This document shows positions 1 through 64,000 of a stretch of DNA of 64,000 nucleotides, one piece after another. The notes beneath the pieces are model-generated. The model saw nothing but the letters and a program-made list of their open reading frames with translations. It had not been told where the DNA came from and ran no database searches. Position 1 is the stretch's first letter, and each line of letters opens with the position of its first letter. The stretch comes from Polaribacter haliotis (GTDB taxonomy: Bacteria > Bacteroidota > Bacteroidia > Flavobacteriales > Flavobacteriaceae). Where the stretch lies: the NCBI RefSeq assembly GCF_014784055.1, contig NZ_CP061813.1, positions 3,482,001-3,546,000 on the forward strand, written 5' to 3'. The translations under genes were made by a program, and so were the position numbers.

Positions 1-1
1 A

Positions 2-139
2 ACTGGTTTAGGATTAAAAGAAGCAAAAGGTATCGTAGATAGCGCACCAGCAGCAGTAAAAGAAGGAGTATCTAAAGATGAGGCTGAAGGTCTTAAAAAA
101 TCTTTAGAAGAAGCAGGAGCTGAGGTAGAGCTTAAGTAA
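2..139 (+). CDS. rplL: 50S ribosomal protein L7/L12, C-terminal part
   Basis: This is the last 45 codons of rplL; the gene starts before the window. The reading frame gives the typical C-terminal domain, [13 protein letters not shown] followed by [10 protein letters not shown] and TAA, the surface that contacts elongation factors on the ribosome stalk. It sits directly upstream of rpoB and rpoC, the usual bacterial rplL-rpoBC order, so it marks the end of the ribosomal part of the operon. Confidence 0.97.
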
Positions 140-147
140 GCTTTTAT

Positions 148-211
148 CCCGAAGTTTCGGGCAAACAAATTTAGGTTTAGGTACTAGAAACAATGTTTTT
201 AGACCTAAACC
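148..211 (+). promoter_or_regulatory. RNA hairpins between rplL and rpoB (attenuator or processing site)
   Basis: Two inverted repeats lie in the leader. A small one is CCCGAA at 148-153 with TTCGGG at 156-161. A long one pairs 174-182 (GGTTTAGGT) with 203-211 and 184-191 (CTAGAAAC) with 195-202, giving 17 pairs with one bulged A and a 3-base loop. No T-run follows, so a simple terminator is unlikely. In E. coli the rplL-rpoB gap carries an attenuator and an RNase III site; a similar role here is an inference. Confidence 0.6.
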
Positions 212-272
212 ATTTTGTGTATATATTCGTTCTTTATTTTAATTCAGATTTTAATCAAAAAAATATTCTCTT

Positions 273-3200
273 TTGGCAACGAAAAACACTACTGAAAGAA
301 TCAACTTCGCTACTTCTCAAATGATTAAAGAATATCCAGACTTTTTGGATATTCAGGTAAAGTCTTTTCAAGACTTTTTCCAGCTTCAAACAAAGGCAGA
401 AGAAAGAGGTGAAGAAGGTTTGTACAAAACCTTCATGGATAACTTTCCAATTACAGATACAAGAAATCAATTTGTATTAGAATTTTTAGACTACTTTGTA
501 GACCCACCAAGATATTCAATTCAAGAATGTATTGAGAGAGGTTTAACACACAGTGTGCCCTTAAAAGCACGTCTTAAATTGTACTGTACAGATCCTGAAC
601 ACGAAGATTTCGAAACAATTGTTCAAGATGTGTATTTGGGTACAATTCCTTATATGACTAATTCTGGAACCTTTGTAATAAATGGTGCAGAACGTGTTGT
701 GGTTTCTCAACTACATAGATCTCCGGGTGTATTCTTCGGGCAATCATTCCACGCAAATGGTACAAAATTATACTCTGCAAGAGTAATTCCTTTTAAAGGA
801 TCTTGGATAGAGTTTGCTACCGATATCAATCAAGTGATGTACGCTTATATTGATAGAAAGAAAAAATTACCAGTAACTACATTATTCAGAGCCATAGGTT
901 TTGAAAGAGACAAAGATATATTAGAAATTTTTGATCTTGCAGAAGAAGTTAAAGTTTCTAAAGCTGGATTAAAGAAAGTATTAGGAAGAAAACTTGCCGC
1001 TAGAGTTTTAAAAACTTGGCATGAAGATTTTGTAGATGAAGATACTGGAGAAGTTGTATCAATCGAAAGAAACGAAATAGTTTTCGATCGTGATACAATT
1101 TTAGAAAAAGAACATATAGATGAAATAATAGAAGCAGGTGCTAAAACGGTTTTACTTCATAAGGAAGACAACCATATGGCAGATTATGCCATTATTCATA
1201 ATACTTTACAAAAAGATCCTACAAATTCTGAAAAAGAAGCTGTAGAACATATCTATAGACAATTACGTAATGCAGAACCGCCAGATGAGGAGACTGCAAG
1301 AGGTATTATAGATAAGTTGTTCTTTTCTGAACAACGTTATAATTTGGGTGAAGTTGGTCGTTTTAGAATGAACACAAAGCTTCAGTTGAATGAGCCTATG
1401 GATCAGAAAGTATTATCGAAATTAGATATTATTACAATTATAAAATATTTAATTGAGTTAATTAATTCTAAAGCAGAGGTAGATGATATCGATCACTTAT
1501 CTAACAGACGTGTAAGAACTGTTGGAGAACAATTAGCAGGTCAGTTTGGTGTTGGTTTAGCTCGTATGGCTAGAACAATTCGTGAGCGTATGAATGTGCG
1601 TGATAACGAGGTGTTTACACCAATAGATTTGATTAATGCAAAAACATTATCATCTGTAATTAATTCATTCTTCGGAACGAATCAATTATCTCAGTTTATG
1701 GATCAAACGAATCCATTAGCGGAAATTACACACAAACGTCGTTTATCTGCACTTGGACCTGGAGGTTTATCTAGAGAAAGAGCAGGTTTTGAGGTTCGTG
1801 ATGTTCACTATACGCATTATGGGCGTTTATGTCCTATTGAAACTCCAGAGGGACCAAATATTGGTTTAATTTCTTCACTTGCAGTATTTGCAAAAGTGAA
1901 TAATTTAGGTTTTATTGAAACTCCTTATAGAAAAGTAAATGAAGGTGTTGTTGCAACTGATGAACCAATTTATTTAAGTGCTGAAGAAGAAGAAGGAATG
2001 CGTTTTGCGCAATCTAACGTTCCTGTTGATGAAAAAGGTACTTTTAAAGAAGAAAGAATAATTTCTAGAGAAGGTGGTGATTTTCCTGTTGTAACTCCGC
2101 AAGAAGTTCAATATATGGATGTTGCTCCAAATCAAATTGCATCAATATCTGCATCTTTAATTCCTTTCTTGGAACATGATGATGCCAACCGTGCATTAAT
2201 GGGATCGAACATGATGCGTCAAGCAGTTCCATTATTACGTCCAGAATCTCCAATTGTTGGAACAGGATTAGAGCGTAGAGTCGCAAAAGATTCACGTATT
2301 TTAATTAATGCTGAAGGAAATGGAGTAGTTGAGTATGTAGATGCTAATAAGATTACAATTAAATACGATAGAACTGAAGAAGAAAGAATGGTTAGTTTCG
2401 ATTCTGATGAAGTTTCTTATAATTTAATTAAATTTAGAAAAACCAATCAAGGTACTTCTATTAACTTAAAGCCGATTGTAGAAAGAGGTGATAGAGTTTC
2501 TGAAGGACAAGTTCTTTGTGAAGGTTATGCAACACAAAAAGGAGAATTAGCTTTAGGAAGAAATATGAAAGTAGCCTTTATGCCTTGGAAAGGGTATAAC
2601 TTTGAGGATGCAATTGTAATTTCTGAAAAAGTAGTTCGTGAAGATATATTTACATCTATTCATATTGATGAGTATTCTTTAGATGTTAGAGATACAAAAT
2701 TAGGAACTGAAGAGTTAACTAATGATATTCCTAACGTTTCTGAAGAAGCAACAAGCAATTTAGATGAAAATGGAATGATAAGAATTGGAGCAGAAGTAAA
2801 TCCTGGTGACATTTTAATTGGTAAAATTACACCAAAGGGAGAATCTGATCCAACTCCAGAAGAAAAATTATTACGTGCTATTTTTGGTGATAAAGCGGGT
2901 GATGTAAAAGATGCATCATTAAAAGCTTCACCATCATTAAGAGGTGTAGTAATTGATAAAAAATTATTTAAAAGAGCTGTAAAAGACAAGAACAAGAGAT
3001 TAAGAGATAAAGAAGCAGTTACTGCATTAGAATCTTCTTTTGTTTCTAAGTTTGAAGGCTTAAAAGATGAGTTAATTGAGAAATTATTCACTTTAATTAG
3101 TGGTAAAACTTCTCAAGGAGTGTTTAATGATTTAGGTGAAGAAGTATTACCAAAAGGTAAGAAATATACACTTAAAATGTTAAACTCTGTGGACGATTAT

Positions 3201-4082
3201 GTACACTTAACAGGTTCTTGGACAACAGATAAAGAATTAAACGATTATGTAGGTGAATTAGTTCACAACTACAAAATTAAAGTAAATGATTTACAAGGTT
3301 CTTTACGTCGTCAAAAATTTACAATCTCTGTAGGAGATGAATTACCAGCAGGTATTTTAAAATTAGCTAAAGTTTACATCGCTAAAAAACGTAAGTTAAA
3401 AGTTGGTGATAAAATGGCGGGACGTCATGGAAATAAAGGTATTGTTGCTCGTATTGTAAGAGCAGAAGACATGCCTTTCTTAGAGGACGGAACTCCAGTA
3501 GACATCGTTTTAAATCCTTTAGGTGTACCATCTCGTATGAATATTGGTCAAATTTATGAAACTGTTCTTGGTTGGGCAGGTCAAAAATTAGATAAAAAGT
3601 ATGCAACACCAATTTTTGATGGAGCATCTTTAGATCAAATTAATGCATATACAGATGAAGCAGGTGTACCAAGATTTGGACACACTTACTTATATGATGG
3701 AGGAACAGGTAAACGTTTCGATCAACCAGCAACAGTTGGTATTATTTATATGATTAAGTTAGGTCACATGATTGAAGATAAAATGCACGCGCGTTCTATT
3801 GGACCTTATTCATTAATTACACAACAACCATTAGGTGGTAAAGCACAATTTGGTGGTCAGCGTTTTGGAGAGATGGAAGTTTGGGCACTTGAGGCATATG
3901 GTGCGTCAAGTATCTTAAGAGAAATCTTAACTGTAAAATCGGATGATGTTATGGGAAGAGCTAAAACATACGAAAGTATTGTTAAAGGGGAGTCTATGCC
4001 AGAACCAGGTTTACCAGAATCATTTAACGTATTAATGCATGAACTTAAAGGTTTAGGTTTAGACGTTAGATTAGAAGAATAA
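273..4082 (+). CDS. rpoB: DNA-directed RNA polymerase subunit beta
   Basis: The 1269-aa beta subunit forms the catalytic core with beta' and carries the rifampicin pocket. The conserved block [16 protein letters not shown] and the following [11 protein letters not shown] lie near residues 492-530, and the C-terminal [18 protein letters not shown] region is intact. The start is TTG at 273: the next in-frame ATG would remove about 16 residues ([15 protein letters not shown]) that belong to the conserved N-terminus. No Shine-Dalgarno is seen, as is normal for Bacteroidota. It is followed by rpoC after a 78-bp gap holding a repeat-like hairpin. Confidence 0.98.
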
Positions 4083-4096
4083 ATTTTTTCAGTAAC

Positions 4097-4129
4097 CAGT
4101 TTTCAGTAGTATTATGCTACTGAAAACTG
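4097..4129. repeat. ACTG-rich intergenic inverted repeat between rpoB and rpoC
   Basis: A perfect 13-bp inverted repeat, CAGTTTTCAGTAG at 4097-4109 and its complement at 4117-4129, has a 7-base loop. It is followed by further ACTG-spaced words (ACTGAATACTGCCAACTG). The pattern of ACTGNNN words resembles the ACTG-rich intergenic repeats common in flavobacterial genomes; that resemblance is from memory. It could form a hairpin in the rpoBC transcript. Confidence 0.6.
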
Positions 4130-4160
4130 AATACTGCCAACTGAATACTTATTAAAAGAC

Positions 4161-7100
4161 ATGGCAAGAAAACAAGAGAAGTACACTGTAAAAAAGTTTA
4201 ATAAAATCTCGATTGGTTTATCATCTCCAGAAGCAATATTAGAAGCTTCTAGAGGAGAGGTGTTAAAACCAGAAACTATAAATTATCGTACACACAAACC
4301 AGAAAGAGATGGTTTATTTTGTGAGCGTATCTTTGGTCCTGTAAAGGATTACGAATGTGCTTGTGGAAAATACAAAAGAATTCGTTATAAAGGAATTGTT
4401 TGTGATAGATGTGGGGTAGAAGTAACAGAAAAGAAAGTACGTAGAGATAGAGTAGGACACATTAATTTGGTGGTTCCTGTAGCTCATATTTGGTACTTTA
4501 GATCATTACCTAACAAAATGGGATACCTTTTAGGTTTGCCATCTAAAAAGTTAGATATGATAATTTACTACGAACGTTACGTAGTAATTCAACCAGGTAT
4601 TGCAAAAGGACCTGAAGGGGAACCATTACAAAAAATGGACTTCTTAACAGAAGAAGAATATTTAGATATTGTTGATGAGTTGCCACAAGAAAATCAATAT
4701 AAAGATGATGCAGACCCAGATAAGTTTATCGCTAAAATGGGTGCAGAATGTTTAATTGATTTATTAGCACGTATCGATTTAGATGCTTTGTCTTTTGAAT
4801 TAAGACACAAAGCAAATACAGAAACGTCTAAACAACGTAAAACAGAAGCATTAAAACGTTTAAATGTTGTTGAAGCATTCAGAGACTCTCAGAAAAATAG
4901 AGAAAACAATCCTGAGTGGATGATTATGAAGGCAGTACCAGTAATTCCACCAGAATTACGTCCATTAGTGCCTTTAGATGGTGGTCGTTTCGCAACTTCA
5001 GATTTAAATGATTTATATAGAAGAGTTATTATCAGAAACAATCGTTTAAAAAGATTAGTTGAGATAAAAGCTCCTGAAGTTATTTTACGTAACGAGAAAC
5101 GTATGTTACAAGAATCTGTAGATTCATTATTTGATAACACACGTAAATCATCTGCAGTAAAAACAGAATCTAACAGACCTTTAAAATCTTTATCAGATTC
5201 TTTAAAAGGTAAACAAGGACGTTTCCGTCAGAACTTATTAGGAAAACGTGTAGATTATTCAGCACGTTCTGTAATTGTTGTTGGACCAGAATTAAAATTA
5301 TCAGAATGTGGTATCCCAAAAGATATGGCAGCTGAACTTTACAAGCCTTTTGTAATTAGAAAGCTAATTGAAAGAGGAATTGTAAAAACAGTAAAATCTG
5401 CTAAGAAAATTATAGATAGAAAAGAACCAGTTGTTTGGGATATTTTAGAAAATGTAATTAAAGGACATCCAGTTTTATTAAACAGGGCTCCTACTTTACA
5501 CAGACTAGGTATACAAGCATTCCAACCAAAATTAATTGAAGGAAAAGCAATCCAATTGCACCCGTTAGTTTGTACGGCCTTTAATGCCGATTTTGATGGA
5601 GATCAAATGGCGGTTCATTTACCATTAGGACCAGAAGCTATTTTAGAAGCGCAAATATTAATGTTGGCTTCTCATAATATCTTAAACCCTGCAAATGGTG
5701 CACCAGTAACTGTACCTTCTCAGGATATGGTATTGGGTTTATACTATATGACAAAAGAAAGAATTTCTACTCCAGAAGTACCAATTAAAGGAGAAGGATT
5801 AACTTTCTATTCACCAGAAGAAGTAACGATTGCTTTTAACGAAGAAATGGTAGACTTAAATGCTGGTATTAAAGTAAGAACTTATGATGTTGATGAAAAT
5901 GGAGAACAAGTTAGAAAAATTATAAAAACTACTGTTGGTAGAGTTTTATTTAATGAAAAAGTTCCTCCTGCTGCAGGATACATTAATGAAGTATTGACTA
6001 AGAAAAACTTACGTGGAATTATTGGTGGAATTTTAAAAGCTACTGATATTCCTACAACAGGAGAATTCTTAGATCAAATAAAAAATATGGGATATAAATT
6101 TGCCTTTCAAGGTGGTTTATCTTTCTCATTAGGGGATATTATTATTCCTGATGAAAAGCAATCTATGATTGATGAAGCTAATAAAGAAGTGGACATCATT
6201 GTAGGAAATTATAATATGGGTATGTTAACGCAAAAAGAGCGTTACAATCAGGTAATTGATGTTTGGGGATCTACCAACAATAGATTAACTGAATTATCTA
6301 TGAAGAATTTACGTGAAGACCAGCAAGGTTTTAACTCGGTTTACATGATGCTAGATTCTGGAGCAAGGGGTTCTAAAGAACAGATTCGTCAGTTAACAGG
6401 TATGCGTGGATTAATGGCAAAACCTAAAAAATCTACAGCTGGAGGTGGAGAAATTATTGAGAATCCAATTCTTTCTAACTTTAAGGAAGGGTTATCTATT
6501 CTAGAATATTTTATCTCGACTCACGGTGCACGTAAAGGATTGGCAGATACAGCTTTAAAAACGGCAGATGCTGGTTACCTAACTCGTAGATTGGTAGATG
6601 TTTCTCAAGATGTTATCATTAATGAAGAAGATTGTGGTACATTAAGAGGTTTAGAAGTAGCTCCTTTAAAGAAAAATGATGAGATTGTAGAATCTTTATC
6701 TGACAGAATTGAAGGAAGAATTTCTTTAAACAATGTTTATCATCCTTTAACAGATGAGCTACTATTAGAAGCAAATCAAGCAATTACTTCTCAATTAGCA
6801 GATGCAGTTGATAAGTCTGGAATTGATAGTGTAGAAGTAAGATCTCCATTGTCATGTGAGTCTTCAAGAGGTATTTGTGCAAAATGTTACGGACAGAGTT
6901 TATCTACCCGTAATAAAGTACAAATTGGTGAAGCAGTTGGTGTAATTGCAGCACAATCTATTGGAGAGCCAGGTACACAGTTAACATTACGTACATTCCA
7001 CGTTGGTGGGGTTGCAGGTAATATTTCTGAAGATAACAAGCTTGTTGCAAAGTTCGATGGTAATGTAACAATAGAAGATTTAAGAACAGTAATAGGTAAA

Positions 7101-8435
7101 GATAATGATGGAAACGATGTTGATATTGTTATCTCTAGAACTGCTGAAATTAAAATTGTAGATAAGAAAACAGGAATTACACAGAGTACAAATATTTTAC
7201 CTTATGGTTCTATCATTTTTGATAAAGATAGAAAAACCATTAAAAAGGGAGATGCAATTGTACAATGGGATCCATTTAATGGTGTAATTGTTTCCGAATT
7301 TGGTGGAAAAGTGAAGTTTGACAATTTAGAGCAAGGTATTAACTACTCTGTAGAAATTGATGAGCAAACAGGTTTCCAAGAAAAAGTAATGATTGATTCT
7401 AAGAACAAGAAAATCATTGCATCTTTAATTATTGAAGATAAAGATGGTAATGCTTTACGTTCTTATAGTTTACCAGTAGGAGCACATTTAATGGTAAGTG
7501 ATGGAGATAAAGTAGAGTCTGGTCATACTTTAGTTAAAATACCAAGAAAATCTGGTAAAGCAGGAGATATTACAGGAGGTTTACCACGTGTAACAGAATT
7601 ATTTGAAGCGCGTAACCCTTCTAATCCATCTGTAGTTTCAGAGATTGATGGTGTTGTTTCTTTCGGGAAAATTAAAAGAGGTAATAGAGAAATTATTGTT
7701 GAATCTAAAACTGAAGATGTTAGAAAGTATTTAGTAAAACTTTCGAATCAGATTTTAGTTCAAGAAAATGACTTTATTAAAGCTGGTATGCCATTATCAG
7801 ACGGAGCAACAACTCCTTCAGATATTTTAAGAATCAAAGGACCATCTGCAGTACAAGAATATTTAGTAAACGAAATTCAAGAAGTATATCGTTTACAAGG
7901 TGTAAAAATTAACGACAAACATTTCGAAGTTGTTGTTCGTCAAATGATGCGTAAAGTTAGAATTATCGATTCTGGAGATACATTATTCTTAGAGAATCAA
8001 TTAATTCATAAAATTGACTTTATCAAAGATAACGACGCAATTTATGGAATGAAAGTAGTTGAAAGTGCTGGAGATTCTGAGAACTTAAAAGAAGGACAAA
8101 TTATTTCTGCGCGTCAATTAAGAGACGAAAATTCTTTATTAAGAAGAAATGATAAGAATTTAGTTGAAGCAAGAGATGCAAAACCAGCAACTGCAGAACA
8201 AGTTTTACAAGGTATTACAAGAGCATCTTTACAAACGAAGTCGTTTATTTCTGCAGCTTCTTTCCAAGAAACTACAAAAGTATTAAATGAAGCCGCTGTA
8301 AGTGGAAAAGTAGATACTTTAGAAGGTTTGAAGGAAAATGTAATTGTAGGTAAGAAAATACCAGCAGGAACAGGAATGAGATCTTACGATAAAATAATCG
8401 TAGGTCCTAAAGATGAAATAGAACAAAGTTTCTAA
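4161..8435 (+). CDS. rpoC: DNA-directed RNA polymerase subunit beta'
   Basis: The 1424-aa beta' subunit holds the catalytic magnesium. The N-terminal zinc site (CACGKYKR then VCDRCG) is near residues 71-90, the invariant [14 protein letters not shown] motif is near residue 474, and the second zinc cluster ([11 protein letters not shown]) is near residue 900. The protein ends with the [11 protein letters not shown] region and is full length for Bacteroidota. It starts with ATG at 4161 and is cotranscribed with rpoB; a strong terminator follows at 8464. Confidence 0.98.
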
Positions 8436-8463
8436 TTATAACGTGTAAACGTTTAAATATTTT

Positions 8464-8517
8464 AAAAGTTGAATTGTTTACTGTAAGTTAATTACAATAT
8501 TCAATTCAACTTTTTTT
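8464..8517 (+). terminator. Terminator after rpoC
   Basis: AAAAGTTGAATTG at 8464-8476 pairs perfectly with 8502-8514, and the 3' arm runs directly into a T-run. The 25-base loop is long. It ends the rplL-rpoBC operon. Confidence 0.75.
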
Positions 8518-8525
8518 ATTTATCC

Positions 8526-8572
8526 TCGAGTGCAGTCGAGAGATTTGTAATTAAGGTTTCGACTGCGCTCGA
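8526..8572. repeat. Flavobacterial TCGACTGCGCTCGA-type intergenic repeat
   Basis: TCGAGTGCAGTCGA at 8526-8539 and TCGACTGCGCTCGA at 8559-8572 are inverted copies with one G:T pair. The right copy continues with CCTGACA. Words of this type (TTTCGACTGCGCTC-aCCTGACA) are, from memory, a frequent dispersed repeat of flavobacterial genomes. Here it lies in the 5' leader of the DUF3467 gene. Confidence 0.6.
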
Positions 8573-8590
8573 CCTGACAAATTTATTAAA

Positions 8591-8902
8591 ATGGAAGAAA
8601 ATCAAAATAAAGAAGGTCAATTAAATATTGAATTAGATCAAGAAATTGCAGAAGGAACTTATTCTAATTTGGCAATAATAAACCATTCTGTATCAGAGTT
8701 TATTGTAGATTTTATAAATATTATGCCTGGAGTACCAAAGGCAAAAGTAAAATCTAGAATAATTTTAACTCCTCAGCATGCAAAAAGACTTACTAAAGCT
8801 TTAGCAGACAATGTTCGTAAGTTTGAAGAAGCTCATGGAGAAATAAAAGATTATGAACAACCACCAATTCCAATGAATTTTGGGCCTACAGGACAAGCTT
8901 AA
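8591..8902 (+). CDS. DUF3467 family protein
   Basis: A 103-aa protein with the DUF3467 signature: NLAIINHSVSEFIVDFINIMPG followed by a segment containing SRIILTPQHAKRLTKAL and a C-terminal EQPPIPMNFG tail. The family is short, widespread in Bacteroidota and of unknown molecular function. It sits after rpoC, from which a terminator separates it, and converges with aroC. Confidence 0.85.
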   Translation: MEENQNKEGQLNIELDQEIAEGTYSNLAIINHSVSEFIVDFINIMPGVPKAKVKSRIILTPQHAKRLTKALADNVRKFEEAHGEIKDYEQPPIPMNFGPTGQA

Positions 8903-8913
8903 AGTAAAAAAAA

Positions 8914-8946
8914 AAAGTGAAACATACTATGTTTCACTTTTTTTAT
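8914..8946. terminator. Bidirectional terminator between DUF3467 gene and aroC
   Basis: AAAGTGAAACAT at 8914-8925 pairs with 8929-8940 around a 3-base loop. It is flanked by an A-run on the left and a T-run on the right, so it can end transcription from both converging genes. Confidence 0.85.
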
Positions 8947-8949
8947 AAA

Positions 8950-10014
8950 TTATATTTTTCTAGACTTATTTAGTAGCCAAAAGTCAGCTAGAACTAAAGC
9001 AGTCATAGCTTCAACAATTGGAACTGCTCGAGGTACTACACAAGGATCGTGTCTACCTTTTCCTGTTATCTCTGTAACTTCATAATCAGAATTTATAGTT
9101 TGTTGAGAACTCATAATTGTAGCTACTGGTTTGAATGCTACTCTAAAATAAATATCCATACCATTGCTAATTCCACCTTGAATTCCTCCAGAAAGATTAG
9201 ATTGAGTAGAACCATCTTTATTAAAAACATCATTGTGTTCAGAACCTTTCATTTTTGCACCACAAAAGCCACTTCCGAATTCAAAACCTTTCACAGCATT
9301 TATAGATAGCATTGCTTTACCTAATTCCGCATGTAACTTGTTAAAAATAGGCTCTCCTAAACCAACAGGAACATTTTGAGCTACACAAGTAATTGTTCCT
9401 CCAATTGTATCACCAGCTTTTCTAATTTCTTGAATCTTAGTAATCATTTTTTCTGCGGAATTTTCGTCAGGACAACGTACAATATTATTTTCCGTTTTAG
9501 AAAAATCTAAATTTTGATAAGGCTTGTCAATAAAAATATCTCCTACAGAAGATGTAAATGCATTAATATTAATACTAGCAATTAATTGTTTTGCCAAAGC
9601 GCCTGCTACTACCCAATTGGCAGTTTCACGAGCAGAACTTCTTCCACCACCTCTATAGTCTCTAATACCATATTTTTTATCATAAGTAAAATCTGCATGA
9701 GATGGTCTATAAATATTTGTATTATGATTATAATCTTTAGATTTTTGATTTGTATTTCTAATAATAAAACCAATAGAAGTTCCTGTAGTTTTACCTTCAA
9801 AAACTCCTGATAAAAACTCTACAGTATCTGGCTCTTTTCGTTGTGTAACGATTTTAGATTGCCCTGGTTTACGCCTGTTTAATTCTTCTTGAATTGCATT
9901 AAAATTAACTTCTAAGCCAGCAGGAAACCCATCTATAACTCCGCCAATCGCAGTTCCATGAGATTCACCATATGTTGTTACTCTTAATAAGTTTCCAAAA
10001 GAATTAAATGACAT
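8950..10014 (-). CDS. aroC: Chorismate synthase
   Basis: A 354-aa, full-length chorismate synthase, which converts 5-enolpyruvylshikimate 3-phosphate to chorismate with reduced FMN in the last step of the shikimate pathway. Family motifs are clear: TTYGESHG near residue 15, RRKPGQ near 48, RPSHAD near 103, [12 protein letters not shown] near 120 and [16 protein letters not shown] near the end. Start is the ATG giving [16 protein letters not shown]. It stands alone on the minus strand. Confidence 0.97.
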
Positions 10015-10190
10015 TGTTTCTGTATTTATTTGTGATACAAATATACTAAAGTGATTATTAGAAAGTTTTATTTTTCTATATTTATAATGATTTCCATGTG
10101 TTTTAATACAAAAATATACCTTGATAATGAATAAGATAGAATCATTATTTAACGATATTCAAAAAAGATAAAAAATAATAGCTTTTTTCT

Positions 10191-10221
10191 TTTACAGAGT
10201 TAAAAAAGCTTTATATATTTG
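10191..10221 (+). promoter_or_regulatory. Bacteroidota-type promoter for the tRNA genes
   Basis: A -7 element TATATTTG (consensus TAnnTTTG) at 10214-10221 follows a TTTTA -33-like word at about 10190-10194 with a spacer near 20 bp. It precedes tRNA-Ser by about 33 bp. The rest of the 240-bp gap after aroC shows nothing else recognisable. Confidence 0.55.
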
Positions 10222-10254
10222 CATCCGCATTCAGGGAATACCTGATAGACTTCT

Positions 10255-10339
10255 GGAGAATTGGCAGAGTGGTCGAATGCGGCAGTCTTGAAAACTGTTG
10301 ACTGTAACAGGTCCGGGGGTTCGAATCCCTCATTCTCCG
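10255..10339 (+). tRNA. tRNA-Ser (anticodon TGA)
   Basis: An 85-base class II tRNA. Acceptor GGAGAAT pairs with ATTCTCC, a long variable arm follows, and the anticodon loop CTTGAAA contains TGA (serine, UCA codons). The T arm contains GGTTCGAATCC. CCA is not encoded. Confidence 0.95.
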
Positions 10340-10396
10340 CAAAGAAACCAAACCCTTGTATTATTCAAGGGTTTGAATTTCTTAAAAATATTACTA

Positions 10397-10470
10397 GGGC
10401 TCTTAGCTCAGCTGGATAGAGCACCTCCCTTCTAAGGAGGCGGTCGAAGGTTCGAATCCTTCAGGGCTCA
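10397..10470 (+). tRNA. tRNA-Arg (anticodon TCT)
   Basis: A 74-base tRNA with acceptor GGGCTCT pairing with AGGGCTC (two G:U pairs). The anticodon stem CCTCC/GGAGG encloses CTTCTAA, giving anticodon TCT (arginine, AGA codons). The T arm carries GGTTCGAATCC. Its 3' half is the prophage attachment core, so the functional 3' end is supplied by the phage copy of that sequence. Confidence 0.96.
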
Positions 10471-10480
10471 CTTAAAGCTT
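10429..10480 (+). repeat. Prophage attachment core, left copy (attL)
   Basis: The 52 bases from the anticodon loop of tRNA-Arg through the first part of the terminator hairpin are repeated exactly at 42478-42529. The repeat restores the tRNA after integration, as is typical for tyrosine-recombinase phages that use tRNA genes. Confidence 0.93.
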
Positions 10481-10503
10481 TACTGTAATGGTAAAGCTTT
10501 TTT
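10474..10503 (+). terminator. Terminator after tRNA-Arg
   Basis: AAAGCTTTAC at 10474-10483 pairs perfectly with 10491-10500 and is followed by T residues. The left arm is partly inside the attachment core, so integration replaces part of the hairpin; the right end (42521-42547) rebuilds a similar one. Confidence 0.8.
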
Positions 10504-10540
10504 GTTGTTTTAAACTTTTATTAACTTGTTTGTATTTATG

Positions 10541-10548
10541 TATATTTG
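10541..10548 (+). promoter_or_regulatory. -7 element of the integrase promoter
   Basis: TATATTTG fits the Bacteroidota TAnnTTTG consensus and lies 43 bp before the integrase ATG. A clear -33 TTTG at the right distance is not seen. Confidence 0.5.
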
Positions 10549-10557
10549 TTATTATTT

Positions 10558-10583
10558 ACACGTAAAAACGTGTTGAAAACGTG
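10558..10583. repeat. ACGTG repeats at the left prophage end
   Basis: ACACGT at 10558-10563 and ACGTGT at 10568-10573 form a perfect 6+4+6 palindrome, and AAAACGTG follows at 10576-10583, just before the integrase start. The same words (ACGTGA and AAACGTGT) occur at 42395-42411 near the right end. They could be arm-type integrase sites or an operator for the integrase gene. Confidence 0.5.
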
Positions 10584-10591
10584 AAAAAATA

Positions 10592-11821
10592 ATGAATGGT
10601 AAAATAAGATTAGATACCAGAAAGAATCAAGAGAGAAAAGAAGGGTTTCCTGTTGTGGTTTTCTTGAACCATAAAGGTAAGCAGAAAAACGTGAGTTTGG
10701 GTGTTTATTTTCATTTAAAGGATTGGGATTTAAAAAACCAAATGCCAATTAAAAACCCTAAAATGGCTTTATTTGTTAGAAAGAAACAATTATTGTTAGA
10801 TGAAATTGTTTTTGATTATAAAACTACCAGAAAAGCGAATTTAGAAAGCGCAAAAAAAATATTATTAGGTGGTAGTGGTTTTACTAATATTGTTTCTTTC
10901 TATGAGTTTTACGAATCTTACTTATCTGAATTAACTGCTGCGCAAAAAAAATCTACTCACAATATTTATAAAACTGCTTTAGATCAATTAAAAAAATATA
11001 GAACTAATTTAGATTTTACAGATGTAGACTATTCTACTTTAAATGGTTTTAAAGATTGGCGTATTTCTTTGGGTAATTCTAAATCTACTGTACATACTTA
11101 TTTACGTAAAATTAGAACAGTTTATAATGAAGCTGTAAGGCGTGGGGTTGCAAAAGACACAAAACCATTTGATGGAGTTTTTAAAGGAATTACTGTAAAG
11201 AGTAACAGAACTAAAAAACGAAATATTACAAAAGAATCTATAGTTAAATTAGAAAATGCAATGTTGCGTTTAGATGGTAAGGGTAATAAATTGGTTGCGC
11301 CAAAAAAATTACCAATGTATCACCAAAGGGCAATAGATTTGTGGTTGTTGTTGTTTTACTTTGGTGGGCAAGATTTAAAAGATGTATATTATCTGGAGTA
11401 TAAAAACATTAATAATGGTAGGGTGTATTTTACCAGGAGTAAATTAGCTGGTTCTGGTTATCAGTTCGATTTGAAAATTGTACCAAAGGCGCAAAAAATT
11501 ATTGATAAGTATAAAGTAAAAGGTAAATATCTGTTTCCTTGGCCTAAAGATTTTGATTCTTACAAATCTTTTAGAGATAATTTAAGAAGGTCTTTAGATT
11601 TTGTTCAGAAGCAGGAAAAAATAGAAGTATTGCCATTAGGTGGGCAAATTAGAATTAAAGTTGCGCGCCATACTTTTGCTACTTTGGGTAAAAATTTATT
11701 TTTAGATAGCGATTTATTACGTGAGTTAATGGGCCATGAAAGAAATGATGTAGATACTATTTACAAAGATAAATATCCAGAAATATTGCGTGATGAAGCG
11801 CATTTAAAAATTATTGAATAA
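10592..11821 (+). CDS. int: Prophage tyrosine integrase
   Basis: A 409-aa phage integrase expected to recombine the tRNA-Arg attachment core. An N-terminal arm-type DNA-binding domain covers roughly residues 1-95, a core-binding SAM-like domain roughly 100-195, and the catalytic domain 205-409. The second Arg (R359 in KVARHTFAT), the GH motif (H382) and the nucleophile (Y391) are visible. Two deviations: the usual Arg I position reads FGGQD (G258-Q260) with no Arg, and the box II His is Lys (K356). Loss of Arg I has a precedent in IntDOT of CTnDOT. It lies directly beside the attachment core. Confidence 0.92.
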   Translation: MNGKIRLDTRKNQERKEGFPVVVFLNHKGKQKNVSLGVYFHLKDWDLKNQMPIKNPKMALFVRKKQLLLDEIVFDYKTTRKANLESAKKILLGGSGFTNIVSFYEFYESYLSELTAAQKKSTHNIYKTALDQLKKYRTNLDFTDVDYSTLNGFKDWRISLGNSKSTVHTYLRKIRTVYNEAVRRGVAKDTKPFDGVFKGITVKSNRTKKRNITKESIVKLENAMLRLDGKGNKLVAPKKLPMYHQRAIDLWLLLFYFGGQDLKDVYYLEYKNINNGRVYFTRSKLAGSGYQFDLKIVPKAQKIIDKYKVKGKYLFPWPKDFDSYKSFRDNLRRSLDFVQKQEKIEVLPLGGQIRIKVARHTFATLGKNLFLDSDLLRELMGHERNDVDTIYKDKYPEILRDEAHLKIIE

Positions 11822-12349
11822 CTACCAATCTTCTTTATTAGAATAAATTGTAAATTTATCTGTAAAATACTTTTGATAGTAGTTTAGATTCTTAATGTTT
11901 ATTTTGGTTCTTTTAATTTTGTTGTTTTTTACAACGTATTGTTCTAATCTTAAAGATTTATTATTGTTTAGTGTTCCGGAAACAAAGTTTTTTATTGTGA
12001 CTCTATATTTTTTTTCTTTAAAGTCTATAGAAACGTTGTAGTGGTTTACTTGTTGAATGTAAAAGGCAGAAAACATTGCAGAACCACCATATTTTTGATG
12101 GTTAATTTTATCGTTTTCTATTGAAAAAGAAATTGTGTTTTCGGTTTCTTTTAAGTTATTAGTGTTAAAATTTATTAAACTTTTTTCTTTAAAGTTTGTT
12201 TTTAAATCTAATGTATCTTTATTTTCAAAAACCTTTTGCCACACAATATTTCCTTTATCAACTTTAAAATTATATAAAGTATCTACGTATTTTTGACTAA
12301 AACCAGATAAAGTTGTTAAGATTAATAATATAGATGCAATTCTTTTCAT
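11822..12349 (-). CDS. Secreted protein, possibly DUF4468/TBP-like fold
   Basis: A 175-aa protein with a clear signal peptide (MKRIASILLILTTLSGFSQ), so it is exported. After it comes IVWQKVFE, which resembles the start of DUF4468 domains found in Bacteroidota secreted proteins; this match is tentative. It is encoded next to the integrase on the repressor strand, a common place for genes expressed in lysogens that alter the host. No function can be assigned. Confidence 0.6.
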   Translation of the reverse strand: MKRIASILLILTTLSGFSQKYVDTLYNFKVDKGNIVWQKVFENKDTLDLKTNFKEKSLINFNTNNLKETENTISFSIENDKINHQKYGGSAMFSAFYIQQVNHYNVSIDFKEKKYRVTIKNFVSGTLNNNKSLRLEQYVVKNNKIKRTKINIKNLNYYQKYFTDKFTIYSNKEDW

Positions 12350-12362
12350 GTGTTTTGGTTTT

Positions 12363-12408
12363 ATCTGTCTGTAGGCAGATATTTTGGTTTATCTGTCTAT
12401 AAACAGAT
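12363..12408. repeat. Two tandem small palindromes between repressor and secreted protein gene
   Basis: Two direct copies with a 28-bp period each contain an ATCTG...CAGAT palindrome (12363-12380 and 12391-12408). They fill the 62-bp gap between the repressor stop and the downstream start. They could be operators or weak hairpins; neither has a T-run in the direction of transcription. Confidence 0.45.
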
Positions 12409-12411
12409 ATT

Positions 12412-13101
12412 TTAAAATAAATAACTACTTGCTTGGACTTTAAAGATACTAATAATTTGGTTCTTTTTTATTTCTTGTGGTGGGAATTCTTCTTTTTTAT
12501 TGTCTGTTGGTTTGCTTATTAAAGTAAAATAATCTTCTGTAGATCCTTTCGTAATTACTTTTATCATTCTGTAATTATCTTTGGTAACAATGGCGTAAAT
12601 TTCGCCAAATGGTAAAAACTCCTGCCAATTGTCTAATTGTTTTATACCAATTGCATCTCCATGTTTTATAATTTTAGCCATAGATTGTCCTGAAGCGCGT
12701 ATAACAAAATCGCAACCTGTAAAAAATGGGTGTAATATAATAGATGTTGGTTTAATGGCTTGGTTTTGTGTAAAATCTTCAAAACCTGCAGCGAATTCTA
12801 CATCATAATAAGGCACGCCTTCTGGTAAATAATTTACAGTTTCTTCTGTTACTTTAGATTGGAATTCTTCTTTTAATTCGTATTGGTTTTTTGTGCCAAC
12901 AATTGCATTTTCTAAATATTCTAGAATAATGTTTAATGTTTTTACTCTTGGTGTAATGTTGTCATCTTCTAACACATTTCTGGCAGAAGTTAGAGATATT
13001 TCTGTGTTTTTTCCAATATCGTAAGCTGTAATATTATTTTCTTCTGCTAATTTCCTTATTAAAATAACCTTTTTTTTAGATTCCATAATACTGATTTTCA
13101 A
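12412..13101 (-). CDS. Prophage repressor, HTH plus S24 (LexA/CI-like) peptidase
   Basis: A 229-aa CI-like repressor. An N-terminal HTH covers about residues 8-65 and a C-terminal S24 domain about 95-229. The autocleavage elements are all visible: A105-G106 in FAAGFE as the scissile pair, nucleophile S140 in ASGQSMAK and general base K181 in YRMIKVI. It is therefore expected to cleave itself on RecA activation, linking induction to DNA damage. Translation could start at 13101 or at the second ATG (MESKKK). It is divergent from the Cro-like gene, with a 12-bp palindrome between them. Confidence 0.88.
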   Translation of the reverse strand: MKISIMESKKKVILIRKLAEENNITAYDIGKNTEISLTSARNVLEDDNITPRVKTLNIILEYLENAIVGTKNQYELKEEFQSKVTEETVNYLPEGVPYYDVEFAAGFEDFTQNQAIKPTSIILHPFFTGCDFVIRASGQSMAKIIKHGDAIGIKQLDNWQEFLPFGEIYAIVTKDNYRMIKVITKGSTEDYFTLISKPTDNKKEEFPPQEIKKNQIISIFKVQASSYLF

Positions 13102-13125
13102 CTATATAAAAAATATTTATAAAAT

Positions 13126-13157
13126 ATTATATCAATTGTTATGTTAATTGATATAAT
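13126..13157. promoter_or_regulatory. Operator palindrome of the lysis/lysogeny switch
   Basis: ATTATATCAATT at 13126-13137 and its exact complement at 13146-13157 form a 12-bp inverted repeat with an 8-base centre. It lies between the divergent repressor and Cro-like genes and just upstream of the rightward -7 element at 13164, so a bound repressor would block the early rightward promoter. Confidence 0.7.
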
Positions 13158-13163
13158 TTGATA

Positions 13164-13171
13164 TATATTTG
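13164..13171 (+). promoter_or_regulatory. -7 element of the early rightward promoter
   Basis: TATATTTG matches TAnnTTTG and lies 7 bp right of the operator palindrome and about 80 bp before the Cro-like gene. On the other strand TATAGTTG (about 13101-13108) may be the matching element for the repressor. Confidence 0.55.
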
Positions 13172-13250
13172 TAGAGTAGTGCAACTCACTTTTCAAAAGT
13201 AAAGAAAATAATAAGAGTAGAGAAGTTCACTTCTATAAAATACTATAAAA

Positions 13251-13493
13251 ATGGTAGATGAAATTAAAGGAAATATTGAGTTAAAAAACGCTTTGCCTTA
13301 TGGTACTATAAAGAAGATAACAGAAACTTTTGGTTACAAAAGCCAAGGCAATGTTAGCGAGGTAATTGCAGGAAACAAAAAAGGAAACACTCTTTTAATA
13401 GAATGTGCAGAAAAAATTGTTACAGCTTATGAAGATTGTGGTTTTGAAGAAAAAATAACTGAAATACTAAAAGGTTATGATGTTTCAAAATAA
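13251..13493 (+). CDS. Cro-like HTH protein
   Basis: An 80-aa protein encoded first on the rightward early transcript, opposite the repressor. The segment YGTIKKITETFGYKSQGNVSEVIAGNKKGN has the spacing of a helix-turn-helix. By position and size it is the likely Cro counterpart. Its stop overlaps the next gene by 17 bp. Confidence 0.65.
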   Translation: MVDEIKGNIELKNALPYGTIKKITETFGYKSQGNVSEVIAGNKKGNTLLIECAEKIVTAYEDCGFEEKITEILKGYDVSK

Positions 13494-13809
13494 AAAGTTT
13501 ACAAAGCAGGAAAAGGTAGTTGCAGAGTTAATTGCTTTTGGTTTTTCTGAAAAAGAAATTGCTGTAAAATTATTTATAGCAGAATCTACTGTGCATACAC
13601 ATGCTAAAAATATCAGAAAAAAAATAAATGCTAGAAGTGCTGTAGATGTTGCAAGGTTTTACATTGTAGAGAATCCTGCTAAATTTTTTGCAACTGTATT
13701 GTTTTTAATACTTCAGAACTTCATGGTTTTTACGTCAACAGATTTCGATGGTAAAATATTTAGAGCAGGAAGAAAATCACAAAAAATTAGAAAATATGAA
13801 ATTATATAA
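13477..13809 (+). CDS. LuxR/GerE-type HTH protein
   Basis: A 110-aa protein whose residues 8-65 fit a GerE helix-turn-helix: FTKQEKVVAELIAFGFSEKE then STVHTHAKNIRKKI. The remaining C-terminus contains a hydrophobic stretch (FFATVLFLILQNFMVF) that may be a membrane segment. It overlaps the Cro-like gene and is probably an early regulator, but target and partner are unknown. Confidence 0.7.
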   Translation: MMFQNKKFTKQEKVVAELIAFGFSEKEIAVKLFIAESTVHTHAKNIRKKINARSAVDVARFYIVENPAKFFATVLFLILQNFMVFTSTDFDGKIFRAGRKSQKIRKYEII

Positions 13810-14014
13810 GCCATTTGCAATAAAGTGTAGTAGTCTAAAGAATCGTTTTAAAAGTTTAGGATTTATGGGGATGACCGCTTTTTATAACGTGTGCAAATCT
13901 TTAGACACTACACTAAATGGTTTTGATATTATTAGGTTTTGGAAATTTAACCAGGCAGACGAAAAATTTTTAAATAAGGTAGAAATTATTTTAAATAAAT
14001 TGAAGTATGAGTAA
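13796..14014 (+). CDS. Small early phage protein
   Basis: A 72-aa basic protein starting MKLYKPFAIKC. The ATG at 13796 overlaps the upstream stop by 14 bp and is preferred over the upstream GTG at 13748, which would add 16 residues of deeply overlapping sequence. No family recognised. Confidence 0.55.
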   Translation: MKLYKPFAIKCSSLKNRFKSLGFMGMTAFYNVCKSLDTTLNGFDIIRFWKFNQADEKFLNKVEIILNKLKYE

Positions 14015-14162
14015 TGAAGATAAAGATACTGTAGCAGAAAACTTGGTAAAAAGTTGGGTTAAGATCTTAAAGGAAGCTGGTTATTCTTACGATGAAATGA
14101 TTATAATTTTTAGAACAGCGAAGTTAAAAGCAGATTGTTTAATAGCAAAAGCGCAATTATGA
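14007..14162 (+). CDS. Small early phage protein (51 aa)
   Basis: ATG at 14007 opens MSNEDKDTVAENLVKSWVKI and runs to TGA at 14160-14162. It overlaps the previous gene by 8 bp and the next by 4 bp (ATGA), which supports it as a real coupled gene. Mostly helical; function unknown. Confidence 0.6.
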   Translation: MSNEDKDTVAENLVKSWVKILKEAGYSYDEMIIIFRTAKLKADCLIAKAQL

Positions 14163-14458
14163 ATGTAATTTCTGTAGACGAGTTAAAAGATAAAGATTTG
14201 GTAATAATTTCTAGAAAACAATTACACGATTTTATGATAGAGGTTAACGTAAAAACTTCTGTAGATAAGCGTGTAAAGTGGATAGACAGAAAAACTGCCA
14301 AAGCTAAATATAAAGTAACTGCGCATTGGTTAAGAATTGCAGAAAAGGATCCTTTTTCTATGTTGCAGGTAATGAACGGTAAAGGTCCTACTTCTCCTAA
14401 AAAATATAAAGAAAGTAGTATACAAGACGAACAACAAAGACAAAGCGAATGTTATTAG
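14159..14458 (+). CDS. Small early phage protein (99 aa)
   Basis: The start at ATG 14159 (MNVISVDELKDKDLVIISRK) overlaps the previous stop as ATGA and is preferred to a TTG at 14135. The pattern VSVDELKDKDLVIISRKQL resembles small phage or plasmid DNA-binding proteins with a later helical part containing KWIDRKTAKAKYKVTAHWLR, which may be a helix-turn-helix. Not firmly recognised. Confidence 0.6.
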   Translation: MNVISVDELKDKDLVIISRKQLHDFMIEVNVKTSVDKRVKWIDRKTAKAKYKVTAHWLRIAEKDPFSMLQVMNGKGPTSPKKYKESSIQDEQQRQSECY

Positions 14459-14604
14459 TAGATAATTTTAAAAATGAAGATGTTTTAAAGCAGAATTGTA
14501 AAGTTGGTAGAAGTTACCCTGTTTGTGAGTCTGGTAAACTATGTAATCCGCAATCTGAATTTGATATGATTGAATCTTGTAGAAATTGTAATAAACAACT
14601 ATAA
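14449..14604 (+). CDS. Small Cys-rich phage protein (51 aa)
   Basis: Starts MLLVDNFKNEDVLKQNCKVG and overlaps the previous gene by 10 bp. Six cysteines, including CESGKLC and SCRNC, suggest a small metal-binding fold. Function unknown. Confidence 0.5.
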   Translation: MLLVDNFKNEDVLKQNCKVGRSYPVCESGKLCNPQSEFDMIESCRNCNKQL

Positions 14605-14607
14605 GTT

Positions 14608-14763
14608 ATGGAAGGTAAAAAAAAGCATGTGGTTTCTTGGAAAGATAATGTAAACCCAATTACTGGTTGGCCAAGGCCTAAAAGTCACCCAAAAGCATTA
14701 ACGGAGCCAAGGTATTCTATATCTAGAATAGATACAAATGGTTTTAATTCTAAACACGATTAA
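14608..14763 (+). CDS. Small phage protein (51 aa)
   Basis: Starts MEGKKKHVVSWKDNVNPITG, rich in Trp, Pro and Lys, and fits tightly between its neighbours with 3-bp and 2-bp gaps. No family recognised; gene status rests on the packing. Confidence 0.45.
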   Translation: MEGKKKHVVSWKDNVNPITGWPRPKSHPKALTEPRYSISRIDTNGFNSKHD

Positions 14764-14765
14764 TT

Positions 14766-15038
14766 ATGAAAAAGAAAATCAACAAATTAAAAAAACATGT
14801 TATTTCTGCAGGTGTTCCTGTAGAAAAGCAAAAAGCAGTAAAAGTATATTTATCTATTGTTTTACTTGGTAATAAAATGCCAGAAGTAGCAGATTATTTT
14901 GGTTTAACTGAATTAAAGGTGCAATCAATTTTAACGAAAGGTGCTTTTAGGTTGGAAAATAACAAAGCTTTTAGAGTTGTTATGCATAAAATTTCTAAAG
15001 CATATATGTTTAATGAAGAACTTGAATTGGTAGCTTAA
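14766..15038 (+). CDS. Small HTH-like phage protein
   Basis: A 90-aa basic protein. The segment LLGNKMPEVADYFGLTELKVQSIL has the layout of a helix-turn-helix. Its stop overlaps the ATG of the replication gene (TAATG), so translation is probably coupled. Function unknown. Confidence 0.55.
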   Translation: MKKKINKLKKHVISAGVPVEKQKAVKVYLSIVLLGNKMPEVADYFGLTELKVQSILTKGAFRLENNKAFRVVMHKISKAYMFNEELELVA

Positions 15039-15526
15039 TGAGTAGATCACATTCTTTTTCTGTAGAAGTTGCTGGTGCTTATAATGTGGATGTTGCTTTA
15101 ATGTTGCAGCACATGTGTTTTTGGTACGAAAAAGTAGTTTCAGATGATGTAAATAAGTTTAAGGGTGAATATTGGGTTCGAATGAAATTAACGCAAATGA
15201 ACCACCAATTTCCTTATTGGGGTATTTCTAAAATTAGGCATTTAGTAGATAAAATGTTAGATGAAAAATTAATTAAAAAAGGTGAATTTAATACCAAAAA
15301 AAACGACAGAACAAAATGGTATACTTTAACAAAAAAAGGTAAAAATTTATTGAAAATATCTGTTGAGAAATCACCTAAAAAAGTGACTGCCGAAATTGGC
15401 AATAACAAGACTGCCGAAATTGACAGTCTGACTGCCGAAATTGGCAACTCTAAATATAAGGAAGTAGATATAAAAGATAGATATATATTATTACTAGAGA
15501 AAATAGAAAAAATATTTCATTATTAG
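15038..15526 (+). CDS. Replication initiator/replisome organiser, N-terminal winged-helix part
   Basis: A 162-aa protein with an N-terminal winged-helix domain, approximately residues 1-105 (VALMLQHMCFWYEK then WGISKIRHLVDKMLDEKLIKKG), as in phage replisome organisers. The next part encodes three copies of a TAEIG-type peptide because the DNA carries three iterons. An origin inside the initiator gene is known from lambda O. The protein is short for the family and the next gene looks like the missing C-terminal domain, so the gene may be split. Confidence 0.7.
   Translation: MSRSHSFSVEVAGAYNVDVALMLQHMCFWYEKVVSDDVNKFKGEYWVRMKLTQMNHQFPYWGISKIRHLVDKMLDEKLIKKGEFNTKKNDRTKWYTLTKKGKNLLKISVEKSPKKVTAEIGNNKTAEIDSLTAEIGNSKYKEVDIKDRYILLLEKIEKIFHY
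15385..15447 (+). repeat. Three iterons, candidate phage replication origin
   Basis: GACTGCCGAAATTGGCA occurs at 15385, 15409 (with GACA at the end) and 15430, spaced 24 and 21 bp. Each core contains a TGCC-GAAATT-GGCA palindrome; the middle copy has one change. They lie inside the predicted initiator gene. Confidence 0.7.
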
Positions 15527-15537
15527 AAATATCTGCT

Positions 15538-15954
15538 ATGCAAAATAGACTTAAAATTTCTACAGTAAAAAACAATATTTCAATTTTTGTAAAACACTCA
15601 ATTTCTACTCAAGAAATTTATAATAACGATGGTGAATTATTTAAGCATTTTGGAAATTGGATTCGTAAACAAAATTTAAAAGATGCAGATTTAGAAACAG
15701 AATTAAATTGGTTTATAAATGTTTTTAATAAAATTTCTAATAGAGATTTTAAAATAACAGAAACTTTGCAAAAGAGTTTTTCTAAACAATTTGCAGTTGG
15801 TTATTCTGGAGCAGATTTTAGAAAGGCAATTGCTAATTTATATTCTTCATCGCCTAAAAATAAGTGGCATTTAGAACAGAACTTCAAGTTTGCAACACCA
15901 GAGTATTTGCTAAAAGAAGATAATTTGAATAAGTATTTAAACTTCAAAATATAA
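15538..15954 (+). CDS. Replication protein, C-terminal-domain-like
   Basis: A 138-aa protein whose end (GADFRKAIANLYSSSPKNKW then TPEYLLKEDNLNKYL) resembles the C-terminal domain of phage replication initiators. It follows the winged-helix gene by 11 bp in another frame. That frame is open back to about 15467, so a frameshift could join the two; a genuine two-gene arrangement is also possible. Confidence 0.6.
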   Translation: MQNRLKISTVKNNISIFVKHSISTQEIYNNDGELFKHFGNWIRKQNLKDADLETELNWFINVFNKISNRDFKITETLQKSFSKQFAVGYSGADFRKAIANLYSSSPKNKWHLEQNFKFATPEYLLKEDNLNKYLNFKI

Positions 15955-16466
15955 TGCAAGACAATAAAAAGAAAATACAAGGTAATAACGATTTCTGGGA
16001 TATTAAAAAAGCAGGTAACAGGTTGCTTTGGCGTTTTTCTGAAGATAAAAACGGTAAGATGCAAAACTTTACACCTAATGATGCAGATAAGTTGGCTTTA
16101 AAATCTGTTTTAAGTTTTATAAATAAGCAAACTTCAGGAATTATTGAAAGGCATAATGTTTATGCAAAGTTATATATAATGCAATTAGTAGGAGATATTA
16201 GGCGTCATGGAACAACTGTTTTTAACGATAGTGTTTTTGCAGAGTTATCTCACAAATTATCAAAACCATTGGAATTGTATTACACAACTTTCTATGAAGA
16301 TTTAGCTTCTAATCAATTAAACAGATTAGCAGAAGGAACTTTTACCACAAAAGAAGGTGAAGCTATTGTTATGGATTACCAACGTTTTAAAGATACGTTT
16401 CCTTTAGATTTAGTAAAGTCTAAAATAAATGATAGAATGATAGCAACTTTACATAGAAGAAGTTAA
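15954..16466 (+). CDS. Phage protein in replication cluster
   Basis: A 170-aa protein overlapping the previous stop by one base. It is mostly helical, with the segment FTPNDADKLALKSVLSFINK near the start. No family recognised; its position between initiator and ATPase genes suggests a replication role. Confidence 0.55.
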   Translation: MQDNKKKIQGNNDFWDIKKAGNRLLWRFSEDKNGKMQNFTPNDADKLALKSVLSFINKQTSGIIERHNVYAKLYIMQLVGDIRRHGTTVFNDSVFAELSHKLSKPLELYYTTFYEDLASNQLNRLAEGTFTTKEGEAIVMDYQRFKDTFPLDLVKSKINDRMIATLHRRS

Positions 16467-16467
16467 G

Positions 16468-17283
16468 ATGTTTAATTTAGAAGAAAAACCAAAAGAACCA
16501 ATAGTTTCAGACGATTTTTTAAAAGATATTTTATCTAAAAGAATTAAGTCTACAGATACTATAAAACAAAATGAATTTATTATGAAAATTGGTAATACAA
16601 ATAAATTTTCTAAAGGTGATATTTCTGGGTGGATTGGTTTGGCTAAATCTAAAAAAACATTCGCATTAACAATGTTTGTTTCTGCTTTGGTTGGTTGCCT
16701 CCGTTTGTTTGATGTGTTTAACGCAAATAAAGAATGTAAGGTTTTGTATGTAGATACAGAACAAAGTCCTGCAGATGTGCAAAGAGTTACAAAGAGAATT
16801 CAAAAGATGTCAGGTGCAGAAGATAATTTATTTATGTATGGCCTACGTCCTTATAGCGCAAAAGAAAGAGTAGAAGCAATTGTGTTACTTCTTAAGGAAC
16901 ATAAGGATATAGATGTTTTAATTATTGATGGTGTACGTGATTTGGTAATGAGTGTTAATAATGATGTTGAGTGTACGGAAGTAATTAATTTGTTAATGAA
17001 ATGGTCTTTTGAATATGAAATTCATATAGCAACAGTGTTGCATCAAAACAAAGGAGATGGAAATGCAAGAGGTCATTTAGGAACAGAATTATATAATAAA
17101 TCGCAATCAATAATTAGAATTACTAAAGATGAAAACGATAGTTCGGTAAGTACTGTAGAAGAAGTAATTGGACGTGGTAAAGGTTTTGAAAAGTTTTCTT
17201 TTAGAGTAAATGATAATGGTTTGCCAGAAGTATGTGAGTTGGCTTTAAATTCGATAAATGTAGATAAAGCGCCATGGGAATAG
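16468..17283 (+). CDS. RecA-fold ATPase (RepA/AAA_25-like helicase or loader)
   Basis: A 271-aa RecA-fold ATPase. A Walker A-like loop, GLAKSKKTFALT, is at about residues 57-68, lacking the canonical GKT/GKS but with a Lys pair. Then VLYVDTEQSP, Walker B VLIIDGVRDL near residue 155 and a sensor-like ATVLHQNKG are visible. This pattern fits the RepA/AAA_25 group found in phage replication modules. It follows the initiator genes and probably acts as helicase or helicase loader. Confidence 0.75.
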   Translation: MFNLEEKPKEPIVSDDFLKDILSKRIKSTDTIKQNEFIMKIGNTNKFSKGDISGWIGLAKSKKTFALTMFVSALVGCLRLFDVFNANKECKVLYVDTEQSPADVQRVTKRIQKMSGAEDNLFMYGLRPYSAKERVEAIVLLLKEHKDIDVLIIDGVRDLVMSVNNDVECTEVINLLMKWSFEYEIHIATVLHQNKGDGNARGHLGTELYNKSQSIIRITKDENDSSVSTVEEVIGRGKGFEKFSFRVNDNGLPEVCELALNSINVDKAPWE

Positions 17284-17528
17284 TTAAAGAAATTCAATTA
17301 GATATTAATAAAGCAATGAGTATTTGTATAAGAAACGGTGTAAAAGTTTATCCTGTTCCTGTTGGTAGAATGTTTGCAATAGAAGTAGATAAAGGTGCTG
17401 GGGTTTTTAAAAGATATGAAACTTTAGTTAGTTCTAAAGAAGTTGCTGCAAGTCAAAGAAAAACTTATATAGCTTGGGCTAAACAAATATTAAAACAAAA
17501 AGAAGATGCCAATAATACCAAAACCTAA
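17274..17528 (+). CDS. Small phage protein (84 aa)
   Basis: Starts MGIVKEIQLDINKAMSICIR and overlaps both neighbours (10 and 23 bp). It looks like a small mixed alpha/beta protein; not recognised. Confidence 0.55.
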   Translation: MGIVKEIQLDINKAMSICIRNGVKVYPVPVGRMFAIEVDKGAGVFKRYETLVSSKEVAASQRKTYIAWAKQILKQKEDANNTKT

Positions 17529-17838
17529 AAAGAAACCTTGGCAACAAGAGAGGGTTGTGCAAGGAAGAAGATTACATGATAATAGTAAGTTCTATAACTC
17601 GCGTGCTTGGCGTAAAGTTTCTAAAGCTTATAAGTTGGCGCATCCAGTTTGTGAGTGTAAAGAATGTAAAGAAAAAGAGTTATTAAAACCTTCAAATGTT
17701 ACAGATCATATCAAGGGGTTACAATTTTTATTAGATAATAAATTAGATCCATATGATTGGAAAGAACTTCAAGCAATGAGTAGTAGTTGTCATAACAAAA
17801 AGTCAGGTCGTGATGCTCATAAAAACAAAATAAAATAG
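17506..17838 (+). CDS. HNH endonuclease
   Basis: A 110-aa HNH nuclease. SRAWRKVSKAYKLAHPVC opens the domain, CECKECKEKEL supplies zinc ligands, the DH pair in VTDHIKGL gives the first catalytic His, and SSCHNKKSGRDAH gives the Asn/His part. In HK97-type phages such a protein is encoded beside the terminase genes and is needed with TerL for cos cleavage, which fits its location. Confidence 0.88.
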   Translation: MPIIPKPKKKPWQQERVVQGRRLHDNSKFYNSRAWRKVSKAYKLAHPVCECKECKEKELLKPSNVTDHIKGLQFLLDNKLDPYDWKELQAMSSSCHNKKSGRDAHKNKIK

Positions 17839-17939
17839 GGGTATGGGGTAAAATCACTACAAGTGAAATCCGCTGTACATCGCCTATAAGTTAGAAAAAT
17901 ACTCACAGTAGTTTTAAAGGTAAGGGGGGTATAAATCAA
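17839..17939 (+). other. Candidate cos region
   Basis: A 101-bp gap between the HNH and terS genes is unusual in base content: it holds GGGGTATGGGGTAAAATC at its left and GGTAAGGGGGGTATAAA at its right, in an AT-rich genome. In HK97-like phages cos lies in this gap. No cohesive-end sequence can be proven by eye. Confidence 0.4.
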
Positions 17940-18458
17940 ATGATTATGAATAAAGATAAAATGAAAATAGTACATACAAATTCAGAAAATAAAAAAACTG
18001 AAAAAAAAGAAACAGAAGTTTCTTCTTTGTATGGTATTTTAAAAGAATTACCGAAGCCAGAACCAGGAATGAAGTTAAACGCTGCGCAAAAAAAGTGGTG
18101 GTATTGGTTTGGGTTTGAGTTTGTGAAAACAAATCATTTTTCTAAAGTTGATTTAATGCATTTACAACAGGCAGCATTTTGGATGGATGCCAGAAGTAAA
18201 GCGATTGCAGAAGTAAATAAATCTAAAGGTATTTCTGGTTTAGTGCAAAAGTTTGCTTCTGGTGCTACAAATGTAACAGGTTATGTTTCTGTAATAGAAA
18301 AAGCGGATAAACATTTAGACGGTGTTTCTGCTCATTTTGGTTTATCTATAAAAGATAGATCTAAAATAAAAGCAGTAGAAGATGGTTCTTCTTCTAACCA
18401 ATTGAGTTTGTTGGATGAGATAGAAGAAATGTTAGGTTCTAAAAAATCGGCTTTATAA
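17940..18458 (+). CDS. Phage terminase small subunit, P27 family
   Basis: A 172-aa TerS. The P27-type pattern is visible: KLNAAQKKWWYWFGFEFVKT, then a helical region (LMHLQQAAFWMDARSKAIAE), G-rich VQKFASGATNVTGYVSV, and HFGLSIKDRSKIK. It recognises the packaging site and partners TerL, which starts 1 bp after its stop. Confidence 0.85.
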   Translation: MIMNKDKMKIVHTNSENKKTEKKETEVSSLYGILKELPKPEPGMKLNAAQKKWWYWFGFEFVKTNHFSKVDLMHLQQAAFWMDARSKAIAEVNKSKGISGLVQKFASGATNVTGYVSVIEKADKHLDGVSAHFGLSIKDRSKIKAVEDGSSSNQLSLLDEIEEMLGSKKSAL

Positions 18459-18459
18459 A

Positions 18460-20199
18460 ATGAATATTCCAGGCAACATACAAAACTCAATTCCTTTTCA
18501 ATATGCAGCAGATGTAAAATCTGGTAAAATTGTTTGTGGTTTAAGAATTAAGCAAGCAATAGATAGGTTTTATAAATTAATTAATACTGCAGAATCTAAA
18601 GGTTATTGGTTGGACCATTCTAAAGGTTTTGCAATTATTCGTTTTTTTGAAAAAATTCTAAAACATACAAAAGGAAAGTCTGCAGGTCAACCTTTTATTT
18701 TATCACCATATCAACAATTCACTTTATATAATTTATTTGCTTGGCAAACCAAAAACGAAGAAGGCCAAACAATAAGATTAATTAGGAATGTTTATCAGAA
18801 AGTAGGTAAAAAGAACGGTAAGACTGCAGAACTATCTGGAGTTGGTTTATTTGTAAAAGCGTTTGATGGAGAAGAAGGTGCAGAAGTTTATGTTGGGGCT
18901 ACAAAAGAAGAACAGGCAAAACTATGTTTTCAGCAAGCGTGTGATTTTATTCAAAAATCTACAATACTTCAAAACATTGGTTTTAAGGTTTATCAAAAAG
19001 AAATAAAGTTTCTTCCAAAATCTGCTTTTATGAGGCCTTTGGGTGGAGATTCAAAAACGCAAGATGGAATTAATTCACATTTAACAATTATAGATGAATA
19101 TCATGCTCATAAAGATGATTCAGTAAAAGAAAATTTAGAAAGTTCTTCAGCAAGTAGATTACAGCCAATAACCTACACAATAACAACTGCAGGAACAAAT
19201 GTGCATGGAGTTTGTAAAAATTTCGAAGATAGTTGTATTAATATTTTAGAAGGAGTTGCAGAAGATGATACTTTTTTAATAATGATACATGATCTAGATG
19301 AAGATGATGATTGGCAAGATCCAAAATGTTGGGTAAAAGCAAACCCTAATTTAGGTGTAACTGTTTCAGTGGATTTTTTACAAAAAGAATATCAAAAAAC
19401 AGTAAACCAGCCAAGTAAAATACCCAACTTTCAAACAAAGCATTTAAACATGTGGGTAGATGCACCAACGGTTTGGGTAGAAAGCAAGTATTGGAACAAT
19501 TGTATGGTTCCAATAAAATACGAAAACTTTGCAAAATTAGGCAATTGTGGTGGGTTAGATTTAAGTTCTACTACAGATATTACAGCTTTCGCAGTTGTAA
19601 GTGAGCCAGATTCAGAAGGTTTTAGAGATGTAGATGTTTGGTGTTTTTGTCCTTTAGATACCATTGAAAAAAGGAGTAAAGAAGATAGAGTTCCTTATAG
19701 GTATTGGTCTAATTTAAAAAGAGAAAATGCAGTAGATAAAAATGATACATATTTAATTGCAACGCCTGGCAATATGGTAGATTATAATGTTGTTTTTAAT
19801 AAAGTTGTTCAAATTGTTTCCGAAAGGAAAACAAAACATGTAGAATATGATAGAAAGTTTTCTGCAGGTTTAATTTCTCCGCTTCAAGAAGCAGGAGTTG
19901 AGTTATCACCTTTTACACAAACTTTAATGAATTACACAAGTCCTACAAAAGAGTTTGAACGTTTAATTATGTCAGGAAAATTAAGAGTAGGTAATAATCC
20001 TATTTTAAAATGGATGCTTTCTGGTTGTGTTCCTATTTACGATACAAATGAAAATGTAAGGTTGGATAAATCAAGGTCAACAAAAAGAATTGATGCAATG
20101 ATTGCTATAATTGAAGCAATTGCAGGAACATTATCTGAAGAAAAAGAACCAGAAACATCAAAATATAATGATCCTTCAGTAGAGATCACTTTAGGTTAA
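18460..20199 (+). CDS. terL: Phage terminase large subunit (Terminase_1)
   Basis: A 579-aa packaging motor. The ATPase has a Walker A-like KVGKKNGKTAELSG near residues 120-133 and Walker B LTIIDEYHAH near 208-217. The nuclease part shows GGLDLSSTTDITAF near 364 and late acidic residues around YDRKFSA and RIDAMIAII. It is full length. Portal normally follows directly, but here 5.5 kb intervene, and the first cassette core begins at this gene's stop codon (GGTTAA). Confidence 0.93.
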   Translation: MNIPGNIQNSIPFQYAADVKSGKIVCGLRIKQAIDRFYKLINTAESKGYWLDHSKGFAIIRFFEKILKHTKGKSAGQPFILSPYQQFTLYNLFAWQTKNEEGQTIRLIRNVYQKVGKKNGKTAELSGVGLFVKAFDGEEGAEVYVGATKEEQAKLCFQQACDFIQKSTILQNIGFKVYQKEIKFLPKSAFMRPLGGDSKTQDGINSHLTIIDEYHAHKDDSVKENLESSSASRLQPITYTITTAGTNVHGVCKNFEDSCINILEGVAEDDTFLIMIHDLDEDDDWQDPKCWVKANPNLGVTVSVDFLQKEYQKTVNQPSKIPNFQTKHLNMWVDAPTVWVESKYWNNCMVPIKYENFAKLGNCGGLDLSSTTDITAFAVVSEPDSEGFRDVDVWCFCPLDTIEKRSKEDRVPYRYWSNLKRENAVDKNDTYLIATPGNMVDYNVVFNKVVQIVSERKTKHVEYDRKFSAGLISPLQEAGVELSPFTQTLMNYTSPTKEFERLIMSGKLRVGNNPILKWMLSGCVPIYDTNENVRLDKSRSTKRIDAMIAIIEAIAGTLSEEKEPETSKYNDPSVEITLG

Positions 20200-20286
20200 A
20201 AAAAGCACCAAAGGCATCATATAAATTTAACTTTAATAATGTCGCTAGTTATACGGTTTGTTTTAACCGCTGGAGGTGCTTTTAAC
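20196..20286 (+). other. First, ORF-less cassette unit
   Basis: It begins at the terL stop (GTTAAAAAAAGCACC) and ends with GGTGCTTTTAAC at 20275-20286. The two ends are complementary apart from three extra A residues. No ORF of useful size is inside its 91 bp. Confidence 0.5.
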
Positions 20287-20487
20287 GACTAAGTATATGA
20301 TTTGATTTTTAACGGACAAAAAAAGCACTTATGAATAAACTAAATAAATTAATAATACACTCTTTAATGAATGCGATGTACGATAGAGAAAAAGACCTAC
20401 ACCCTGCTGATGCTTATAAATTAGCAAGTAGATTGATGGCTAACGATGAAACAGTTAAAAATTTAATTATATACATTGTTAGCACAC
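20284..20487 (+). repeat. attC-like site with coding loop (unit 1)
   Basis: Core AAC at 20284, left arm GTATATGATTTGATTTTT at 20293-20310, right arm AAAAATTTAATTATATAC at 20457-20474 (14 of 18 complementary plus G:T pairs), and core GTTAGCACAC at 20478-20487. The first part of the 79-aa ORF lies in the loop between the arms. Confidence 0.6.
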
Positions 20488-20570
20488 GTACTATTTCAAA
20501 ATATTGGATGTACTCTGCTTTGTTTGGTTTAGGATATATTTTAGTAGACATTATTATGTATGTGTGCTAA
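20331..20570 (+). CDS. Cassette protein 1, small membrane protein
   Basis: A 79-aa protein. Residues 1-45 (DREKDLHPADAYKLASRL) are helical and the C-terminus (WMYSALFGLGYILVDIIMY) is a likely membrane segment. The coding sequence runs through the right arm and GTT core of an attC-like site and its TAA stop is part of the GTGTGCTAAC end core. Function unknown. Confidence 0.55.
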   Translation: MNKLNKLIIHSLMNAMYDREKDLHPADAYKLASRLMANDETVKNLIIYIVSTRTISKYWMYSALFGLGYILVDIIMYVC

Positions 20571-20691
20571 CGAAATGTATATGGTTAGGCGTTTTTCCGC
20601 AGGAAAAATGGCTGACAAGGAATTAAAAATGAAAGAATAATATAAACAATAACTGCCAGTTTACGCTTAATTATATACGGTGTTGGCAGTA
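20562..20691 (+). repeat. attC-like site between cassettes 1 and 2
   Basis: GTGTGCTAAC (20562-20571), left arm GTATATGGTTAGGCGT (20577-20592), right arm ACGCTTAATTATATAC (20663-20678) and GTTGGCAGTA (20682-20691). The arms match at 13 of 16 positions, with G:T pairs at the rest. Its length of 130 bp is within the range of integron attC sites. Confidence 0.7.
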
Positions 20692-20706
20692 GTTAAATTT
20701 TTAGAA

Positions 20707-20925
20707 ATGAAAACATATTTATTAGTAAAACTAAAAGAAGAAATACGTGTTAATGGTGGTTGTTCTCCTGATGATCCTGAATTTGCTTATGTGGTAGGTG
20801 ATTGTTTAAAAAGCACTGGAGAGTATTTTGTGGATAAAAAAGAAGCTCTTAAAAAAGCAAAAGAAAAAACTTTAAAGAATTTAGAAAAAGAAGCGTTTGG
20901 TGTAATTAAAATTGATATGCCTTAA
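20707..20925 (+). CDS. Cassette protein 2
   Basis: A 72-aa protein, MKTYLLVKLKEEIRV..., with a lysine-rich helical second half (KKEALKKAKEKTLKNLEKEA). The ATG at 20707 is chosen over a GTG at 20680 because the latter would read through the GTT core. The 250-bp unit body is bounded by GTTGGCAGTA and TACTGCCAAC. Function unknown. Confidence 0.55.
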   Translation: MKTYLLVKLKEEIRVNGGCSPDDPEFAYVVGDCLKSTGEYFVDKKEALKKAKEKTLKNLEKEAFGVIKIDMP

Positions 20926-20926
20926 T

Positions 20927-20992
20927 TACTGCCAACGTACTTGTATATGGTGCGTTTGAGGTACGAAAATGCATTATATACGGTGTTATGCA
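20927..20992 (+). repeat. attC-like site between cassettes 2 and 3
   Basis: TACTGCCAAC (20927-20936), left arm GTATATGGTGCGTTT (20943-20957), right arm AAAATGCATTATATAC (20966-20981) and GTTATGCA (20985-20992). At 66 bp it is the most compact complete site in the array. Confidence 0.75.
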
Positions 20993-21647
20993 TCTGTAAA
21001 ATTTTAAAAAGGGCGTGGCTTTGCAAAAGCCAAATTAACGAGAATATTAATAATTAAATAAATATAAAAATGGGAACAAGACACAGACAAGCAGTAATTA
21101 CAAAAGAAGGTGATTTAAAAATTCAACAATACGGACAATGGGATGGTTATCCTGATGGACAAGGAAAGGATATTTTAAACTATTTAAGAAATGGCGATTT
21201 AGATAGGTACCAAGAAAACTTAAATAAAATACCTCTTATAAATGACGAGCAAATTGATGAAGTTAATAAAGATAGTAATTGGACTAAAAACTATCCTTAT
21301 TTGAGCCGTGATTGTGGTAGTAATATACATCAAATGATTGAATACGGTGTTGTGAAATTTGTACAACATACAGATTTAGAAGAATGCCAAAAATGGTGCG
21401 AAGGTTTCTATACCATAGATTTTCAAAAAGGCGTGTTTATTACCGAATATTATGATAACACAGTTGAGTTTGATTTAAAGAAATTACCAACCGAAGAAGA
21501 GTATTTAAAAGCGTTTGTAACTGAAGATGAAGATGCTTAATGAAAAGTCTAAATATTGCCTTTATATAAGTATAAGGGCAGTTTTTAGACACGTAAGAGT
21601 GAGTGCGTTTGAGTGGTCGCCCTTTTTAAAATTTTATTGTGCATAAC
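20985..21647 (+). repeat. Cassette 3 body with about 30-bp terminal inverted repeats
   Basis: The first 31 bp (20985-21015) and last 30 bp (21618-21647) are inverted copies: GTTATGCA, then a 3-4-base mismatch, then TAAAATTTTAAAAAGGGCG. This is far longer than the core match of other units. Confidence 0.7.
21070..21540 (+). CDS. Cassette protein 3
   Basis: A 156-aa soluble protein starting MGTRHRQAVITKEGDLKIQQ with QWDGYPDGQGKDIL close behind. This opening (tRHrq... QYGQWDGYP) recurs, as far as I recall, in small uncharacterised phage and bacterial proteins, but I cannot name a family. It is the largest ORF of the array and sits between the long terminal inverted repeats. Confidence 0.65.
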   Translation: MGTRHRQAVITKEGDLKIQQYGQWDGYPDGQGKDILNYLRNGDLDRYQENLNKIPLINDEQIDEVNKDSNWTKNYPYLSRDCGSNIHQMIEYGVVKFVQHTDLEECQKWCEGFYTIDFQKGVFITEYYDNTVEFDLKKLPTEEEYLKAFVTEDEDA

Positions 21648-21670
21648 GTATTAGGTATGGTTAGTTGCGT
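21640..21670 (+). repeat. Half attC-like site before cassette 4
   Basis: TGCATAAC core (21640-21647) followed by a left arm GTATGGTTAGTTGCG. No right arm or GTT core follows before the next ORF, so the gene follows the half-site directly. Confidence 0.55.
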
Positions 21671-21697
21671 GTTAAATAATAAATAAAACAAATAAAA

Positions 21698-21937
21698 ATG
21701 GATATAGTAAAAGACTTAAATAAATTAATAGACGATTGCACTGAAAATGAAATAGATTTTAAAGATTTGTACTATGAACTGATTTCTTTGAGAGAAAAAT
21801 ATAGTAAGCAATTAACTATACCTGTTGTTGGTAAATCGTTTTATTGCGTTGATAATGACAAAAGCGATGGTTTGGTAGAAAGTTGCGAAAACCAATGTAC
21901 AGGGTGTTATGTTTATATAAAAGGGTTTAAGCAATAA
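21698..21937 (+). CDS. Cassette protein 4
   Basis: A 79-aa protein, MDIVKDLNKLIDDCTENEID..., acidic and helical at the start with a Cys-containing end (ESCENQCTGCYVYIKG) that may bind metal. Its leader is AT-rich (AATAAATAAAACAAATAAAA), suitable for Bacteroidota initiation. Function unknown. Confidence 0.55.
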   Translation: MDIVKDLNKLIDDCTENEIDFKDLYYELISLREKYSKQLTIPVVGKSFYCVDNDKSDGLVESCENQCTGCYVYIKGFKQ

Positions 21938-22006
21938 TATGTTTACCAACTTATTTGTATAAGAAATGTTGCGATTAAAAAACTAATATTTAATAAATAA
22001 GAACAG

Positions 22007-22114
22007 ATGTTTACAGCACTTACAATAGGAATAGCATATCTGATAGCAAAAAAACTTGACGATGCAGGAGATTACAAAACCCCGAAAGGGAAAGACAAGA
22101 ACCGATATAAATAA
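22007..22114 (+). CDS. Loop ORF of the repeat unit, copy 1 (35 aa)
   Basis: MFTALTIGIAYLIAKKLDDA then a Lys-rich tail ending KNRYK. It has a short hydrophobic start and a basic C-terminus, and the same peptide is encoded in all three copies. The ORF lies wholly within the hairpin loop of the attC-like site. Small enough that it may not be expressed. Confidence 0.45.
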   Translation: MFTALTIGIAYLIAKKLDDAGDYKTPKGKDKNRYK

Positions 22115-22166
22115 TCACAAACCCGAGCAATGTTTTTTATACGTTGTTCTAAAATGTTAACCAAAA

Positions 22167-22307
22167 ATGACCGATTTAGAAAAAAAACTACTTAACCGAG
22201 TTAAAGAATTAGAAGATAAAGAAGCAATTAGCGACCAAGCAATAAATGGGTGCTTGCCTTTAGGTTTAATATTAATTGGCATAGTTGCACTGCTTATTTT
22301 TGGTTAA
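22167..22307 (+). CDS. 46-aa membrane peptide of the repeat unit, copy 1
   Basis: MTDLEKKLLNRVKELEDKEA, a short linker, then a membrane segment GLILIGIVALLIFG at the very C-terminus: a helical charged head with a tail anchor. Encoded three times. It lies between the complementary cores GTTCTAAAA and TTTTAGAAC. Function unknown. Confidence 0.5.
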   Translation: MTDLEKKLLNRVKELEDKEAISDQAINGCLPLGLILIGIVALLIFG

Positions 22308-22309
22308 TT

Positions 22310-22444
22310 TTTTAGAACGGCAAAGTATAAGATTTCGGTTGCGTTTAGGCGACTGGCTTAATTAAATGTGAGTTACTCTGATTAATGCGGAAGCCTTACA
22401 GACAATGACAAACTAAGCAACTGAATTTTATACATTGTTACCTA
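22310..22444 (+). repeat. attC-like site after repeat copy 1
   Basis: TTTTAGAAC (22310-22318), left arm GTATAAGATTTCGGTTGC (22325-22342), right arm GCAACTGAATTTTATAC (22417-22433) and GTTACCTA (22437-22444). The arms pair with one bulge. Loop without a clear ORF. Confidence 0.7.
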
Positions 22445-22477
22445 TTGTGGCGACTTGATAAACTAAAAATTTGATAA

Positions 22478-22726
22478 ATGACTGAATTAAATAAAAAATA
22501 CGAGCCAAATGGAACTAAGGAAGAAGTTATGTTAGGGATTTTGCATAATGAAAATGGCTATTATATAAGCAATGAAGGAACTAAACAAAAACCAAACTTT
22601 CACGTATGGATTCCTGACATAACGTGTGCGGTTATAGATAGTGCTTATGTAGATATAACACTTTCGGTTGCTAGATGTAATTATTTGGCGAAAAATAAAA
22701 TTAAGGCACGTTACCAGCCATTGTAG
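22478..22726 (+). CDS. Cassette protein 6
   Basis: An 82-aa protein, MTELNKKYEPNGTKEEVMLG..., mixed alpha/beta with IPDITCAVIDSAYVDITLSVA. Its TAG stop is part of the TAGGTAAC end core, the exact complement of the GTTACCTA at the start of the unit. Function unknown. Confidence 0.55.
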   Translation: MTELNKKYEPNGTKEEVMLGILHNENGYYISNEGTKQKPNFHVWIPDITCAVIDSAYVDITLSVARCNYLAKNKIKARYQPL

Positions 22727-22756
22727 GTAACGTTCTGCGTGTAAGTTTAGTTGCGT
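22724..22756 (+). repeat. Half attC-like site before cassette 7
   Basis: TAGGTAAC core (22724-22731) followed by GTGTAAGTTTAGTTGCG. No right arm or GTT core before the next ORF. Confidence 0.5.
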
Positions 22757-22787
22757 AAATTAATAAATTACTTAAATAAAAATACAA

Positions 22788-23009
22788 ATGATTGATATAA
22801 ATAAATTGCAAGAAATTACAGAAAAATTAAATAGAAGCAAACTACTAAAAGGTGTAGCTTATGATGTTTTAAATACTTTTATAGAACAGCAAAAAGAGCA
22901 ATTAAATTTACACGATGTTGATAAATGTGTTTTATGTAAAAACAAAACAGACAAGCCAACAATTAATTATTGCGACGAGTGTTTAGAAAATTACAATGGT
23001 ATTGAATAA
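22788..23009 (+). CDS. Cassette protein 7, zinc-ribbon-like
   Basis: A 73-aa protein with a helical first half and two CxxC pairs (CVLCKNKTDKP, NYCDEC) that form a probable zinc ribbon at the C-terminus. It starts after an AT-rich leader following a half-site and ends just before TTTTTACCAAC. Function unknown. Confidence 0.6.
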   Translation: MIDINKLQEITEKLNRSKLLKGVAYDVLNTFIEQQKEQLNLHDVDKCVLCKNKTDKPTINYCDECLENYNGIE

Positions 23010-23013
23010 AACA

Positions 23014-23049
23014 TTTTTACCAACGTGGTTGGTGTATGATTTGTAGCGT
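23014..23049 (+). repeat. Half attC-like site before cassette 8
   Basis: TTTTTACCAAC (23014-23024) followed by GTGTATGATTTGTAGCG. Same organisation as the half-sites before cassettes 4 and 7. Confidence 0.5.
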
Positions 23050-23075
23050 AGAATTAATAAAATTAATTAGTAAAA

Positions 23076-23327
23076 ATGGACGAAATAATAGAATATTTAG
23101 AAAAAAAGATAAAAGCCTGTGATGAATTAGGTGGTATGCAATTAGAAAAATTTGCTTTTGTAGTAACCTTAAAAAAAGTGCGCAAAATAGCTATGAATTA
23201 TACACCTTGTTGTATGAGCGAAGCTGAACAGTTATTTGCTTTTTTTATGTGGTTTAGAGAAAACTCTGAAAAGCACATTGGCGAAAGTATAGAAGATATG
23301 ATTGATGCATATATTAAAAGCAAATAA
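23076..23327 (+). CDS. Cassette protein 8
   Basis: An 83-aa helical protein, MDEIIEYLEKKIKACDELGG..., with CCMSEAEQLFAFFMWFRENSE in the second half. The unit ends 11 bp after its stop at TTGCATACAAC. Function unknown. Confidence 0.55.
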   Translation: MDEIIEYLEKKIKACDELGGMQLEKFAFVVTLKKVRKIAMNYTPCCMSEAEQLFAFFMWFRENSEKHIGESIEDMIDAYIKSK

Positions 23328-23394
23328 TTGCATACAACTTATTTGTATAAGAAATGTTGCGATTAAAAAACTAATATTTAATAAATAAGAACAG

Positions 23395-23502
23395 ATGTTT
23401 ACAGCACTTACAATAGGAATAGCATATCTGATAGCAAAAAAACTTGACGATGCAGGAGATTACAAAACCCCGAAAGGGAAAGACAAGAACCGATATAAAT
23501 AA
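23395..23502 (+). CDS. Loop ORF of the repeat unit, copy 2 (35 aa)
   Basis: Same 35-aa peptide as at 22007, in the hairpin loop of copy 2. Confidence 0.45.
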   Translation: MFTALTIGIAYLIAKKLDDAGDYKTPKGKDKNRYK

Positions 23503-23554
23503 TCACAAACCCGAGCAATGTTTTTTATACGTTGTTCTAAAATGTTAACCAAAA

Positions 23555-23695
23555 ATGACCGATTTAGAAAAAAAACTACTTAACCGAGTTAAAGAATTAG
23601 AAGATAAAGAAGCAATTAGCGACCAAGCAATAAATGGGTGCTTGCCTTTAGGTTTAATATTAATTGGCATAGTTGCACTGCTTATTTTTGGTTAA
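23555..23695 (+). CDS. 46-aa membrane peptide of the repeat unit, copy 2
   Basis: Same tail-anchored 46-aa peptide as at 22167, between the GTTCTAAAA core (23534) and the TTTTAGAAC core (ending 23706). Confidence 0.5.
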   Translation: MTDLEKKLLNRVKELEDKEAISDQAINGCLPLGLILIGIVALLIFG

Positions 23696-23696
23696 T

Positions 23697-23910
23697 TTTT
23701 TAGAACTTATTTGTATAAGAAATGTTGCGATTAAAAAACTAATATTTAATAAATAAGAACAGATGTTTACAGCACTTACAATAGGAATAGCATATCTGAT
23801 AGCAAAAAAACTTGACGATGCAGGAGATTACAAAACCCCGAAAGGGAAAGACAAGAACCGATATAAATAATCACAAACCCGAGCAATGTTTTTTATACGT
23901 TGTTCTAAAA
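23697..23910 (+). repeat. Complete attC-like site across repeat copies 2 and 3, with ORF in loop
   Basis: TTTTAGAAC at the end of copy 2, left arm GTATAAGAAATGTTGC, a loop with the 35-aa ORF, right arm GCAATGTTTTTTATAC and GTTCTAAAA of copy 3 (23902-23910). A circularised single unit would carry exactly this site. Confidence 0.6.
23763..23870 (+). CDS. Loop ORF of the repeat unit, copy 3 (35 aa)
   Basis: Same 35-aa peptide as at 22007, in the hairpin loop of copy 3. Confidence 0.45.
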   Translation: MFTALTIGIAYLIAKKLDDAGDYKTPKGKDKNRYK

Positions 23911-23922
23911 TGTTAACCAAAA

Positions 23923-24063
23923 ATGACCGATTTAGAAAAAAAACTACTTAACCGAGTTAAAGAATTAGAAGATAAAGAAGCAATTAGCGACCAAGCAATA
24001 AATGGGTGCTTGCCTTTAGGTTTAATATTAATTGGCATAGTTGCACTGCTTATTTTTGGTTAA
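23923..24063 (+). CDS. 46-aa membrane peptide of the repeat unit, copy 3
   Basis: Same tail-anchored 46-aa peptide as at 22167, here the last ORF before the recombinase. Confidence 0.5.
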   Translation: MTDLEKKLLNRVKELEDKEAISDQAINGCLPLGLILIGIVALLIFG

Positions 24064-24124
24064 TTTTTTAGAACACCTATATAGAAACCACCACTACCAA
24101 ACCCAACTATAAAAAGAAAAAACT

Positions 24125-24919
24125 ATGAAATCTGTAGAAATTTACAAACAAAAATTAACAAATAAAAACTATTCAAAAAGGACAATAGAAACGTATGTAT
24201 GTTATTTAGAAAAGTTTCTTCAAGAAATAAAGAAGAATCCATATCATATAACAACAAAAGAAATTGAAAACTATTTACTAAACAAAAACTACAGTTCAAT
24301 ATCTGTGCAAAACCAGGTAATAGGTAGTTTAAAGTTATTTGCAAAATACATTTTAGGAAAAAAAGAAGTTCACTTAAATAAAATCGAAAGACCAAAAAGA
24401 GAAAAAAAACTACCTAGAATAATAGATGCAGAATTGTTAGCAGAAAGAATTTCTATGGTTAAAAATCTAAAACACAAAGCTATATTAACATTAGGTTTAA
24501 GTTGTGGATTGCGAATAAGCGAAGTAATAAATTTAAAATGGTTAGATCTCGATAAAAAAAGAAATGTATTAAATGTAATAAACGGAAAAGGGAAAAAAGA
24601 CCGAATTACATTTTTAAACAATAATTTAATTGAGTTACTTACAGAATATTGGTTAGAATATAGATCAGAAGAATATGTCTTTAACGGCCAATTTAAAAAC
24701 CAATATTCTGCAACAAGTATACAAAGATTAGTAAAAAAATACATTCACCCAACAGCTTCTTTTCATTTATTAAGGCACTCTTTTGCAACCTATGCATTAG
24801 ATAACGGAACAGGTATTGGAGCCTTGGCAGATATTATGGGCCACAATAGTATAAAGACTACAGAAATATATTATCACACTTCATTAAAAGCAGTTCAAAA
24901 TCTAAAGCAAGTTATCTAA
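24125..24919 (+). CDS. XerC/D-like tyrosine recombinase next to cassette array
   Basis: A 264-aa tyrosine recombinase. A SAM-like N-terminal domain covers about residues 1-80 and the catalytic domain 100-264. The full catalytic set is visible: R130 (GLRISEV), Lys in NGKGKKDR near 155-157, H214 and R217 (FHLLRHSFAT), H240 (MGHNS) and Tyr 249/250. The region between boxes II and III is short, so the extra helix typical of integron IntI is absent. It lies downstream of the array and reads in the same direction. It is the best candidate to move the cassettes; the alternative is a phage dimer-resolution enzyme. Confidence 0.9.
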   Translation: MKSVEIYKQKLTNKNYSKRTIETYVCYLEKFLQEIKKNPYHITTKEIENYLLNKNYSSISVQNQVIGSLKLFAKYILGKKEVHLNKIERPKREKKLPRIIDAELLAERISMVKNLKHKAILTLGLSCGLRISEVINLKWLDLDKKRNVLNVINGKGKKDRITFLNNNLIELLTEYWLEYRSEEYVFNGQFKNQYSATSIQRLVKKYIHPTASFHLLRHSFATYALDNGTGIGALADIMGHNSIKTTEIYYHTSLKAVQNLKQVI

Positions 24920-25168
24920 ATGCAGCAATCACCAGAACAATTTAAACAAATAATAGAAGCAAAAGTGTTACCTATAGCGCAACAATTAGGAACTAGACAA
25001 GGTTTTTTTGAATATTGGTTTAAAATATTACCAAGATGCAAAAGTCACAAAGCAGCGTTCGATTTAACCAACCTTTTATATTTAAAAATTTTTAAAGAAC
25101 AAAAATACACTTCTTTTGATTCTTTTAGGAATCAAAAGAACACGTATTTAAAAAAAATAAGAAGATGA
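24920..25168 (+). CDS. Phage protein downstream of recombinase (82 aa)
   Basis: Starts at the base after the recombinase stop, so it is tightly coupled. MQQSPEQFKQIIEAKVLPIA opens an alpha-helical, basic protein ending TYLKKIRR. Not recognised; it could be an accessory factor of the recombinase. Confidence 0.55.
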   Translation: MQQSPEQFKQIIEAKVLPIAQQLGTRQGFFEYWFKILPRCKSHKAAFDLTNLLYLKIFKEQKYTSFDSFRNQKNTYLKKIRR

Positions 25169-25341
25169 GCGAGTTACAAGATTTACAAGACAAAAAAGAT
25201 GCAATTGTTATAGATTTATTCTTAAACAATCAAAACAATACAGTTCCTAATTTGGCAAAACTTTCTGGTTTGCAAGAAATAACAGTGCATCAAATAATAA
25301 ATAAATACCTAAAAAACAAAACGATCAATGCAAGATTTTAA
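25165..25341 (+). CDS. Small HTH-like phage protein (58 aa)
   Basis: MSELQDLQDKKDAIVIDLFL followed by NTVPNLAKLSGLQEITVHQI, which has helix-turn-helix spacing. ATGA overlap with the previous gene supports coupled translation. Confidence 0.55.
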   Translation: MSELQDLQDKKDAIVIDLFLNNQNNTVPNLAKLSGLQEITVHQIINKYLKNKTINARF

Positions 25342-25519
25342 AATAATATCGGTAATAATTTGTACATTTTTAATTGCTTTTTTAACATCTTTATTGTTAG
25401 AATTAGAAATGTTTCAAAACCCTGTAAGATATATTTTAGTAATTTTATTAATTATAATAGAATTCTATTTTGGGTATATAATTTATAAATTTGTTTCAAT
25501 TACAAAATTCAAAAAATGA
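25328..25519 (+). CDS. Small membrane protein (63 aa)
   Basis: Two membrane segments (IISVIICTFLIAFLTSLLL and YILVILLIIIEFYFGYIIY) with a basic end. Overlaps both neighbours. Function unknown; size fits a small holin or immunity-type protein, but neither is shown. Confidence 0.55.
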   Translation: MQDFKIISVIICTFLIAFLTSLLLELEMFQNPVRYILVILLIIIEFYFGYIIYKFVSITKFKK

Positions 25520-25671
25520 AAAAACCATTCTATGATAAATTTGAAAGGAATATTTTATTGGAAGATGAATCTTTTTATGCTTCTAAAATGAAACTACATA
25601 TTGCTTTTAATTCTTTTGTTAAAACAATATTTAAGCCTTTTAAAAATTTTTTTAATAAAGCGAACGAATAG
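25516..25671 (+). CDS. Small phage protein (51 aa)
   Basis: MKKPFYDKFERNILLEDESF, basic, with ATGA overlap to the previous gene. Last ORF before portal. Function unknown. Confidence 0.45.
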   Translation: MKKPFYDKFERNILLEDESFYASKMKLHIAFNSFVKTIFKPFKNFFNKANE

Positions 25672-25727
25672 TTCATAATAAAAAACCAAAATACCAGCAT
25701 CTTTACACCATCTAAAAAAGTGTAAAG

Positions 25728-26969
25728 GTGTTCGCACAAGCAATACAGCATAATAATTCTACAAGATCAGCAGTTTCTTCTGTTGGTGGTTCTGGTTTGT
25801 TTGATTGGTTTGGTGGTGGTTCTGTAACAAAAAACGGAACACCAGTAAACACATCTTCAGCAAAAACACTATCTGCATTTTATAACGGAATTACAATTTT
25901 GTGTAACGATTACGCAAAACTACCTAAATCCGTAATTATAAAAAACGGAAACACACGTATAAAAGATGCTTCACATCCTGTAAATAGATTGTTAAATAAA
26001 AGGCCAAATCCTTTTATGTCTGCATTTAATTACGATTCTATAATGATGCAATGTGCAATTCTAAAAGGAAACGCATATTCAGAAAAAATTACAAACCCAA
26101 TTACAGGAAAGGTAGAAGCAAGGCAATTTATAAACGAAAACGATACACCAGTAACTGTAAAGAAGTTTAATGGTAAACTTTGGTATCATTTCGATGGTAG
26201 AGTAGTTCCTGCAAAAGATATGGAGCACATAATTGGTTTTTCAGAAAACGGAATTACAGGAATTGGTGTGGTTGCTTATGCTGCTAAATCTTTAGGAGTT
26301 GCATTAAGTAGTCAAGAGTTTGCAGAAGAATATTATGCGTCGAGAGGTGTTGGAATGGCTGTAATGACTTCTTCTAAAAGCATAAATCCAGATGCAAAAA
26401 CCAGAGTAGGTAATTCTATTGAGAGTCGTTTTTCTTCTAAATCTAATTACAAGGTTGCTGTTATAGATGAAGCTGAAAGCTTCCAACATATTTCTTTAAC
26501 GCCACAAGAATCTATGTTTTTGGAAACTAATAAACATGCAATTGGTGAAGTCGCACGTTGGTTAAATATTCCTTCACATAAATTAAAAGATACAGAAAAT
26601 AGTAACTATTCTAATATGGAAAGCCAGAATATAGATCATATATCTAATTCTGTGTTGCCTTGGTCTATGAAATTTAGGCAAGAACAAGACGAAAAGCTAT
26701 TTACTGAAGCAGAAATAAGACAAGGGTATCAAGTACACCACAATTCAAACTCACTTTTAGAAGCAGATAAAAAAACGCAGGCAGAATTTATTTCTAAAAT
26801 GCTAAACAATAAAGTGTTTGTTCCTAATCAGATTAGAGAAATGTTCGATATGAATCCATTAGAAGGTGGTGATGTTGCTTTAATGCCTTTAAATATGCAA
26901 ACAGAAGCAGAGTATCAACTAAAGTTGGAAAAAATGGCATTGGAGATTAAAAAATTGAAAAATGAGTAA
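25728..26969 (+). CDS. Phage portal protein (HK97 family)
   Basis: A 413-aa portal that forms the dodecameric ring for DNA entry. Typical segments are SAFYNGITILCNDYAKLPKS near the N-terminus, HPVNRLLNKRPNPFMS, an LKGNAYSEKI stretch, PSHKLKDTENSNYSNMESQN near residue 285, and a C-terminal FISKMLNNKVFVPNQIREMF. Start is GTG at 25728. It overlaps the protease gene by 8 bp. Confidence 0.92.
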   Translation: MFAQAIQHNNSTRSAVSSVGGSGLFDWFGGGSVTKNGTPVNTSSAKTLSAFYNGITILCNDYAKLPKSVIIKNGNTRIKDASHPVNRLLNKRPNPFMSAFNYDSIMMQCAILKGNAYSEKITNPITGKVEARQFINENDTPVTVKKFNGKLWYHFDGRVVPAKDMEHIIGFSENGITGIGVVAYAAKSLGVALSSQEFAEEYYASRGVGMAVMTSSKSINPDAKTRVGNSIESRFSSKSNYKVAVIDEAESFQHISLTPQESMFLETNKHAIGEVARWLNIPSHKLKDTENSNYSNMESQNIDHISNSVLPWSMKFRQEQDEKLFTEAEIRQGYQVHHNSNSLLEADKKTQAEFISKMLNNKVFVPNQIREMFDMNPLEGGDVALMPLNMQTEAEYQLKLEKMALEIKKLKNE

Positions 26970-27558
26970 AGAAAGAATAGTTTTAAGAAACGCATTTGTA
27001 AGAGATACAACTGCAGATCAGATAGAAAATAGACAAGTAGAATTTGTTATTTCTTCTGAAGCAGTAGATTCTTACAGAACGGTTTTTAAAATAGATGGTT
27101 GGAATTTAACAGACTACACAAGAAACCCAATTGTTTGTTATCAACATAGAGCAAATTCAGACGATCCAGATAATATTATTGGTACTTCTACGGTAAGAGT
27201 AGAAAATGGAGAATTAATTGGAACTGTAACTTTTGAAGATGCAGAAACAAATCCAAAGGCTGAAAAGATTTTTAGAAAAGTACAATCTGGTACTTTAAAA
27301 ATGGCAAGTATTGGCGCAAAAATAGAAAAGGCGCGTTTTGGTAATGAAGAAAATGGCGAAGATAAAGAGGTTTTGTATTTCACAGAACAAAGGTTAATGG
27401 AATGGTCTATTGTTTCTATAGGTTCTAATCCAGATGCGCACAAAAGAAACGCACAAACTGTTGCAGAATTAAGAACAGAGTTACAGCCAGAAGATGTTAC
27501 ATCTTTTGATGAAAATAAAAGAAGTCTGCGAGAAGCAGAATTGTTAGTTAATAATTAA
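26962..27558 (+). CDS. Prohead maturation protease (S78/HK97 family)
   Basis: A 198-aa serine protease that removes the capsid scaffold. H62 (CYQHRAN) and S116 in the KMASIGAK motif match the family's catalytic His and Ser, and RNPIVCYQHR and FRKVQSGTLK are typical surroundings. It lies between portal and capsid as in HK97. Confidence 0.9.
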   Translation: MSKERIVLRNAFVRDTTADQIENRQVEFVISSEAVDSYRTVFKIDGWNLTDYTRNPIVCYQHRANSDDPDNIIGTSTVRVENGELIGTVTFEDAETNPKAEKIFRKVQSGTLKMASIGAKIEKARFGNEENGEDKEVLYFTEQRLMEWSIVSIGSNPDAHKRNAQTVAELRTELQPEDVTSFDENKRSLREAELLVNN

Positions 27559-27568
27559 ATAAGTAAGA

Positions 27569-28825
27569 ATGAAAAGTTCAGTAGAATTAAAACAAGAACG
27601 CGCTTCTCTAAAAGACAAGCAAACAGCTTTAATTACAAAAGCGAAAACAGAAAAGAGAGAAATGTCAAATGAAGAAAATACTTCTTTTGATGATTTAATG
27701 ACTCAAAGAAATGCTTTAGATGCTCAAATATTAAGAGCAGAGCAAATTGAAAAAGACGAAGCAGATGCTTCAAGAAATGCGGGAACAGTTGTTGGTGCGC
27801 CTGCAGTTAAACCAGAAAAAAAGTCAGGTAATTTTTCTTTATTAAGATCATTAAGATCATTATCTAAAGGTCAAGAATTACATCCAGATGATGCAAAAGT
27901 ACATGAGCAAGCGCAAGAAGAAATGCGTGCTTCAGGTTTAGAGTTACCAGAAGGTAATGCAATTTCTATTCCAACAGGTGCTTTAAGAGCGCAAACTGTA
28001 ACAGGAGATTCTGGTGCAAAAGGTGGTGCTTTGGTAGCTTCAACTCCAAAATTAGTAAGACCATTACAGCCTGTTCTTCCAATAGAAAGTTTAGGTGTTA
28101 ACATTATGTCTGGTTTAGTTGGCGATGTTCCATTACCAACTTCTGGCGCATTTTCTTTTTCTTATGGATCAGAAACTGCAACAACAGCTGCAACAGATAT
28201 AGGTTTTGCGGGACCAACTTTAAAGCCAAAAAGATGTTCTGGTGTTGTGGATATTTCAAAGAAATTATTAGCACAAACTTCTTTTTCTGTAGAAGATTAC
28301 ATTTTAGAGCAAATTAACATTGCATATGGTAATACAATTACGTTAGCAGCAATTAATGGTTCTGGTGAAGCTCCAACAGGTTTATATTCTTTAATTACAA
28401 CAAATGTAAACACTACTGCAGGTGCATTAACGCATGCAACAGCTGTAGCTTTAGAAGGTTTAGTAGATGCAGCAGATGGTACAAATGTAAAACGTGCTTA
28501 TTTAGCAGATCCAAAAGTAAAAAGTGGTGCAAAAACTACAAAAATAGATGCAGGTTCTGGTGTTTTCTTATCAGATGGAAACACATTAAATGGTTATCCA
28601 TTTATTTCTACAACTTTAATGCCTTTATTAGATACAGATAAACACCCAATTATTTTTGGAGATTGGAACCAATTAACAGTTGGTTATTGGGATACACTTT
28701 CAATTATTGTAGATCCGTATACACAAGCAGCTTCAGGAAAAGTTAGATTAATTATAGAAGGTTTTTCTGATGTAGCAGTAACAAACGAAAAAGCGTTTGC
28801 AATTAACAAAGTGGTAACAGTATAG
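27569..28825 (+). CDS. Major capsid protein (HK97 fold)
   Basis: A 418-aa capsid precursor. Residues 1-70 form a charged coiled coil (delta/scaffold domain, QERASLKDKQTALITKAKTE). The HK97-fold body follows about residue 130, with PLPTSGAFSFSYGSETATTA, KRCSGVVDISKKLLAQTSFS and SGVFLSDGNTLNGYPFIST. The terminator behind it limits readthrough to the connector genes, in keeping with the high demand for this protein. Confidence 0.92.
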   Translation: MKSSVELKQERASLKDKQTALITKAKTEKREMSNEENTSFDDLMTQRNALDAQILRAEQIEKDEADASRNAGTVVGAPAVKPEKKSGNFSLLRSLRSLSKGQELHPDDAKVHEQAQEEMRASGLELPEGNAISIPTGALRAQTVTGDSGAKGGALVASTPKLVRPLQPVLPIESLGVNIMSGLVGDVPLPTSGAFSFSYGSETATTAATDIGFAGPTLKPKRCSGVVDISKKLLAQTSFSVEDYILEQINIAYGNTITLAAINGSGEAPTGLYSLITTNVNTTAGALTHATAVALEGLVDAADGTNVKRAYLADPKVKSGAKTTKIDAGSGVFLSDGNTLNGYPFISTTLMPLLDTDKHPIIFGDWNQLTVGYWDTLSIIVDPYTQAASGKVRLIIEGFSDVAVTNEKAFAINKVVTV

Positions 28826-28860
28826 TTTTTTTTTAATAGTTGATTTATTTTGAATTGATA

Positions 28861-28887
28861 AAAGCCTGTTTAACGGCAGGCTTTTTT
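28861..28887 (+). terminator. Terminator after the capsid gene
   Basis: AAAGCCTG at 28861-28868 pairs with CAGGCTTT at 28877-28884 and is followed by T residues. It probably acts as a partial terminator setting the ratio of capsid to later genes. Confidence 0.85.
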
Positions 28888-28903
28888 CTTTAAAAATTAC
28901 AAA

Positions 28904-29053
28904 ATGGCAAAAGCAAAATTAGTTAAAATAGAAATTTTAGAACCAGTTGCAGGTAAGTATTTAATGTCTGCAAACATTGGTGATGTAATAGAAATAGATG
29001 CTACACAAGCAACTGTTTTAGTGGAAAATAACGATGCAAAATTCGTAAAATAA
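28904..29053 (+). CDS. Small phage head protein (49 aa)
   Basis: MAKAKLVKIEILEPVAGKYL..., a small beta-rich protein with IGDVIEIDATQATVLVENN. Such short proteins between capsid and connector occur in Bacteroidota phages; role unknown, perhaps decoration. Confidence 0.6.
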   Translation: MAKAKLVKIEILEPVAGKYLMSANIGDVIEIDATQATVLVENNDAKFVK

Positions 29054-29059
29054 AACTCA

Positions 29060-29632
29060 ATGGCTTTTTATACAGACTTAAATTTCGAACCTGCAGAACC
29101 AATAGTAACATTGGCAGAGTTTAAAACGCAAATAAAAGAATTAGATGCAGAAGAAGAAACGCCAGAAGATGCTTTGTGGCAAAACTTTTTAGATGCTTCT
29201 TTAGAAGAATGCGAGTCTTATATAAATAGAGCAATTACTACCAAGAAATACAAAATTTCTGGTAAAAGTTTTAATGATGTAATTGTAAATAGTTTACATA
29301 CAATTATAGAAATAGAAAAGATTGAATACAAATCACCAGATTATACGTCTGGTTCTTTAGAAACACTTTCAACAGATAGTTATTCTTTACAAAGAGTAGA
29401 TACTGTAGAAAACAAATTAGAATATACAGAAGGTATTACGTTACCAACTGTAAAAGAATTTACACCAGATGCAGTGCAATTATATATAACTGTTGGTTTG
29501 GTAAAAGTATCAAAAAAAATTAAACAGGCAATTCTTTTAAAAGCGGCTGCAATGGATAAGTTTAGAGCAGATTATGTAAAAAACAAACCAACAGCTTCAG
29601 AAAGTTTATTGAATTCCTTTATAAGATATTAA
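29060..29632 (+). CDS. Head-tail connector (gp6-like)
   Basis: A 190-aa protein following the capsid genes. It has the family layout of an acidic helical N-terminus (TLAEFKTQIKELDAEEETPE, then LDASLEECESYINRAI) and a C-terminal helix (KQAILLKAAAMDKFRADYVK). It should form the adaptor ring on the portal. Confidence 0.78.
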   Translation: MAFYTDLNFEPAEPIVTLAEFKTQIKELDAEEETPEDALWQNFLDASLEECESYINRAITTKKYKISGKSFNDVIVNSLHTIIEIEKIEYKSPDYTSGSLETLSTDSYSLQRVDTVENKLEYTEGITLPTVKEFTPDAVQLYITVGLVKVSKKIKQAILLKAAAMDKFRADYVKNKPTASESLLNSFIRY

Positions 29633-29965
29633 GTGAAAATAGAACTCGGCAACTTTAAAAACAAAATTAAAATTTTACAGAAAATTAAAACTAAAGATAG
29701 TTTAGGTTCTCCTGTAGAAGTAGATCAGGTTTTAAAAACGTGTTGGGCACAGCAAATAGATGTTGCTGGTAGTGAAGATGAAGAGGGAAAGGTAAGAGCA
29801 ATTTACGATTCGGCATTTATAATAAAATACGATATACGTTTAGCAAACGGAAAAGCTATTGGAATGCTTGTTAAAGATGAAGCAGAAAGAGAGTTTAGTA
29901 TAGAGTCTATAATAGAAGTAGAGTTTAGAAAATTCCTTCGTATAAATGCAGTAAAAAGTGAATAG
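29633..29965 (+). CDS. Head closure protein
   Basis: A 110-aa protein with GTG start at 29633, directly after the connector stop. The pattern NKIKILQKIKTKDSLGSPVE...TCWAQ fits the head-closure (phage_H_T_join/SPP1 gp16-like) family: the D-G turn and the WAQ motif are typical. It overlaps the next gene by 8 bp. Confidence 0.78.
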   Translation: MKIELGNFKNKIKILQKIKTKDSLGSPVEVDQVLKTCWAQQIDVAGSEDEEGKVRAIYDSAFIIKYDIRLANGKAIGMLVKDEAEREFSIESIIEVEFRKFLRINAVKSE

Positions 29966-30428
29966 TAATCTTATCGAAATAGAAGGTTTTAAAGAGTTAG
30001 AAAAAAAGTTAAAATCTTTAAGTAGTGATAAGGTTAAAAGTAGAGAAGTTCTTAAAATTCTTGGTCAAGTTGCAAACCCAACTGTAAAAGCAGTAAAAGC
30101 GTTAACGCCAATTGCTAAAAAGCCACATATTCAAAAAAGAAAAGGGCAAAGTTTTGGTACAGTAATTACTCCAGGAACAGGTAAAAGATCTATTGGTAAA
30201 AAAACAATGCGTAGGGCAAAAAACCCAACATTATATGTTTCGCCAAGAAGTACAAAAAGAGCAGATGGTTGGTATTTAAGACAGTTTGTAATTCGTGGTA
30301 CAAAATACCAGAAAGCAAATCCTTTTATAGATAAAGCGTACCAGCAAACACAAGGGCAAGTAACAAAAGATGCAGAAACAAAAGTTGCAAAATACATTCA
30401 AAGGCAAATAGAAAAATTAAGTAATTAA
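29958..30428 (+). CDS. HK97 gp10-like tail-component protein
   Basis: A 156-aa basic protein. GFKELEKKLKSLSSDKVKSR at the start and ARNPTLYVSPRST-like and GTKYQKANPFIDKAYQQTQ segments match the HK97 gp10 family, which links head completion to the tail terminator. Start is GTG at 29958. Confidence 0.82.
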   Translation: MNSNLIEIEGFKELEKKLKSLSSDKVKSREVLKILGQVANPTVKAVKALTPIAKKPHIQKRKGQSFGTVITPGTGKRSIGKKTMRRAKNPTLYVSPRSTKRADGWYLRQFVIRGTKYQKANPFIDKAYQQTQGQVTKDAETKVAKYIQRQIEKLSN

Positions 30429-30793
30429 TGTTAGTAGATTTTTCAGAACAAATAGTTACAGATTTAAACGCTAGAACAGAATTACTAGCTTTGTTAGATA
30501 AAGATGCAATATCTGCATTAATATCAGAAGCAGAAGATGGAGAAAGTTTTGTAAACTATTTTATAAAAAAGAATTCGAACATAACAAAAGACAATGCAAC
30601 AGAATATCAGGTAATTATAGAAAGTTGGTCTAGTAATTATACAAAAAGTATAACCATTGCAGATCAAGTTGTAGAAGCATTAAAAGCTTCTTCTAATTAT
30701 TACGATTATTTATCGGCAGAAAGCGAACCTGTAAGAATAGAAGCAGGAAACACATATATAGTAACAAAACAAATTTTTAATATAAAACAGTAA
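30428..30793 (+). CDS. Tail completion/terminator protein (DUF3168-like)
   Basis: A 121-aa protein overlapping the gp10-like stop by one base. The layout (LARTELLALLDKDAISALI-type start, SITIADQVVEALKASSNYYD, then a final strand pair) fits tail terminators at this position. Assignment rests mainly on gene order. Confidence 0.65.
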   Translation: MLVDFSEQIVTDLNARTELLALLDKDAISALISEAEDGESFVNYFIKKNSNITKDNATEYQVIIESWSSNYTKSITIADQVVEALKASSNYYDYLSAESEPVRIEAGNTYIVTKQIFNIKQ

Positions 30794-30797
30794 TAAA

Positions 30798-31205
30798 ATG
30801 GCTTTAGATTATAACGGAAACATGCGTGTTAAGGCAGGCACAAAAACAATTTTGCACGAGCAGGAATCTAGTTTTTCTATGAGTGTTGCAATGCAAGAAA
30901 TTGCAACTAAAGATATTGTGGGTAAAAACTACAATCCACAAGATGTAGAATGGTCTATTTCAGGAACAGGTATTGCAGATAATTCAGATGCTTCTGCTCA
31001 AGTAGATATTAAAGCTTTAATGGATGCTTTAAAAGCAAAAGATGCTGTTGCTATAGAAATGACAGATGAAGTTGTAGGTAATTTGGCAATTTCTGGTAAT
31101 GGTTATTACGAGAGTATTTCAATTAAAGCAACTAATAAAGAAAAAGTAACATTCGATTTTTCTATAAAAGGAATTGGCGAACCAGCGTTTGCTTTAAACG
31201 CTTAA
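30798..31205 (+). CDS. Major tail tube protein
   Basis: A 135-aa protein with VKAGTKTILHEQESSFSMSV..., a repeated beta pattern and KEKVTFDFSIKGIGEPAFA at the end, like TP901-1/lambda-V type tube proteins of Bacteroidota phages. It lies between tail terminator and chaperone genes as expected. Confidence 0.82.
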   Translation: MALDYNGNMRVKAGTKTILHEQESSFSMSVAMQEIATKDIVGKNYNPQDVEWSISGTGIADNSDASAQVDIKALMDALKAKDAVAIEMTDEVVGNLAISGNGYYESISIKATNKEKVTFDFSIKGIGEPAFALNA

Positions 31206-31215
31206 AATTATAACT

Positions 31216-31572
31216 ATGGTAATAAATATCGACAACAAAGATTATACAATAGTTTTCAATTACACATTTGTAAAATATGTAATGAAAAAAAACAATTGGA
31301 CAAAGTTTTCAGAGTACGATGCTTTCTTGCAGAAGTTTGCTTTTGATGAAAACAATTTTGGTCCCGAACATTTAGAATTGTTTGGCGAATTGATTTTATT
31401 AGGTATTTCTGCAGGAACAGATAAAAGAGTTACAATTACTTTAGATGATGTGGTAGCTACTTTGTGGGGTAAAATTTCTTTACTGCAAGAAGTAGGTGCT
31501 TACTTTTTAGAATGTCAGCCAAAAGTTAAAGAAGTTGTCGATCCTGTTGCCAGGGGAAAGAAGAAGGGTTAG
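31216..31572 (+). CDS. Tail assembly chaperone (gpG-like)
   Basis: The 118-aa unshifted product, MVINIDNKDYTIVFNYTFVK..., mostly helical, ending at TAG just after the slippery site. It corresponds to lambda gpG in position and size and coats the tape measure before tube assembly. Confidence 0.85.
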   Translation: MVINIDNKDYTIVFNYTFVKYVMKKNNWTKFSEYDAFLQKFAFDENNFGPEHLELFGELILLGISAGTDKRVTITLDDVVATLWGKISLLQEVGAYFLECQPKVKEVVDPVARGKKKG

Positions 31573-31931
31573 AGGATAAAACCTCTAACCTAACTTTCGA
31601 CGATTTAGAGATTGTTGCTTTTGGTGAAATTGGTTTAAAAGTAGATTATTTCTATAGTTTAACGCCTCGTCAATTCGATAATCTTTTAACAGGTTATAGA
31701 AATAAAGAAGAAGCAAATGTAAAGTTACAGTACGGATTAAATAGAGATTTAGAATGGTGTTTTATCAGTCCTTATTTAGATGATAAAAACCCTAAACATC
31801 CTAAAACTATTTTAGAATACAAATTGTTTCCTTGGGAAAAACCTTTAGAAACAATTGCTGTTAGAAAACCAAAAACCAAAAAAGAATTACAAGAATTCTG
31901 GGAAAACATAGATAAAAAGAAGTTAGAATAA
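31216..31931 (+). CDS. Tail assembly chaperone fusion product (gpGT-like) by -1 frameshift
   Basis: Reading frame 1 (31216 to 31560) is continued by a -1 slip on GGGAAAG into a second ORF that has no start codon and ends at 31931. The extended part (FDDLEIVAFGEIGLKVDYFY...EFWENIDKKKLE) resembles the T-part of lambda gpGT, which binds the tape measure during tail assembly. The result is about 239 aa. It ends 1 bp before the tape measure gene. Confidence 0.88.
31554..31590 (+). promoter_or_regulatory. Programmed -1 ribosomal frameshift signal
   Basis: GGGAAAG at 31554-31560 is in the right phase (G GGA AAG) for a -1 slip. Six bases later a perfect 9-bp stem pairs GGTTAGAGG (31567-31575) with CCTCTAACC (31582-31590) around a 6-base loop. 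The heptamer is the same as the lambda G/GT slippery site. Confidence 0.92.
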
Positions 31932-31932
31932 A

Positions 31933-34230
31933 ATGGCTGGTTTAGCATCAATTAACATAAAGTTTTCTGCAGATCTAAAGCAGTTTAGTACAAAAATGCA
32001 ATCTGCTACTCGTTCAATGAAAAAGATGGGTAAACAGATGCAGAGTATTGGTGCAGGTTTATCTGTTGGTGTAACAGCTCCTTTTGTTGCTTTTGGTGCA
32101 ATTGCTTTAAAGAATTGGGATAAACAAGAACAGGCAATTGCGCAAGTAAATGCAGGTTTACAATCTACAGGTGGTTTAGTTGGTTATACTTCAGAAGAAC
32201 TACAGAAAATGGCTTCAGAGTTACAAAACAATTCGTTGTTTGGTGATGAAGAAATTTTAGAGAATGCAACAGCGCAATTATTAACGTTTACAAATATTGC
32301 AGGCGATCAGTTTGCAAGAACGCAACAAGCAGCAATAGATTTATCTACACGTTTAGGTGGAGATTTAAAGTCTGCTTCTATTCAATTAGGTAAAGCGTTA
32401 AACGATCCTGTTGCTAACTTATCTGCATTATCTCGTTCTGGAATTCAATTTACAAAAGACCAAAAAGAAACTATTAATTCTTTAGTTTCTACCAATAGAT
32501 TGGCAGATGCGCAAACTATTATTTTAGACGAATTAGCAAAACAATATGGTGGGGCAGGAGAAGCTGCAGCAAAAGCTGGTTTAGGTGGTTTTAAGCAATT
32601 GCAAAACACAATTGGCGATGTTACAGAAGAATTTGGTAGTATTATAGCAGAGGCTATTTTACCTTTTGTTGGTAAAATAAAAGAAGTGGTTGCGAGTTTT
32701 CAGGCTTTGTCGCCAGAAACAAAAAAGAATATTGTAATATTTGGTTCTTTTGCAGCGTCTTTAGGTCCTTTATTAGTTGCGCTTGGTTTTTTAATGACTA
32801 CTGTAATTCCTGGTTTAATTACCGCTTTTGGTGGATTAAAAATTGCATTAATTGCTTTACAAGGTGGTTTTATAAAATTTACTGCAATTATTGCAGCGAA
32901 TCCTTTTGGTGCGTTGGCTGTTGCAGTAACTGCAATAGCTAGTTATTTTCTTTTTTTTAATAATGAAACCGATAAAACCATAAAAAAACAAACCTTACTT
33001 TCTCAAATAAATGATACCGCTGCAAAGTCTATTGCTAACGAAAAAGCAAAGTTAGCAGAGTTATTATTTATTGCAAAAGATGAAAGTATAGTTAAGTCTG
33101 CAAGAATAAAAGCAGTAAAAGAGTTAAATAATTTATCACCTAAATATTTAGGTAATTTAACTTTAGAAAAAATAAATACAGATAGCGCAAGAGTTGCTAT
33201 TGAGTTGTATAATAACGAGCTTTTAAAGACTGCAAAATACAAAGCCGCGCAAACTAAATTGCAGGAAATTGCGAGTAAAATAATAGATTTAGAATTAGCG
33301 AAAGAAAAGCAATCTGTTGCATTTGCAAAAGCAAAATTAGCTGAAGAAAAATTAAACGGTCTAACTGTTGCTCAAAAAAATAAATTATTAGAAATAACAA
33401 ATAAAAATCAAGAGTTAGGTAATATTTTATCTAATACTGAATTAAAAACTTTAAAAGATCAAGAAGCGCAATTATTAAAAATAATTGCTGCGAACCAAAC
33501 TATTTCTAAAGTTAAAAAAGAAACAACACCAGAAGTATCAAAAGGCATAAAAAAACAAACTGCAATTTCAGATGGGTTAAAGCCATTGGGTGTTTCTTTA
33601 GATTTAGCAAATCCTTTAGAACAAGAAGCCGAAAAGCTAAATACAGTATTAGGTGGTATGAAATCTGGTTTTATAGATTTCTCTTTGCAGACTTCAGAAA
33701 TAATTAGCCAAACAGCGAGTAATGCTTTGGCAGGTTTTGGTTCTATGATTGCTGGTTTAGCAAACGGATCTTTAACAATGGGCGATGTTGCAGGTGGTTT
33801 AATGAAAACTATTGGAGATTTAGCAATTCAGTTAGGTAAAGCAGCAATAGAAATAGGGGTTGGTATGTTGGCAATACAAGCGGCATTTACAAATCCTTTT
33901 ACTGCAATTGCAGCAGGTATTGCTTTGGTTGCAATTGGTTCTTTAATTTCTACATCTGCAAGTATAACATCTGGTGAAGGCAGTTATGCAGGTGCTTTTG
34001 CAGATGGTGGTGTAATTGGTGGTAATTCTTTTTCTGGTGATAAGTTATTTGCAAGAGTAAATAGTGGGGAAATGATTTTAAACCAAAGACAACAAGGTGT
34101 TTTAGGTGGTTTAATTGGTGGTGGTTCGCAAGAAGTAAATGTTGTTTTACAACCTTCTATAGATTTTGTGGGTGATAAGTTTAGGGTGATGCTAAATAGG
34201 GTAGATAAACGTAAAAATAGAACTACCTAA
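31933..34230 (+). CDS. Tape measure protein
   Basis: A 765-aa protein. It starts with a basic coiled region (FSADLKQFSTKMQSATRSMK), then hydrophobic segments near residues 275-335 and again 600-690 (FTNPFTAIAAGIALVAIGSL), and a helical KAKLAELL-rich centre. It ends with the typical FADGGVIGGNSFSGDK and RVNSGEMIL segments. At about 0.15 nm per residue it predicts a tail near 110 nm. It follows the chaperones. Confidence 0.9.
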   Translation: MAGLASINIKFSADLKQFSTKMQSATRSMKKMGKQMQSIGAGLSVGVTAPFVAFGAIALKNWDKQEQAIAQVNAGLQSTGGLVGYTSEELQKMASELQNNSLFGDEEILENATAQLLTFTNIAGDQFARTQQAAIDLSTRLGGDLKSASIQLGKALNDPVANLSALSRSGIQFTKDQKETINSLVSTNRLADAQTIILDELAKQYGGAGEAAAKAGLGGFKQLQNTIGDVTEEFGSIIAEAILPFVGKIKEVVASFQALSPETKKNIVIFGSFAASLGPLLVALGFLMTTVIPGLITAFGGLKIALIALQGGFIKFTAIIAANPFGALAVAVTAIASYFLFFNNETDKTIKKQTLLSQINDTAAKSIANEKAKLAELLFIAKDESIVKSARIKAVKELNNLSPKYLGNLTLEKINTDSARVAIELYNNELLKTAKYKAAQTKLQEIASKIIDLELAKEKQSVAFAKAKLAEEKLNGLTVAQKNKLLEITNKNQELGNILSNTELKTLKDQEAQLLKIIAANQTISKVKKETTPEVSKGIKKQTAISDGLKPLGVSLDLANPLEQEAEKLNTVLGGMKSGFIDFSLQTSEIISQTASNALAGFGSMIAGLANGSLTMGDVAGGLMKTIGDLAIQLGKAAIEIGVGMLAIQAAFTNPFTAIAAGIALVAIGSLISTSASITSGEGSYAGAFADGGVIGGNSFSGDKLFARVNSGEMILNQRQQGVLGGLIGGGSQEVNVVLQPSIDFVGDKFRVMLNRVDKRKNRTT

Positions 34231-36698
34231 TGCAGAATATTGAAAAATTTAATATTAGAATTGTAGATACTTTAGAAAATAACAGAACGTTAATTTTTGA
34301 AGATACCCAAATAGAGAGTCCGCATTTAATATATAATGGGCAAGATGATAAATTTGGTAATTTACTAACTAGCGAACTTCGTTTTAATTTGCTAGTTAAA
34401 ACAAATGTAGAAGGCACTTTTTTTCATTTATTTACAGGTACAGAAACAAGGTTTAAGGTTCTTTTAGAAGATATTACAGATTCTCAAAACCCTGTTGTAA
34501 AATGGTCTGGTTTTTTGTTTCCTGAGCAATTTAATGAACCTTACACGTACAGCAATTTCTTTGTAGAATTTATTGCAACAGATGGTTTAGGTTTATTAAA
34601 GAATAAATACTTAAATCCAGATTTTTATCAAGATAAAAAAAGTGTTTTAGATGTAGTTTCTAGATGTTTATTACAAACAGGGTTAAAGTTTCCTGTTTTG
34701 TTTGCGCCTGCAATACAGAATGTTGGTTTCGAAATTAGTTATTTAGATCTATTGGTAGATACTTCTTCTTATGTTTCTGGTGGTAAAGAAAAATCTTGTT
34801 ACGATGTCTTGGTTTTATTGTTAGAAAGTAATGGTTTAAGGTTATTTCAGTATAAAAAACAATGGGTAATTGTAGGTTTAAATTTAATAAATAAAGTTAC
34901 AATTCCATTTAAAGAGTATAATTATAACAGTTCTTTAGAATTAGAATTTATACAAGATGTTTTAATAGATAGAAATATTATTTCTACATATTTTTTTGAA
35001 ACTCCTTCTATAGAAACATTGCCTGTTTTAAATGAAATGGAAACTACTTGGGATTCTGCTTCTGGTGATAATTTATTGCCTTTAGATTCTTTTTTAAGCA
35101 CGAATTTTAAAGAAGTTTTTACAAAGCCAATAATAAGATCTGGTGGTGGTTTTTTACCTAACCCTGCACCAGAAAACTTTGGAGGTTATATTGCAACTCC
35201 TGCAAATGTTAAGGTTTCGGAAATAGAAGTTGTAAATACACTTACTTTAGATTATTTTAATCAAGTAATAACGGTTGGAGATTTAGATACAAATTATGTA
35301 ACATTAAAAACTCCTTTTTTTATAGATGCTAATGCAGATGTAGAAAGATATGGTACTTTTAACTTAGAATTAGAGTGCTTGTCTAGGGTTATAGATGAAA
35401 CAAATAATTATTATAAAATAGAAGGTTCTTTTACAGATATTATTAATAATGGAAGTGGTAAAGGTAGGATTGTTTTTAATAACCATGGTTTAGAAACAGG
35501 AGATGAAATTATTTTTGAAGATGCAGGTGGTGTGTATAATTCTTTGCAAAAGGTTGTAAAGGTTAATAATAATACGTTTGATATTTCTCAAAACTATATT
35601 TCTAATTATTCAGGTGGTTTTAAAATAAATCCGTTTAAAGGTGTTTTCTATTTTGCGATAACTAGAAAAGAAGATTTAAATGGTAACGATTCTTCAGAAG
35701 AAATATTTATTTCTAATTTTCCAACAGATAGTAGGCCAAATGGTTATTTCGATTTCGATATTACTTTAGATAAATGGAATATAAAAGCTGTTGTAAAAAT
35801 AGATAAAATTTTATTTTTAGAAAGTGGTTATTATAATATTAGGCTTTATCCTAGTGTTTATCATAGGTTTATAAACAGTAACTTCTATAAAGGAGTTGTT
35901 TTTAAGAAATTAACCTTTTTGTTAAAAGAAGAAACAGAGGTAAGTGTTGTTAGGAATAGAAATTTAAATTATAGTACGTTTAATAGTTTAGACGTTTTTC
36001 ATTCTTCTTCTCAAAAAAATTTATCAAAAAAATCATTTTCATTTTCAGATAACGTTAATAATATTGTGCAAAATGCAAGTTTTAATGGTGTAAACTATGC
36101 TTCTTATTATTTAGATAAATGGAAGAGGGTAGGTGTAGATGAGTCTGTAAGCTTTTTAAAATCTTTAAACGATATTTATTTAGGTATTAACTATAGTTAT
36201 AATTTAAAAATAACAGGAACTTTAATTGGTTTTTTATTGCCTTTAGATTTGTTGGATTTTAGATATAAAGGGGTAAGAAGGTACACTCCTGTTATAATTG
36301 ATATGAATTTAACCGAAGGTTTAACAGATGTTACTTTGGTTGAAAGTAAGTACACAGATATTGAATCGGAAGTTACTTTGGTAGATGTAAATCCTGTTAA
36401 AAAACCTAGAATAGAAATATCTTCAAAAATTTATGGTCCTTTTGGAGATAGTTGGAATTTAACCACTTTTTATAAAATTATAGATTTTACTAATATTAAT
36501 GCAACTATTGAAGTTTTTGGTTATGGAAGAAATTTTCCTTTAGGTCCTTTAGTTTGGAAATTACTTTATTCTGCAACTCTTACAAGAGATCAAGGTGTTT
36601 ATAATTTTGCTAGAGATTTTAACCCTGGTAATTATACTGTGCAAGTAAAACAAGGTGGATTGGTTTCTAATTTAGAGGAAGTGGAAATTTTATATTAA
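34230..36698 (+). CDS. Tail/baseplate protein
   Basis: An 822-aa, beta-rich protein whose ATG overlaps the tape measure stop (TAATG). Position after the tape measure implies a distal tail or baseplate hub role. The N-terminus (FNIRIVDTLENNRTLIFEDT, PHLIYNGQDDKFGNLLTSEL) is of a kind I associate with Bacteroidota phage tail proteins. No enzymatic motif seen. Confidence 0.7.
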   Translation: MQNIEKFNIRIVDTLENNRTLIFEDTQIESPHLIYNGQDDKFGNLLTSELRFNLLVKTNVEGTFFHLFTGTETRFKVLLEDITDSQNPVVKWSGFLFPEQFNEPYTYSNFFVEFIATDGLGLLKNKYLNPDFYQDKKSVLDVVSRCLLQTGLKFPVLFAPAIQNVGFEISYLDLLVDTSSYVSGGKEKSCYDVLVLLLESNGLRLFQYKKQWVIVGLNLINKVTIPFKEYNYNSSLELEFIQDVLIDRNIISTYFFETPSIETLPVLNEMETTWDSASGDNLLPLDSFLSTNFKEVFTKPIIRSGGGFLPNPAPENFGGYIATPANVKVSEIEVVNTLTLDYFNQVITVGDLDTNYVTLKTPFFIDANADVERYGTFNLELECLSRVIDETNNYYKIEGSFTDIINNGSGKGRIVFNNHGLETGDEIIFEDAGGVYNSLQKVVKVNNNTFDISQNYISNYSGGFKINPFKGVFYFAITRKEDLNGNDSSEEIFISNFPTDSRPNGYFDFDITLDKWNIKAVVKIDKILFLESGYYNIRLYPSVYHRFINSNFYKGVVFKKLTFLLKEETEVSVVRNRNLNYSTFNSLDVFHSSSQKNLSKKSFSFSDNVNNIVQNASFNGVNYASYYLDKWKRVGVDESVSFLKSLNDIYLGINYSYNLKITGTLIGFLLPLDLLDFRYKGVRRYTPVIIDMNLTEGLTDVTLVESKYTDIESEVTLVDVNPVKKPRIEISSKIYGPFGDSWNLTTFYKIIDFTNINATIEVFGYGRNFPLGPLVWKLLYSATLTRDQGVYNFARDFNPGNYTVQVKQGGLVSNLEEVEILY

Positions 36699-36705
36699 AC
36701 AATAA

Positions 36706-36837
36706 ATGGAGCAAAATAATACAATTCATCAATTATCTTTTCTGGTAAAAAGTCATAAGGTAGAAAAGTTTGTAAACGAAGATAATTTTCACTTTGGAGA
36801 TAATTCAGATTTCTTTGGAGATGAAAGGGTTTTTTAA
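36706..36837 (+). CDS. Small tail-region protein (43 aa)
   Basis: MEQNNTIHQLSFLVKSHKVE then an acidic, Phe/Asp-rich end (NEDNFHFGDNSDFFGDERVF). Fits between two tail genes with short gaps; function unknown. Confidence 0.45.
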   Translation: MEQNNTIHQLSFLVKSHKVEKFVNEDNFHFGDNSDFFGDERVF

Positions 36838-36849
36838 ATTTAAATAAGT

Positions 36850-39800
36850 ATGAAAAAAATAGATATAACTTCTGGTGTTAATTCAGGTGATAGTGGTCCA
36901 TTAGGTGGTGCAAAAATTAATGATAATTTTAAGGAAATTATCAAAGTTGTTTTTGGTAAAGATATTTGGGATGGAAATGTAACTGAAGAGTTGGTTGGTT
37001 TTTTAGCAACTTTACCAACAAATAATAAATCTTCTTTATTTTCTTCTTTAGTGGAAATTTATAGTAATTCTATTTTGTTAGATGATTCTTTAAGTTCGTC
37101 AATTTTAAAAACGTGGTCTATTGATAAGTTGAATTCTACTTTCATAAATGTAAATGAGTTAGCATCTTCAACATACACACAAACACAGGTAAATGATTTA
37201 TTAGTTTCAACAAAAAATGCTACAATACAAATATTATTAGATAATCCAGACCTTGATGTAAATTCAATATCAGAAGTATTAGCATTAATGTCTAATGCAG
37301 ATGCAACATTAACAAGTTCAATTGCAGAGAAATTAAGTTTTACAACATCTCAAAGTTTAACAACTACGCAAAAAAATATAGCGCTTACTAATTTAGGTGT
37401 AAATAAAAGTTTTGTAGATGGTTTAGGAATTAATGCCACTTCTTTAAATGGTTTTTTTGACACTGCTTTTGCAAAAAAGACAGAACTAAACATATTCACA
37501 CAGCTACTTACTGCTAATAATGGTTTAAATGTTACAGGTGCAACTTCATTTGGAAGTAGTGTTGGAATTAATAAAATAAACAAATCAAAAATAAATATTG
37601 CACAAACAAGTAATACTACATTTACAGAATCTAACCAACATATAATGTTAGAAGACTCTGTAAATGTGCCATATTATGGAATTGGTTTAGACGTAAATAA
37701 GGGTTTGTCGTTTTTAGCAAGAAACGGTGGTAATTGGTCGAAAGCTTTAACGTTATCACAAAATAACAATGCTACTTTTATAGGTGGTATTAACGCACCT
37801 TCTATTAAATTAACTACTGGAGCAGTAGATGGTTATTATTTAAGAACAGATGCAAGTGGCAATGGATCATGGCAACCTGTTTCGGCTTCACAAGTTTATA
37901 AAGGCACATGGGATGCAAACACAAATACTCCAAATTTAGCAGACGGAACAGGTACAACAGGTTTTTATTACAGATGTACAGTTGCTGGAACAGTAGATTT
38001 AGGTGATGGAAATATAACATTTGCAGTTGGAGATGATGTTATTTATAATGGTTCAGAATGGGAGAGAATACCTGGACAAGGCTATAATTTACAAAAAGCA
38101 TCCTCAACTGTTTTAGGAGGTGTTAAAGTTGGTTCTGGATTAGCAATCGATGCTTCTGGGGTATTGTCAAATGCACTAATATCTGGGACAGATTACTTAG
38201 CACCTTCTTCTTTAACTAATTATGTAGACAGAAACACTTCTCAGACAATTTCAGGAGCAAAGACATTCTCAGATAATTTAGAAGTTTCCAAAAATGTAAA
38301 TGGGGATGCTTCTTTAAAGGTAACTAATTTAAATACAGGAACATCAACAAGGTCTATATTAAGAGCAGGAACAAGTACAACAGGGGTAAACTTAACTGCT
38401 TATGGAAATAATTACAATGTGATACCTAACTGGGTTTCTTCAACAGGTATAACGGTAGATTCAGGAACTTCTGGCGGGTTTTTCATATACTCGCCAAATA
38501 GTTTTCGTGTTCAGAACAATGTAGGGGTTGATGCTTTTAAAGTGAATTCTGGAAATGTTTATTTCTATGGAAATATAATAGGAAACGGAAGCGGTTTAAC
38601 AAATTTAACAAAATCTCAAATTACAGATTTTCCTACAGATTTAAGCGAGTTCACAAACGACTTGGGAAACTATGGTAACTTTTTGGTATCTGCAGATTTG
38701 AATGGTTTTGCAACGGAAAGTTGGGTAAATAATCAAAATTATTTAAATTCTGGAAATTTTATCGCAGGTACAGATTATCAATTACCTTTAAGTAACGTTG
38801 CATTTAATAATGTTAATAACAACTTTAATTCTTCCCAATTGTTTAACGGCAATATTGGAATTGGCACTTCAACGTTAAATAAGTCTAAATTACATATTTC
38901 GAATGCAGGAAATAGCACTTTTACAGAATCTAACCAACATATAATTTTTGAAGATGAAGCAGAAACTTCTTTTTATGGAATAAGTTTAGATGAAAATAAA
39001 TCTTTATCTTTTGTAGCGAGAGATGGTTCTAACTGGACGGAAACCTTGACGTTATCGCAATCAAATGGTGCAATTTTTTATGACAATGTATCAGCAATAT
39101 CATTTTCAGGAAACGGAAGTCAATTAACAAATCTAACAAAATCGCAAATAACAGATTTTGGAACGTATGATAATTACGATTATTTTCAATTACAAACAAA
39201 CTCAATTAACAGAAAGCAAATAGGTTCTGAAAACGTTTTAAACTTTATTGAAGGTGCTGGAATAGATATTACATATTCATCAAATGGAAGTGTAAATATT
39301 GCAACAAATTTTAATATTTCAGACTATTTTAAGAATGATGGTAGCACTTGGTTAACCGATGATTTAGTTTTTAATATTGGAGCATCTTTTACAACTTTAA
39401 AAGCACAAAATTTAGGAATTTCGGCTATTTCGCTAAACTTACCAACAACAAGTGGAACAATTGCGTTAACATCAGATATTCCAAGCCTATCTGGGTACGC
39501 AACAGAATCTTATGTAAATAGTCAAGGTTTTTTAACAACGCATCAAGATTTAAGTAATTATGCACTAACATCTTCTATACCAACCAACAACAATGCATTA
39601 ACGAATGGTGCTAATTATATTACAAATTCTGCATTAAGTGGATTAGCTACAGAAACCTATGTAGATAATAAGATTAATAATGTTGTTCAATCAATATCGT
39701 CAAGCGCAACAATTTCAGCATCTACAAACGTAATAGATATTTCTGGAGGAACAGGAGATGTAATTATAACTGTTCCAAGTAATTTAGAAAATGAAAATAT

Positions 39801-39966
39801 AAGAATAATTAACAGGCAGGGTTCTTACGTTAGTTTTAATGGTGCTTCTGGCGTTACTGTTTATTCCGATACTATGGACATAGGGAATGCGAATATAAAT
39901 ACGTCTTCTGTATTAGTGAAAATAGCTACAAATACTTATGTTGCTACAAATCAAATTGGGCTGTAG
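36850..39966 (+). CDS. Tail fibre/receptor-binding protein
   Basis: A 1038-aa protein. The N-terminus (GPLGGAKINDNFKEI) is a phage structural attachment motif. The rest is low-complexity, beta-rich sequence with recurring GNGSGLTNLTKSQITDF blocks. A module of about 75 residues occurs twice (near residues 240-315 and 675-750), sharing FTESNQHI, YGI-LD-NK and SLSF-AR. No C-terminal peptidase domain is recognised. Role: host binding. Confidence 0.82.
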   Translation: MKKIDITSGVNSGDSGPLGGAKINDNFKEIIKVVFGKDIWDGNVTEELVGFLATLPTNNKSSLFSSLVEIYSNSILLDDSLSSSILKTWSIDKLNSTFINVNELASSTYTQTQVNDLLVSTKNATIQILLDNPDLDVNSISEVLALMSNADATLTSSIAEKLSFTTSQSLTTTQKNIALTNLGVNKSFVDGLGINATSLNGFFDTAFAKKTELNIFTQLLTANNGLNVTGATSFGSSVGINKINKSKINIAQTSNTTFTESNQHIMLEDSVNVPYYGIGLDVNKGLSFLARNGGNWSKALTLSQNNNATFIGGINAPSIKLTTGAVDGYYLRTDASGNGSWQPVSASQVYKGTWDANTNTPNLADGTGTTGFYYRCTVAGTVDLGDGNITFAVGDDVIYNGSEWERIPGQGYNLQKASSTVLGGVKVGSGLAIDASGVLSNALISGTDYLAPSSLTNYVDRNTSQTISGAKTFSDNLEVSKNVNGDASLKVTNLNTGTSTRSILRAGTSTTGVNLTAYGNNYNVIPNWVSSTGITVDSGTSGGFFIYSPNSFRVQNNVGVDAFKVNSGNVYFYGNIIGNGSGLTNLTKSQITDFPTDLSEFTNDLGNYGNFLVSADLNGFATESWVNNQNYLNSGNFIAGTDYQLPLSNVAFNNVNNNFNSSQLFNGNIGIGTSTLNKSKLHISNAGNSTFTESNQHIIFEDEAETSFYGISLDENKSLSFVARDGSNWTETLTLSQSNGAIFYDNVSAISFSGNGSQLTNLTKSQITDFGTYDNYDYFQLQTNSINRKQIGSENVLNFIEGAGIDITYSSNGSVNIATNFNISDYFKNDGSTWLTDDLVFNIGASFTTLKAQNLGISAISLNLPTTSGTIALTSDIPSLSGYATESYVNSQGFLTTHQDLSNYALTSSIPTNNNALTNGANYITNSALSGLATETYVDNKINNVVQSISSSATISASTNVIDISGGTGDVIITVPSNLENENIRIINRQGSYVSFNGASGVTVYSDTMDIGNANINTSSVLVKIATNTYVATNQIGL

Positions 39967-40020
39967 TGTAATACCAATGAAAAAACAAATATTTAATATT
40001 AATCAATTTATAATTATAAA

Positions 40021-40377
40021 ATGGCAAAGAGTAAAGAAGTAAAACTATCAAAATTAATAGCATTATTCGAAGAGTTAAAGTTAATAATGTTAGATGTAAC
40101 AAATGGCGAATTACGTTTTGAAATTTACGAACTTTTAGGAGAGTTAAAAGATAAAGTGGAGAATTTCAACAACACAAAAAACGACTTAGTAAAGCAGTTT
40201 GGAGAAGAAGTTGAAAAAGGAAACTACGAGGTAAAAGAAGATAAATTAAAAGATTTCTACGAAGCATTAAACCCAATTTTAGCAAAGGAATATGTATTAA
40301 ATAACACGATAAATAAGGAGTTGTTAAAGAAATTAGAATCTAAGCATCCTTTATTGGTGTATGAATTTGTAAAGTAG
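40021..40377 (+). CDS. Phage protein after tail fibre (118 aa)
   Basis: MAKSKEVKLSKLIALFEELK..., a wholly helical, highly charged protein, probably a coiled coil. It lies between the fibre and lysis genes; not recognised. Confidence 0.55.
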   Translation: MAKSKEVKLSKLIALFEELKLIMLDVTNGELRFEIYELLGELKDKVENFNNTKNDLVKQFGEEVEKGNYEVKEDKLKDFYEALNPILAKEYVLNNTINKELLKKLESKHPLLVYEFVK

Positions 40378-40381
40378 AAAA

Positions 40382-40645
40382 ATGAGCCAACAAAACAGTA
40401 AATGGATTAATAATATTGACAAGGTTAAAACAATGCACTTTATTAGTATTGTTTTAATTTCTGTTTACTTGGTGTTGTCATTTTATCAAACAGTTCAATT
40501 AGATATAAAAATAGAAAAAGGTTTAATTCAAGCTGAACAATACGAAAGGGCAGTAAGTGATATTAATAGAAATTTACTTGGTTTAGTTACCATTGTAATT
40601 TTATTCTTTTTTAAAGAGCGTTCAAAGAATGAAGAAGATAAGTAA
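40382..40645 (+). CDS. Small membrane protein, holin candidate
   Basis: An 87-aa protein with two membrane segments (MHFISIVLISVYLVLSFYQT and LLGLVTIVILFFFKE) and a charged tail. It is the first gene of the lysis region, so a holin is plausible; there is no firm family match. Confidence 0.6.
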   Translation: MSQQNSKWINNIDKVKTMHFISIVLISVYLVLSFYQTVQLDIKIEKGLIQAEQYERAVSDINRNLLGLVTIVILFFFKERSKNEEDK

Positions 40646-41225
40646 CGTAAAAGTTAATGTTATAAAATACTGTAAATTATTCTATGGTATTGAACTTAAA
40701 TATTCAGTTGTTAGAATTGTAACAATAGCAAGTTTAGTTTATACTTTAACAAATTTAAGAACAGATAATATTGCAAAAAGCGTTGAAATTGCAGAGTTAA
40801 AAGCAGAAAACGATAATTTAAAAGATAATGTAATTTATAATTATTTAGAATTTGAAGATTCGCCTATTGAAACTTGGAGTAAAAAAGTAATTAGAAGAAA
40901 TGGAAAGTTAAGATTTGTAGGAAATTACTTCAATCTAAGTTACGAGAAACAATGGGGGCATTATTTTGATTATGATAGAAACAACCTTTTAGGTAAAGAT
41001 AATTTTTCTTTAGGTTATCCAAACGATATTGCTTGGAGCTATTGGCGAAATGATAGTCTTGTTTATGAGATTTTAAGAAGAAGAAAAGACACTTCAAACT
41101 TTAAACAAATAGAACACGCAAAAGATAGTTTAGGAATAATGAAATATTTCGAAACTTTAAAATACCCTATAAACAGAAGAAAAGACACGTTTATAGTGGG
41201 TAAAATATTAAAATATTATGACTGA
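40629..41225 (+). CDS. Membrane-anchored phage protein (198 aa)
   Basis: One N-terminal membrane segment (YSVVRIVTIASLVYTLTNL) followed by a short coiled coil (SVEIAELKAENDNLKDNV) and a soluble part. It overlaps both neighbours. Not recognised; it lies in the lysis cluster. Confidence 0.55.
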   Translation: MKKISNVKVNVIKYCKLFYGIELKYSVVRIVTIASLVYTLTNLRTDNIAKSVEIAELKAENDNLKDNVIYNYLEFEDSPIETWSKKVIRRNGKLRFVGNYFNLSYEKQWGHYFDYDRNNLLGKDNFSLGYPNDIAWSYWRNDSLVYEILRRRKDTSNFKQIEHAKDSLGIMKYFETLKYPINRRKDTFIVGKILKYYD

Positions 41226-41505
41226 TTTTGTACAATATATAATTTCAAACTTTTTAAAATACGTTTTAGGATTAAGTTTTTTAGATTTCTTTGTAGTTCT
41301 AATTATTCCTTTTTCAACAAAAGAAGATATTAATTTTATTAGGTTGATGATTGCTTTTTTTAGTTTAATTATAGGGGTTTTAATAATGTATTATAAGATT
41401 AAAGACTATAAAATTAATAAAGAAACAAAAGACCTTATAAAGAAGCATAATGAAGAAAAAGACGTGTTTAGATACGTTAGGGATTATCGAGAAAAAGAAG
41501 ATTAG
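41218..41505 (+). CDS. Small membrane protein, second holin candidate
   Basis: A 95-aa protein with two hydrophobic segments (FLDFFVVLIIPF and LMIAFFSLIIGVLIMYYKI) and a charged C-terminus ending DYREKED. It directly precedes the endolysin, the most common holin position. Confidence 0.6.
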   Translation: MTDFVQYIISNFLKYVLGLSFLDFFVVLIIPFSTKEDINFIRLMIAFFSLIIGVLIMYYKIKDYKINKETKDLIKKHNEEKDVFRYVRDYREKED

Positions 41506-41519
41506 ATAAAATAGATATT

Positions 41520-41876
41520 ATGAGATTATCAGAAAAACAAATAATATTTAGTAAGAATGTAGCGAGTTTAATAGTCTATGCAGATATGATAGGAATAGAC
41601 TTAACTTTTGGGGATGCTTTTAGAAATGATTTCACGCAAAAACAATACGTTAAATTAGGTTTAAGTAAGACTTTAAATAGTTTACATAGAAAACGATTAG
41701 CAGTCGATTTTAATTTCTTTATAGATGGTAAGTTAACTTATGATTTTAATGATATTAAAGAACTTGGTAAATTTTGGTTAACACTTCATCCAAAAAATAG
41801 ATGGGGCGGGGATTTCAATAAAAATAGTATTCAAGATGGGTTTGTAGATACTCCACATTTTGAAATGCAAGAGTAA
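41520..41876 (+). CDS. Endolysin, M15 family peptidase
   Basis: A 118-aa M15-type peptidase that cleaves peptidoglycan cross-links. The metal ligands are visible: H56 and D63 in SLHRKRLAVDF and H113 in DTPHFEM, with the usual RWGGDF block at about 94-99. It has no signal peptide, so it needs a holin. Confidence 0.9.
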   Translation: MRLSEKQIIFSKNVASLIVYADMIGIDLTFGDAFRNDFTQKQYVKLGLSKTLNSLHRKRLAVDFNFFIDGKLTYDFNDIKELGKFWLTLHPKNRWGGDFNKNSIQDGFVDTPHFEMQE

Positions 41877-41888
41877 AATATATATATT

Positions 41889-42332
41889 ATGAAAAAAATA
41901 TTACTACTTATTATCTTATTAATTCTTAATAGTTGCACTGCAAAAAAAACAGTTACAGAATATAAAGAACGTATTGTAAAAGACACTGTTAATGTATTTA
42001 AAGAACGTTTAGTAACAAAACAAGTTATAGACACCTTATTAATAGAAAAGCCGTGTGATAGCCTTGGAAACTTAAAAGACTTTGAAAAGGAAATAAGAAC
42101 AGAAAAAGCAAAAGTTACTTTAAAATCTGTAAACGGAAATATTCAAGTAGATGTTAACCTTGATTCGATAGTTAATCAAAGAATTGCAGAATACAAAAGT
42201 ACTTACAAATCCAAAGTAGATACAAAAGAAGTAGAGATTATAAAGTTCAGATATCCTTTGTGGCTGATTATTACTGCAATAGTATCAATTCTTTTAAACT
42301 TGGTTCTTTTAAGAATTAGACTAACTTTTTAA
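41889..42332 (+). CDS. Unimolecular spanin candidate
   Basis: A 147-aa protein with a lipoprotein signal (MKKILLLIILLILNSC, acylated Cys at 16), a charged periplasmic helix of about 100 residues and a C-terminal membrane segment (WLIITAIVSILLNLVLL). An outer-membrane lipid anchor plus an inner-membrane anchor in one chain is the layout of u-spanins such as T1 gp11. It sits directly after the endolysin. Confidence 0.8.
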   Translation: MKKILLLIILLILNSCTAKKTVTEYKERIVKDTVNVFKERLVTKQVIDTLLIEKPCDSLGNLKDFEKEIRTEKAKVTLKSVNGNIQVDVNLDSIVNQRIAEYKSTYKSKVDTKEVEIIKFRYPLWLIITAIVSILLNLVLLRIRLTF

Positions 42333-42396
42333 AACAATACAACTAAATGAGCACAGCTATTTCTTGATTGAATTTAGTGAGTTGTATTGTTTTTAC
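42331..42396 (+). terminator. Terminator of the late operon
   Basis: AAAACAATACAAC (42331-42343) pairs with GTTGTATTGTTTT (42381-42393), with further pairing of CTAAAT and ATTTAG after a short bulge. T residues follow. It overlaps the spanin stop codon. Confidence 0.75.
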
Positions 42397-42411
42397 GTGA
42401 AAAAAACGTGT
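42395..42411. repeat. ACGTG repeats at the right prophage end
   Basis: ACGTGA (42395-42400) and AAACGTGT (42404-42411) repeat the words found beside the integrase start at 10558-10583. They are candidate arm-type sites 67 bp from the attachment core. The gap 42333-42705 otherwise holds the terminator, attR and the GGTGTAC repeats. Confidence 0.45.
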
Positions 42412-42477
42412 AAAATTTATTTTAGTTTTTGTAGCATCCTTTTATTAATAGGTTTTTAAAAACTTATTTAATTGTAT

Positions 42478-42529
42478 CTTCTAAGGAGGCGGTCGAAGGT
42501 TCGAATCCTTCAGGGCTCACTTAAAGCTT
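42478..42529 (+). repeat. Prophage attachment core, right copy (attR)
   Basis: Exact copy of 10429-10480: the 3' half of tRNA-Arg plus CTTAAAGCTT. It is the remnant of the original tRNA end displaced by integration. It is followed by a terminator-like hairpin (AAGCTTCAC with GTGAGGCTTTTTT). Confidence 0.93.
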
Positions 42530-42644
42530 CACAGAAATGTGAGGCTTTTTTGTTTTCTGTAGGTTTTAAAGTGTTTGCAAGTAGTTTCTACATATTTCTT
42601 TACAATCACAACAATCAATTTATTAATCAATGTATGCCTTTTCT

Positions 42645-42683
42645 GGTGTACTTTTAGGTGTACCATTTTTTCTTCAGGTGTAC
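42645..42683 (+). repeat. Three GGTGTAC direct repeats before the second integrase
   Basis: GGTGTAC occurs at 42645, 42657 and 42677, spaced 12 and 20 bp, 23-61 bp before the integrase ATG. These could be arm-type or operator sites of that integrase. Confidence 0.45.
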
Positions 42684-42705
42684 CCTTTTATAAAACACTA
42701 AACAT

Positions 42706-43899
42706 ATGAATAACTATAAGTTAGCAATACTTTTTTTCTTAAAAAGAAATAAGATAAATAAAATGGGTAAATGTCCAATAAGATGCAGAATTACATTTTT
42801 AAAAAGTAGAAAAGAATTCTCTACAGGAATATTTATCAATCCAGATTATTGGCATAGTGGTAAACAGAAAGCTTTACCAGATAGCAAAGAAAACAACATT
42901 TTAAACAACAAATTAAGCCTTATTCGTCAACAGATAGATAAGGCTTTTTTAATGCTTCAAATCTTACCCAATAACTTTGATGTAGATGATATTTATAGAA
43001 AATATAAAGGAGAAGATTCTAAAGAAGAAATTACAATTTTAGGAGCATATGATTTACATAACCAGAAGACAGAAAAATTAATAGGTATAGACTTTAATAA
43101 GTTGTCTTGGAGTAGGTATGTGGAAAGTAGAAGAAAAGTAGCACTATTTATTACTAAATTCTACAAAAGAAAAGACGTAAGGTTAAAAGATTTAGATTTA
43201 AAGTTTATACAAGATCTAGAATATTTCTTTAAAACAGATTTAAAACTAAAACAAGCTACTGTTTATAGGAGTATTCAAAGAGTAAAGAAAATTATTCAGT
43301 TTGCTATTTCAGAAAATTATCTGAAGAAAGACCCATTTCACTTATATAAAAATAAGAAGTTTAAAACTGTAATTATTTATTTGACTGATGAAGAATTAAA
43401 AAAGTTAGAAAAGCATAATTTTAGTCAAGAGAGATTACAACAAGTAAAAGATTTGTTTATTTTTTGCTGTTATACAGGTTTAGCGTATACAGAAATGTCA
43501 ACTTTGTCGACTAAAAATATTGAAATTGGTTTTGATGGTAAAGAGTGGATTCAGATGGTTCGTAAGAAAACTGGCAGAAAAATATCCATTCCAATTTTAC
43601 CAAAAGCAAGAGAGGTTTTAGATAAATACAATGACAAGTTGCCAACTTTAAGTAACCAAAAGTTCAATTCTTATTTAAAGGAGATTTCGGAATTAATTGG
43701 AATTGATAAAAAATTGACACATCATACAGCGAGAAAGACCTTTGCAACAACAGTACTCTTATTTAATAATGTACCAATGGAAATTGTATCGGAATTATTG
43801 GGGCATTCTAATATGAATGTTACACAATCTCACTATGGTAAAGTTGTACAGAAGAAAGTTAGTGATGAGGTTGAGGTTCTTAAAAAACGGTTAAAATAA
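42706..43899 (+). CDS. Tyrosine integrase of the second island (IntDOT-like)
   Basis: A 397-aa integrase with the Bacteroidota mobile-element layout: an arm-binding N-terminal domain (MGKCPIRCRITFLKSRKEFS, residues 20-55), a core-binding domain about 110-215, and a catalytic domain. H340 and R343 (HTARKTFAT), H367 (LLGHSN) and Y377 (SHYGK) are visible. The Arg I position is Ala (YTGLAYTEM, A260), as IntDOT also lacks this Arg. It lies right next to attR, so the island behind it probably uses the same tRNA-Arg locus. Confidence 0.9.
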   Translation: MNNYKLAILFFLKRNKINKMGKCPIRCRITFLKSRKEFSTGIFINPDYWHSGKQKALPDSKENNILNNKLSLIRQQIDKAFLMLQILPNNFDVDDIYRKYKGEDSKEEITILGAYDLHNQKTEKLIGIDFNKLSWSRYVESRRKVALFITKFYKRKDVRLKDLDLKFIQDLEYFFKTDLKLKQATVYRSIQRVKKIIQFAISENYLKKDPFHLYKNKKFKTVIIYLTDEELKKLEKHNFSQERLQQVKDLFIFCCYTGLAYTEMSTLSTKNIEIGFDGKEWIQMVRKKTGRKISIPILPKAREVLDKYNDKLPTLSNQKFNSYLKEISELIGIDKKLTHHTARKTFATTVLLFNNVPMEIVSELLGHSNMNVTQSHYGKVVQKKVSDEVEVLKKRLK

Positions 43900-44112
43900 A
43901 TTTTTATAAGTTATAATTTTTAATATTTTTACGGAAATCCGTAATATTTTTGTAGTGTTATTTTATAATATTACAAATTGAAAAGTTCAATTTAAAAATT
44001 GTAACTTTTCTTATAAAATAAAGGTGTTTACTTAATAATAAGTAGGAGAGCACACCTTTTTTATTTAACTAACAATTCTGTTAGCTTCTCCGCAGATAAA
44101 AACAATTTTATT

Positions 44113-44919
44113 ATGAAAAAGATTTTTTTATTTACACTATTGCTATGTCTAATTTTATTTAATTCTTGTGGTAGCAGCGATGAAGACAACGAAATGGTTG
44201 AAAACTTACCTGATGTAGAAAAATTAATTACACAAATTACGAGTAAAGAAGGACAAAAATCTAGTTTTTACAATCCAGATAAATTTATTTATGAAAATGG
44301 TAAATTAGTGAAAGCATGGTTTTATGGATGTTCAGGAGCTTTATATGAGTTTGAATATGGTTCTAATGGCAAAATATCAACAGTTTATAGTCAAAATTCT
44401 GTAAGTTATTCAGATATAAACACTTCTATAAAAAGCACAGGGAACATAATTAAGCAGATTTATGACTCTAATGATAGGTTAATTAGTCTAACAGATTCTT
44501 CTGGTAAAGTTTTAGCTAGTTTAGATTATAATTCAGAAGGTGTATTTAACAAAATTGATATTAAAGATTTAATTATAGCAAAACCAGACACCTACATCTT
44601 TACAAACTTTGATACTAATGGAAACCCTGTAAAAAATAATTTTGGATTCACTTATAGTTATGATGATAAAATAAACCCTATTTATGTTTTATTTACACAG
44701 TTCGGTTTTTTTAATATTGAAATGTGTAACTCTTTAGATGAAAGGAGAGTATTTTATATTTCACCAAATAATGTAAAAGAAATTATAGATAATGACAATA
44801 ATGATGAAGTTATTTTTAGTGCTATCTATACTTATGATTCTGATGGTTATCCTATTTCAAATAGTTACAATAGTAAATCTGGTGGTAATAATAGTGATGT
44901 AGAAAATTTCAGTTATTAA
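44113..44919 (+). CDS. Predicted lipoprotein
   Basis: A 268-aa protein with a lipoprotein signal ending FNSCGSS (Cys 19). The body has several short motifs of YD-repeat style (YEYGSNGKIS-like, YDSNDRLISLTDSSGKVL, YDSDGYPIS). Function unknown. It is monocistronic with its own terminator. The preceding gap 43900-44112 shows an AT-rich leader and nothing else clear. Confidence 0.65.
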   Translation: MKKIFLFTLLLCLILFNSCGSSDEDNEMVENLPDVEKLITQITSKEGQKSSFYNPDKFIYENGKLVKAWFYGCSGALYEFEYGSNGKISTVYSQNSVSYSDINTSIKSTGNIIKQIYDSNDRLISLTDSSGKVLASLDYNSEGVFNKIDIKDLIIAKPDTYIFTNFDTNGNPVKNNFGFTYSYDDKINPIYVLFTQFGFFNIEMCNSLDERRVFYISPNNVKEIIDNDNNDEVIFSAIYTYDSDGYPISNSYNSKSGGNNSDVENFSY

Positions 44920-44929
44920 AAACAAAAAG

Positions 44930-44964
44930 CTCCATTTCTTACTAAAGAAGTGGAGTGATTTTTT
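44930..44964 (+). terminator. Terminator after lipoprotein gene
   Basis: CTCCATTTCTT (44930-44940) pairs with AAGAAGTGGAG (44945-44955) at 10 of 11 positions plus one G:T-type mismatch, followed by a T-run. Confidence 0.75.
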
Positions 44965-45046
44965 TTGAAAAGATATATGTTTTTAATATAGTTGTTTCAA
45001 ATTAAATAAATTTTTTACATCAATTTCACTTATTGTAATTTAAAAA

Positions 45047-45385
45047 ATGAATCTAATACACAAATTAGCAAAAACATACAATAATTTAAACATCAAACAC
45101 ATAGAGGGTTTCTTGAGCAAAGATGTAATCTATGAAAGCCAGAATGTTTTAGAACCAATACAGGGAAGAGAGAATTTAATAAATTATTTGACTCAAAAAT
45201 TTGAAACAATTAAAAAATCAAATAATTTGGTTTATGCAGAATTAGGGTATTTAGATGCACAGAAAGAAAAGGCTTGTATTATTCTGTCACAAGGAGAAAA
45301 AGAAAATGAAGGAGCTTTAGTTTTAATTGAATCCGCAGATAACCTTATCACCAGAATAGATATTTGTACAGTTGCACCTCATTGA
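45047..45385 (+). CDS. SnoaL/NTF2-like small protein
   Basis: A 112-aa protein with the cone-fold pattern: helices (LIHKLAKTYNNLNIKHIEGF), then YESQNVLEPIQGRENLINYL and beta strands ending TRIDICTVAPH. Such proteins bind small ligands; the function here is unknown. Confidence 0.65.
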   Translation: MNLIHKLAKTYNNLNIKHIEGFLSKDVIYESQNVLEPIQGRENLINYLTQKFETIKKSNNLVYAELGYLDAQKEKACIILSQGEKENEGALVLIESADNLITRIDICTVAPH

Positions 45386-45440
45386 AGTAAAGCAATAGGT
45401 ACTAATGAATATCCAATGTAGAAAATTTAATTTCTGTAAT

Positions 45441-45484
45441 AAAACTTGGCAATTTGGCAAAAGTCAAGATGCCAAGTTTTTTTT
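45441..45484. terminator. Bidirectional terminator
   Basis: AAAACTTGGCA (45441-45451) pairs with TGCCAAGTTTT (45470-45480) and is followed by more T residues. It separates the rightward NTF2-like gene from the leftward HIRAN gene. Confidence 0.8.
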
Positions 45485-45496
45485 AAAATTTAATAG

Positions 45497-45829
45497 TTAT
45501 TCTTCCTTTTCAATTTCAGTAATAATATATAGAATTACACCAATTTGGTTTTCTGGATGCTCATTTTTATGAATTTTTTGCACTCTGGCATCAAAAGGAT
45601 TTATTCCATTTTTTAGCAATGCAGCAATTACTTTATTATCACATTTTGGTAAATAGCCTAATTTAAAATTCTTGTAGTAAATTTCTACAGCTTTTTTATC
45701 ATAGATATTTGTTGGTTCTGGTTTTAAAGTGAGTTTGCTACCAATTTTTAATTTTTGAAATGCAATTGCACCTTCATAATAGGAGAAGCCTGCAATACTA
45801 AAACGCATTAAATAATCTCTTTTTTTCAT
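45497..45829 (-). CDS. HIRAN domain protein
   Basis: A 110-aa stand-alone HIRAN domain: FSIAGFSYYEGAIAF...GSKLTLKPEPTNIYDKKAVE, then GYLPKCDNKVIAALL. HIRAN domains recognise DNA ends or damaged DNA and often accompany helicases and nucleases. It is divergent from the WYL gene and the two share the upstream region with the TGCA repeats. Confidence 0.85.
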   Translation of the reverse strand: MKKRDYLMRFSIAGFSYYEGAIAFQKLKIGSKLTLKPEPTNIYDKKAVEIYYKNFKLGYLPKCDNKVIAALLKNGINPFDARVQKIHKNEHPENQIGVILYIITEIEKEE

Positions 45830-45863
45830 TTTTTAAACATTTTTAAATTAGAACACAATATTA

Positions 45864-45907
45864 TGCGTGACTAATGCACTCTATATGCACAGTATTTTTT
45901 ATGTTTA
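45864..45907 (+). promoter_or_regulatory. Operator-like TGCA repeats and -7 element before the WYL gene
   Basis: TGCG (45864), TGCA (45875) and TGCA (45886) recur with an 11-bp period; the last two form TGCA-N7-TGCA. TATGTTTA at 45900-45907, a near match to TAnnTTTG, follows after 10 bp. Confidence 0.6.
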
Positions 45908-45929
45908 CAAAAAGAAACTTTAAAAAGCT

Positions 45930-46940
45930 ATGTCTACTAACAAACACGCTATTATTAGATACCAAACATTAGATAAATGTTTTTCTAATAGTGGAAAGAG
46001 ATATTACATAGAAGACCTATTAGAAGCCTGTAACGATGCTATTTACAATTTTGATGAATCTTCAAATGGAATTAAAAAAAGGCAATTGTACGACGATATT
46101 AAGTTTATGGAGTCAGAACAAGGTTGGTCTATTCCGTTGGAAAAAGTAAAAGATGGTAGAAGAGCATTTTATAGATATGAAGAAGCTACTTTTTCTATAA
46201 ATAGCCAGCCATTAAATAATGCAGAAGCAGAACAGCTAAAATCTGCCATTTTAGTTTTAACAAGATTTAAAGGGTTGCCACAGTTTGAGTGGGTAAATGA
46301 ACTAATCCCTAAATTAGACAAGACTTTTGGTTTGTATAATAAAAACAAAGAAATTATTAGTTTCGATAATAACCAGTTTTTAAAAGGTACAGAATTTATT
46401 ACACCTTTATTTAAAGCTATACAGAATAAGCAAACACTAATTATCGAGTATAAGTCATTTAAAAGTAATGTTTCACAAAATATTGTTTTTCATTCTTACC
46501 ATTTAAAACAATACAACAATCGTTGGTTTTTATTTGGCAAAAATGATGAATACAAAAACTTAACCAATTTAGCTTTAGATAGAATAGAAACTGTTGAACA
46601 AAATTCTAAACCTTTTGACGAAACTGAACTCGTAAATTTTGAAGAATATTTTGATGATTTTATAGGTGTTACAAAACCTATAAATGCAGTTTTAACAAAA
46701 ATAATATTAAATGCAACTGTTGCTTTAGCTCCATATATAATTACAAAGCCTTTACATGGATCTCAAAGGAAAATAAAGCTTTCGGAGAAAAACTTTATTT
46801 TTTCAATTGATGTAATACCAAACTTTGAGTTAAAGAAACAACTTTTATCTTTTGGAAATGAAATTACAGTAATAGAACCACTTGAATTAAAAAATGAAAT
46901 TGTAGAAATTCTAAATAAAAATATAGATAATTACAACTAA
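45930..46940 (+). CDS. WYL domain transcriptional regulator
   Basis: A 336-aa regulator. An N-terminal helix-turn-helix region covers about residues 1-85 (IRYQTLDKCFSNSGKRYYIE then KKRQLYDDIKFM). A WYL domain spans about 165-235 with YHLKQYNNRWFLFGKNDE and LALDRIE, followed by a C-terminal WCX part. Such proteins control many phage-defence loci and respond to nucleic acid or nucleotide ligands. It is the first gene of the rightward defence locus. TGCA-N7-TGCA sites before it and two downstream genes are its likely operators. Confidence 0.88.
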   Translation: MSTNKHAIIRYQTLDKCFSNSGKRYYIEDLLEACNDAIYNFDESSNGIKKRQLYDDIKFMESEQGWSIPLEKVKDGRRAFYRYEEATFSINSQPLNNAEAEQLKSAILVLTRFKGLPQFEWVNELIPKLDKTFGLYNKNKEIISFDNNQFLKGTEFITPLFKAIQNKQTLIIEYKSFKSNVSQNIVFHSYHLKQYNNRWFLFGKNDEYKNLTNLALDRIETVEQNSKPFDETELVNFEEYFDDFIGVTKPINAVLTKIILNATVALAPYIITKPLHGSQRKIKLSEKNFIFSIDVIPNFELKKQLLSFGNEITVIEPLELKNEIVEILNKNIDNYN

Positions 46941-46974
46941 TGCAGGTGTAGTGCATAGATCAATTCTATATTTG
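46941..46974 (+). promoter_or_regulatory. Operator and promoter before the methylase-kinase fusion gene
   Basis: TGCAGGTGTAGTGCA at 46941-46955 is TGCA-N7-TGCA. TATATTTG at 46967-46974 is a perfect TAnnTTTG, 11 bp downstream, so the site covers the -33 region. Confidence 0.68.
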
Positions 46975-47024
46975 CAGAGTAATTAAAAAACAAAGTTTAG
47001 AATTTATAATAATTAGTAGTAAAA

Positions 47025-49535
47025 ATGGATAAAAAATACACAGAAATTGTTTCAACTATACATACAGGATATAATGTCTATAGTGGTTTATTAAGTGATT
47101 ATGACTATACTTTTTTTGTGTTATCTACAATTTTATTTAGGAAGTTGGGGTGTGTTGAACTGGATGACTCTGAACATATGTTTGATTTTTCGAAAATAAA
47201 AGATAAAGAGACTTTTATTTTTTTTATAAATGAATATGTAGAAAGGTTGAATTACCTTGATATGATTGAAAAAGTAGATTTTGAAGGTGAATCTATTTAT
47301 GATGTAACAGAACTGACGACATATATTTTAAAATTAGAAGAAAAAGTCTTTGATAGATATTATATACAAATGGTTGAGGTTTGTTTATCAAAATATTTTT
47401 CGAGTCATACTTTAACTATCCAAGATTCTTTGCAACCGCAAGAATTAAATCAATTAATAAATTATTTTTTACCAGAAGATAAAAACATTAGTGTTTACAA
47501 TCCGTTTGCAGGAATGTGTTCTTTAGGGATGAATTTGAGTGATAATACAAATTATCTCGCAGAAGAAATAAACCCTGATGTTGCAAAATTAGCTGAATTA
47601 AGGTTTTTAATTTCAGATAAAAAGAATTTTGAAATTAAAAATACCGACTCAATAAAAAGCTTAAATGAACCATTTAATTATAAATATGATTTTATAGTTT
47701 CTACTCCTCCATTTAGCATATTGGAGACCAAAAGTATTGCATCGAGAAATGCAGATATGGAAAGAAATGATATGAAACTTTTAAATGGTTTTCTTTTTAA
47801 AGAATCTCTTAATAATTTAAATAGAGATGGAAGGATAGTTTTTACTATTCCAGAGAGTTTGTTGTATTCTAAAATTAAAGGTAATTATCAATTAAGAAAA
47901 CAACTAATTTCTAATAATAATATAGAAATTTTAATCAAACTACCTAATAATTTATTTAAGTCGTCGGCTATACCTACTTATCTTATTGTACTGAGAAAAA
48001 ATAGAGAAAGTAATAAGTTAATTAGATTAATAGACGCCTCGAATTTTGTTTTGAAGTCAAAATCGAAGCAAAACAGACTTGATATTGAAAAGGTTTTTAG
48101 GGTTTTAAAAAATGAAAACGAAAAAGCTTTTTGTAAACGCATTACTGTTGAGGAGGTTGAACAGAATGATTATAATTTATTAGTTAATAGATATTTTGTA
48201 GAAGATTTAAATTTAACTGAAAAGGAAGCTTCTCATTTAATAAAGTTAAATAAATTAGTTACAATTGTAAAAAGAGAGAGAGTAATTAAAGAAAAAGGGA
48301 AACTTATAAGAATAAGTGATTTATCTAAAGATAAATTAGATTATACTAAAACTTTTGAGGATTTAGAAGAGAGAGATTTAAAAAATAGTCCAAATTTATT
48401 AAGACAAAACACGTTATTATTGTCTTCTATACATACAGATTTAAAGCCAACTGCATTTATTAAAACAGATAGTAAAATCTATTACCCCCCTAATTTTATA
48501 ATGGCTTGTTTAGTGGATTATTCTAAAGTAGATTTAGATTACTTGGTTTTAGAACTTCATAAAGATTATGTAATTAATCAAATAAAAGCTAAAAGAATAG
48601 GTACTGCAATCCAAAGAATTACCAGAAAAGATCTTTTAGAAATAGAAATTGTACTACCTAATATGGCAGAACAATTAAAAAAGGTAGATTTGTACAGGTC
48701 TTCTATTATCACTAAAAAGCAGGAAGATTTTAAAAAATTAGTTAAAAGCTATGGTATTGATGTTGCAGATGAAAATAGTTTTTTAAGACATCAAATTGCA
48801 GGAACTCTTAAAAATGCAAGAGGAAGTTTTAAGGCTATAAAACAGATCATTTATGAACAGATAGTCCCAAAATTGCCAGGAACATTGGATATTAAAAGAA
48901 ATGAACTTTTAGAAACTACTTTATTTGATTATATTAATGTTTTAGAGAGAGATATTTTAAATATTACAAATGCTGTAAATGTAGTTGGTAAAGAATACGA
49001 ATTGAAAAGTGTTAATTTACAGAGTCTGGAAATTATTGAATTTTTAAAGAATTATGTAGATGAAGTAAAAAATAGAGAAAATAATATTTTTGAAATATCT
49101 TTAAATGTGGATGATGAATTATTATCTGAAGAAAGAGTTGATAATGTTTATATAAATGGAGATGAGAAATTTTTAAGAAGAGTTTTTAATAACATTATTG
49201 ATAATGCAGAAAAGCATGGTTTTAATAATAAAAATGAATCAACAAATAAAATAGAAATAGATTTTTTGTATGATTTTGATAATTTAGAACTTCAAATTGA
49301 ATTTGGAAATTCTGGTTACCCATTACCTGAAAATTATTCTCATGAAGAATTTATAAGAAAAGGAAGTAAAAAAGGAGATAACTCTGGAGAAGGAATTGGA
49401 GGTTGGTATATCAATGAAATAATGAGATTGCATAATGGCAGGTTTGGTTTTACTGATGAAACTGGACCAGAAGGAGTTGGTGGAGATATGGTAACAACAA
49501 TAGAATTAATATTTCCTTTTGAAATAAAAGTATAA
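47025..49535 (+). CDS. Methylase-like / HsdS-like / histidine kinase fusion
   Basis: An 836-aa protein with three parts. Residues about 100-340 resemble an N6-adenine methylase: motif I-like NPFAGMCSLGMN (159-170) and a motif IV position STPPF (226-230), where the catalytic N/D is Thr, so methylation is doubtful. Residues about 425-570 resemble an HsdS target-recognition domain plus coiled coil (IRISDLSKDKLDY, VLPNMAEQLKKVDLY). Residues about 580-836 form a histidine kinase: H589 in FLRHQIAGTL, N-box FNNIIDNAEKHG (721-732), G boxes FGNSGYPLP and NSGEGIGGWY. It is coupled to a receiver-like gene 2 bp away. Inferred role: DNA-sensing kinase. Confidence 0.8.
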   Translation: MDKKYTEIVSTIHTGYNVYSGLLSDYDYTFFVLSTILFRKLGCVELDDSEHMFDFSKIKDKETFIFFINEYVERLNYLDMIEKVDFEGESIYDVTELTTYILKLEEKVFDRYYIQMVEVCLSKYFSSHTLTIQDSLQPQELNQLINYFLPEDKNISVYNPFAGMCSLGMNLSDNTNYLAEEINPDVAKLAELRFLISDKKNFEIKNTDSIKSLNEPFNYKYDFIVSTPPFSILETKSIASRNADMERNDMKLLNGFLFKESLNNLNRDGRIVFTIPESLLYSKIKGNYQLRKQLISNNNIEILIKLPNNLFKSSAIPTYLIVLRKNRESNKLIRLIDASNFVLKSKSKQNRLDIEKVFRVLKNENEKAFCKRITVEEVEQNDYNLLVNRYFVEDLNLTEKEASHLIKLNKLVTIVKRERVIKEKGKLIRISDLSKDKLDYTKTFEDLEERDLKNSPNLLRQNTLLLSSIHTDLKPTAFIKTDSKIYYPPNFIMACLVDYSKVDLDYLVLELHKDYVINQIKAKRIGTAIQRITRKDLLEIEIVLPNMAEQLKKVDLYRSSIITKKQEDFKKLVKSYGIDVADENSFLRHQIAGTLKNARGSFKAIKQIIYEQIVPKLPGTLDIKRNELLETTLFDYINVLERDILNITNAVNVVGKEYELKSVNLQSLEIIEFLKNYVDEVKNRENNIFEISLNVDDELLSEERVDNVYINGDEKFLRRVFNNIIDNAEKHGFNNKNESTNKIEIDFLYDFDNLELQIEFGNSGYPLPENYSHEEFIRKGSKKGDNSGEGIGGWYINEIMRLHNGRFGFTDETGPEGVGGDMVTTIELIFPFEIKV

Positions 49536-49537
49536 AT

Positions 49538-50464
49538 ATGTATAAAGTATTATGGTTTGATGATAAACCAGAAGAGAATTTAGTAGACAAAGAAAATGCA
49601 TTACTTCAAGGTATAAAATGTATATGTTTTAAAAATGCTGAAACAGGTTTAAAAGAACTTATTGATAATTATAAAGATTATCAAGCAGTAATTTTAGATG
49701 GTTTGTTCTACAAAAAAGCAACAGATAAAGGTACTCCAGATGATAAAGCTTTTGGTGAGGTTGCTAAAATACTGGGTAATTTAAAGGCAAAAGGTACTAT
49801 TATTCCTTGGTTTATTTATTCTGGTCAACCATCCTTTGCGAAGGAAAAAAGTTCCTTATTAGATGTTTTCTCTAAAGAAGCAAATGCGAGTGGCAAAGTT
49901 TTTGATAAAAATAATGATGATGATTTTATTGAACTTTGTAATCTAATAAAAATAGAAGCAGATAAGAATCCAATTACCCAAGCAAGAAGAACTTTTCCAG
50001 AAGTTTTTATCCCTTTTCAAAATGGAATTATTGATATAAAACATGAACATCTATTATTAGATATTCTAATAAATTATATGAACGGTGATTGTCGTAAAAA
50101 AAATGTAACTGTACAAAGAGATTTATTAGAAGCGATACTTAAATCTTTAAATAATCCAATTCCTTATTTAAAAAATGAATTCTTTGATGAAAGACAAAAT
50201 GGAAGACCAAATTTGGAAAACTGTGTTAAATATATTGAAGATAAAAGAATTTTTATACAAAGAGTAGAATTTAGAACAGATAAAAGAATAAAGCAAACAA
50301 TACAATCTGCATTTAGAATCTTAAAAGAATCTACAAGTGAGTTATCTCATTTGAATGATAATGAAATTGTAAAATACCCATTTCTAAATAATACTTTTTT
50401 ACTTTTACAAATATTGATATGGCTTCCAGGATTTGTGGACGAGCATTATGAATATTACATTTAA
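49538..50464 (+). CDS. Receiver-domain-like partner of the kinase fusion
   Basis: A 308-aa protein. The N-terminus (MYKVLWFDDKPEE) has the acidic pair D8/D9 of response regulators, VILDG places a phosphoacceptor at D54, YSGQ gives S95 and GKVFDK a Lys near 120-124. Residues 150-308 form an unknown helical output domain without a clear DNA-binding motif. It starts 2 bp after the kinase fusion, so they are a probable two-component pair. Its output could modify the restriction enzyme rather than transcription. Confidence 0.75.
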   Translation: MYKVLWFDDKPEENLVDKENALLQGIKCICFKNAETGLKELIDNYKDYQAVILDGLFYKKATDKGTPDDKAFGEVAKILGNLKAKGTIIPWFIYSGQPSFAKEKSSLLDVFSKEANASGKVFDKNNDDDFIELCNLIKIEADKNPITQARRTFPEVFIPFQNGIIDIKHEHLLLDILINYMNGDCRKKNVTVQRDLLEAILKSLNNPIPYLKNEFFDERQNGRPNLENCVKYIEDKRIFIQRVEFRTDKRIKQTIQSAFRILKESTSELSHLNDNEIVKYPFLNNTFLLLQILIWLPGFVDEHYEYYI

Positions 50465-50473
50465 CCCAACCAA

Positions 50474-50507
50474 TGCAAATACACTGCACAAGTGATAATT
50501 ACTTTTA
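50474..50507 (+). promoter_or_regulatory. Operator and promoter before hsdM
   Basis: TGCAAATACACTGCA at 50474-50488 is TGCA-N7-TGCA. A -7-like TACTTTTA at 50500-50507 follows after 11 bp, the same spacing as before the kinase fusion gene. Confidence 0.62.
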
Positions 50508-50536
50508 CATCAGTAAAATAATAAAACACAAGTGCT

Positions 50537-52135
50537 ATGAAACTAAACGAACAAATGATTACAGGAGAATTAAAAAGTAAGATTGATAAAATTTGGAATG
50601 ACTTCTGGACAGGAGGCATCTCTAATCCATTAACAGTAATAGAACAATTTACGTATCTCATATTTTTAAAACAATTAGATGCCAGACAAACCTTGGCAGA
50701 AAAAACAGAGAATTTATTAGGGATTTCTAATACAGATAAACTGTACACAGAAGCACAAAGACCTTTACGTTGGAGTTCTTTTAAAGAAAAAGATCCAGAG
50801 GTAATGTTCGATTTGTTTACAAAACAACAAAGAGATTTAGATGATTTAACAGTATTCGACTTTATGAAGAATATTGGAACACAAGGTGGTGTGTTTGCTA
50901 AATATATGAAAGGTGCCATCTTTATGATTCAATCACCTAAATTGTTAGACAAGGTTGTACAACAAATAGATGTTTTAGAATTAGATAAAAAAGATGTAAA
51001 AGGAGATTTGTACGAGTATATGCTCTCTAAAATTGCAGAAGCAGGTACAAATGGGCAGTTTAGAACGCCACGTCATATAATTCGTATGATGGTAGAAATT
51101 ACCAAACCAAAACAAGATGATGTTATTTGTGATCCAAGTGCAGGAACAGCTGGTTTTTTAGTTTCAGCAGGACAATATATTTACGATAAACACCAAGATT
51201 GGTTTCAAGAAAAAGAGTTTAGAAACCATTTTAATAATAAAATGTTTAATGGTATTGAGTTTGACCCAACAATGTTACGTATTGGTGCAATGAATATGCA
51301 ATTGCACGGAATGGATAACCCAACTTTAATAGGTAAAGATGCATTAAGTGAAAGTAATGGAAATATTAATGAAGCGTATTCTTTAATCTTGGCAAACCCA
51401 CCATTTAAAGGAAGTTTAGATTATGATGAGGTAGAAAGTAGTTTACTTAAAGTTACCAAAACTAAAAAAACAGAATTACTCTTTTTAGCCCTAATGTTAC
51501 GAATGTTAAAAACAGGAGGTAGAGCAGCAGTAATTGTACCAGATGGCGTTTTATTTGGTAGTTCTAATGCACATAAAAGTATTAGAAAAGAATTGGTAGA
51601 AAACCAACAATTACAAGGTGTTATTTCTATGCCTTCTGGTGTATTTAAGCCTTATGCAGGTGTAAGTACCGCTATTTTATTCTTTACAAAAACCAATTCT
51701 GGAGGTACAGATAATGTTTGGTTTTACGATATGAAAGCAGATGGTTTAAGTTTAGATGATAAACGAAATTTATTAGTAAATGAAGATACTTTTGAACAAT
51801 GTTTTACAGAACCAGAAAATGTAAAAGAAGAAGTAAAAGGCAAATGTGATATTGCACAAATTTTATTAGATGCCAATGAAATTCTAAACAACGCGTCATT
51901 GCGAGGCACGAAGCAATCTGTTTCTGATAAATACCAAGACAGAACCCAACAATCTTTTTTAGTGCCAAAACAAGAAATTATAGACAACGATTGGGACTTG
52001 TCTATAAACCGCTACAAAGAAATTATCTATAAAGAAATTACCTATGAAAAACCAGCAACTTTAATACAACAAATTAAAGAATTAGACAGCCAAAGAAATG
52101 ATGCTTTGTTGAATTTAGAAAAGATGATGCAATAA
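50537..52135 (+). CDS. hsdM: Type I restriction-modification methyltransferase subunit
   Basis: A 532-aa HsdM. The N-terminal helical domain (residues 1-150) precedes the N6-adenine methylase with GQFRTPRHI, motif I DPSAGTAGF (199-207) and an intact catalytic motif IV NPPF (287-290). Near residues 453-460 the chain carries SLRGTKQS, the in-frame translation of a dispersed repeat inserted in the gene. It overlaps hsdS as TAATG. It pairs with HsdS to methylate and with HsdR to cut. Confidence 0.95.
   Translation: MKLNEQMITGELKSKIDKIWNDFWTGGISNPLTVIEQFTYLIFLKQLDARQTLAEKTENLLGISNTDKLYTEAQRPLRWSSFKEKDPEVMFDLFTKQQRDLDDLTVFDFMKNIGTQGGVFAKYMKGAIFMIQSPKLLDKVVQQIDVLELDKKDVKGDLYEYMLSKIAEAGTNGQFRTPRHIIRMMVEITKPKQDDVICDPSAGTAGFLVSAGQYIYDKHQDWFQEKEFRNHFNNKMFNGIEFDPTMLRIGAMNMQLHGMDNPTLIGKDALSESNGNINEAYSLILANPPFKGSLDYDEVESSLLKVTKTKKTELLFLALMLRMLKTGGRAAVIVPDGVLFGSSNAHKSIRKELVENQQLQGVISMPSGVFKPYAGVSTAILFFTKTNSGGTDNVWFYDMKADGLSLDDKRNLLVNEDTFEQCFTEPENVKEEVKGKCDIAQILLDANEILNNASLRGTKQSVSDKYQDRTQQSFLVPKQEIIDNDWDLSINRYKEIIYKEITYEKPATLIQQIKELDSQRNDALLNLEKMMQ
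51894..51920 (+). repeat. REP-like dispersed repeat inside hsdM
   Basis: The stretch contains TCATTGCGAGG and CGAAGCAATC, words of a very common bacterial intergenic repeat (from memory). It is translated in frame as SLRGTKQS. Confidence 0.65.
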
Positions 52136-53340
52136 TGGAGTTCGTAGAATTAAAAAAACTTTGCTCTATGAAAAGTGGAGGAACACCATCAAGAAGAAAA
52201 CCAGAGTTTTATGGTGGTGATTTTCCTTGGGCTAAAATTAGTGATTTGGAAAAAAGTGCTGATGGTTATGTTTATGATACTGTTGAAAAAATAACTAAAG
52301 AAGCTTTAGATTCAATCAATAATAGAGTTTTTGAAAAAGGTACACTTTTACTTGCAATGTATGGTTCCGTTGGTAAAACTGCAATTGCTGGGATAAAACT
52401 TACTTCTAATCAAGCAATTCTTGGTTTAAATATTTTAGATGATGAGATTTTGAATATTTTCTATTTGAAATATTGGTTTCAATTGACTAAAGAAATTTTA
52501 TTAAATAGAGCTGTTGGTGGTACTTTACAGAATATTTCAAAAACAATAGTTAGTAACCTTAAAGTGCCTCTACCAAAATTAGAAACTCAAAAAAAGATAG
52601 CCGCTATTTTAGATGAAGCTGATAAACTACGTCAATTAAACAAAGAACTCATTGCAAAATATGATGTGTTAACAGAAAGTTTGTTTTTAGAAATGTTTGG
52701 TGACCCTGTTACAAATCATAAAGGTTGGGAATTTAAAACAATAGAAGAACTTGTTAAAAACAAAAAATATTCTTTAAAAAGAGGTCCTTTTGGTGGTGCT
52801 TTAAAAAAAGATTGTTTTGTTGAAAAAGGATATTTAGTTTATGAACAATATCATGCATTAAATAATGATTTTTCATTTAAAAGGTACTTTATTGATGATA
52901 AAAAATTCAATGAATTAAAAGCTTTTGAAGTAAAACCAAGAGATTTAATTATCAGTTGCTCTGGAGTTTATTTAGGTAAATTAGCAATGATACCAGAAAA
53001 TGCAGATAAAGGAATTATAAATCAAGCTTTGTTAAAAGTTACTTTAGATGAAGGAAAAATGAGAAATGATTTTTTTATTTTTCATTTTACTCAAAAACAT
53101 TTTAGAGAAACTTTTTTTGATGCTAATAGAGGTGCAGGAATTCCTAATTTTCCTCCAATGAAAGAGTTTAAAAGGTTTCCATTTATATCACCACCAATCG
53201 AACTCCAAAATCAATTTGCAGAAAGAGTAAAAATCATAGAAAAACAAAAGCAACAAGCACAAGAAAGTTTGCAAAAAAGTGAAGACTTGTTTAATAGTTT
53301 GTTGCAAAAAGCATTTAAAGGAGAGTTGGTTAAAGAATAA
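52135..53340 (+). CDS. hsdS: Type I restriction-modification specificity subunit
   Basis: A 401-aa HsdS with two target-recognition domains (about 1-150 and 195-370) and two coiled-coil spacers (KLETQKKIAAILDEADKLRQ near 150-170 and a second at the C-terminus, FAERVKIIEKQKQQAQESLQ). The first TRD shows SGGTPSRRKPEFYGGDFPW, typical of the family. It sets the recognition sequence. Confidence 0.95.
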   Translation: MEFVELKKLCSMKSGGTPSRRKPEFYGGDFPWAKISDLEKSADGYVYDTVEKITKEALDSINNRVFEKGTLLLAMYGSVGKTAIAGIKLTSNQAILGLNILDDEILNIFYLKYWFQLTKEILLNRAVGGTLQNISKTIVSNLKVPLPKLETQKKIAAILDEADKLRQLNKELIAKYDVLTESLFLEMFGDPVTNHKGWEFKTIEELVKNKKYSLKRGPFGGALKKDCFVEKGYLVYEQYHALNNDFSFKRYFIDDKKFNELKAFEVKPRDLIISCSGVYLGKLAMIPENADKGIINQALLKVTLDEGKMRNDFFIFHFTQKHFRETFFDANRGAGIPNFPPMKEFKRFPFISPPIELQNQFAERVKIIEKQKQQAQESLQKSEDLFNSLLQKAFKGELVKE

Positions 53341-53492
53341 ATAATTATATTTAGGGAGTAAATTGAAAAAAAAGAGAATCGCTATGAAAAACGTCACTTA
53401 TAACTTCAATAATTAAATTTAAGAAAGTAACTTTTAAGTAATTTTAAGTTTCATAAATGATGTAGTTTTTTTAGCATTAAAAAGATAACTTA

Positions 53493-56339
53493 ATGCGTGT
53501 TTCAAAACTTCTTAAAGAGCTAAATCTATCTTTTGATAGGCTAAAATTGTATGAACCTTATTTAGATGTAAAAATAGAAAGTTTAAATCAAGAACTTTCA
53601 GATTTAACACGCCTAAAGATTTTGAGTATACAGGTAAATGCTAAAATCCAAATAGAAATTACTTCACAGAATTCACAGACAAATAAGATAGACTTAAGTC
53701 AATTTGAAAAACCAAAAAGACTAAGAAAGCCAAGAGAAAAAATAGCACTAAATAATTTCGAGAAATTTATAGGAAACATAGATTGGTATTATAATCACGC
53801 TACACAAGATGAATATGGTTTTGTAAAACATAGAGAATTAGGGGGTGTTTATTTTAGAGGAGATGTTGTTATTGGTATTCATCCAGAACGTTTAAGAGAA
53901 AATGAACAAGTAATTTTTGAGTTACGAAGTAGAGATTTACATGGTAAAAGAAAAAGAGCCACAAAATTATACAGAATAGAAGAAGAAACAGATATTTTAT
54001 TTTTAATATCTAATGGTTTGTCAAGCTATCCAGACTTTTTAAATTATGCGTTGGTTTTGGCAAGAAAAGATAATTTTGTTTTAAAAAAGCCACAAAAAGA
54101 TGAAATTACAGCTATATTTAATAGGTTTTTAAACAAGTCAGAAAATCCTGTGGATTTTTCTAAAGCCTTAAAAGTACTTAATCTAATAGAAAAATTAGAG
54201 TTAAAATTAAATACAACTGCATTTTACAAAACTTTAAATTCGAGTGAGAAATTTGCTCTTTTCTGTAACACGAATTATACAATTTCAATAGACGATATTA
54301 AAGAAAATTTAATAACATACGTTTTAGAAGATTCACAAGATAATTATGCAATATTAGAGAAACTAAAACCAGAAGAGAGAAAGAATCTTTTAGAAATAGT
54401 TTATAATCGAATTTTAGAGGGTGCAAAAGTTAAGAGTACAATAAATCTTTTAGGGTACTTAAATACTTACATTAACATTAATTTTAATAAGTTTCCACCA
54501 GAGATATTATTAAAATTATGGACTGCAAATAAATTAGATTTTTTTCCTTTAGAAGCTATTTATAAACACATTTTAGAATGTAATGAAACTATACTTTATC
54601 AAAAAAAAGAAAATCAGCCTTATAAGTGGATAGAGATAGATTTAGATAATATTTTCAATAATTTATCAGAAGAAGAAAATAGAGAGCTTTTTTTTAGATG
54701 CCTTTACGAAATTGAAGAAATAAAAGAGGTTTCTATTTTTCAAGATATATTGTTTTTTGTAAATAAAACTAAATTCGAAGAGTTACAAAAAGAGTTTCAT
54801 ACAATTATTTTTAATAAGTCTTCAGAATTTATAAAGTTGTATTTATTTGTAGAAGATTACACAGATGAAATAGATTTTCATAATTCAGTAATTTATACAG
54901 GTTTTCTCTCTTCGGAACAGCAAAAAGTATTTTTTAAGAAAGTATTAATGTTAATAGAAACCAATGTTTTAAATCTAAATTTAGAAGATCTATCTAAAAT
55001 TATAGTATTTGAATATCAAGATAATGTTCTTGCAAAAAGCATAGATGGAGTTAGTTTAGATTTTACGTTAAGTATTATTTTAAGAATTGCCAATGACTTA
55101 AAAAATAATACTATTACCAACCAACAAACAATGTTTGAAATCATTGCAAATCAGATTAAAACCCCACAAGATTTTTTAGAAATTAATGGGTTTTTTAGTG
55201 AGTGTAGTGGAAGAACAATTTCAGAAGCTGTATTTACAGAAGTAGATGGAGAAAAAGTAATAGATTATATTACTAAAAAAACGGATTACAAACCAAGGTT
55301 TGCAACTATTTGCGATGGTAGGAAAGCAATTCATAAAATTACAAATGAACCCGTTTTATCTACAAATGAACAATTTGAATTTTGGTGGTGTGAGAACTCG
55401 CCTTGTTTTAAAATTTGCAGACATAAAACTATTCCAGAAAATTGGCGTAATTACACGTTAGAAGATGTTTTAAGAATATTAAATGTGCCATTTAGCCAAC
55501 ATCAATACGAAGTAGTTTTAGGTGTTATAAATAAAGTAAATAGATTTTTAGAACATTTAAAATGTACTTCTTGCAAAACTATTTTAAGACCCAAAGGGAA
55601 TTCAAATTATAGTTTTTACAGAGTTTCAGAATTTTCTTGTACAAATGAAAGTTGTGTAAACCCAGATAAAGATGTGTATCTAACTCATTGCTTAAATGGA
55701 AAATGTTTAGACATAATTGATAGTAGAACTACTGTGAAGTGTAAACCTAAAAGTTTAGAAAATGTAGATAATACAGATAATTGTGGTTGGTATATTTGTA
55801 ATAATTGTTTGTCTTGTTGTAGTTCAGAAAAGTTGTTGGCAAGAAAATATAATAAAGAAAAGTTTGGCGGTAATTATAATTGCCACGAAAGAGGTCATAG
55901 AGATTTGGGAATTATATGTTGTCCAAAATGTGGTTCAGAAACAGAAGAAAAAGCAATTAATTTAGAGAAATACAATAAAACTTTAGATTGGTTTAAGTCC
56001 AAAATAGGTACTGTTGCCATAGAGAAATATGGACAAAGAGATGATGGAAAATGGTGGTTTAGATGGCGACAAGGAAATATAGATAGAGATACTTTTAGAA
56101 ATACTTTATTGCAACTTAAAAATAATGGTTTTCAAGTACCAAATTATAATACTTCAGATGATGTACAATTTATTTCTGAACCCTTTAATACACTAAACAC
56201 AATACCAAATAATTTTGAGTGCGGAAATTGCAACCATATCATAGATTTAACAGATAAAGAAGTTTTTGATGTTTCAAGAGTTAAAGCTGTAAAATCATTC
56301 CACAATAATATTTTTCCAACTCAAGAAAAGACTAATTAA
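53493..56339 (+). CDS. Large protein with cold-shock-like and zinc-finger regions
   Basis: A 948-aa protein not recognised as a known family. Residues about 97-160 (DEYGFVKHRELGGVYFRGDV, then RENEQVIFELRSRDLHGKRK) resemble a cold-shock/OB nucleic-acid-binding domain. The middle (200-620) is helical. The C-terminus has at least four Cys pairs: CTSCKTIL near 691, CNNCLSCC near 770, CCPKCGSE near 810 and CGNCNHII near 910. It follows hsdS after a 152-bp gap that holds no gene. Likely nucleic-acid-binding, role in the defence locus unknown. Confidence 0.6.
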   Translation: MRVSKLLKELNLSFDRLKLYEPYLDVKIESLNQELSDLTRLKILSIQVNAKIQIEITSQNSQTNKIDLSQFEKPKRLRKPREKIALNNFEKFIGNIDWYYNHATQDEYGFVKHRELGGVYFRGDVVIGIHPERLRENEQVIFELRSRDLHGKRKRATKLYRIEEETDILFLISNGLSSYPDFLNYALVLARKDNFVLKKPQKDEITAIFNRFLNKSENPVDFSKALKVLNLIEKLELKLNTTAFYKTLNSSEKFALFCNTNYTISIDDIKENLITYVLEDSQDNYAILEKLKPEERKNLLEIVYNRILEGAKVKSTINLLGYLNTYININFNKFPPEILLKLWTANKLDFFPLEAIYKHILECNETILYQKKENQPYKWIEIDLDNIFNNLSEEENRELFFRCLYEIEEIKEVSIFQDILFFVNKTKFEELQKEFHTIIFNKSSEFIKLYLFVEDYTDEIDFHNSVIYTGFLSSEQQKVFFKKVLMLIETNVLNLNLEDLSKIIVFEYQDNVLAKSIDGVSLDFTLSIILRIANDLKNNTITNQQTMFEIIANQIKTPQDFLEINGFFSECSGRTISEAVFTEVDGEKVIDYITKKTDYKPRFATICDGRKAIHKITNEPVLSTNEQFEFWWCENSPCFKICRHKTIPENWRNYTLEDVLRILNVPFSQHQYEVVLGVINKVNRFLEHLKCTSCKTILRPKGNSNYSFYRVSEFSCTNESCVNPDKDVYLTHCLNGKCLDIIDSRTTVKCKPKSLENVDNTDNCGWYICNNCLSCCSSEKLLARKYNKEKFGGNYNCHERGHRDLGIICCPKCGSETEEKAINLEKYNKTLDWFKSKIGTVAIEKYGQRDDGKWWFRWRQGNIDRDTFRNTLLQLKNNGFQVPNYNTSDDVQFISEPFNTLNTIPNNFECGNCNHIIDLTDKEVFDVSRVKAVKSFHNNIFPTQEKTN

Positions 56340-56344
56340 AATAA

Positions 56345-57604
56345 ATGATAGAAAAAGAAAAAATAAAAGCATTATTAAGAAATACCAAACGAATTGTAGA
56401 CCATCAAAATGAAATGATGATTGCAAAAGGAGAGAATTTTAATATATTTTCTGTATTGAGGATAGAGACTAAAGAGGATAAAACACATTCCGCATTTATA
56501 GCAGAATTATTAAACCCAAAAGGTTCTCATAAAATGGGAGCTGTTTTTTTAGAGCTTTTTTTACAAGTAATAAGCCATAGAAATAATTTAGAAAAATTAA
56601 ATAAAGCTAAAGAAAATTTTGAACCAACAGGAGCAAAAGTAACCACTGAATACTATATTGGAAATGTAGACCTTAAGAAAGAAAAAGGTGGTAGAATAGA
56701 TGTTTTCTTAAAAGATAAAAAAGGAAATTTTATTAGCATAGAGAATAAAATCTACGCCAAAGACCAAAACCAACAAATAAAAAGATACTACAATTTTAAA
56801 ACAAATAAAAATACTGTTTATTACTTAACGTTAGATGGTAAATCTCCTTCAGATGATAGTAAGTTGGGTTTAGAAGTAGATTTAGATTTTTTTAATATAA
56901 GTTATAAAGACCATATTATAAGTTGGTTGGAACTCTGTTTAAAAGAAGTGCCTAACTTTAGTAGTTTAAGAGAAAATATCAACCAATATATTTTACTAAT
57001 TAAAAAATTAACCAACACTATGGATGATAAATACCAAACCGAATTATTAGACTTAATGATGTCTAATATAGAAGAGTCTAAATTTATAGCTACCAATTAC
57101 GATAATGCTGTAATGAAATTAAAAAGTAATTTCAGGAAAGATTTAAAAGTAAAGTTAGAGGATGGTTTGGGAGAGAGTTATTTTTTAGATATAGGAGGAC
57201 CAACAAAATCCAATAAGATTTCACAACTCTGGATTCATCTAAAAAGTAATCCAGACTTTATATTTGGTATAGAATCATTTAGTGGGTTTGGTCATAAAGA
57301 AGGAAATATGTTTGTAGGTTTAATTTCTAAACCCGGTAAACTTTCAGAAACATTAATGAACTTACCAGAAGAAAATAAAATAAGTGATTGGTGGAGGCAG
57401 GTAAGAGTGTTAAAAACAGAAGATTTAAACCCAATCAATTTAGCTCACAGTTATACCATTAAAATTTTAAATAATAAAGGGAAAGAAAACCAAAGTTCTT
57501 ATAAAAAACTGCTAAACACTTGTTATGAACAAATAATTGGTTTTGTAAGAGATTACGAAAAAGTATTGCCAGAAGAACTGTTTGTAAATGTAGAGAAATT
57601 ATAA
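56345..57604 (+). CDS. PD-(D/E)XK nuclease family protein
   Basis: A 419-aa protein. Residues about 35-135 carry the nuclease core: HSAFIAELLNPKGSHKMGAV, then GRIDVFL (D near 118) and ISIENKI (E-x-K near 133-135), as in PD-(D/E)XK superfamily proteins. The second half is of unknown fold. It starts 5 bp after the previous stop, so it is in the same transcript. Confidence 0.82.
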   Translation: MIEKEKIKALLRNTKRIVDHQNEMMIAKGENFNIFSVLRIETKEDKTHSAFIAELLNPKGSHKMGAVFLELFLQVISHRNNLEKLNKAKENFEPTGAKVTTEYYIGNVDLKKEKGGRIDVFLKDKKGNFISIENKIYAKDQNQQIKRYYNFKTNKNTVYYLTLDGKSPSDDSKLGLEVDLDFFNISYKDHIISWLELCLKEVPNFSSLRENINQYILLIKKLTNTMDDKYQTELLDLMMSNIEESKFIATNYDNAVMKLKSNFRKDLKVKLEDGLGESYFLDIGGPTKSNKISQLWIHLKSNPDFIFGIESFSGFGHKEGNMFVGLISKPGKLSETLMNLPEENKISDWWRQVRVLKTEDLNPINLAHSYTIKILNNKGKENQSSYKKLLNTCYEQIIGFVRDYEKVLPEELFVNVEKL

Positions 57605-57612
57605 AAGAATTA

Positions 57613-58137
57613 TTGCACAAAATACAGGAACAGCAACTTAAAACATTTACAAGTTTAAATGATTTTAGAAGACAAAAACCTTTGCCTACAAAACGTAGAG
57701 GTTTGTATTGGTTTTGGACAAATTTAAGCAACGCAGAATTAGAGCAAACAATAACTTTAGAAAACACTAAAGAAGTTCCTATTGGTAAATTAGTGAAATA
57801 TAGAAAAGGGTTGAGTTGTGTCGCAGATATTAAAAAATATGATTTTAAAATAGTTTACAATGGTATTGGTGGTTACAGAACACCAACAAAAGCATTTGGT
57901 TTAAGAGAACGTATAAACCAAGAAATAAGTTGTAATGATTATAGAACAGGTACTTTAAACCTGAACAGAATGTTTTCTTTAGAAAATTGGGCAATCTCTT
58001 ATTTTGATTTTGATGACAAGGAAAATATAGAAATATTGAAAGTTTTAAATTCTAATGAAACGTATATAGAATTTGCCAAAGAATTAGAAAATTTATGGAG
58101 ATTAGAATTTGGTACTCCAATTTTATGCAGACATTAA
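57613..58137 (+). CDS. GIY-YIG nuclease-like protein
   Basis: A 174-aa protein starting at TTG 57613. The pattern RRGLYWFWTNLS, then FKIVYNGIGGYRT and LRERINQEI, matches the GIY...YIG order with GLY and YNGIG variants, and a later WAISYFDF. Whether the catalytic Arg and Glu are both present cannot be settled by eye. Same transcript as its neighbours. Confidence 0.6.
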   Translation: MHKIQEQQLKTFTSLNDFRRQKPLPTKRRGLYWFWTNLSNAELEQTITLENTKEVPIGKLVKYRKGLSCVADIKKYDFKIVYNGIGGYRTPTKAFGLRERINQEISCNDYRTGTLNLNRMFSLENWAISYFDFDDKENIEILKVLNSNETYIEFAKELENLWRLEFGTPILCRH

Positions 58138-58150
58138 ATAAGAAATAAAT

Positions 58151-59740
58151 ATGTACACAATAGAATCTTATAAACAACCATTTTGGGCAAAAAGTGGAAA
58201 TTTTACCAGAGGTAGAGACCCTTTAGGAATTCAAAATAGTTCTATTGCAGTTTATAGTACATTATTACCAGGAATGACGAATCTAACTTTAAGATTACGT
58301 TATTATGGTTTTTATTTATGGTTGTTAGATAAGTACCATCAATTACCAGAAGCAGATATTTTTAAACAAAACTATATTGGTCAGTATACATTTATAAGAA
58401 GAGCAGAGTTGATTTTAGCGTATCTAATGAAAAATAAATTTCCAAACGAACAAAGTGTTATTGGAAGTAATTTTGCTGAATCACACATACAGCAAAATAC
58501 AAATATTGGCTATTATGATATTGAATTAGGAGCAGATAAAACAAAAACTACAGAAAAAGGAAGTGTTTATTGGGATTATACTTCTGGTGCATTAGGTCAG
58601 TATTATGCAGGTTCATTAATAAATATGAATCTGATAAATATTAAAGAGAATTTTTTTGAAAGAACTGAAGAAAAAGGAAAAGAATTAGCAGAAGCTTATG
58701 GAGTTTCAATTTCAGAAAATTGTAGTCAATTATTATTAAAAAGAATAAAAGAAGGTAAATTATACAGTAATGACTTTGATATTTTAGAAGATATTGCTTT
58801 AAATCAGAATGTGGTGAATACACCAGAAGGAGATTTTTACATCAAAATGTTATTAAATAATGATGGAGGAAAAGGTAAAACAGCTTTAGACGCTATTTCA
58901 GAACAACGTAAGGAATCTATAAAACTATTTTTATGGATTATACAAAATACGAAGGAATATAAAATGTGGGAAAATATGCCACAGCTTTCTTACCTTATGT
59001 GTACTATTTCTAAAAAAGAAGAAGTTTCTGAAGCTACTTATGGTTGGTATTACTATTATTTAAATGAAGTTACACACCATAGTTTAGAAACTATTTTTTG
59101 GGGCTTATTAGTGGAGATGGAGTTTGGAAATTATTCCTTACAACAATTTTTAAATGAAATTACTGAAAAGGTGGTGCAGAATTTTAAATTGAAAAAGGTA
59201 ATTCTTAAAGATTATATAGAACAATTAAATACAGAACCATCAAATGTATCTGATAATTTAGGGGATATTTCAAACGCAGTAAAAAAGAACCTTTCTGTTG
59301 AGGGTATTTGTTATGGTATAACAACTTTACTTCATTTGTACAAAGACAATATTCCGAATGCTAAAGAAATTTCTGATTATGCAGTAAATCATTTTTTAAA
59401 TACCAAAAACGGAAATGTAATTGATGTTTTTGAGAGATATATTAGAAAGAACCAAGAGTTAGAATTTAAGGAGTTTATTAAAAAAATAATTCAAACAATT
59501 CTTAATGAACATATTGCAGTTGCTTATAAAAAAATGGGTGATGGAGAAAAAAATCTATTAAAATTTTTAATTGAAGATAACTATTTAGTCCATATTGAAA
59601 CGATGGAGCCTAACTTTACAAGTCCTCGTTTAAAAACACTTTTTAACTTTACAAGAGATTTAGATTTGGTAAATGATAAGGAACAATTAACAATTACTGG
59701 AGAAACTATTTTAGAGCAATTAAATAATGTTGAGGTATGA
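58151..59740 (+). CDS. Unknown defence-locus protein (529 aa)
   Basis: A protein I do not recognise. The N-terminus (FWAKSGNFTRGRDPLGIQNS, LRLRYYGFYLWLLDKYH) is followed by VYWDYTSGALGQYYAGSL and long helical regions. There are no obvious nuclease, ATPase or membrane motifs. Its stop overlaps the next start (ATGA), so the two proteins are probably made together and may interact. Confidence 0.5.
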   Translation: MYTIESYKQPFWAKSGNFTRGRDPLGIQNSSIAVYSTLLPGMTNLTLRLRYYGFYLWLLDKYHQLPEADIFKQNYIGQYTFIRRAELILAYLMKNKFPNEQSVIGSNFAESHIQQNTNIGYYDIELGADKTKTTEKGSVYWDYTSGALGQYYAGSLINMNLINIKENFFERTEEKGKELAEAYGVSISENCSQLLLKRIKEGKLYSNDFDILEDIALNQNVVNTPEGDFYIKMLLNNDGGKGKTALDAISEQRKESIKLFLWIIQNTKEYKMWENMPQLSYLMCTISKKEEVSEATYGWYYYYLNEVTHHSLETIFWGLLVEMEFGNYSLQQFLNEITEKVVQNFKLKKVILKDYIEQLNTEPSNVSDNLGDISNAVKKNLSVEGICYGITTLLHLYKDNIPNAKEISDYAVNHFLNTKNGNVIDVFERYIRKNQELEFKEFIKKIIQTILNEHIAVAYKKMGDGEKNLLKFLIEDNYLVHIETMEPNFTSPRLKTLFNFTRDLDLVNDKEQLTITGETILEQLNNVEV

Positions 59741-62367
59741 TTGAAAATAAACTATTTCATGAAATACCTAAAAATGCAGATTTTCATTCTGCAATAATGA
59801 CAACATATTCGTTTGATTTTTATCATTTTGAATCGCAAGTATTAAAAACGCTAAAAAGTAAAGGAGTTACAAATATTTCTGTATTTGCAGATACAACAAT
59901 GTTAGACCAGAGTATTGGGTTTGCTACGTCACATTTAAAATCATTAAGTACTTCTTATAGTGTTTGTGGTGTGCCTTGCAAAGGAGCATTTCACCCAAAA
60001 ATAATATTATTAGCAGGAGAGGAAGAAGTAATGTTAATTCAAGGTTCTGGAAATATTACGAGTGGAGGACATGGAAAAAATCATGAATTATTTAATGTTT
60101 TTTATGCGAATAAAGATGATAAAAAACAATTACCATTAATTCAAGAAGCTTGGTTATATCTTAAAGAACTTAACAGAAATGTTGAAGGAATATCAAAAGA
60201 AAAACTGAATTGGGTGAGTTCAAATTGCAATTTATTAAAGAAAAGTATAAAGGTAAAACATAAGTTTTATACAATTTCAGATAGTTTTAGAGCTGCACTT
60301 TTATATAATTCAGAATCTGGTATTTGGAATCAATTAAACAAATTAATTTCTTTAAAAAGAGCTACAAAGATTCATGTATTTAGTCCTTTTTATGATGAAA
60401 ATGGAGCTTTGTTAAAGAAGTTTTTTGAAGCGAATAATACAATCTCAATCAACGCATTTTTACAGCCAAATAAAGGAATTCATCCTTTTAAAATGGATCA
60501 AGGAGAAAATATTCACTTTTATTCTTGGGAAAGTACTACAAGATCAAAGAAGCGTATAAATAAAATTCAAGACAGAAAATTACATAGTAAAGTGTTTCAT
60601 TTTGTGATAGATGAAGAGGTTTATCTATTATTTGGAAGCCCAAATGCTACAATTTCTGCTTTTGGGAGTGAAAATTATAGAGGAATAAATGATGAGTTTG
60701 CAGTTTTAATTCATTTAAACGATAAGACAATTTTAGAAGAGTTGGGTTTAAATGGAGTTTACGAAAATGTAAAACCACAAGACAATAAACAAGCTGTTTT
60801 AGTTGAATCTGAAATTGAAGAAGAACAAAAAGAGAATCAACGTAAAATAAAACTTTTAGGAGTAGACAATAATAGAGGTGATTTAACTGTGTTTATTTAT
60901 AATTCTACCGAACATGAAAAAGCAATGTTAGCAATTTATAATCATTGGGGAGAAATACTTGAAAAACATACGATAAGTCTTAAAAAAGATAAAATTAAAA
61001 TTACACTTGATAAAAAAAATAATACCAATACCTCTGGTTATGTGCAGTTTTTAAATGAAGAAAATGTTATAATATCTAATAAACAAGTTATAAATAATCT
61101 TCAAGATTTATGGAATACCAACCCATCAGTAGAAAATAGAAAATTGATGAAGTTAAGTAGTTTATTAGAAACTGGAGATAATAAAGTTTTTGATGTAATT
61201 AATTTTTTCAATGATATTCATTCAAATAGGCAGACTAAAAGGAAAGAAATTGTAAATGATTCAGGGGGCATTGAAGAAAAAGAGGAAGAACATTCGCCTT
61301 CAGATATGACTTATGAACAGGCTATAGCTTTTAATGAAGAGAGCCAAAAAAACAAAGAAGTATTATCTCAACATAATACAGTTAAAGTTTGGGATGCAAT
61401 TGAAAAACATTTTAGCGATCTAACTTTAAGTGAGTCTGAAGATGATATGGATGATGAGGAAGAAGCCGATGCTACTGACAGTAGGGAAAGAAAAGGCAAA
61501 AAAGAAAGAACTTCTCCTATTGAGCAGAATTCAATAAAAGTATTAGAAAATAATAGAAAGAATATTAGTAGATTTTTTGATAATTATATTATTGCTTTAA
61601 AAAAGATTAGTGCTTCAGAAAATTATGAGGTTGGTATTGTAGATTATGCAATGTTGCTAATTGTTTTAAATCATCTAATGCAGTATTCTGGCAGAAAAGT
61701 AATTTTAAAAAAGGAAGTGAAATTTGGTGGTAGCGATTTAGAAATGTTACCAACTTTAGGTAATTTATCTCAATTAGATAATTTTTCTGGAGCATTGTTA
61801 AATATTTTAGGTGCTTATGTAAATGTGTTTTCAAAATCTCAATTTAAAGTATATGATGATGATTTCCATAAGAAAAAAGCACAGCATTATATGCAGTTAG
61901 TAAAGAACAATATGTTATTTTTACTATCAATTTTTAAAAAACGTTATACTAAACATAGTAATGCAGAGCTTTGGGGAGACGTTTTAGCGTATAATATTTT
62001 AAATAAGTTTGGTGAATTAGATGTTGATTATGCAGATTCTTTAACCGAATTTTATAAAAATATAAGTATCAAAGAAGTTAATCATAATGATTCTTTAGCC
62101 GTTTTAAAGAATTGGCATATAGATTATAAAAATAATTATTCGTCAGATAATTTTTACGATTGTAAAGATTTAGGGTTGTGTTTAGTAAATAAATTTTTAC
62201 CTACAAATGATAATAAGAAATTTATTAAAATAGTTAGACCAGGTTTTGATTTTGATGATGATGAAAAAGATTTCATTTTAAAAGAGTTGTATCAAATTGA
62301 TACAGGCAAACTAATGATGTCTAAACAAGAACACAACAAAAGCAAGATAAAAAAAATAAGTATTTAG
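59737..62367 (+). CDS. Phospholipase D-like nuclease
   Basis: An 876-aa protein with two HKD-type motifs: HPKIILLAG...GSGNIT (H near residue 85) and HSKVFHFVID...GSPNAT (H near 283), which together form one PLD active site. The rest includes an acidic linker (SESEDDMDDEEEADATDSRE near 565-585) and a helical C-terminus. PLD-family proteins of this size in defence islands cut DNA or RNA. It overlaps the 529-aa gene by 4 bp and precedes hsdR by 11 bp. Confidence 0.8.
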   Translation: MIENKLFHEIPKNADFHSAIMTTYSFDFYHFESQVLKTLKSKGVTNISVFADTTMLDQSIGFATSHLKSLSTSYSVCGVPCKGAFHPKIILLAGEEEVMLIQGSGNITSGGHGKNHELFNVFYANKDDKKQLPLIQEAWLYLKELNRNVEGISKEKLNWVSSNCNLLKKSIKVKHKFYTISDSFRAALLYNSESGIWNQLNKLISLKRATKIHVFSPFYDENGALLKKFFEANNTISINAFLQPNKGIHPFKMDQGENIHFYSWESTTRSKKRINKIQDRKLHSKVFHFVIDEEVYLLFGSPNATISAFGSENYRGINDEFAVLIHLNDKTILEELGLNGVYENVKPQDNKQAVLVESEIEEEQKENQRKIKLLGVDNNRGDLTVFIYNSTEHEKAMLAIYNHWGEILEKHTISLKKDKIKITLDKKNNTNTSGYVQFLNEENVIISNKQVINNLQDLWNTNPSVENRKLMKLSSLLETGDNKVFDVINFFNDIHSNRQTKRKEIVNDSGGIEEKEEEHSPSDMTYEQAIAFNEESQKNKEVLSQHNTVKVWDAIEKHFSDLTLSESEDDMDDEEEADATDSRERKGKKERTSPIEQNSIKVLENNRKNISRFFDNYIIALKKISASENYEVGIVDYAMLLIVLNHLMQYSGRKVILKKEVKFGGSDLEMLPTLGNLSQLDNFSGALLNILGAYVNVFSKSQFKVYDDDFHKKKAQHYMQLVKNNMLFLLSIFKKRYTKHSNAELWGDVLAYNILNKFGELDVDYADSLTEFYKNISIKEVNHNDSLAVLKNWHIDYKNNYSSDNFYDCKDLGLCLVNKFLPTNDNKKFIKIVRPGFDFDDDEKDFILKELYQIDTGKLMMSKQEHNKSKIKKISI

Positions 62368-62378
62368 GGTAAATTAAT

Positions 62379-64000
62379 ATGAGCAACTTTAGTTTTCTAA
62401 AAGAAGAATTTTTACAACTCTATTACGAGTCAGCAATTGCAGAAAAATATACATTTACTGCACCAAAATACGCTGCATTACAATGTAGAATTACATTAGA
62501 GTTGGGTATTAATTGGTTATATGATAATGATGTAGAAATGGAGCGTCCTTATGATACTACTTTGTCTGCATTATTACATCATCAATCTTTTAGAAATACA
62601 ATTAATAGAATGTTATTTCAAGAACTAAACTTAGTTCGTAAAATAGGGAATAACGCTGCACATGGTAAAAAAGTTTCTACTAAAGAAGCTTTAGTTTGTT
62701 TAAGAAGTATTTTTAGATTCACTACATACATCAGTAAATATTACAGTCAGTTAAATCCAGAAATTGATGTTTTTAATGAAAATTTTATAGGGAAACCAGA
62801 AGGAGCTATAAATGACAAAACTACAAAAGAATTAAAAGCCAGAGCAGAACAAGCAGAAGCAAAACTAAAAGAACTTAAAGAAGCCAAAGAAAAGCAAGAA
62901 GAGTTACAGAAAGAAAATGAACTCTTAAAATTGCAACTTAAACAACAGCAAGAGAAATTACTTGTAAGAAAACAAGAACGTACTAAAGCAATTGTTCAAG
63001 AAACAGCAATACCAATTCTTACACCAGAGTTAGAAACACGTAAGTTATTTATAGATGTTTTACTAAAAGAAGCAGGTTTTACTAATTTTAAAAACGGAGT
63101 AGATATTGAGTTTCCTGTTACAGGAATGCCAAAAGTTACAAATCCTTCAGGCGTTGGTTATGTAGATTATGTTTTATGGGGGAATAATGGTTTGCCTTTA
63201 GCAGTTGTGGAAGCTAAAAGTACATTACATAATGCAGCAAAGGGAAAACATCAAGCATTTTTATATGCAAACTGTTTAGAAAAAATGACAGGGCAAAGAC
63301 CTATTATTTTCTATTCTAATGGTTTTGAAACCTTTATTTGGGATGATACTTTTTACCCATCAAGAGAAGTTTCTGGTTTTTATACAAAAGCAGAATTAGA
63401 GTTTTTAATTGAAAAAAGAAAGTCCAGAGAAGACATTAGAAATTTTACAGTAAATACAGATATAGCGGGAAGACCTTATCAATTAGAAGCAATTAAAAGA
63501 ATAGGAGAATCTTTAGTAATTACAAAAGACGGAGATTTAAAAGGAAGAAACAGAGAGTCTTTATTAGTAATGGCTACAGGAAGTGGTAAAACAAGAACAG
63601 CTGCTGCTGCTGTAGATATGTTTATAAAATCTAATTGGGCAAAAAGAATTTTGTTTTTAGCAGATAGAAATGCATTAGTAACTCAAGCAAAGAATGCTTT
63701 TAAAGAGCATTTGCCACATTTATCTGCCATAGATTTAACTAAAGAAAAAGAAGATACAGGTACACGTTTGGTGTTTTCTACTTATCCAACTATCATGAAT
63801 AAAATTGATAGTTTAAAAAATGAAGATGGTAGGTTTTATGGAGTTGGTCATTTTGATGTTATTATTATAGATGAAGCGCACAGATCTGTGTATCAAAAAT
63901 ATGGTGCAATATTTGATTATTTCGACGCTATTCTTTTAGGGTTAACAGCTACACCAAAAAAAGATATAGACCATAACACCTATTCTTTATTTGGAATTGA
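62379..64000 (+). CDS. hsdR: Type I restriction enzyme R subunit, N-terminal part
   Basis: The first 540 codons are inside the window and the gene is cut by its end. Residues 1-130 resemble DUF4145 (YAALQCRITLELGINWLYDN, RKIGNNAAHG). Next is a coiled coil (about 150-205), then the endonuclease core with VDYVLWG (D near 263) and VVEAKS (E-x-K near 279-281). The helicase starts with Walker A MATGSGKTRT near 396-405 and DEAH near 500. ATG at 62379. Confidence 0.93.
   Translation, partial: MSNFSFLKEEFLQLYYESAIAEKYTFTAPKYAALQCRITLELGINWLYDNDVEMERPYDTTLSALLHHQSFRNTINRMLFQELNLVRKIGNNAAHGKKVSTKEALVCLRSIFRFTTYISKYYSQLNPEIDVFNENFIGKPEGAINDKTTKELKARAEQAEAKLKELKEAKEKQEELQKENELLKLQLKQQQEKLLVRKQERTKAIVQETAIPILTPELETRKLFIDVLLKEAGFTNFKNGVDIEFPVTGMPKVTNPSGVGYVDYVLWGNNGLPLAVVEAKSTLHNAAKGKHQAFLYANCLEKMTGQRPIIFYSNGFETFIWDDTFYPSREVSGFYTKAELEFLIEKRKSREDIRNFTVNTDIAGRPYQLEAIKRIGESLVITKDGDLKGRNRESLLVMATGSGKTRTAAAAVDMFIKSNWAKRILFLADRNALVTQAKNAFKEHLPHLSAIDLTKEKEDTGTRLVFSTYPTIMNKIDSLKNEDGRFYGVGHFDVIIIDEAHRSVYQKYGAIFDYFDAILLGLTATPKKDIDHNTYSLFGI

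Follow-up and report, generated by a model that had tools for sequence, protein, structure and literature searches.

Integrons are defined by their integrase, IntI. In mobile as well as sedentary chromosomal integrons, the integrase gene lies beside attI, small cassettes form an array which newcomers enter next to the integrase, and the cassettes are separated by imperfect palindromes with GTT/AAC cores, the start and the end of a cassette deriving from one palindrome. The locus described here appears to share these features; it differs in that its tyrosine recombinase (TR) is not IntI and that, in phages, the cassette genes face attI and the cut lies at AAC. The insertion that characterizes IntI has been called essential for integron function (PMC8138268), and one complete integron in Bacteroidetes proper is reported from the IntegronFinder 2 survey (PMC9024848). 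For phages, Qi et al. (2023) describe a screen of 10,705 genomes with IntI and attC models that yielded 3 complete integrons, 1 In0, and 17 CALINs; like the arrays treated here, these comprise attC arrays and DNA methyltransferase cassettes, and the parts of the report drawn on here name no recombinase besides IntI (PMC9892861). One cassette of the Polaribacter phage P12002L shows the same anatomy as the TR arrays.

Results

A cassette array inserted between terL and portal

The window, a stretch of 64,000 nucleotides of Polaribacter haliotis DNA, contains a prophage in which 11 cassette units with AAC-type ends lie between terL and portal. The AAC ends are the last positions of the units listed here (all features on the + strand).

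18460..20199, +, terL, left neighbour (PF03354, PF20441); the first GTT core (20195) begins within the terL end, overlapping the stop codon
20195..20286, +, unit 1, distal remnant, no clear ORF; core 20195/20286 exact over 7 bp only (by eye)
20287..20571, +, unit 2; half-site after AAC, ORF 20331-20570, GTT core 20478, end core 20562-20571; core exact over 10 bp, arm 6 bp
20572..20936, +, unit 3; GTT core 20682, ORF 20707-20925; exact 10-bp core; arm
20937..21647, +, unit 4; GTT core 20985, ORF 21070-21540; exact 8-bp core; arm
21648..21950, +, unit 5; ORF 21698-21937 spans its own GTT core at 21827; exact 9-bp core; arm
21951..22318, +, unit 6, copy A of a 368-bp cassette; GTT core 22146; exact 9-bp core; repeat D1
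22319..22731, +, unit 7; GTT core 22437, ORF 22478-22726; exact 8-bp core; phrog_20712
22732..23024, +, unit 8; ORF 22788-23009; core near 22918 with 1 mismatch in 9 bp (by eye)
23025..23338, +, unit 9; ORF 23076-23327 spans its own GTT core at 23209; exact 8-bp core; arm 7 bp
23339..23706, +, unit 10, 368-bp cassette, copy B; GTT core 23534; repeat and core match
23707..24074, +, unit 11, 368-bp cassette, copy C, adjoining attI; GTT core 23902
24072..24090, +, attI-like half-site AAC^ACCTATATAGAAACCA (^ marks the junction), a conserved motif that precedes TR by 50 nt (score 10/14)
24125..24919, +, TR, XerA-like tyrosine recombinase of 264 aa (PF00589, PF13495) without the IntI insertion
24920..25168, +, right neighbour gene; its homologue lies 15-16 nt after terL in insertion-free relatives

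A preliminary description of this DNA had placed eleven AAC-type cores here, all of which were located, and had named five units with exact GTT/AAC core pairs, which are all present together with four further exact pairs of 8-9 bp (21827/21950, 23209/23338, 23534/23706, and 23902/24074). An exact inverted core of 8-10 bp is thus present in 9 of the 11 units. The description was likewise right that TR starts 50 bp past the last core (24125 versus 24074), where the half-site closes the array, and that the array, with TR, separates terL from portal. The three copies of the 368-bp cassette are identical, lie in three contexts, and are each flush at AAC; being identical, these units are not independent of one another. 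Most cassettes encode small unknown proteins, and some encode orphan DNA methyltransferases; for this cargo, a role in counter-defence is a guess.

In five relatives, the site is empty and terL lies directly beside the next gene; as judged by this comparison, the array and TR are therefore one insertion. The prophage carries an integrase of its own at attL (10592-11821), beside the tRNA-Arg att repeat (10429-10490), and TR sits 13.6 kb inside the prophage, away from the attachment site. TR arrays also occur at other places in L041, L043, L044, and phage Freya, so the system is not restricted to the terL-portal gap. L041 additionally contains three identical group II intron blocks, which interrupt three cores at GT^T. 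These resemble the attC-targeting group II introns described previously, which recognize the sites as passengers, unlike the cassette system (PMC4424553).

TR is XerA-like and accompanied by a conserved half-site

With the IntI profile TIGR02249, TR scored 128 bits against a cut-off of 265 and a yardstick of 394 for a true IntI. The XerA profile NF040815 gave 170 bits (range over five scanned TRs 146-188 bits, all under the curated cut-off of 220), and XerA-like proteins represent both the best profile and the best Foldseek rank. TR thus resembles XerA-like recombinases in profile, structure rank, and size, but it stays below their cut-off and is tied to cassette arrays instead of a single site. 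The IntI-specific insertion in the catalytic domain is absent from the aligned TRs, and TR falls outside IntI by cut-off, clade, and insertion (tree of 84 selected rows, which do not include the broken L059 and L064). A common origin of TR with IntI was not rejected by an AU test (p 0.61; L013 and L138 dropped), and we therefore make no claim of an origin independent from IntI.

Upstream of TR, the motif AAC^TATTATATATAAAC is conserved across a set of 72 TR loci, consisting of 64 of 80 viral loci, 7 of 79 genome loci, and the window. The duplicates L040 and L042 were left out, as were L055, L065, L076, L078-L080, L082, L085, L090, L105, L110, L113, L118, and L119, mostly because TR lies near a contig edge. 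The motif was present in 78% of the 72 loci compared to 0.7% of random windows, and in most loci it precedes TR at a fixed distance of 36-52 nt; positions were obtained by motif scoring, or by hand for L056-L058, L081, and L106. Inside the TR clade it was found in 56/71 cases, and outside in 3/70 and 2/26. As in integrons, attI therefore adjoins the integrase gene.

Core pairing and hairpins exceed controls across loci

In the window, the number of AAC ends with an exact 8-bp partner is 9, compared to a mean of 1.79 and a maximum of 7 in 300 shuffles (one copy of the 368-bp repeat being kept); this signal stands only moderately above shuffles, as several AT-rich trinucleotides used as mock cores score 10-13. 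A chance origin of core pairing was ruled out by the swapped-core control across loci and not by the window alone. After removal of L124 (in which the attI motif is present) and L127, 63 of 70 loci were kept on the basis of uniqueness and length, and in 42 of these the exact inverted 9-bp core recurs (swapped cores: mean 1.6, maximum 6). At 10 bp, exact cores were found in 29/63 loci against a swapped-core mean of 0.65. No exact 9-bp core was found in 21/63 loci, 11 of which lack even 7 bp. The attI-proximal units of L041 and L043 are among those without an exact 9-bp core.

Between cassettes, attC-type imperfect palindromes with GTT/AAC cores were found. Among 48 openings picked on core match only, 50% had a correctly spaced hairpin arm of 7 bp or more, compared to 0.7% in shuffles, so that the imperfectly pairing arms noted previously clearly beat shuffled sequence. 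The hairpin test refers to these 48 openings alone; a separate set of sites provides no such test because it was selected for stems of at least 6. Single-strand folding revealed a small difference between the strands (z -1.95 versus -1.36).

Whole cassettes are gained and lost in related phages

Among ten isolates of Polaribacter phage Freya, compared using the deposited assemblies as given, seven array states were found, and every junction lies at AAC^ with 3-4 nt shared. In Freya_6/7, the 472-bp cassette lacks an exact core (6 bp). Between contigs, L093 has an additional 797 bp relative to L096, located precisely at the junction of AAC and attI, and L092 and L096 are identical over 2647 bp from attI onward and unlike before it. 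For phage Danklef, which has an integrase remnant, the 9001-bp array region is identical in the one pair of isolates compared. Comparison of isolates and contigs thus documents gain and loss of whole cassettes at the core, and the site anatomy and the conserved attI are likewise supported by sequence comparison. A region shared unchanged among related phages had been named as grounds for abandoning the initial reading; instead, related phages differ by whole cassettes, and the variation that was to be looked for was found, with the terL gap empty in close relatives.

Phage arrays are mirrored relative to their genes

Of 161 ORF-bearing units in phages, 156 have genes that point toward TR, and in 59 of these 156 the ORF crosses the GTT core; the classical orientation, away from attI, is therefore not that of the phage arrays. 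The ordinary cut at G^TT was ruled out for phages by three observations: the 368-bp copies, whose ends are flush at AAC, the Freya junctions, and the ORFs spanning GTT cores. Relative to its own genes, the phage device mirrors a classical integron, because it is cut at the AAC end and its cassette genes face the recombinase. The earlier integron-like reading consequently stands with respect to the likeness and has to be revised with respect to the layout.

Recombinases of approximately 380 aa related to TR are present in flavobacterial chromosomes, including that of the host itself. Arrays beside them show ordinary polarity, with genes pointing away from attI in 24 of 26 cases; a further analysis of such loci covered 26 of 29, in which the stop is followed by 450 bp or more. 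The recombinase is co-oriented with the cassette genes in these chromosomal arrays, as the integrase is reported to be in the chromosomal integrons of Treponema; those integrons are IntI-based, whereas the phage TR arrays precede the recombinase, with genes facing attI (PMC3607928).

Discussion

We consider a phage-borne, integron-like cassette system run by a short, XerA-like, non-IntI recombinase to be the best reading of this locus (probability approximately 0.85), and the preliminary inference of such a gene-capture system is supported by cassette variation, empty sites, and hairpins. Some phages thus seem to operate an integron-like gene-swapping device of their own. TR, presumably the catalyzing enzyme, would recombine the half-site adjacent to the TR gene (attI, AAC^TATTATATA-like) with the hairpin attC-like sites between cassettes. 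A unit bounded as AAC^...AAC^ would enter or leave, alone or with neighbors, and new units would enter adjoining the recombinase. One folded DNA strand may take part in this reaction, the units presumably travel as circles, and the two 368-bp copies beside attI are likely recent entries.

It is unlikely that the array is instead a CALIN, i.e., cassettes from a chromosomal integron moved in trans by another integrase, with TR a mere neighbor. CALINs are reported from phages, and IntI1 is described to recombine 5 of 6 phage attC sites, one of them from P12002L (PMC9892861), which has no annotated integrase; moreover, the chromosomal TR relative of the host, with its own array, might act in trans. 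However, no match above the IntI cut-off was found in the host genome, the attI motif so regularly placed before TR seldom accompanies other recombinases, different phages carry TR arrays at different places, and an integrase-free array is hard to reconcile with a TR that starts 50 bp past the last core.

Less credible still is the view of TR as an ordinary lysogeny integrase with an incidental array, whose losses represent homologous or illegitimate deletions between repeats. While arrays do contain repeated sequence and TR is the only integrase in the table of the Freya paper, the prophage has a separate integrase at attL, and the few nucleotides shared at Freya junctions, all at AAC, speak against such deletions. 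An interpretation of the repeated leaders as promoters or terminators separating moron genes, rather than as recombination sites, seems highly improbable: the AT-rich leaders common to the units and the hairpins between genes would fit, but cores vary among units and yet match at both ends of each unit, and whole units come and go at AAC. The sites may nevertheless double as leaders.

Beyond this locus, it is likely that Bacteroidota harbor a second integron line with XerA-like recombinases devoid of the IntI insertion, ordinary in chromosomes and mirrored in phages (AAC cut, genes facing attI), and that natural cassette swapping by phages links phage and chromosomal pools. Tools requiring IntI would probably call TR loci CALINs or miss them. 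If the favored reading is true, a recombinase clade separate from IntI and without the "essential" insertion would reveal the true needs of attC recombination; Freya, with ten public genomes, represents a ready natural experiment, and it becomes possible to test whether phages and flavobacteria trade cassettes.

The array as an insertion behind terL

The source genome is complete (3.8 Mb, single contig), and the prophage that it carries in the window is bounded on both sides by a tRNA-Arg end, repeated over 62 nt. Eleven cassette units and the tyrosine recombinase TR occupy the interval from terL to the following prophage gene; TR is separate from the prophage's own integrase:

10429-42539, prophage
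10592-11821, the prophage's own integrase
24125-24919, TR (264 aa)

Exact inverted cores of 8-10 bp stand at both ends in 9 of the 11 units. Three units are copies of one 368-bp element, two adjoining TR and one deeper in the array; their agreement runs from AAC to AAC, and the sequence beyond differs. In five contigs with a terL 83-86% identical to that of the window (L217, L219-L222), a homologue of the ORF following TR (45-47 of 82 residues matching) sits 15-16 nt past the terL stop, so array and TR arrived as a single piece. By eye, attC-like sequence occurs at the same place after terL in L223/L224, L225, L227 and L269; L269 also encodes, about 7 kb further on, a relative (42%) of TR. A 397-aa tyrosine recombinase immediately outside the right prophage repeat (42706-43899) may stem from an earlier element at this tRNA.

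Conservation of attI and cassette cores

Searches of IMG/VR and bacterial genomes, with TR and with 38 aligned TRs as queries, yielded TR loci from both (at least 80 from each), and 72 loci were examined. The putative attI, AAC followed by TATTATATATAAAC, scored at least 10/14 ahead of TR in 78% of these, compared to 0.7% of random windows, with distances to the TR start clustering at 36, 42 and 51-52 nt. Next to recombinases outside the TR clade the motif is rare (3/70, and 2/26 in a second set, whose loci were not re-oriented). Sequence to the left of AAC is variable and that to the right conserved, as expected if attI holds different cassettes. An exact reverse complement of the AAC-ending 9-mer was found 60-1300 bp upstream in 42 of 63 unique loci, while swapping cores among loci (200 swaps) gave a mean of 1.6 and a maximum of 6; for 10-mers, the values were 29 of the same 63 and a mean of 0.65.

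Filtering left 173 of 341 candidate sites, drawn from 57 loci. They open with AAC and close with GTT; in between, two arms enclose a loop, with a spacer of about 5 nt on the AAC side and one of about 2 nt on the GTT side, and site lengths lie near 40, 80, 117 and 190. Since these sites were selected for having a stem, their anatomy is no test of hairpins. Without stem selection, an arm of 7 bp or more occurs at this spacing in 50% of 48 openings chosen by core match alone (shuffled control, 0.7%). Folding z-scores are -1.95 for the coding strand, -1.36 for the opposite strand and -0.50 for random windows.

The longest ORF per unit (n = 168) points toward TR in 156 cases and away in 5, with 7 units lacking an ORF. 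In 59 of these 156 units the ORF runs across the GTT core, and those genes are left whole only if the cut is at AAC. Read on the opposite strand, the phage arrays show the usual integron order, with the recombinase leaving attI, then G/TT and the cassettes, but with the genes reversed.

Cassette gain and loss in phages

Ten isolates of the Polaribacter phage Freya encode a TR of the same clade (39.7% identity to that of the window). Six of the nine others match Freya_10 without any difference from the integrase onward until the array is reached; in Freya_2, 4 and 6 the first difference is a single base elsewhere, after which the comparison covered the 8 kb ahead of the integrase. AAC is kept at all junctions, with 3-4 nt shared.

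Array differences of Freya isolates from Freya_10
Freya_1: 4942 bp absent, between core AAC and attI
Freya_2-4: 4100 bp absent, between core AAC and attI
Freya_5: 3198 bp absent, between core AAC and attI
Freya_9: 307 bp absent, between core AAC and attI
Freya_8: 902 bp absent, between two internal AAC
Freya_6/7: the Freya_5 edge plus a 472-bp unit not in Freya_10

Among viral contigs, L092 and L096 are identical over 2647 bp from attI onward, and their sequences ahead of it show no similarity. L093 exceeds L096 by 797 bp, placed exactly between AAC and attI, and L092 and L094 share the last 359 bp and diverge at ATAAC. The two isolates compared of Danklef, of the same genus as Freya and with an annotated integrase that is a 132-bp remnant beside the array, showed no array variation (Danklef_5, L214, and Danklef_1, L215; identical over 9001 bp).

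Cargo was annotated for 135 cassette proteins, made up of a selection from the polarity-scored units and nine additional ones. Pfam matches among the 135 were few: N6/N4 methylase (3), YopX (2) and 15 other families once each, including further methylases; PHROGs and PADLOC likewise indicated DNA methyltransferases. The published CALIN phage P12002L has a methyltransferase cassette (L201, 29237-30011, minus strand) whose site is of the TR-array type, its core exact over 9 bp and its arm 7 bp long. Contig L041 carries an 1858-bp block with group II intron matches in three identical copies, each inside the GTT (GT/T) of a different cassette core:

486-2343, group II intron block
2784-4641, group II intron block
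4953-6810, group II intron block

Relationship of TR to IntI and XerA

TR (PF00589, PF13495) scores 128 bits against the IntI profile and 170 bits against that of XerA, under the respective cut-offs of 265 and 220, and the IntI-specific insertion was looked for and is absent. The array TRs and the recombinase of locus L124 form one clade (SH-aLRT 96; 99 in a second build) and IntI a separate one (100); joining array TRs and IntI in a single clade was not rejected. With the structure model (pLDDT 89.9), Foldseek ranked XerA 5hxy first and IntI 2a3v fourth, while the TM-score to 2a3v is above that to 5hxy.

In the open-licence literature covered, partly at shallow depth and with preprints outside its scope, we found no non-IntI integron of phages or flavobacteria; given this coverage, the novelty of such a system is likely rather than proven. 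The words integron and cassette do not occur, by term search, in the text of the Freya paper, which states the phage's genome size range (PMC8776804).

Chromosomal relatives

Flavobacterial chromosomes encode recombinases that are about 380 aa long and in most cases share 38-42% identity with TR. Within 170 nt past the stop, 20 of 26 have a GTT core with a partner further on at k = 9 (control mean 1.28), and 18 of 26 at k = 10 (control mean 0.59). The window's own genome encodes one, the XerA-like L002 (389 aa); behind it come an attI-like sequence and five chained cassettes with ordinary polarity:

G000:C1, about 2004120-2008905 (outside the window), chromosomal recombinase and array (L002, L277)

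Across six stretches, 24 of 26 chromosomal cassette genes are oriented away from attI. Three chains start at attI (own genome and genomes G236 and G222), and those of G040, G021 and G127, which start 5-11 kb from it, may be detached. Site spacers are mostly 3 and 5-6 nt, the mirror of the phage-site spacers (5 and 2 nt). In G236, the copies of a duplicated unit agree over 774 nt between one GTT and the next, and over 1 nt only to the left of this span; these boundaries are those of the ordinary cut. Thus, duplicates, spacers and gene direction indicate two opposite polarities in phages and chromosomes.

Among more distant relatives, 8 of 59 have a downstream core with a partner at k = 10 (control mean 0.45), namely L128, L159 and six other loci, Caldisericum and Clostridiales MAGs included. 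To judge from these sequences, the arrangement may extend outside Bacteroidota.
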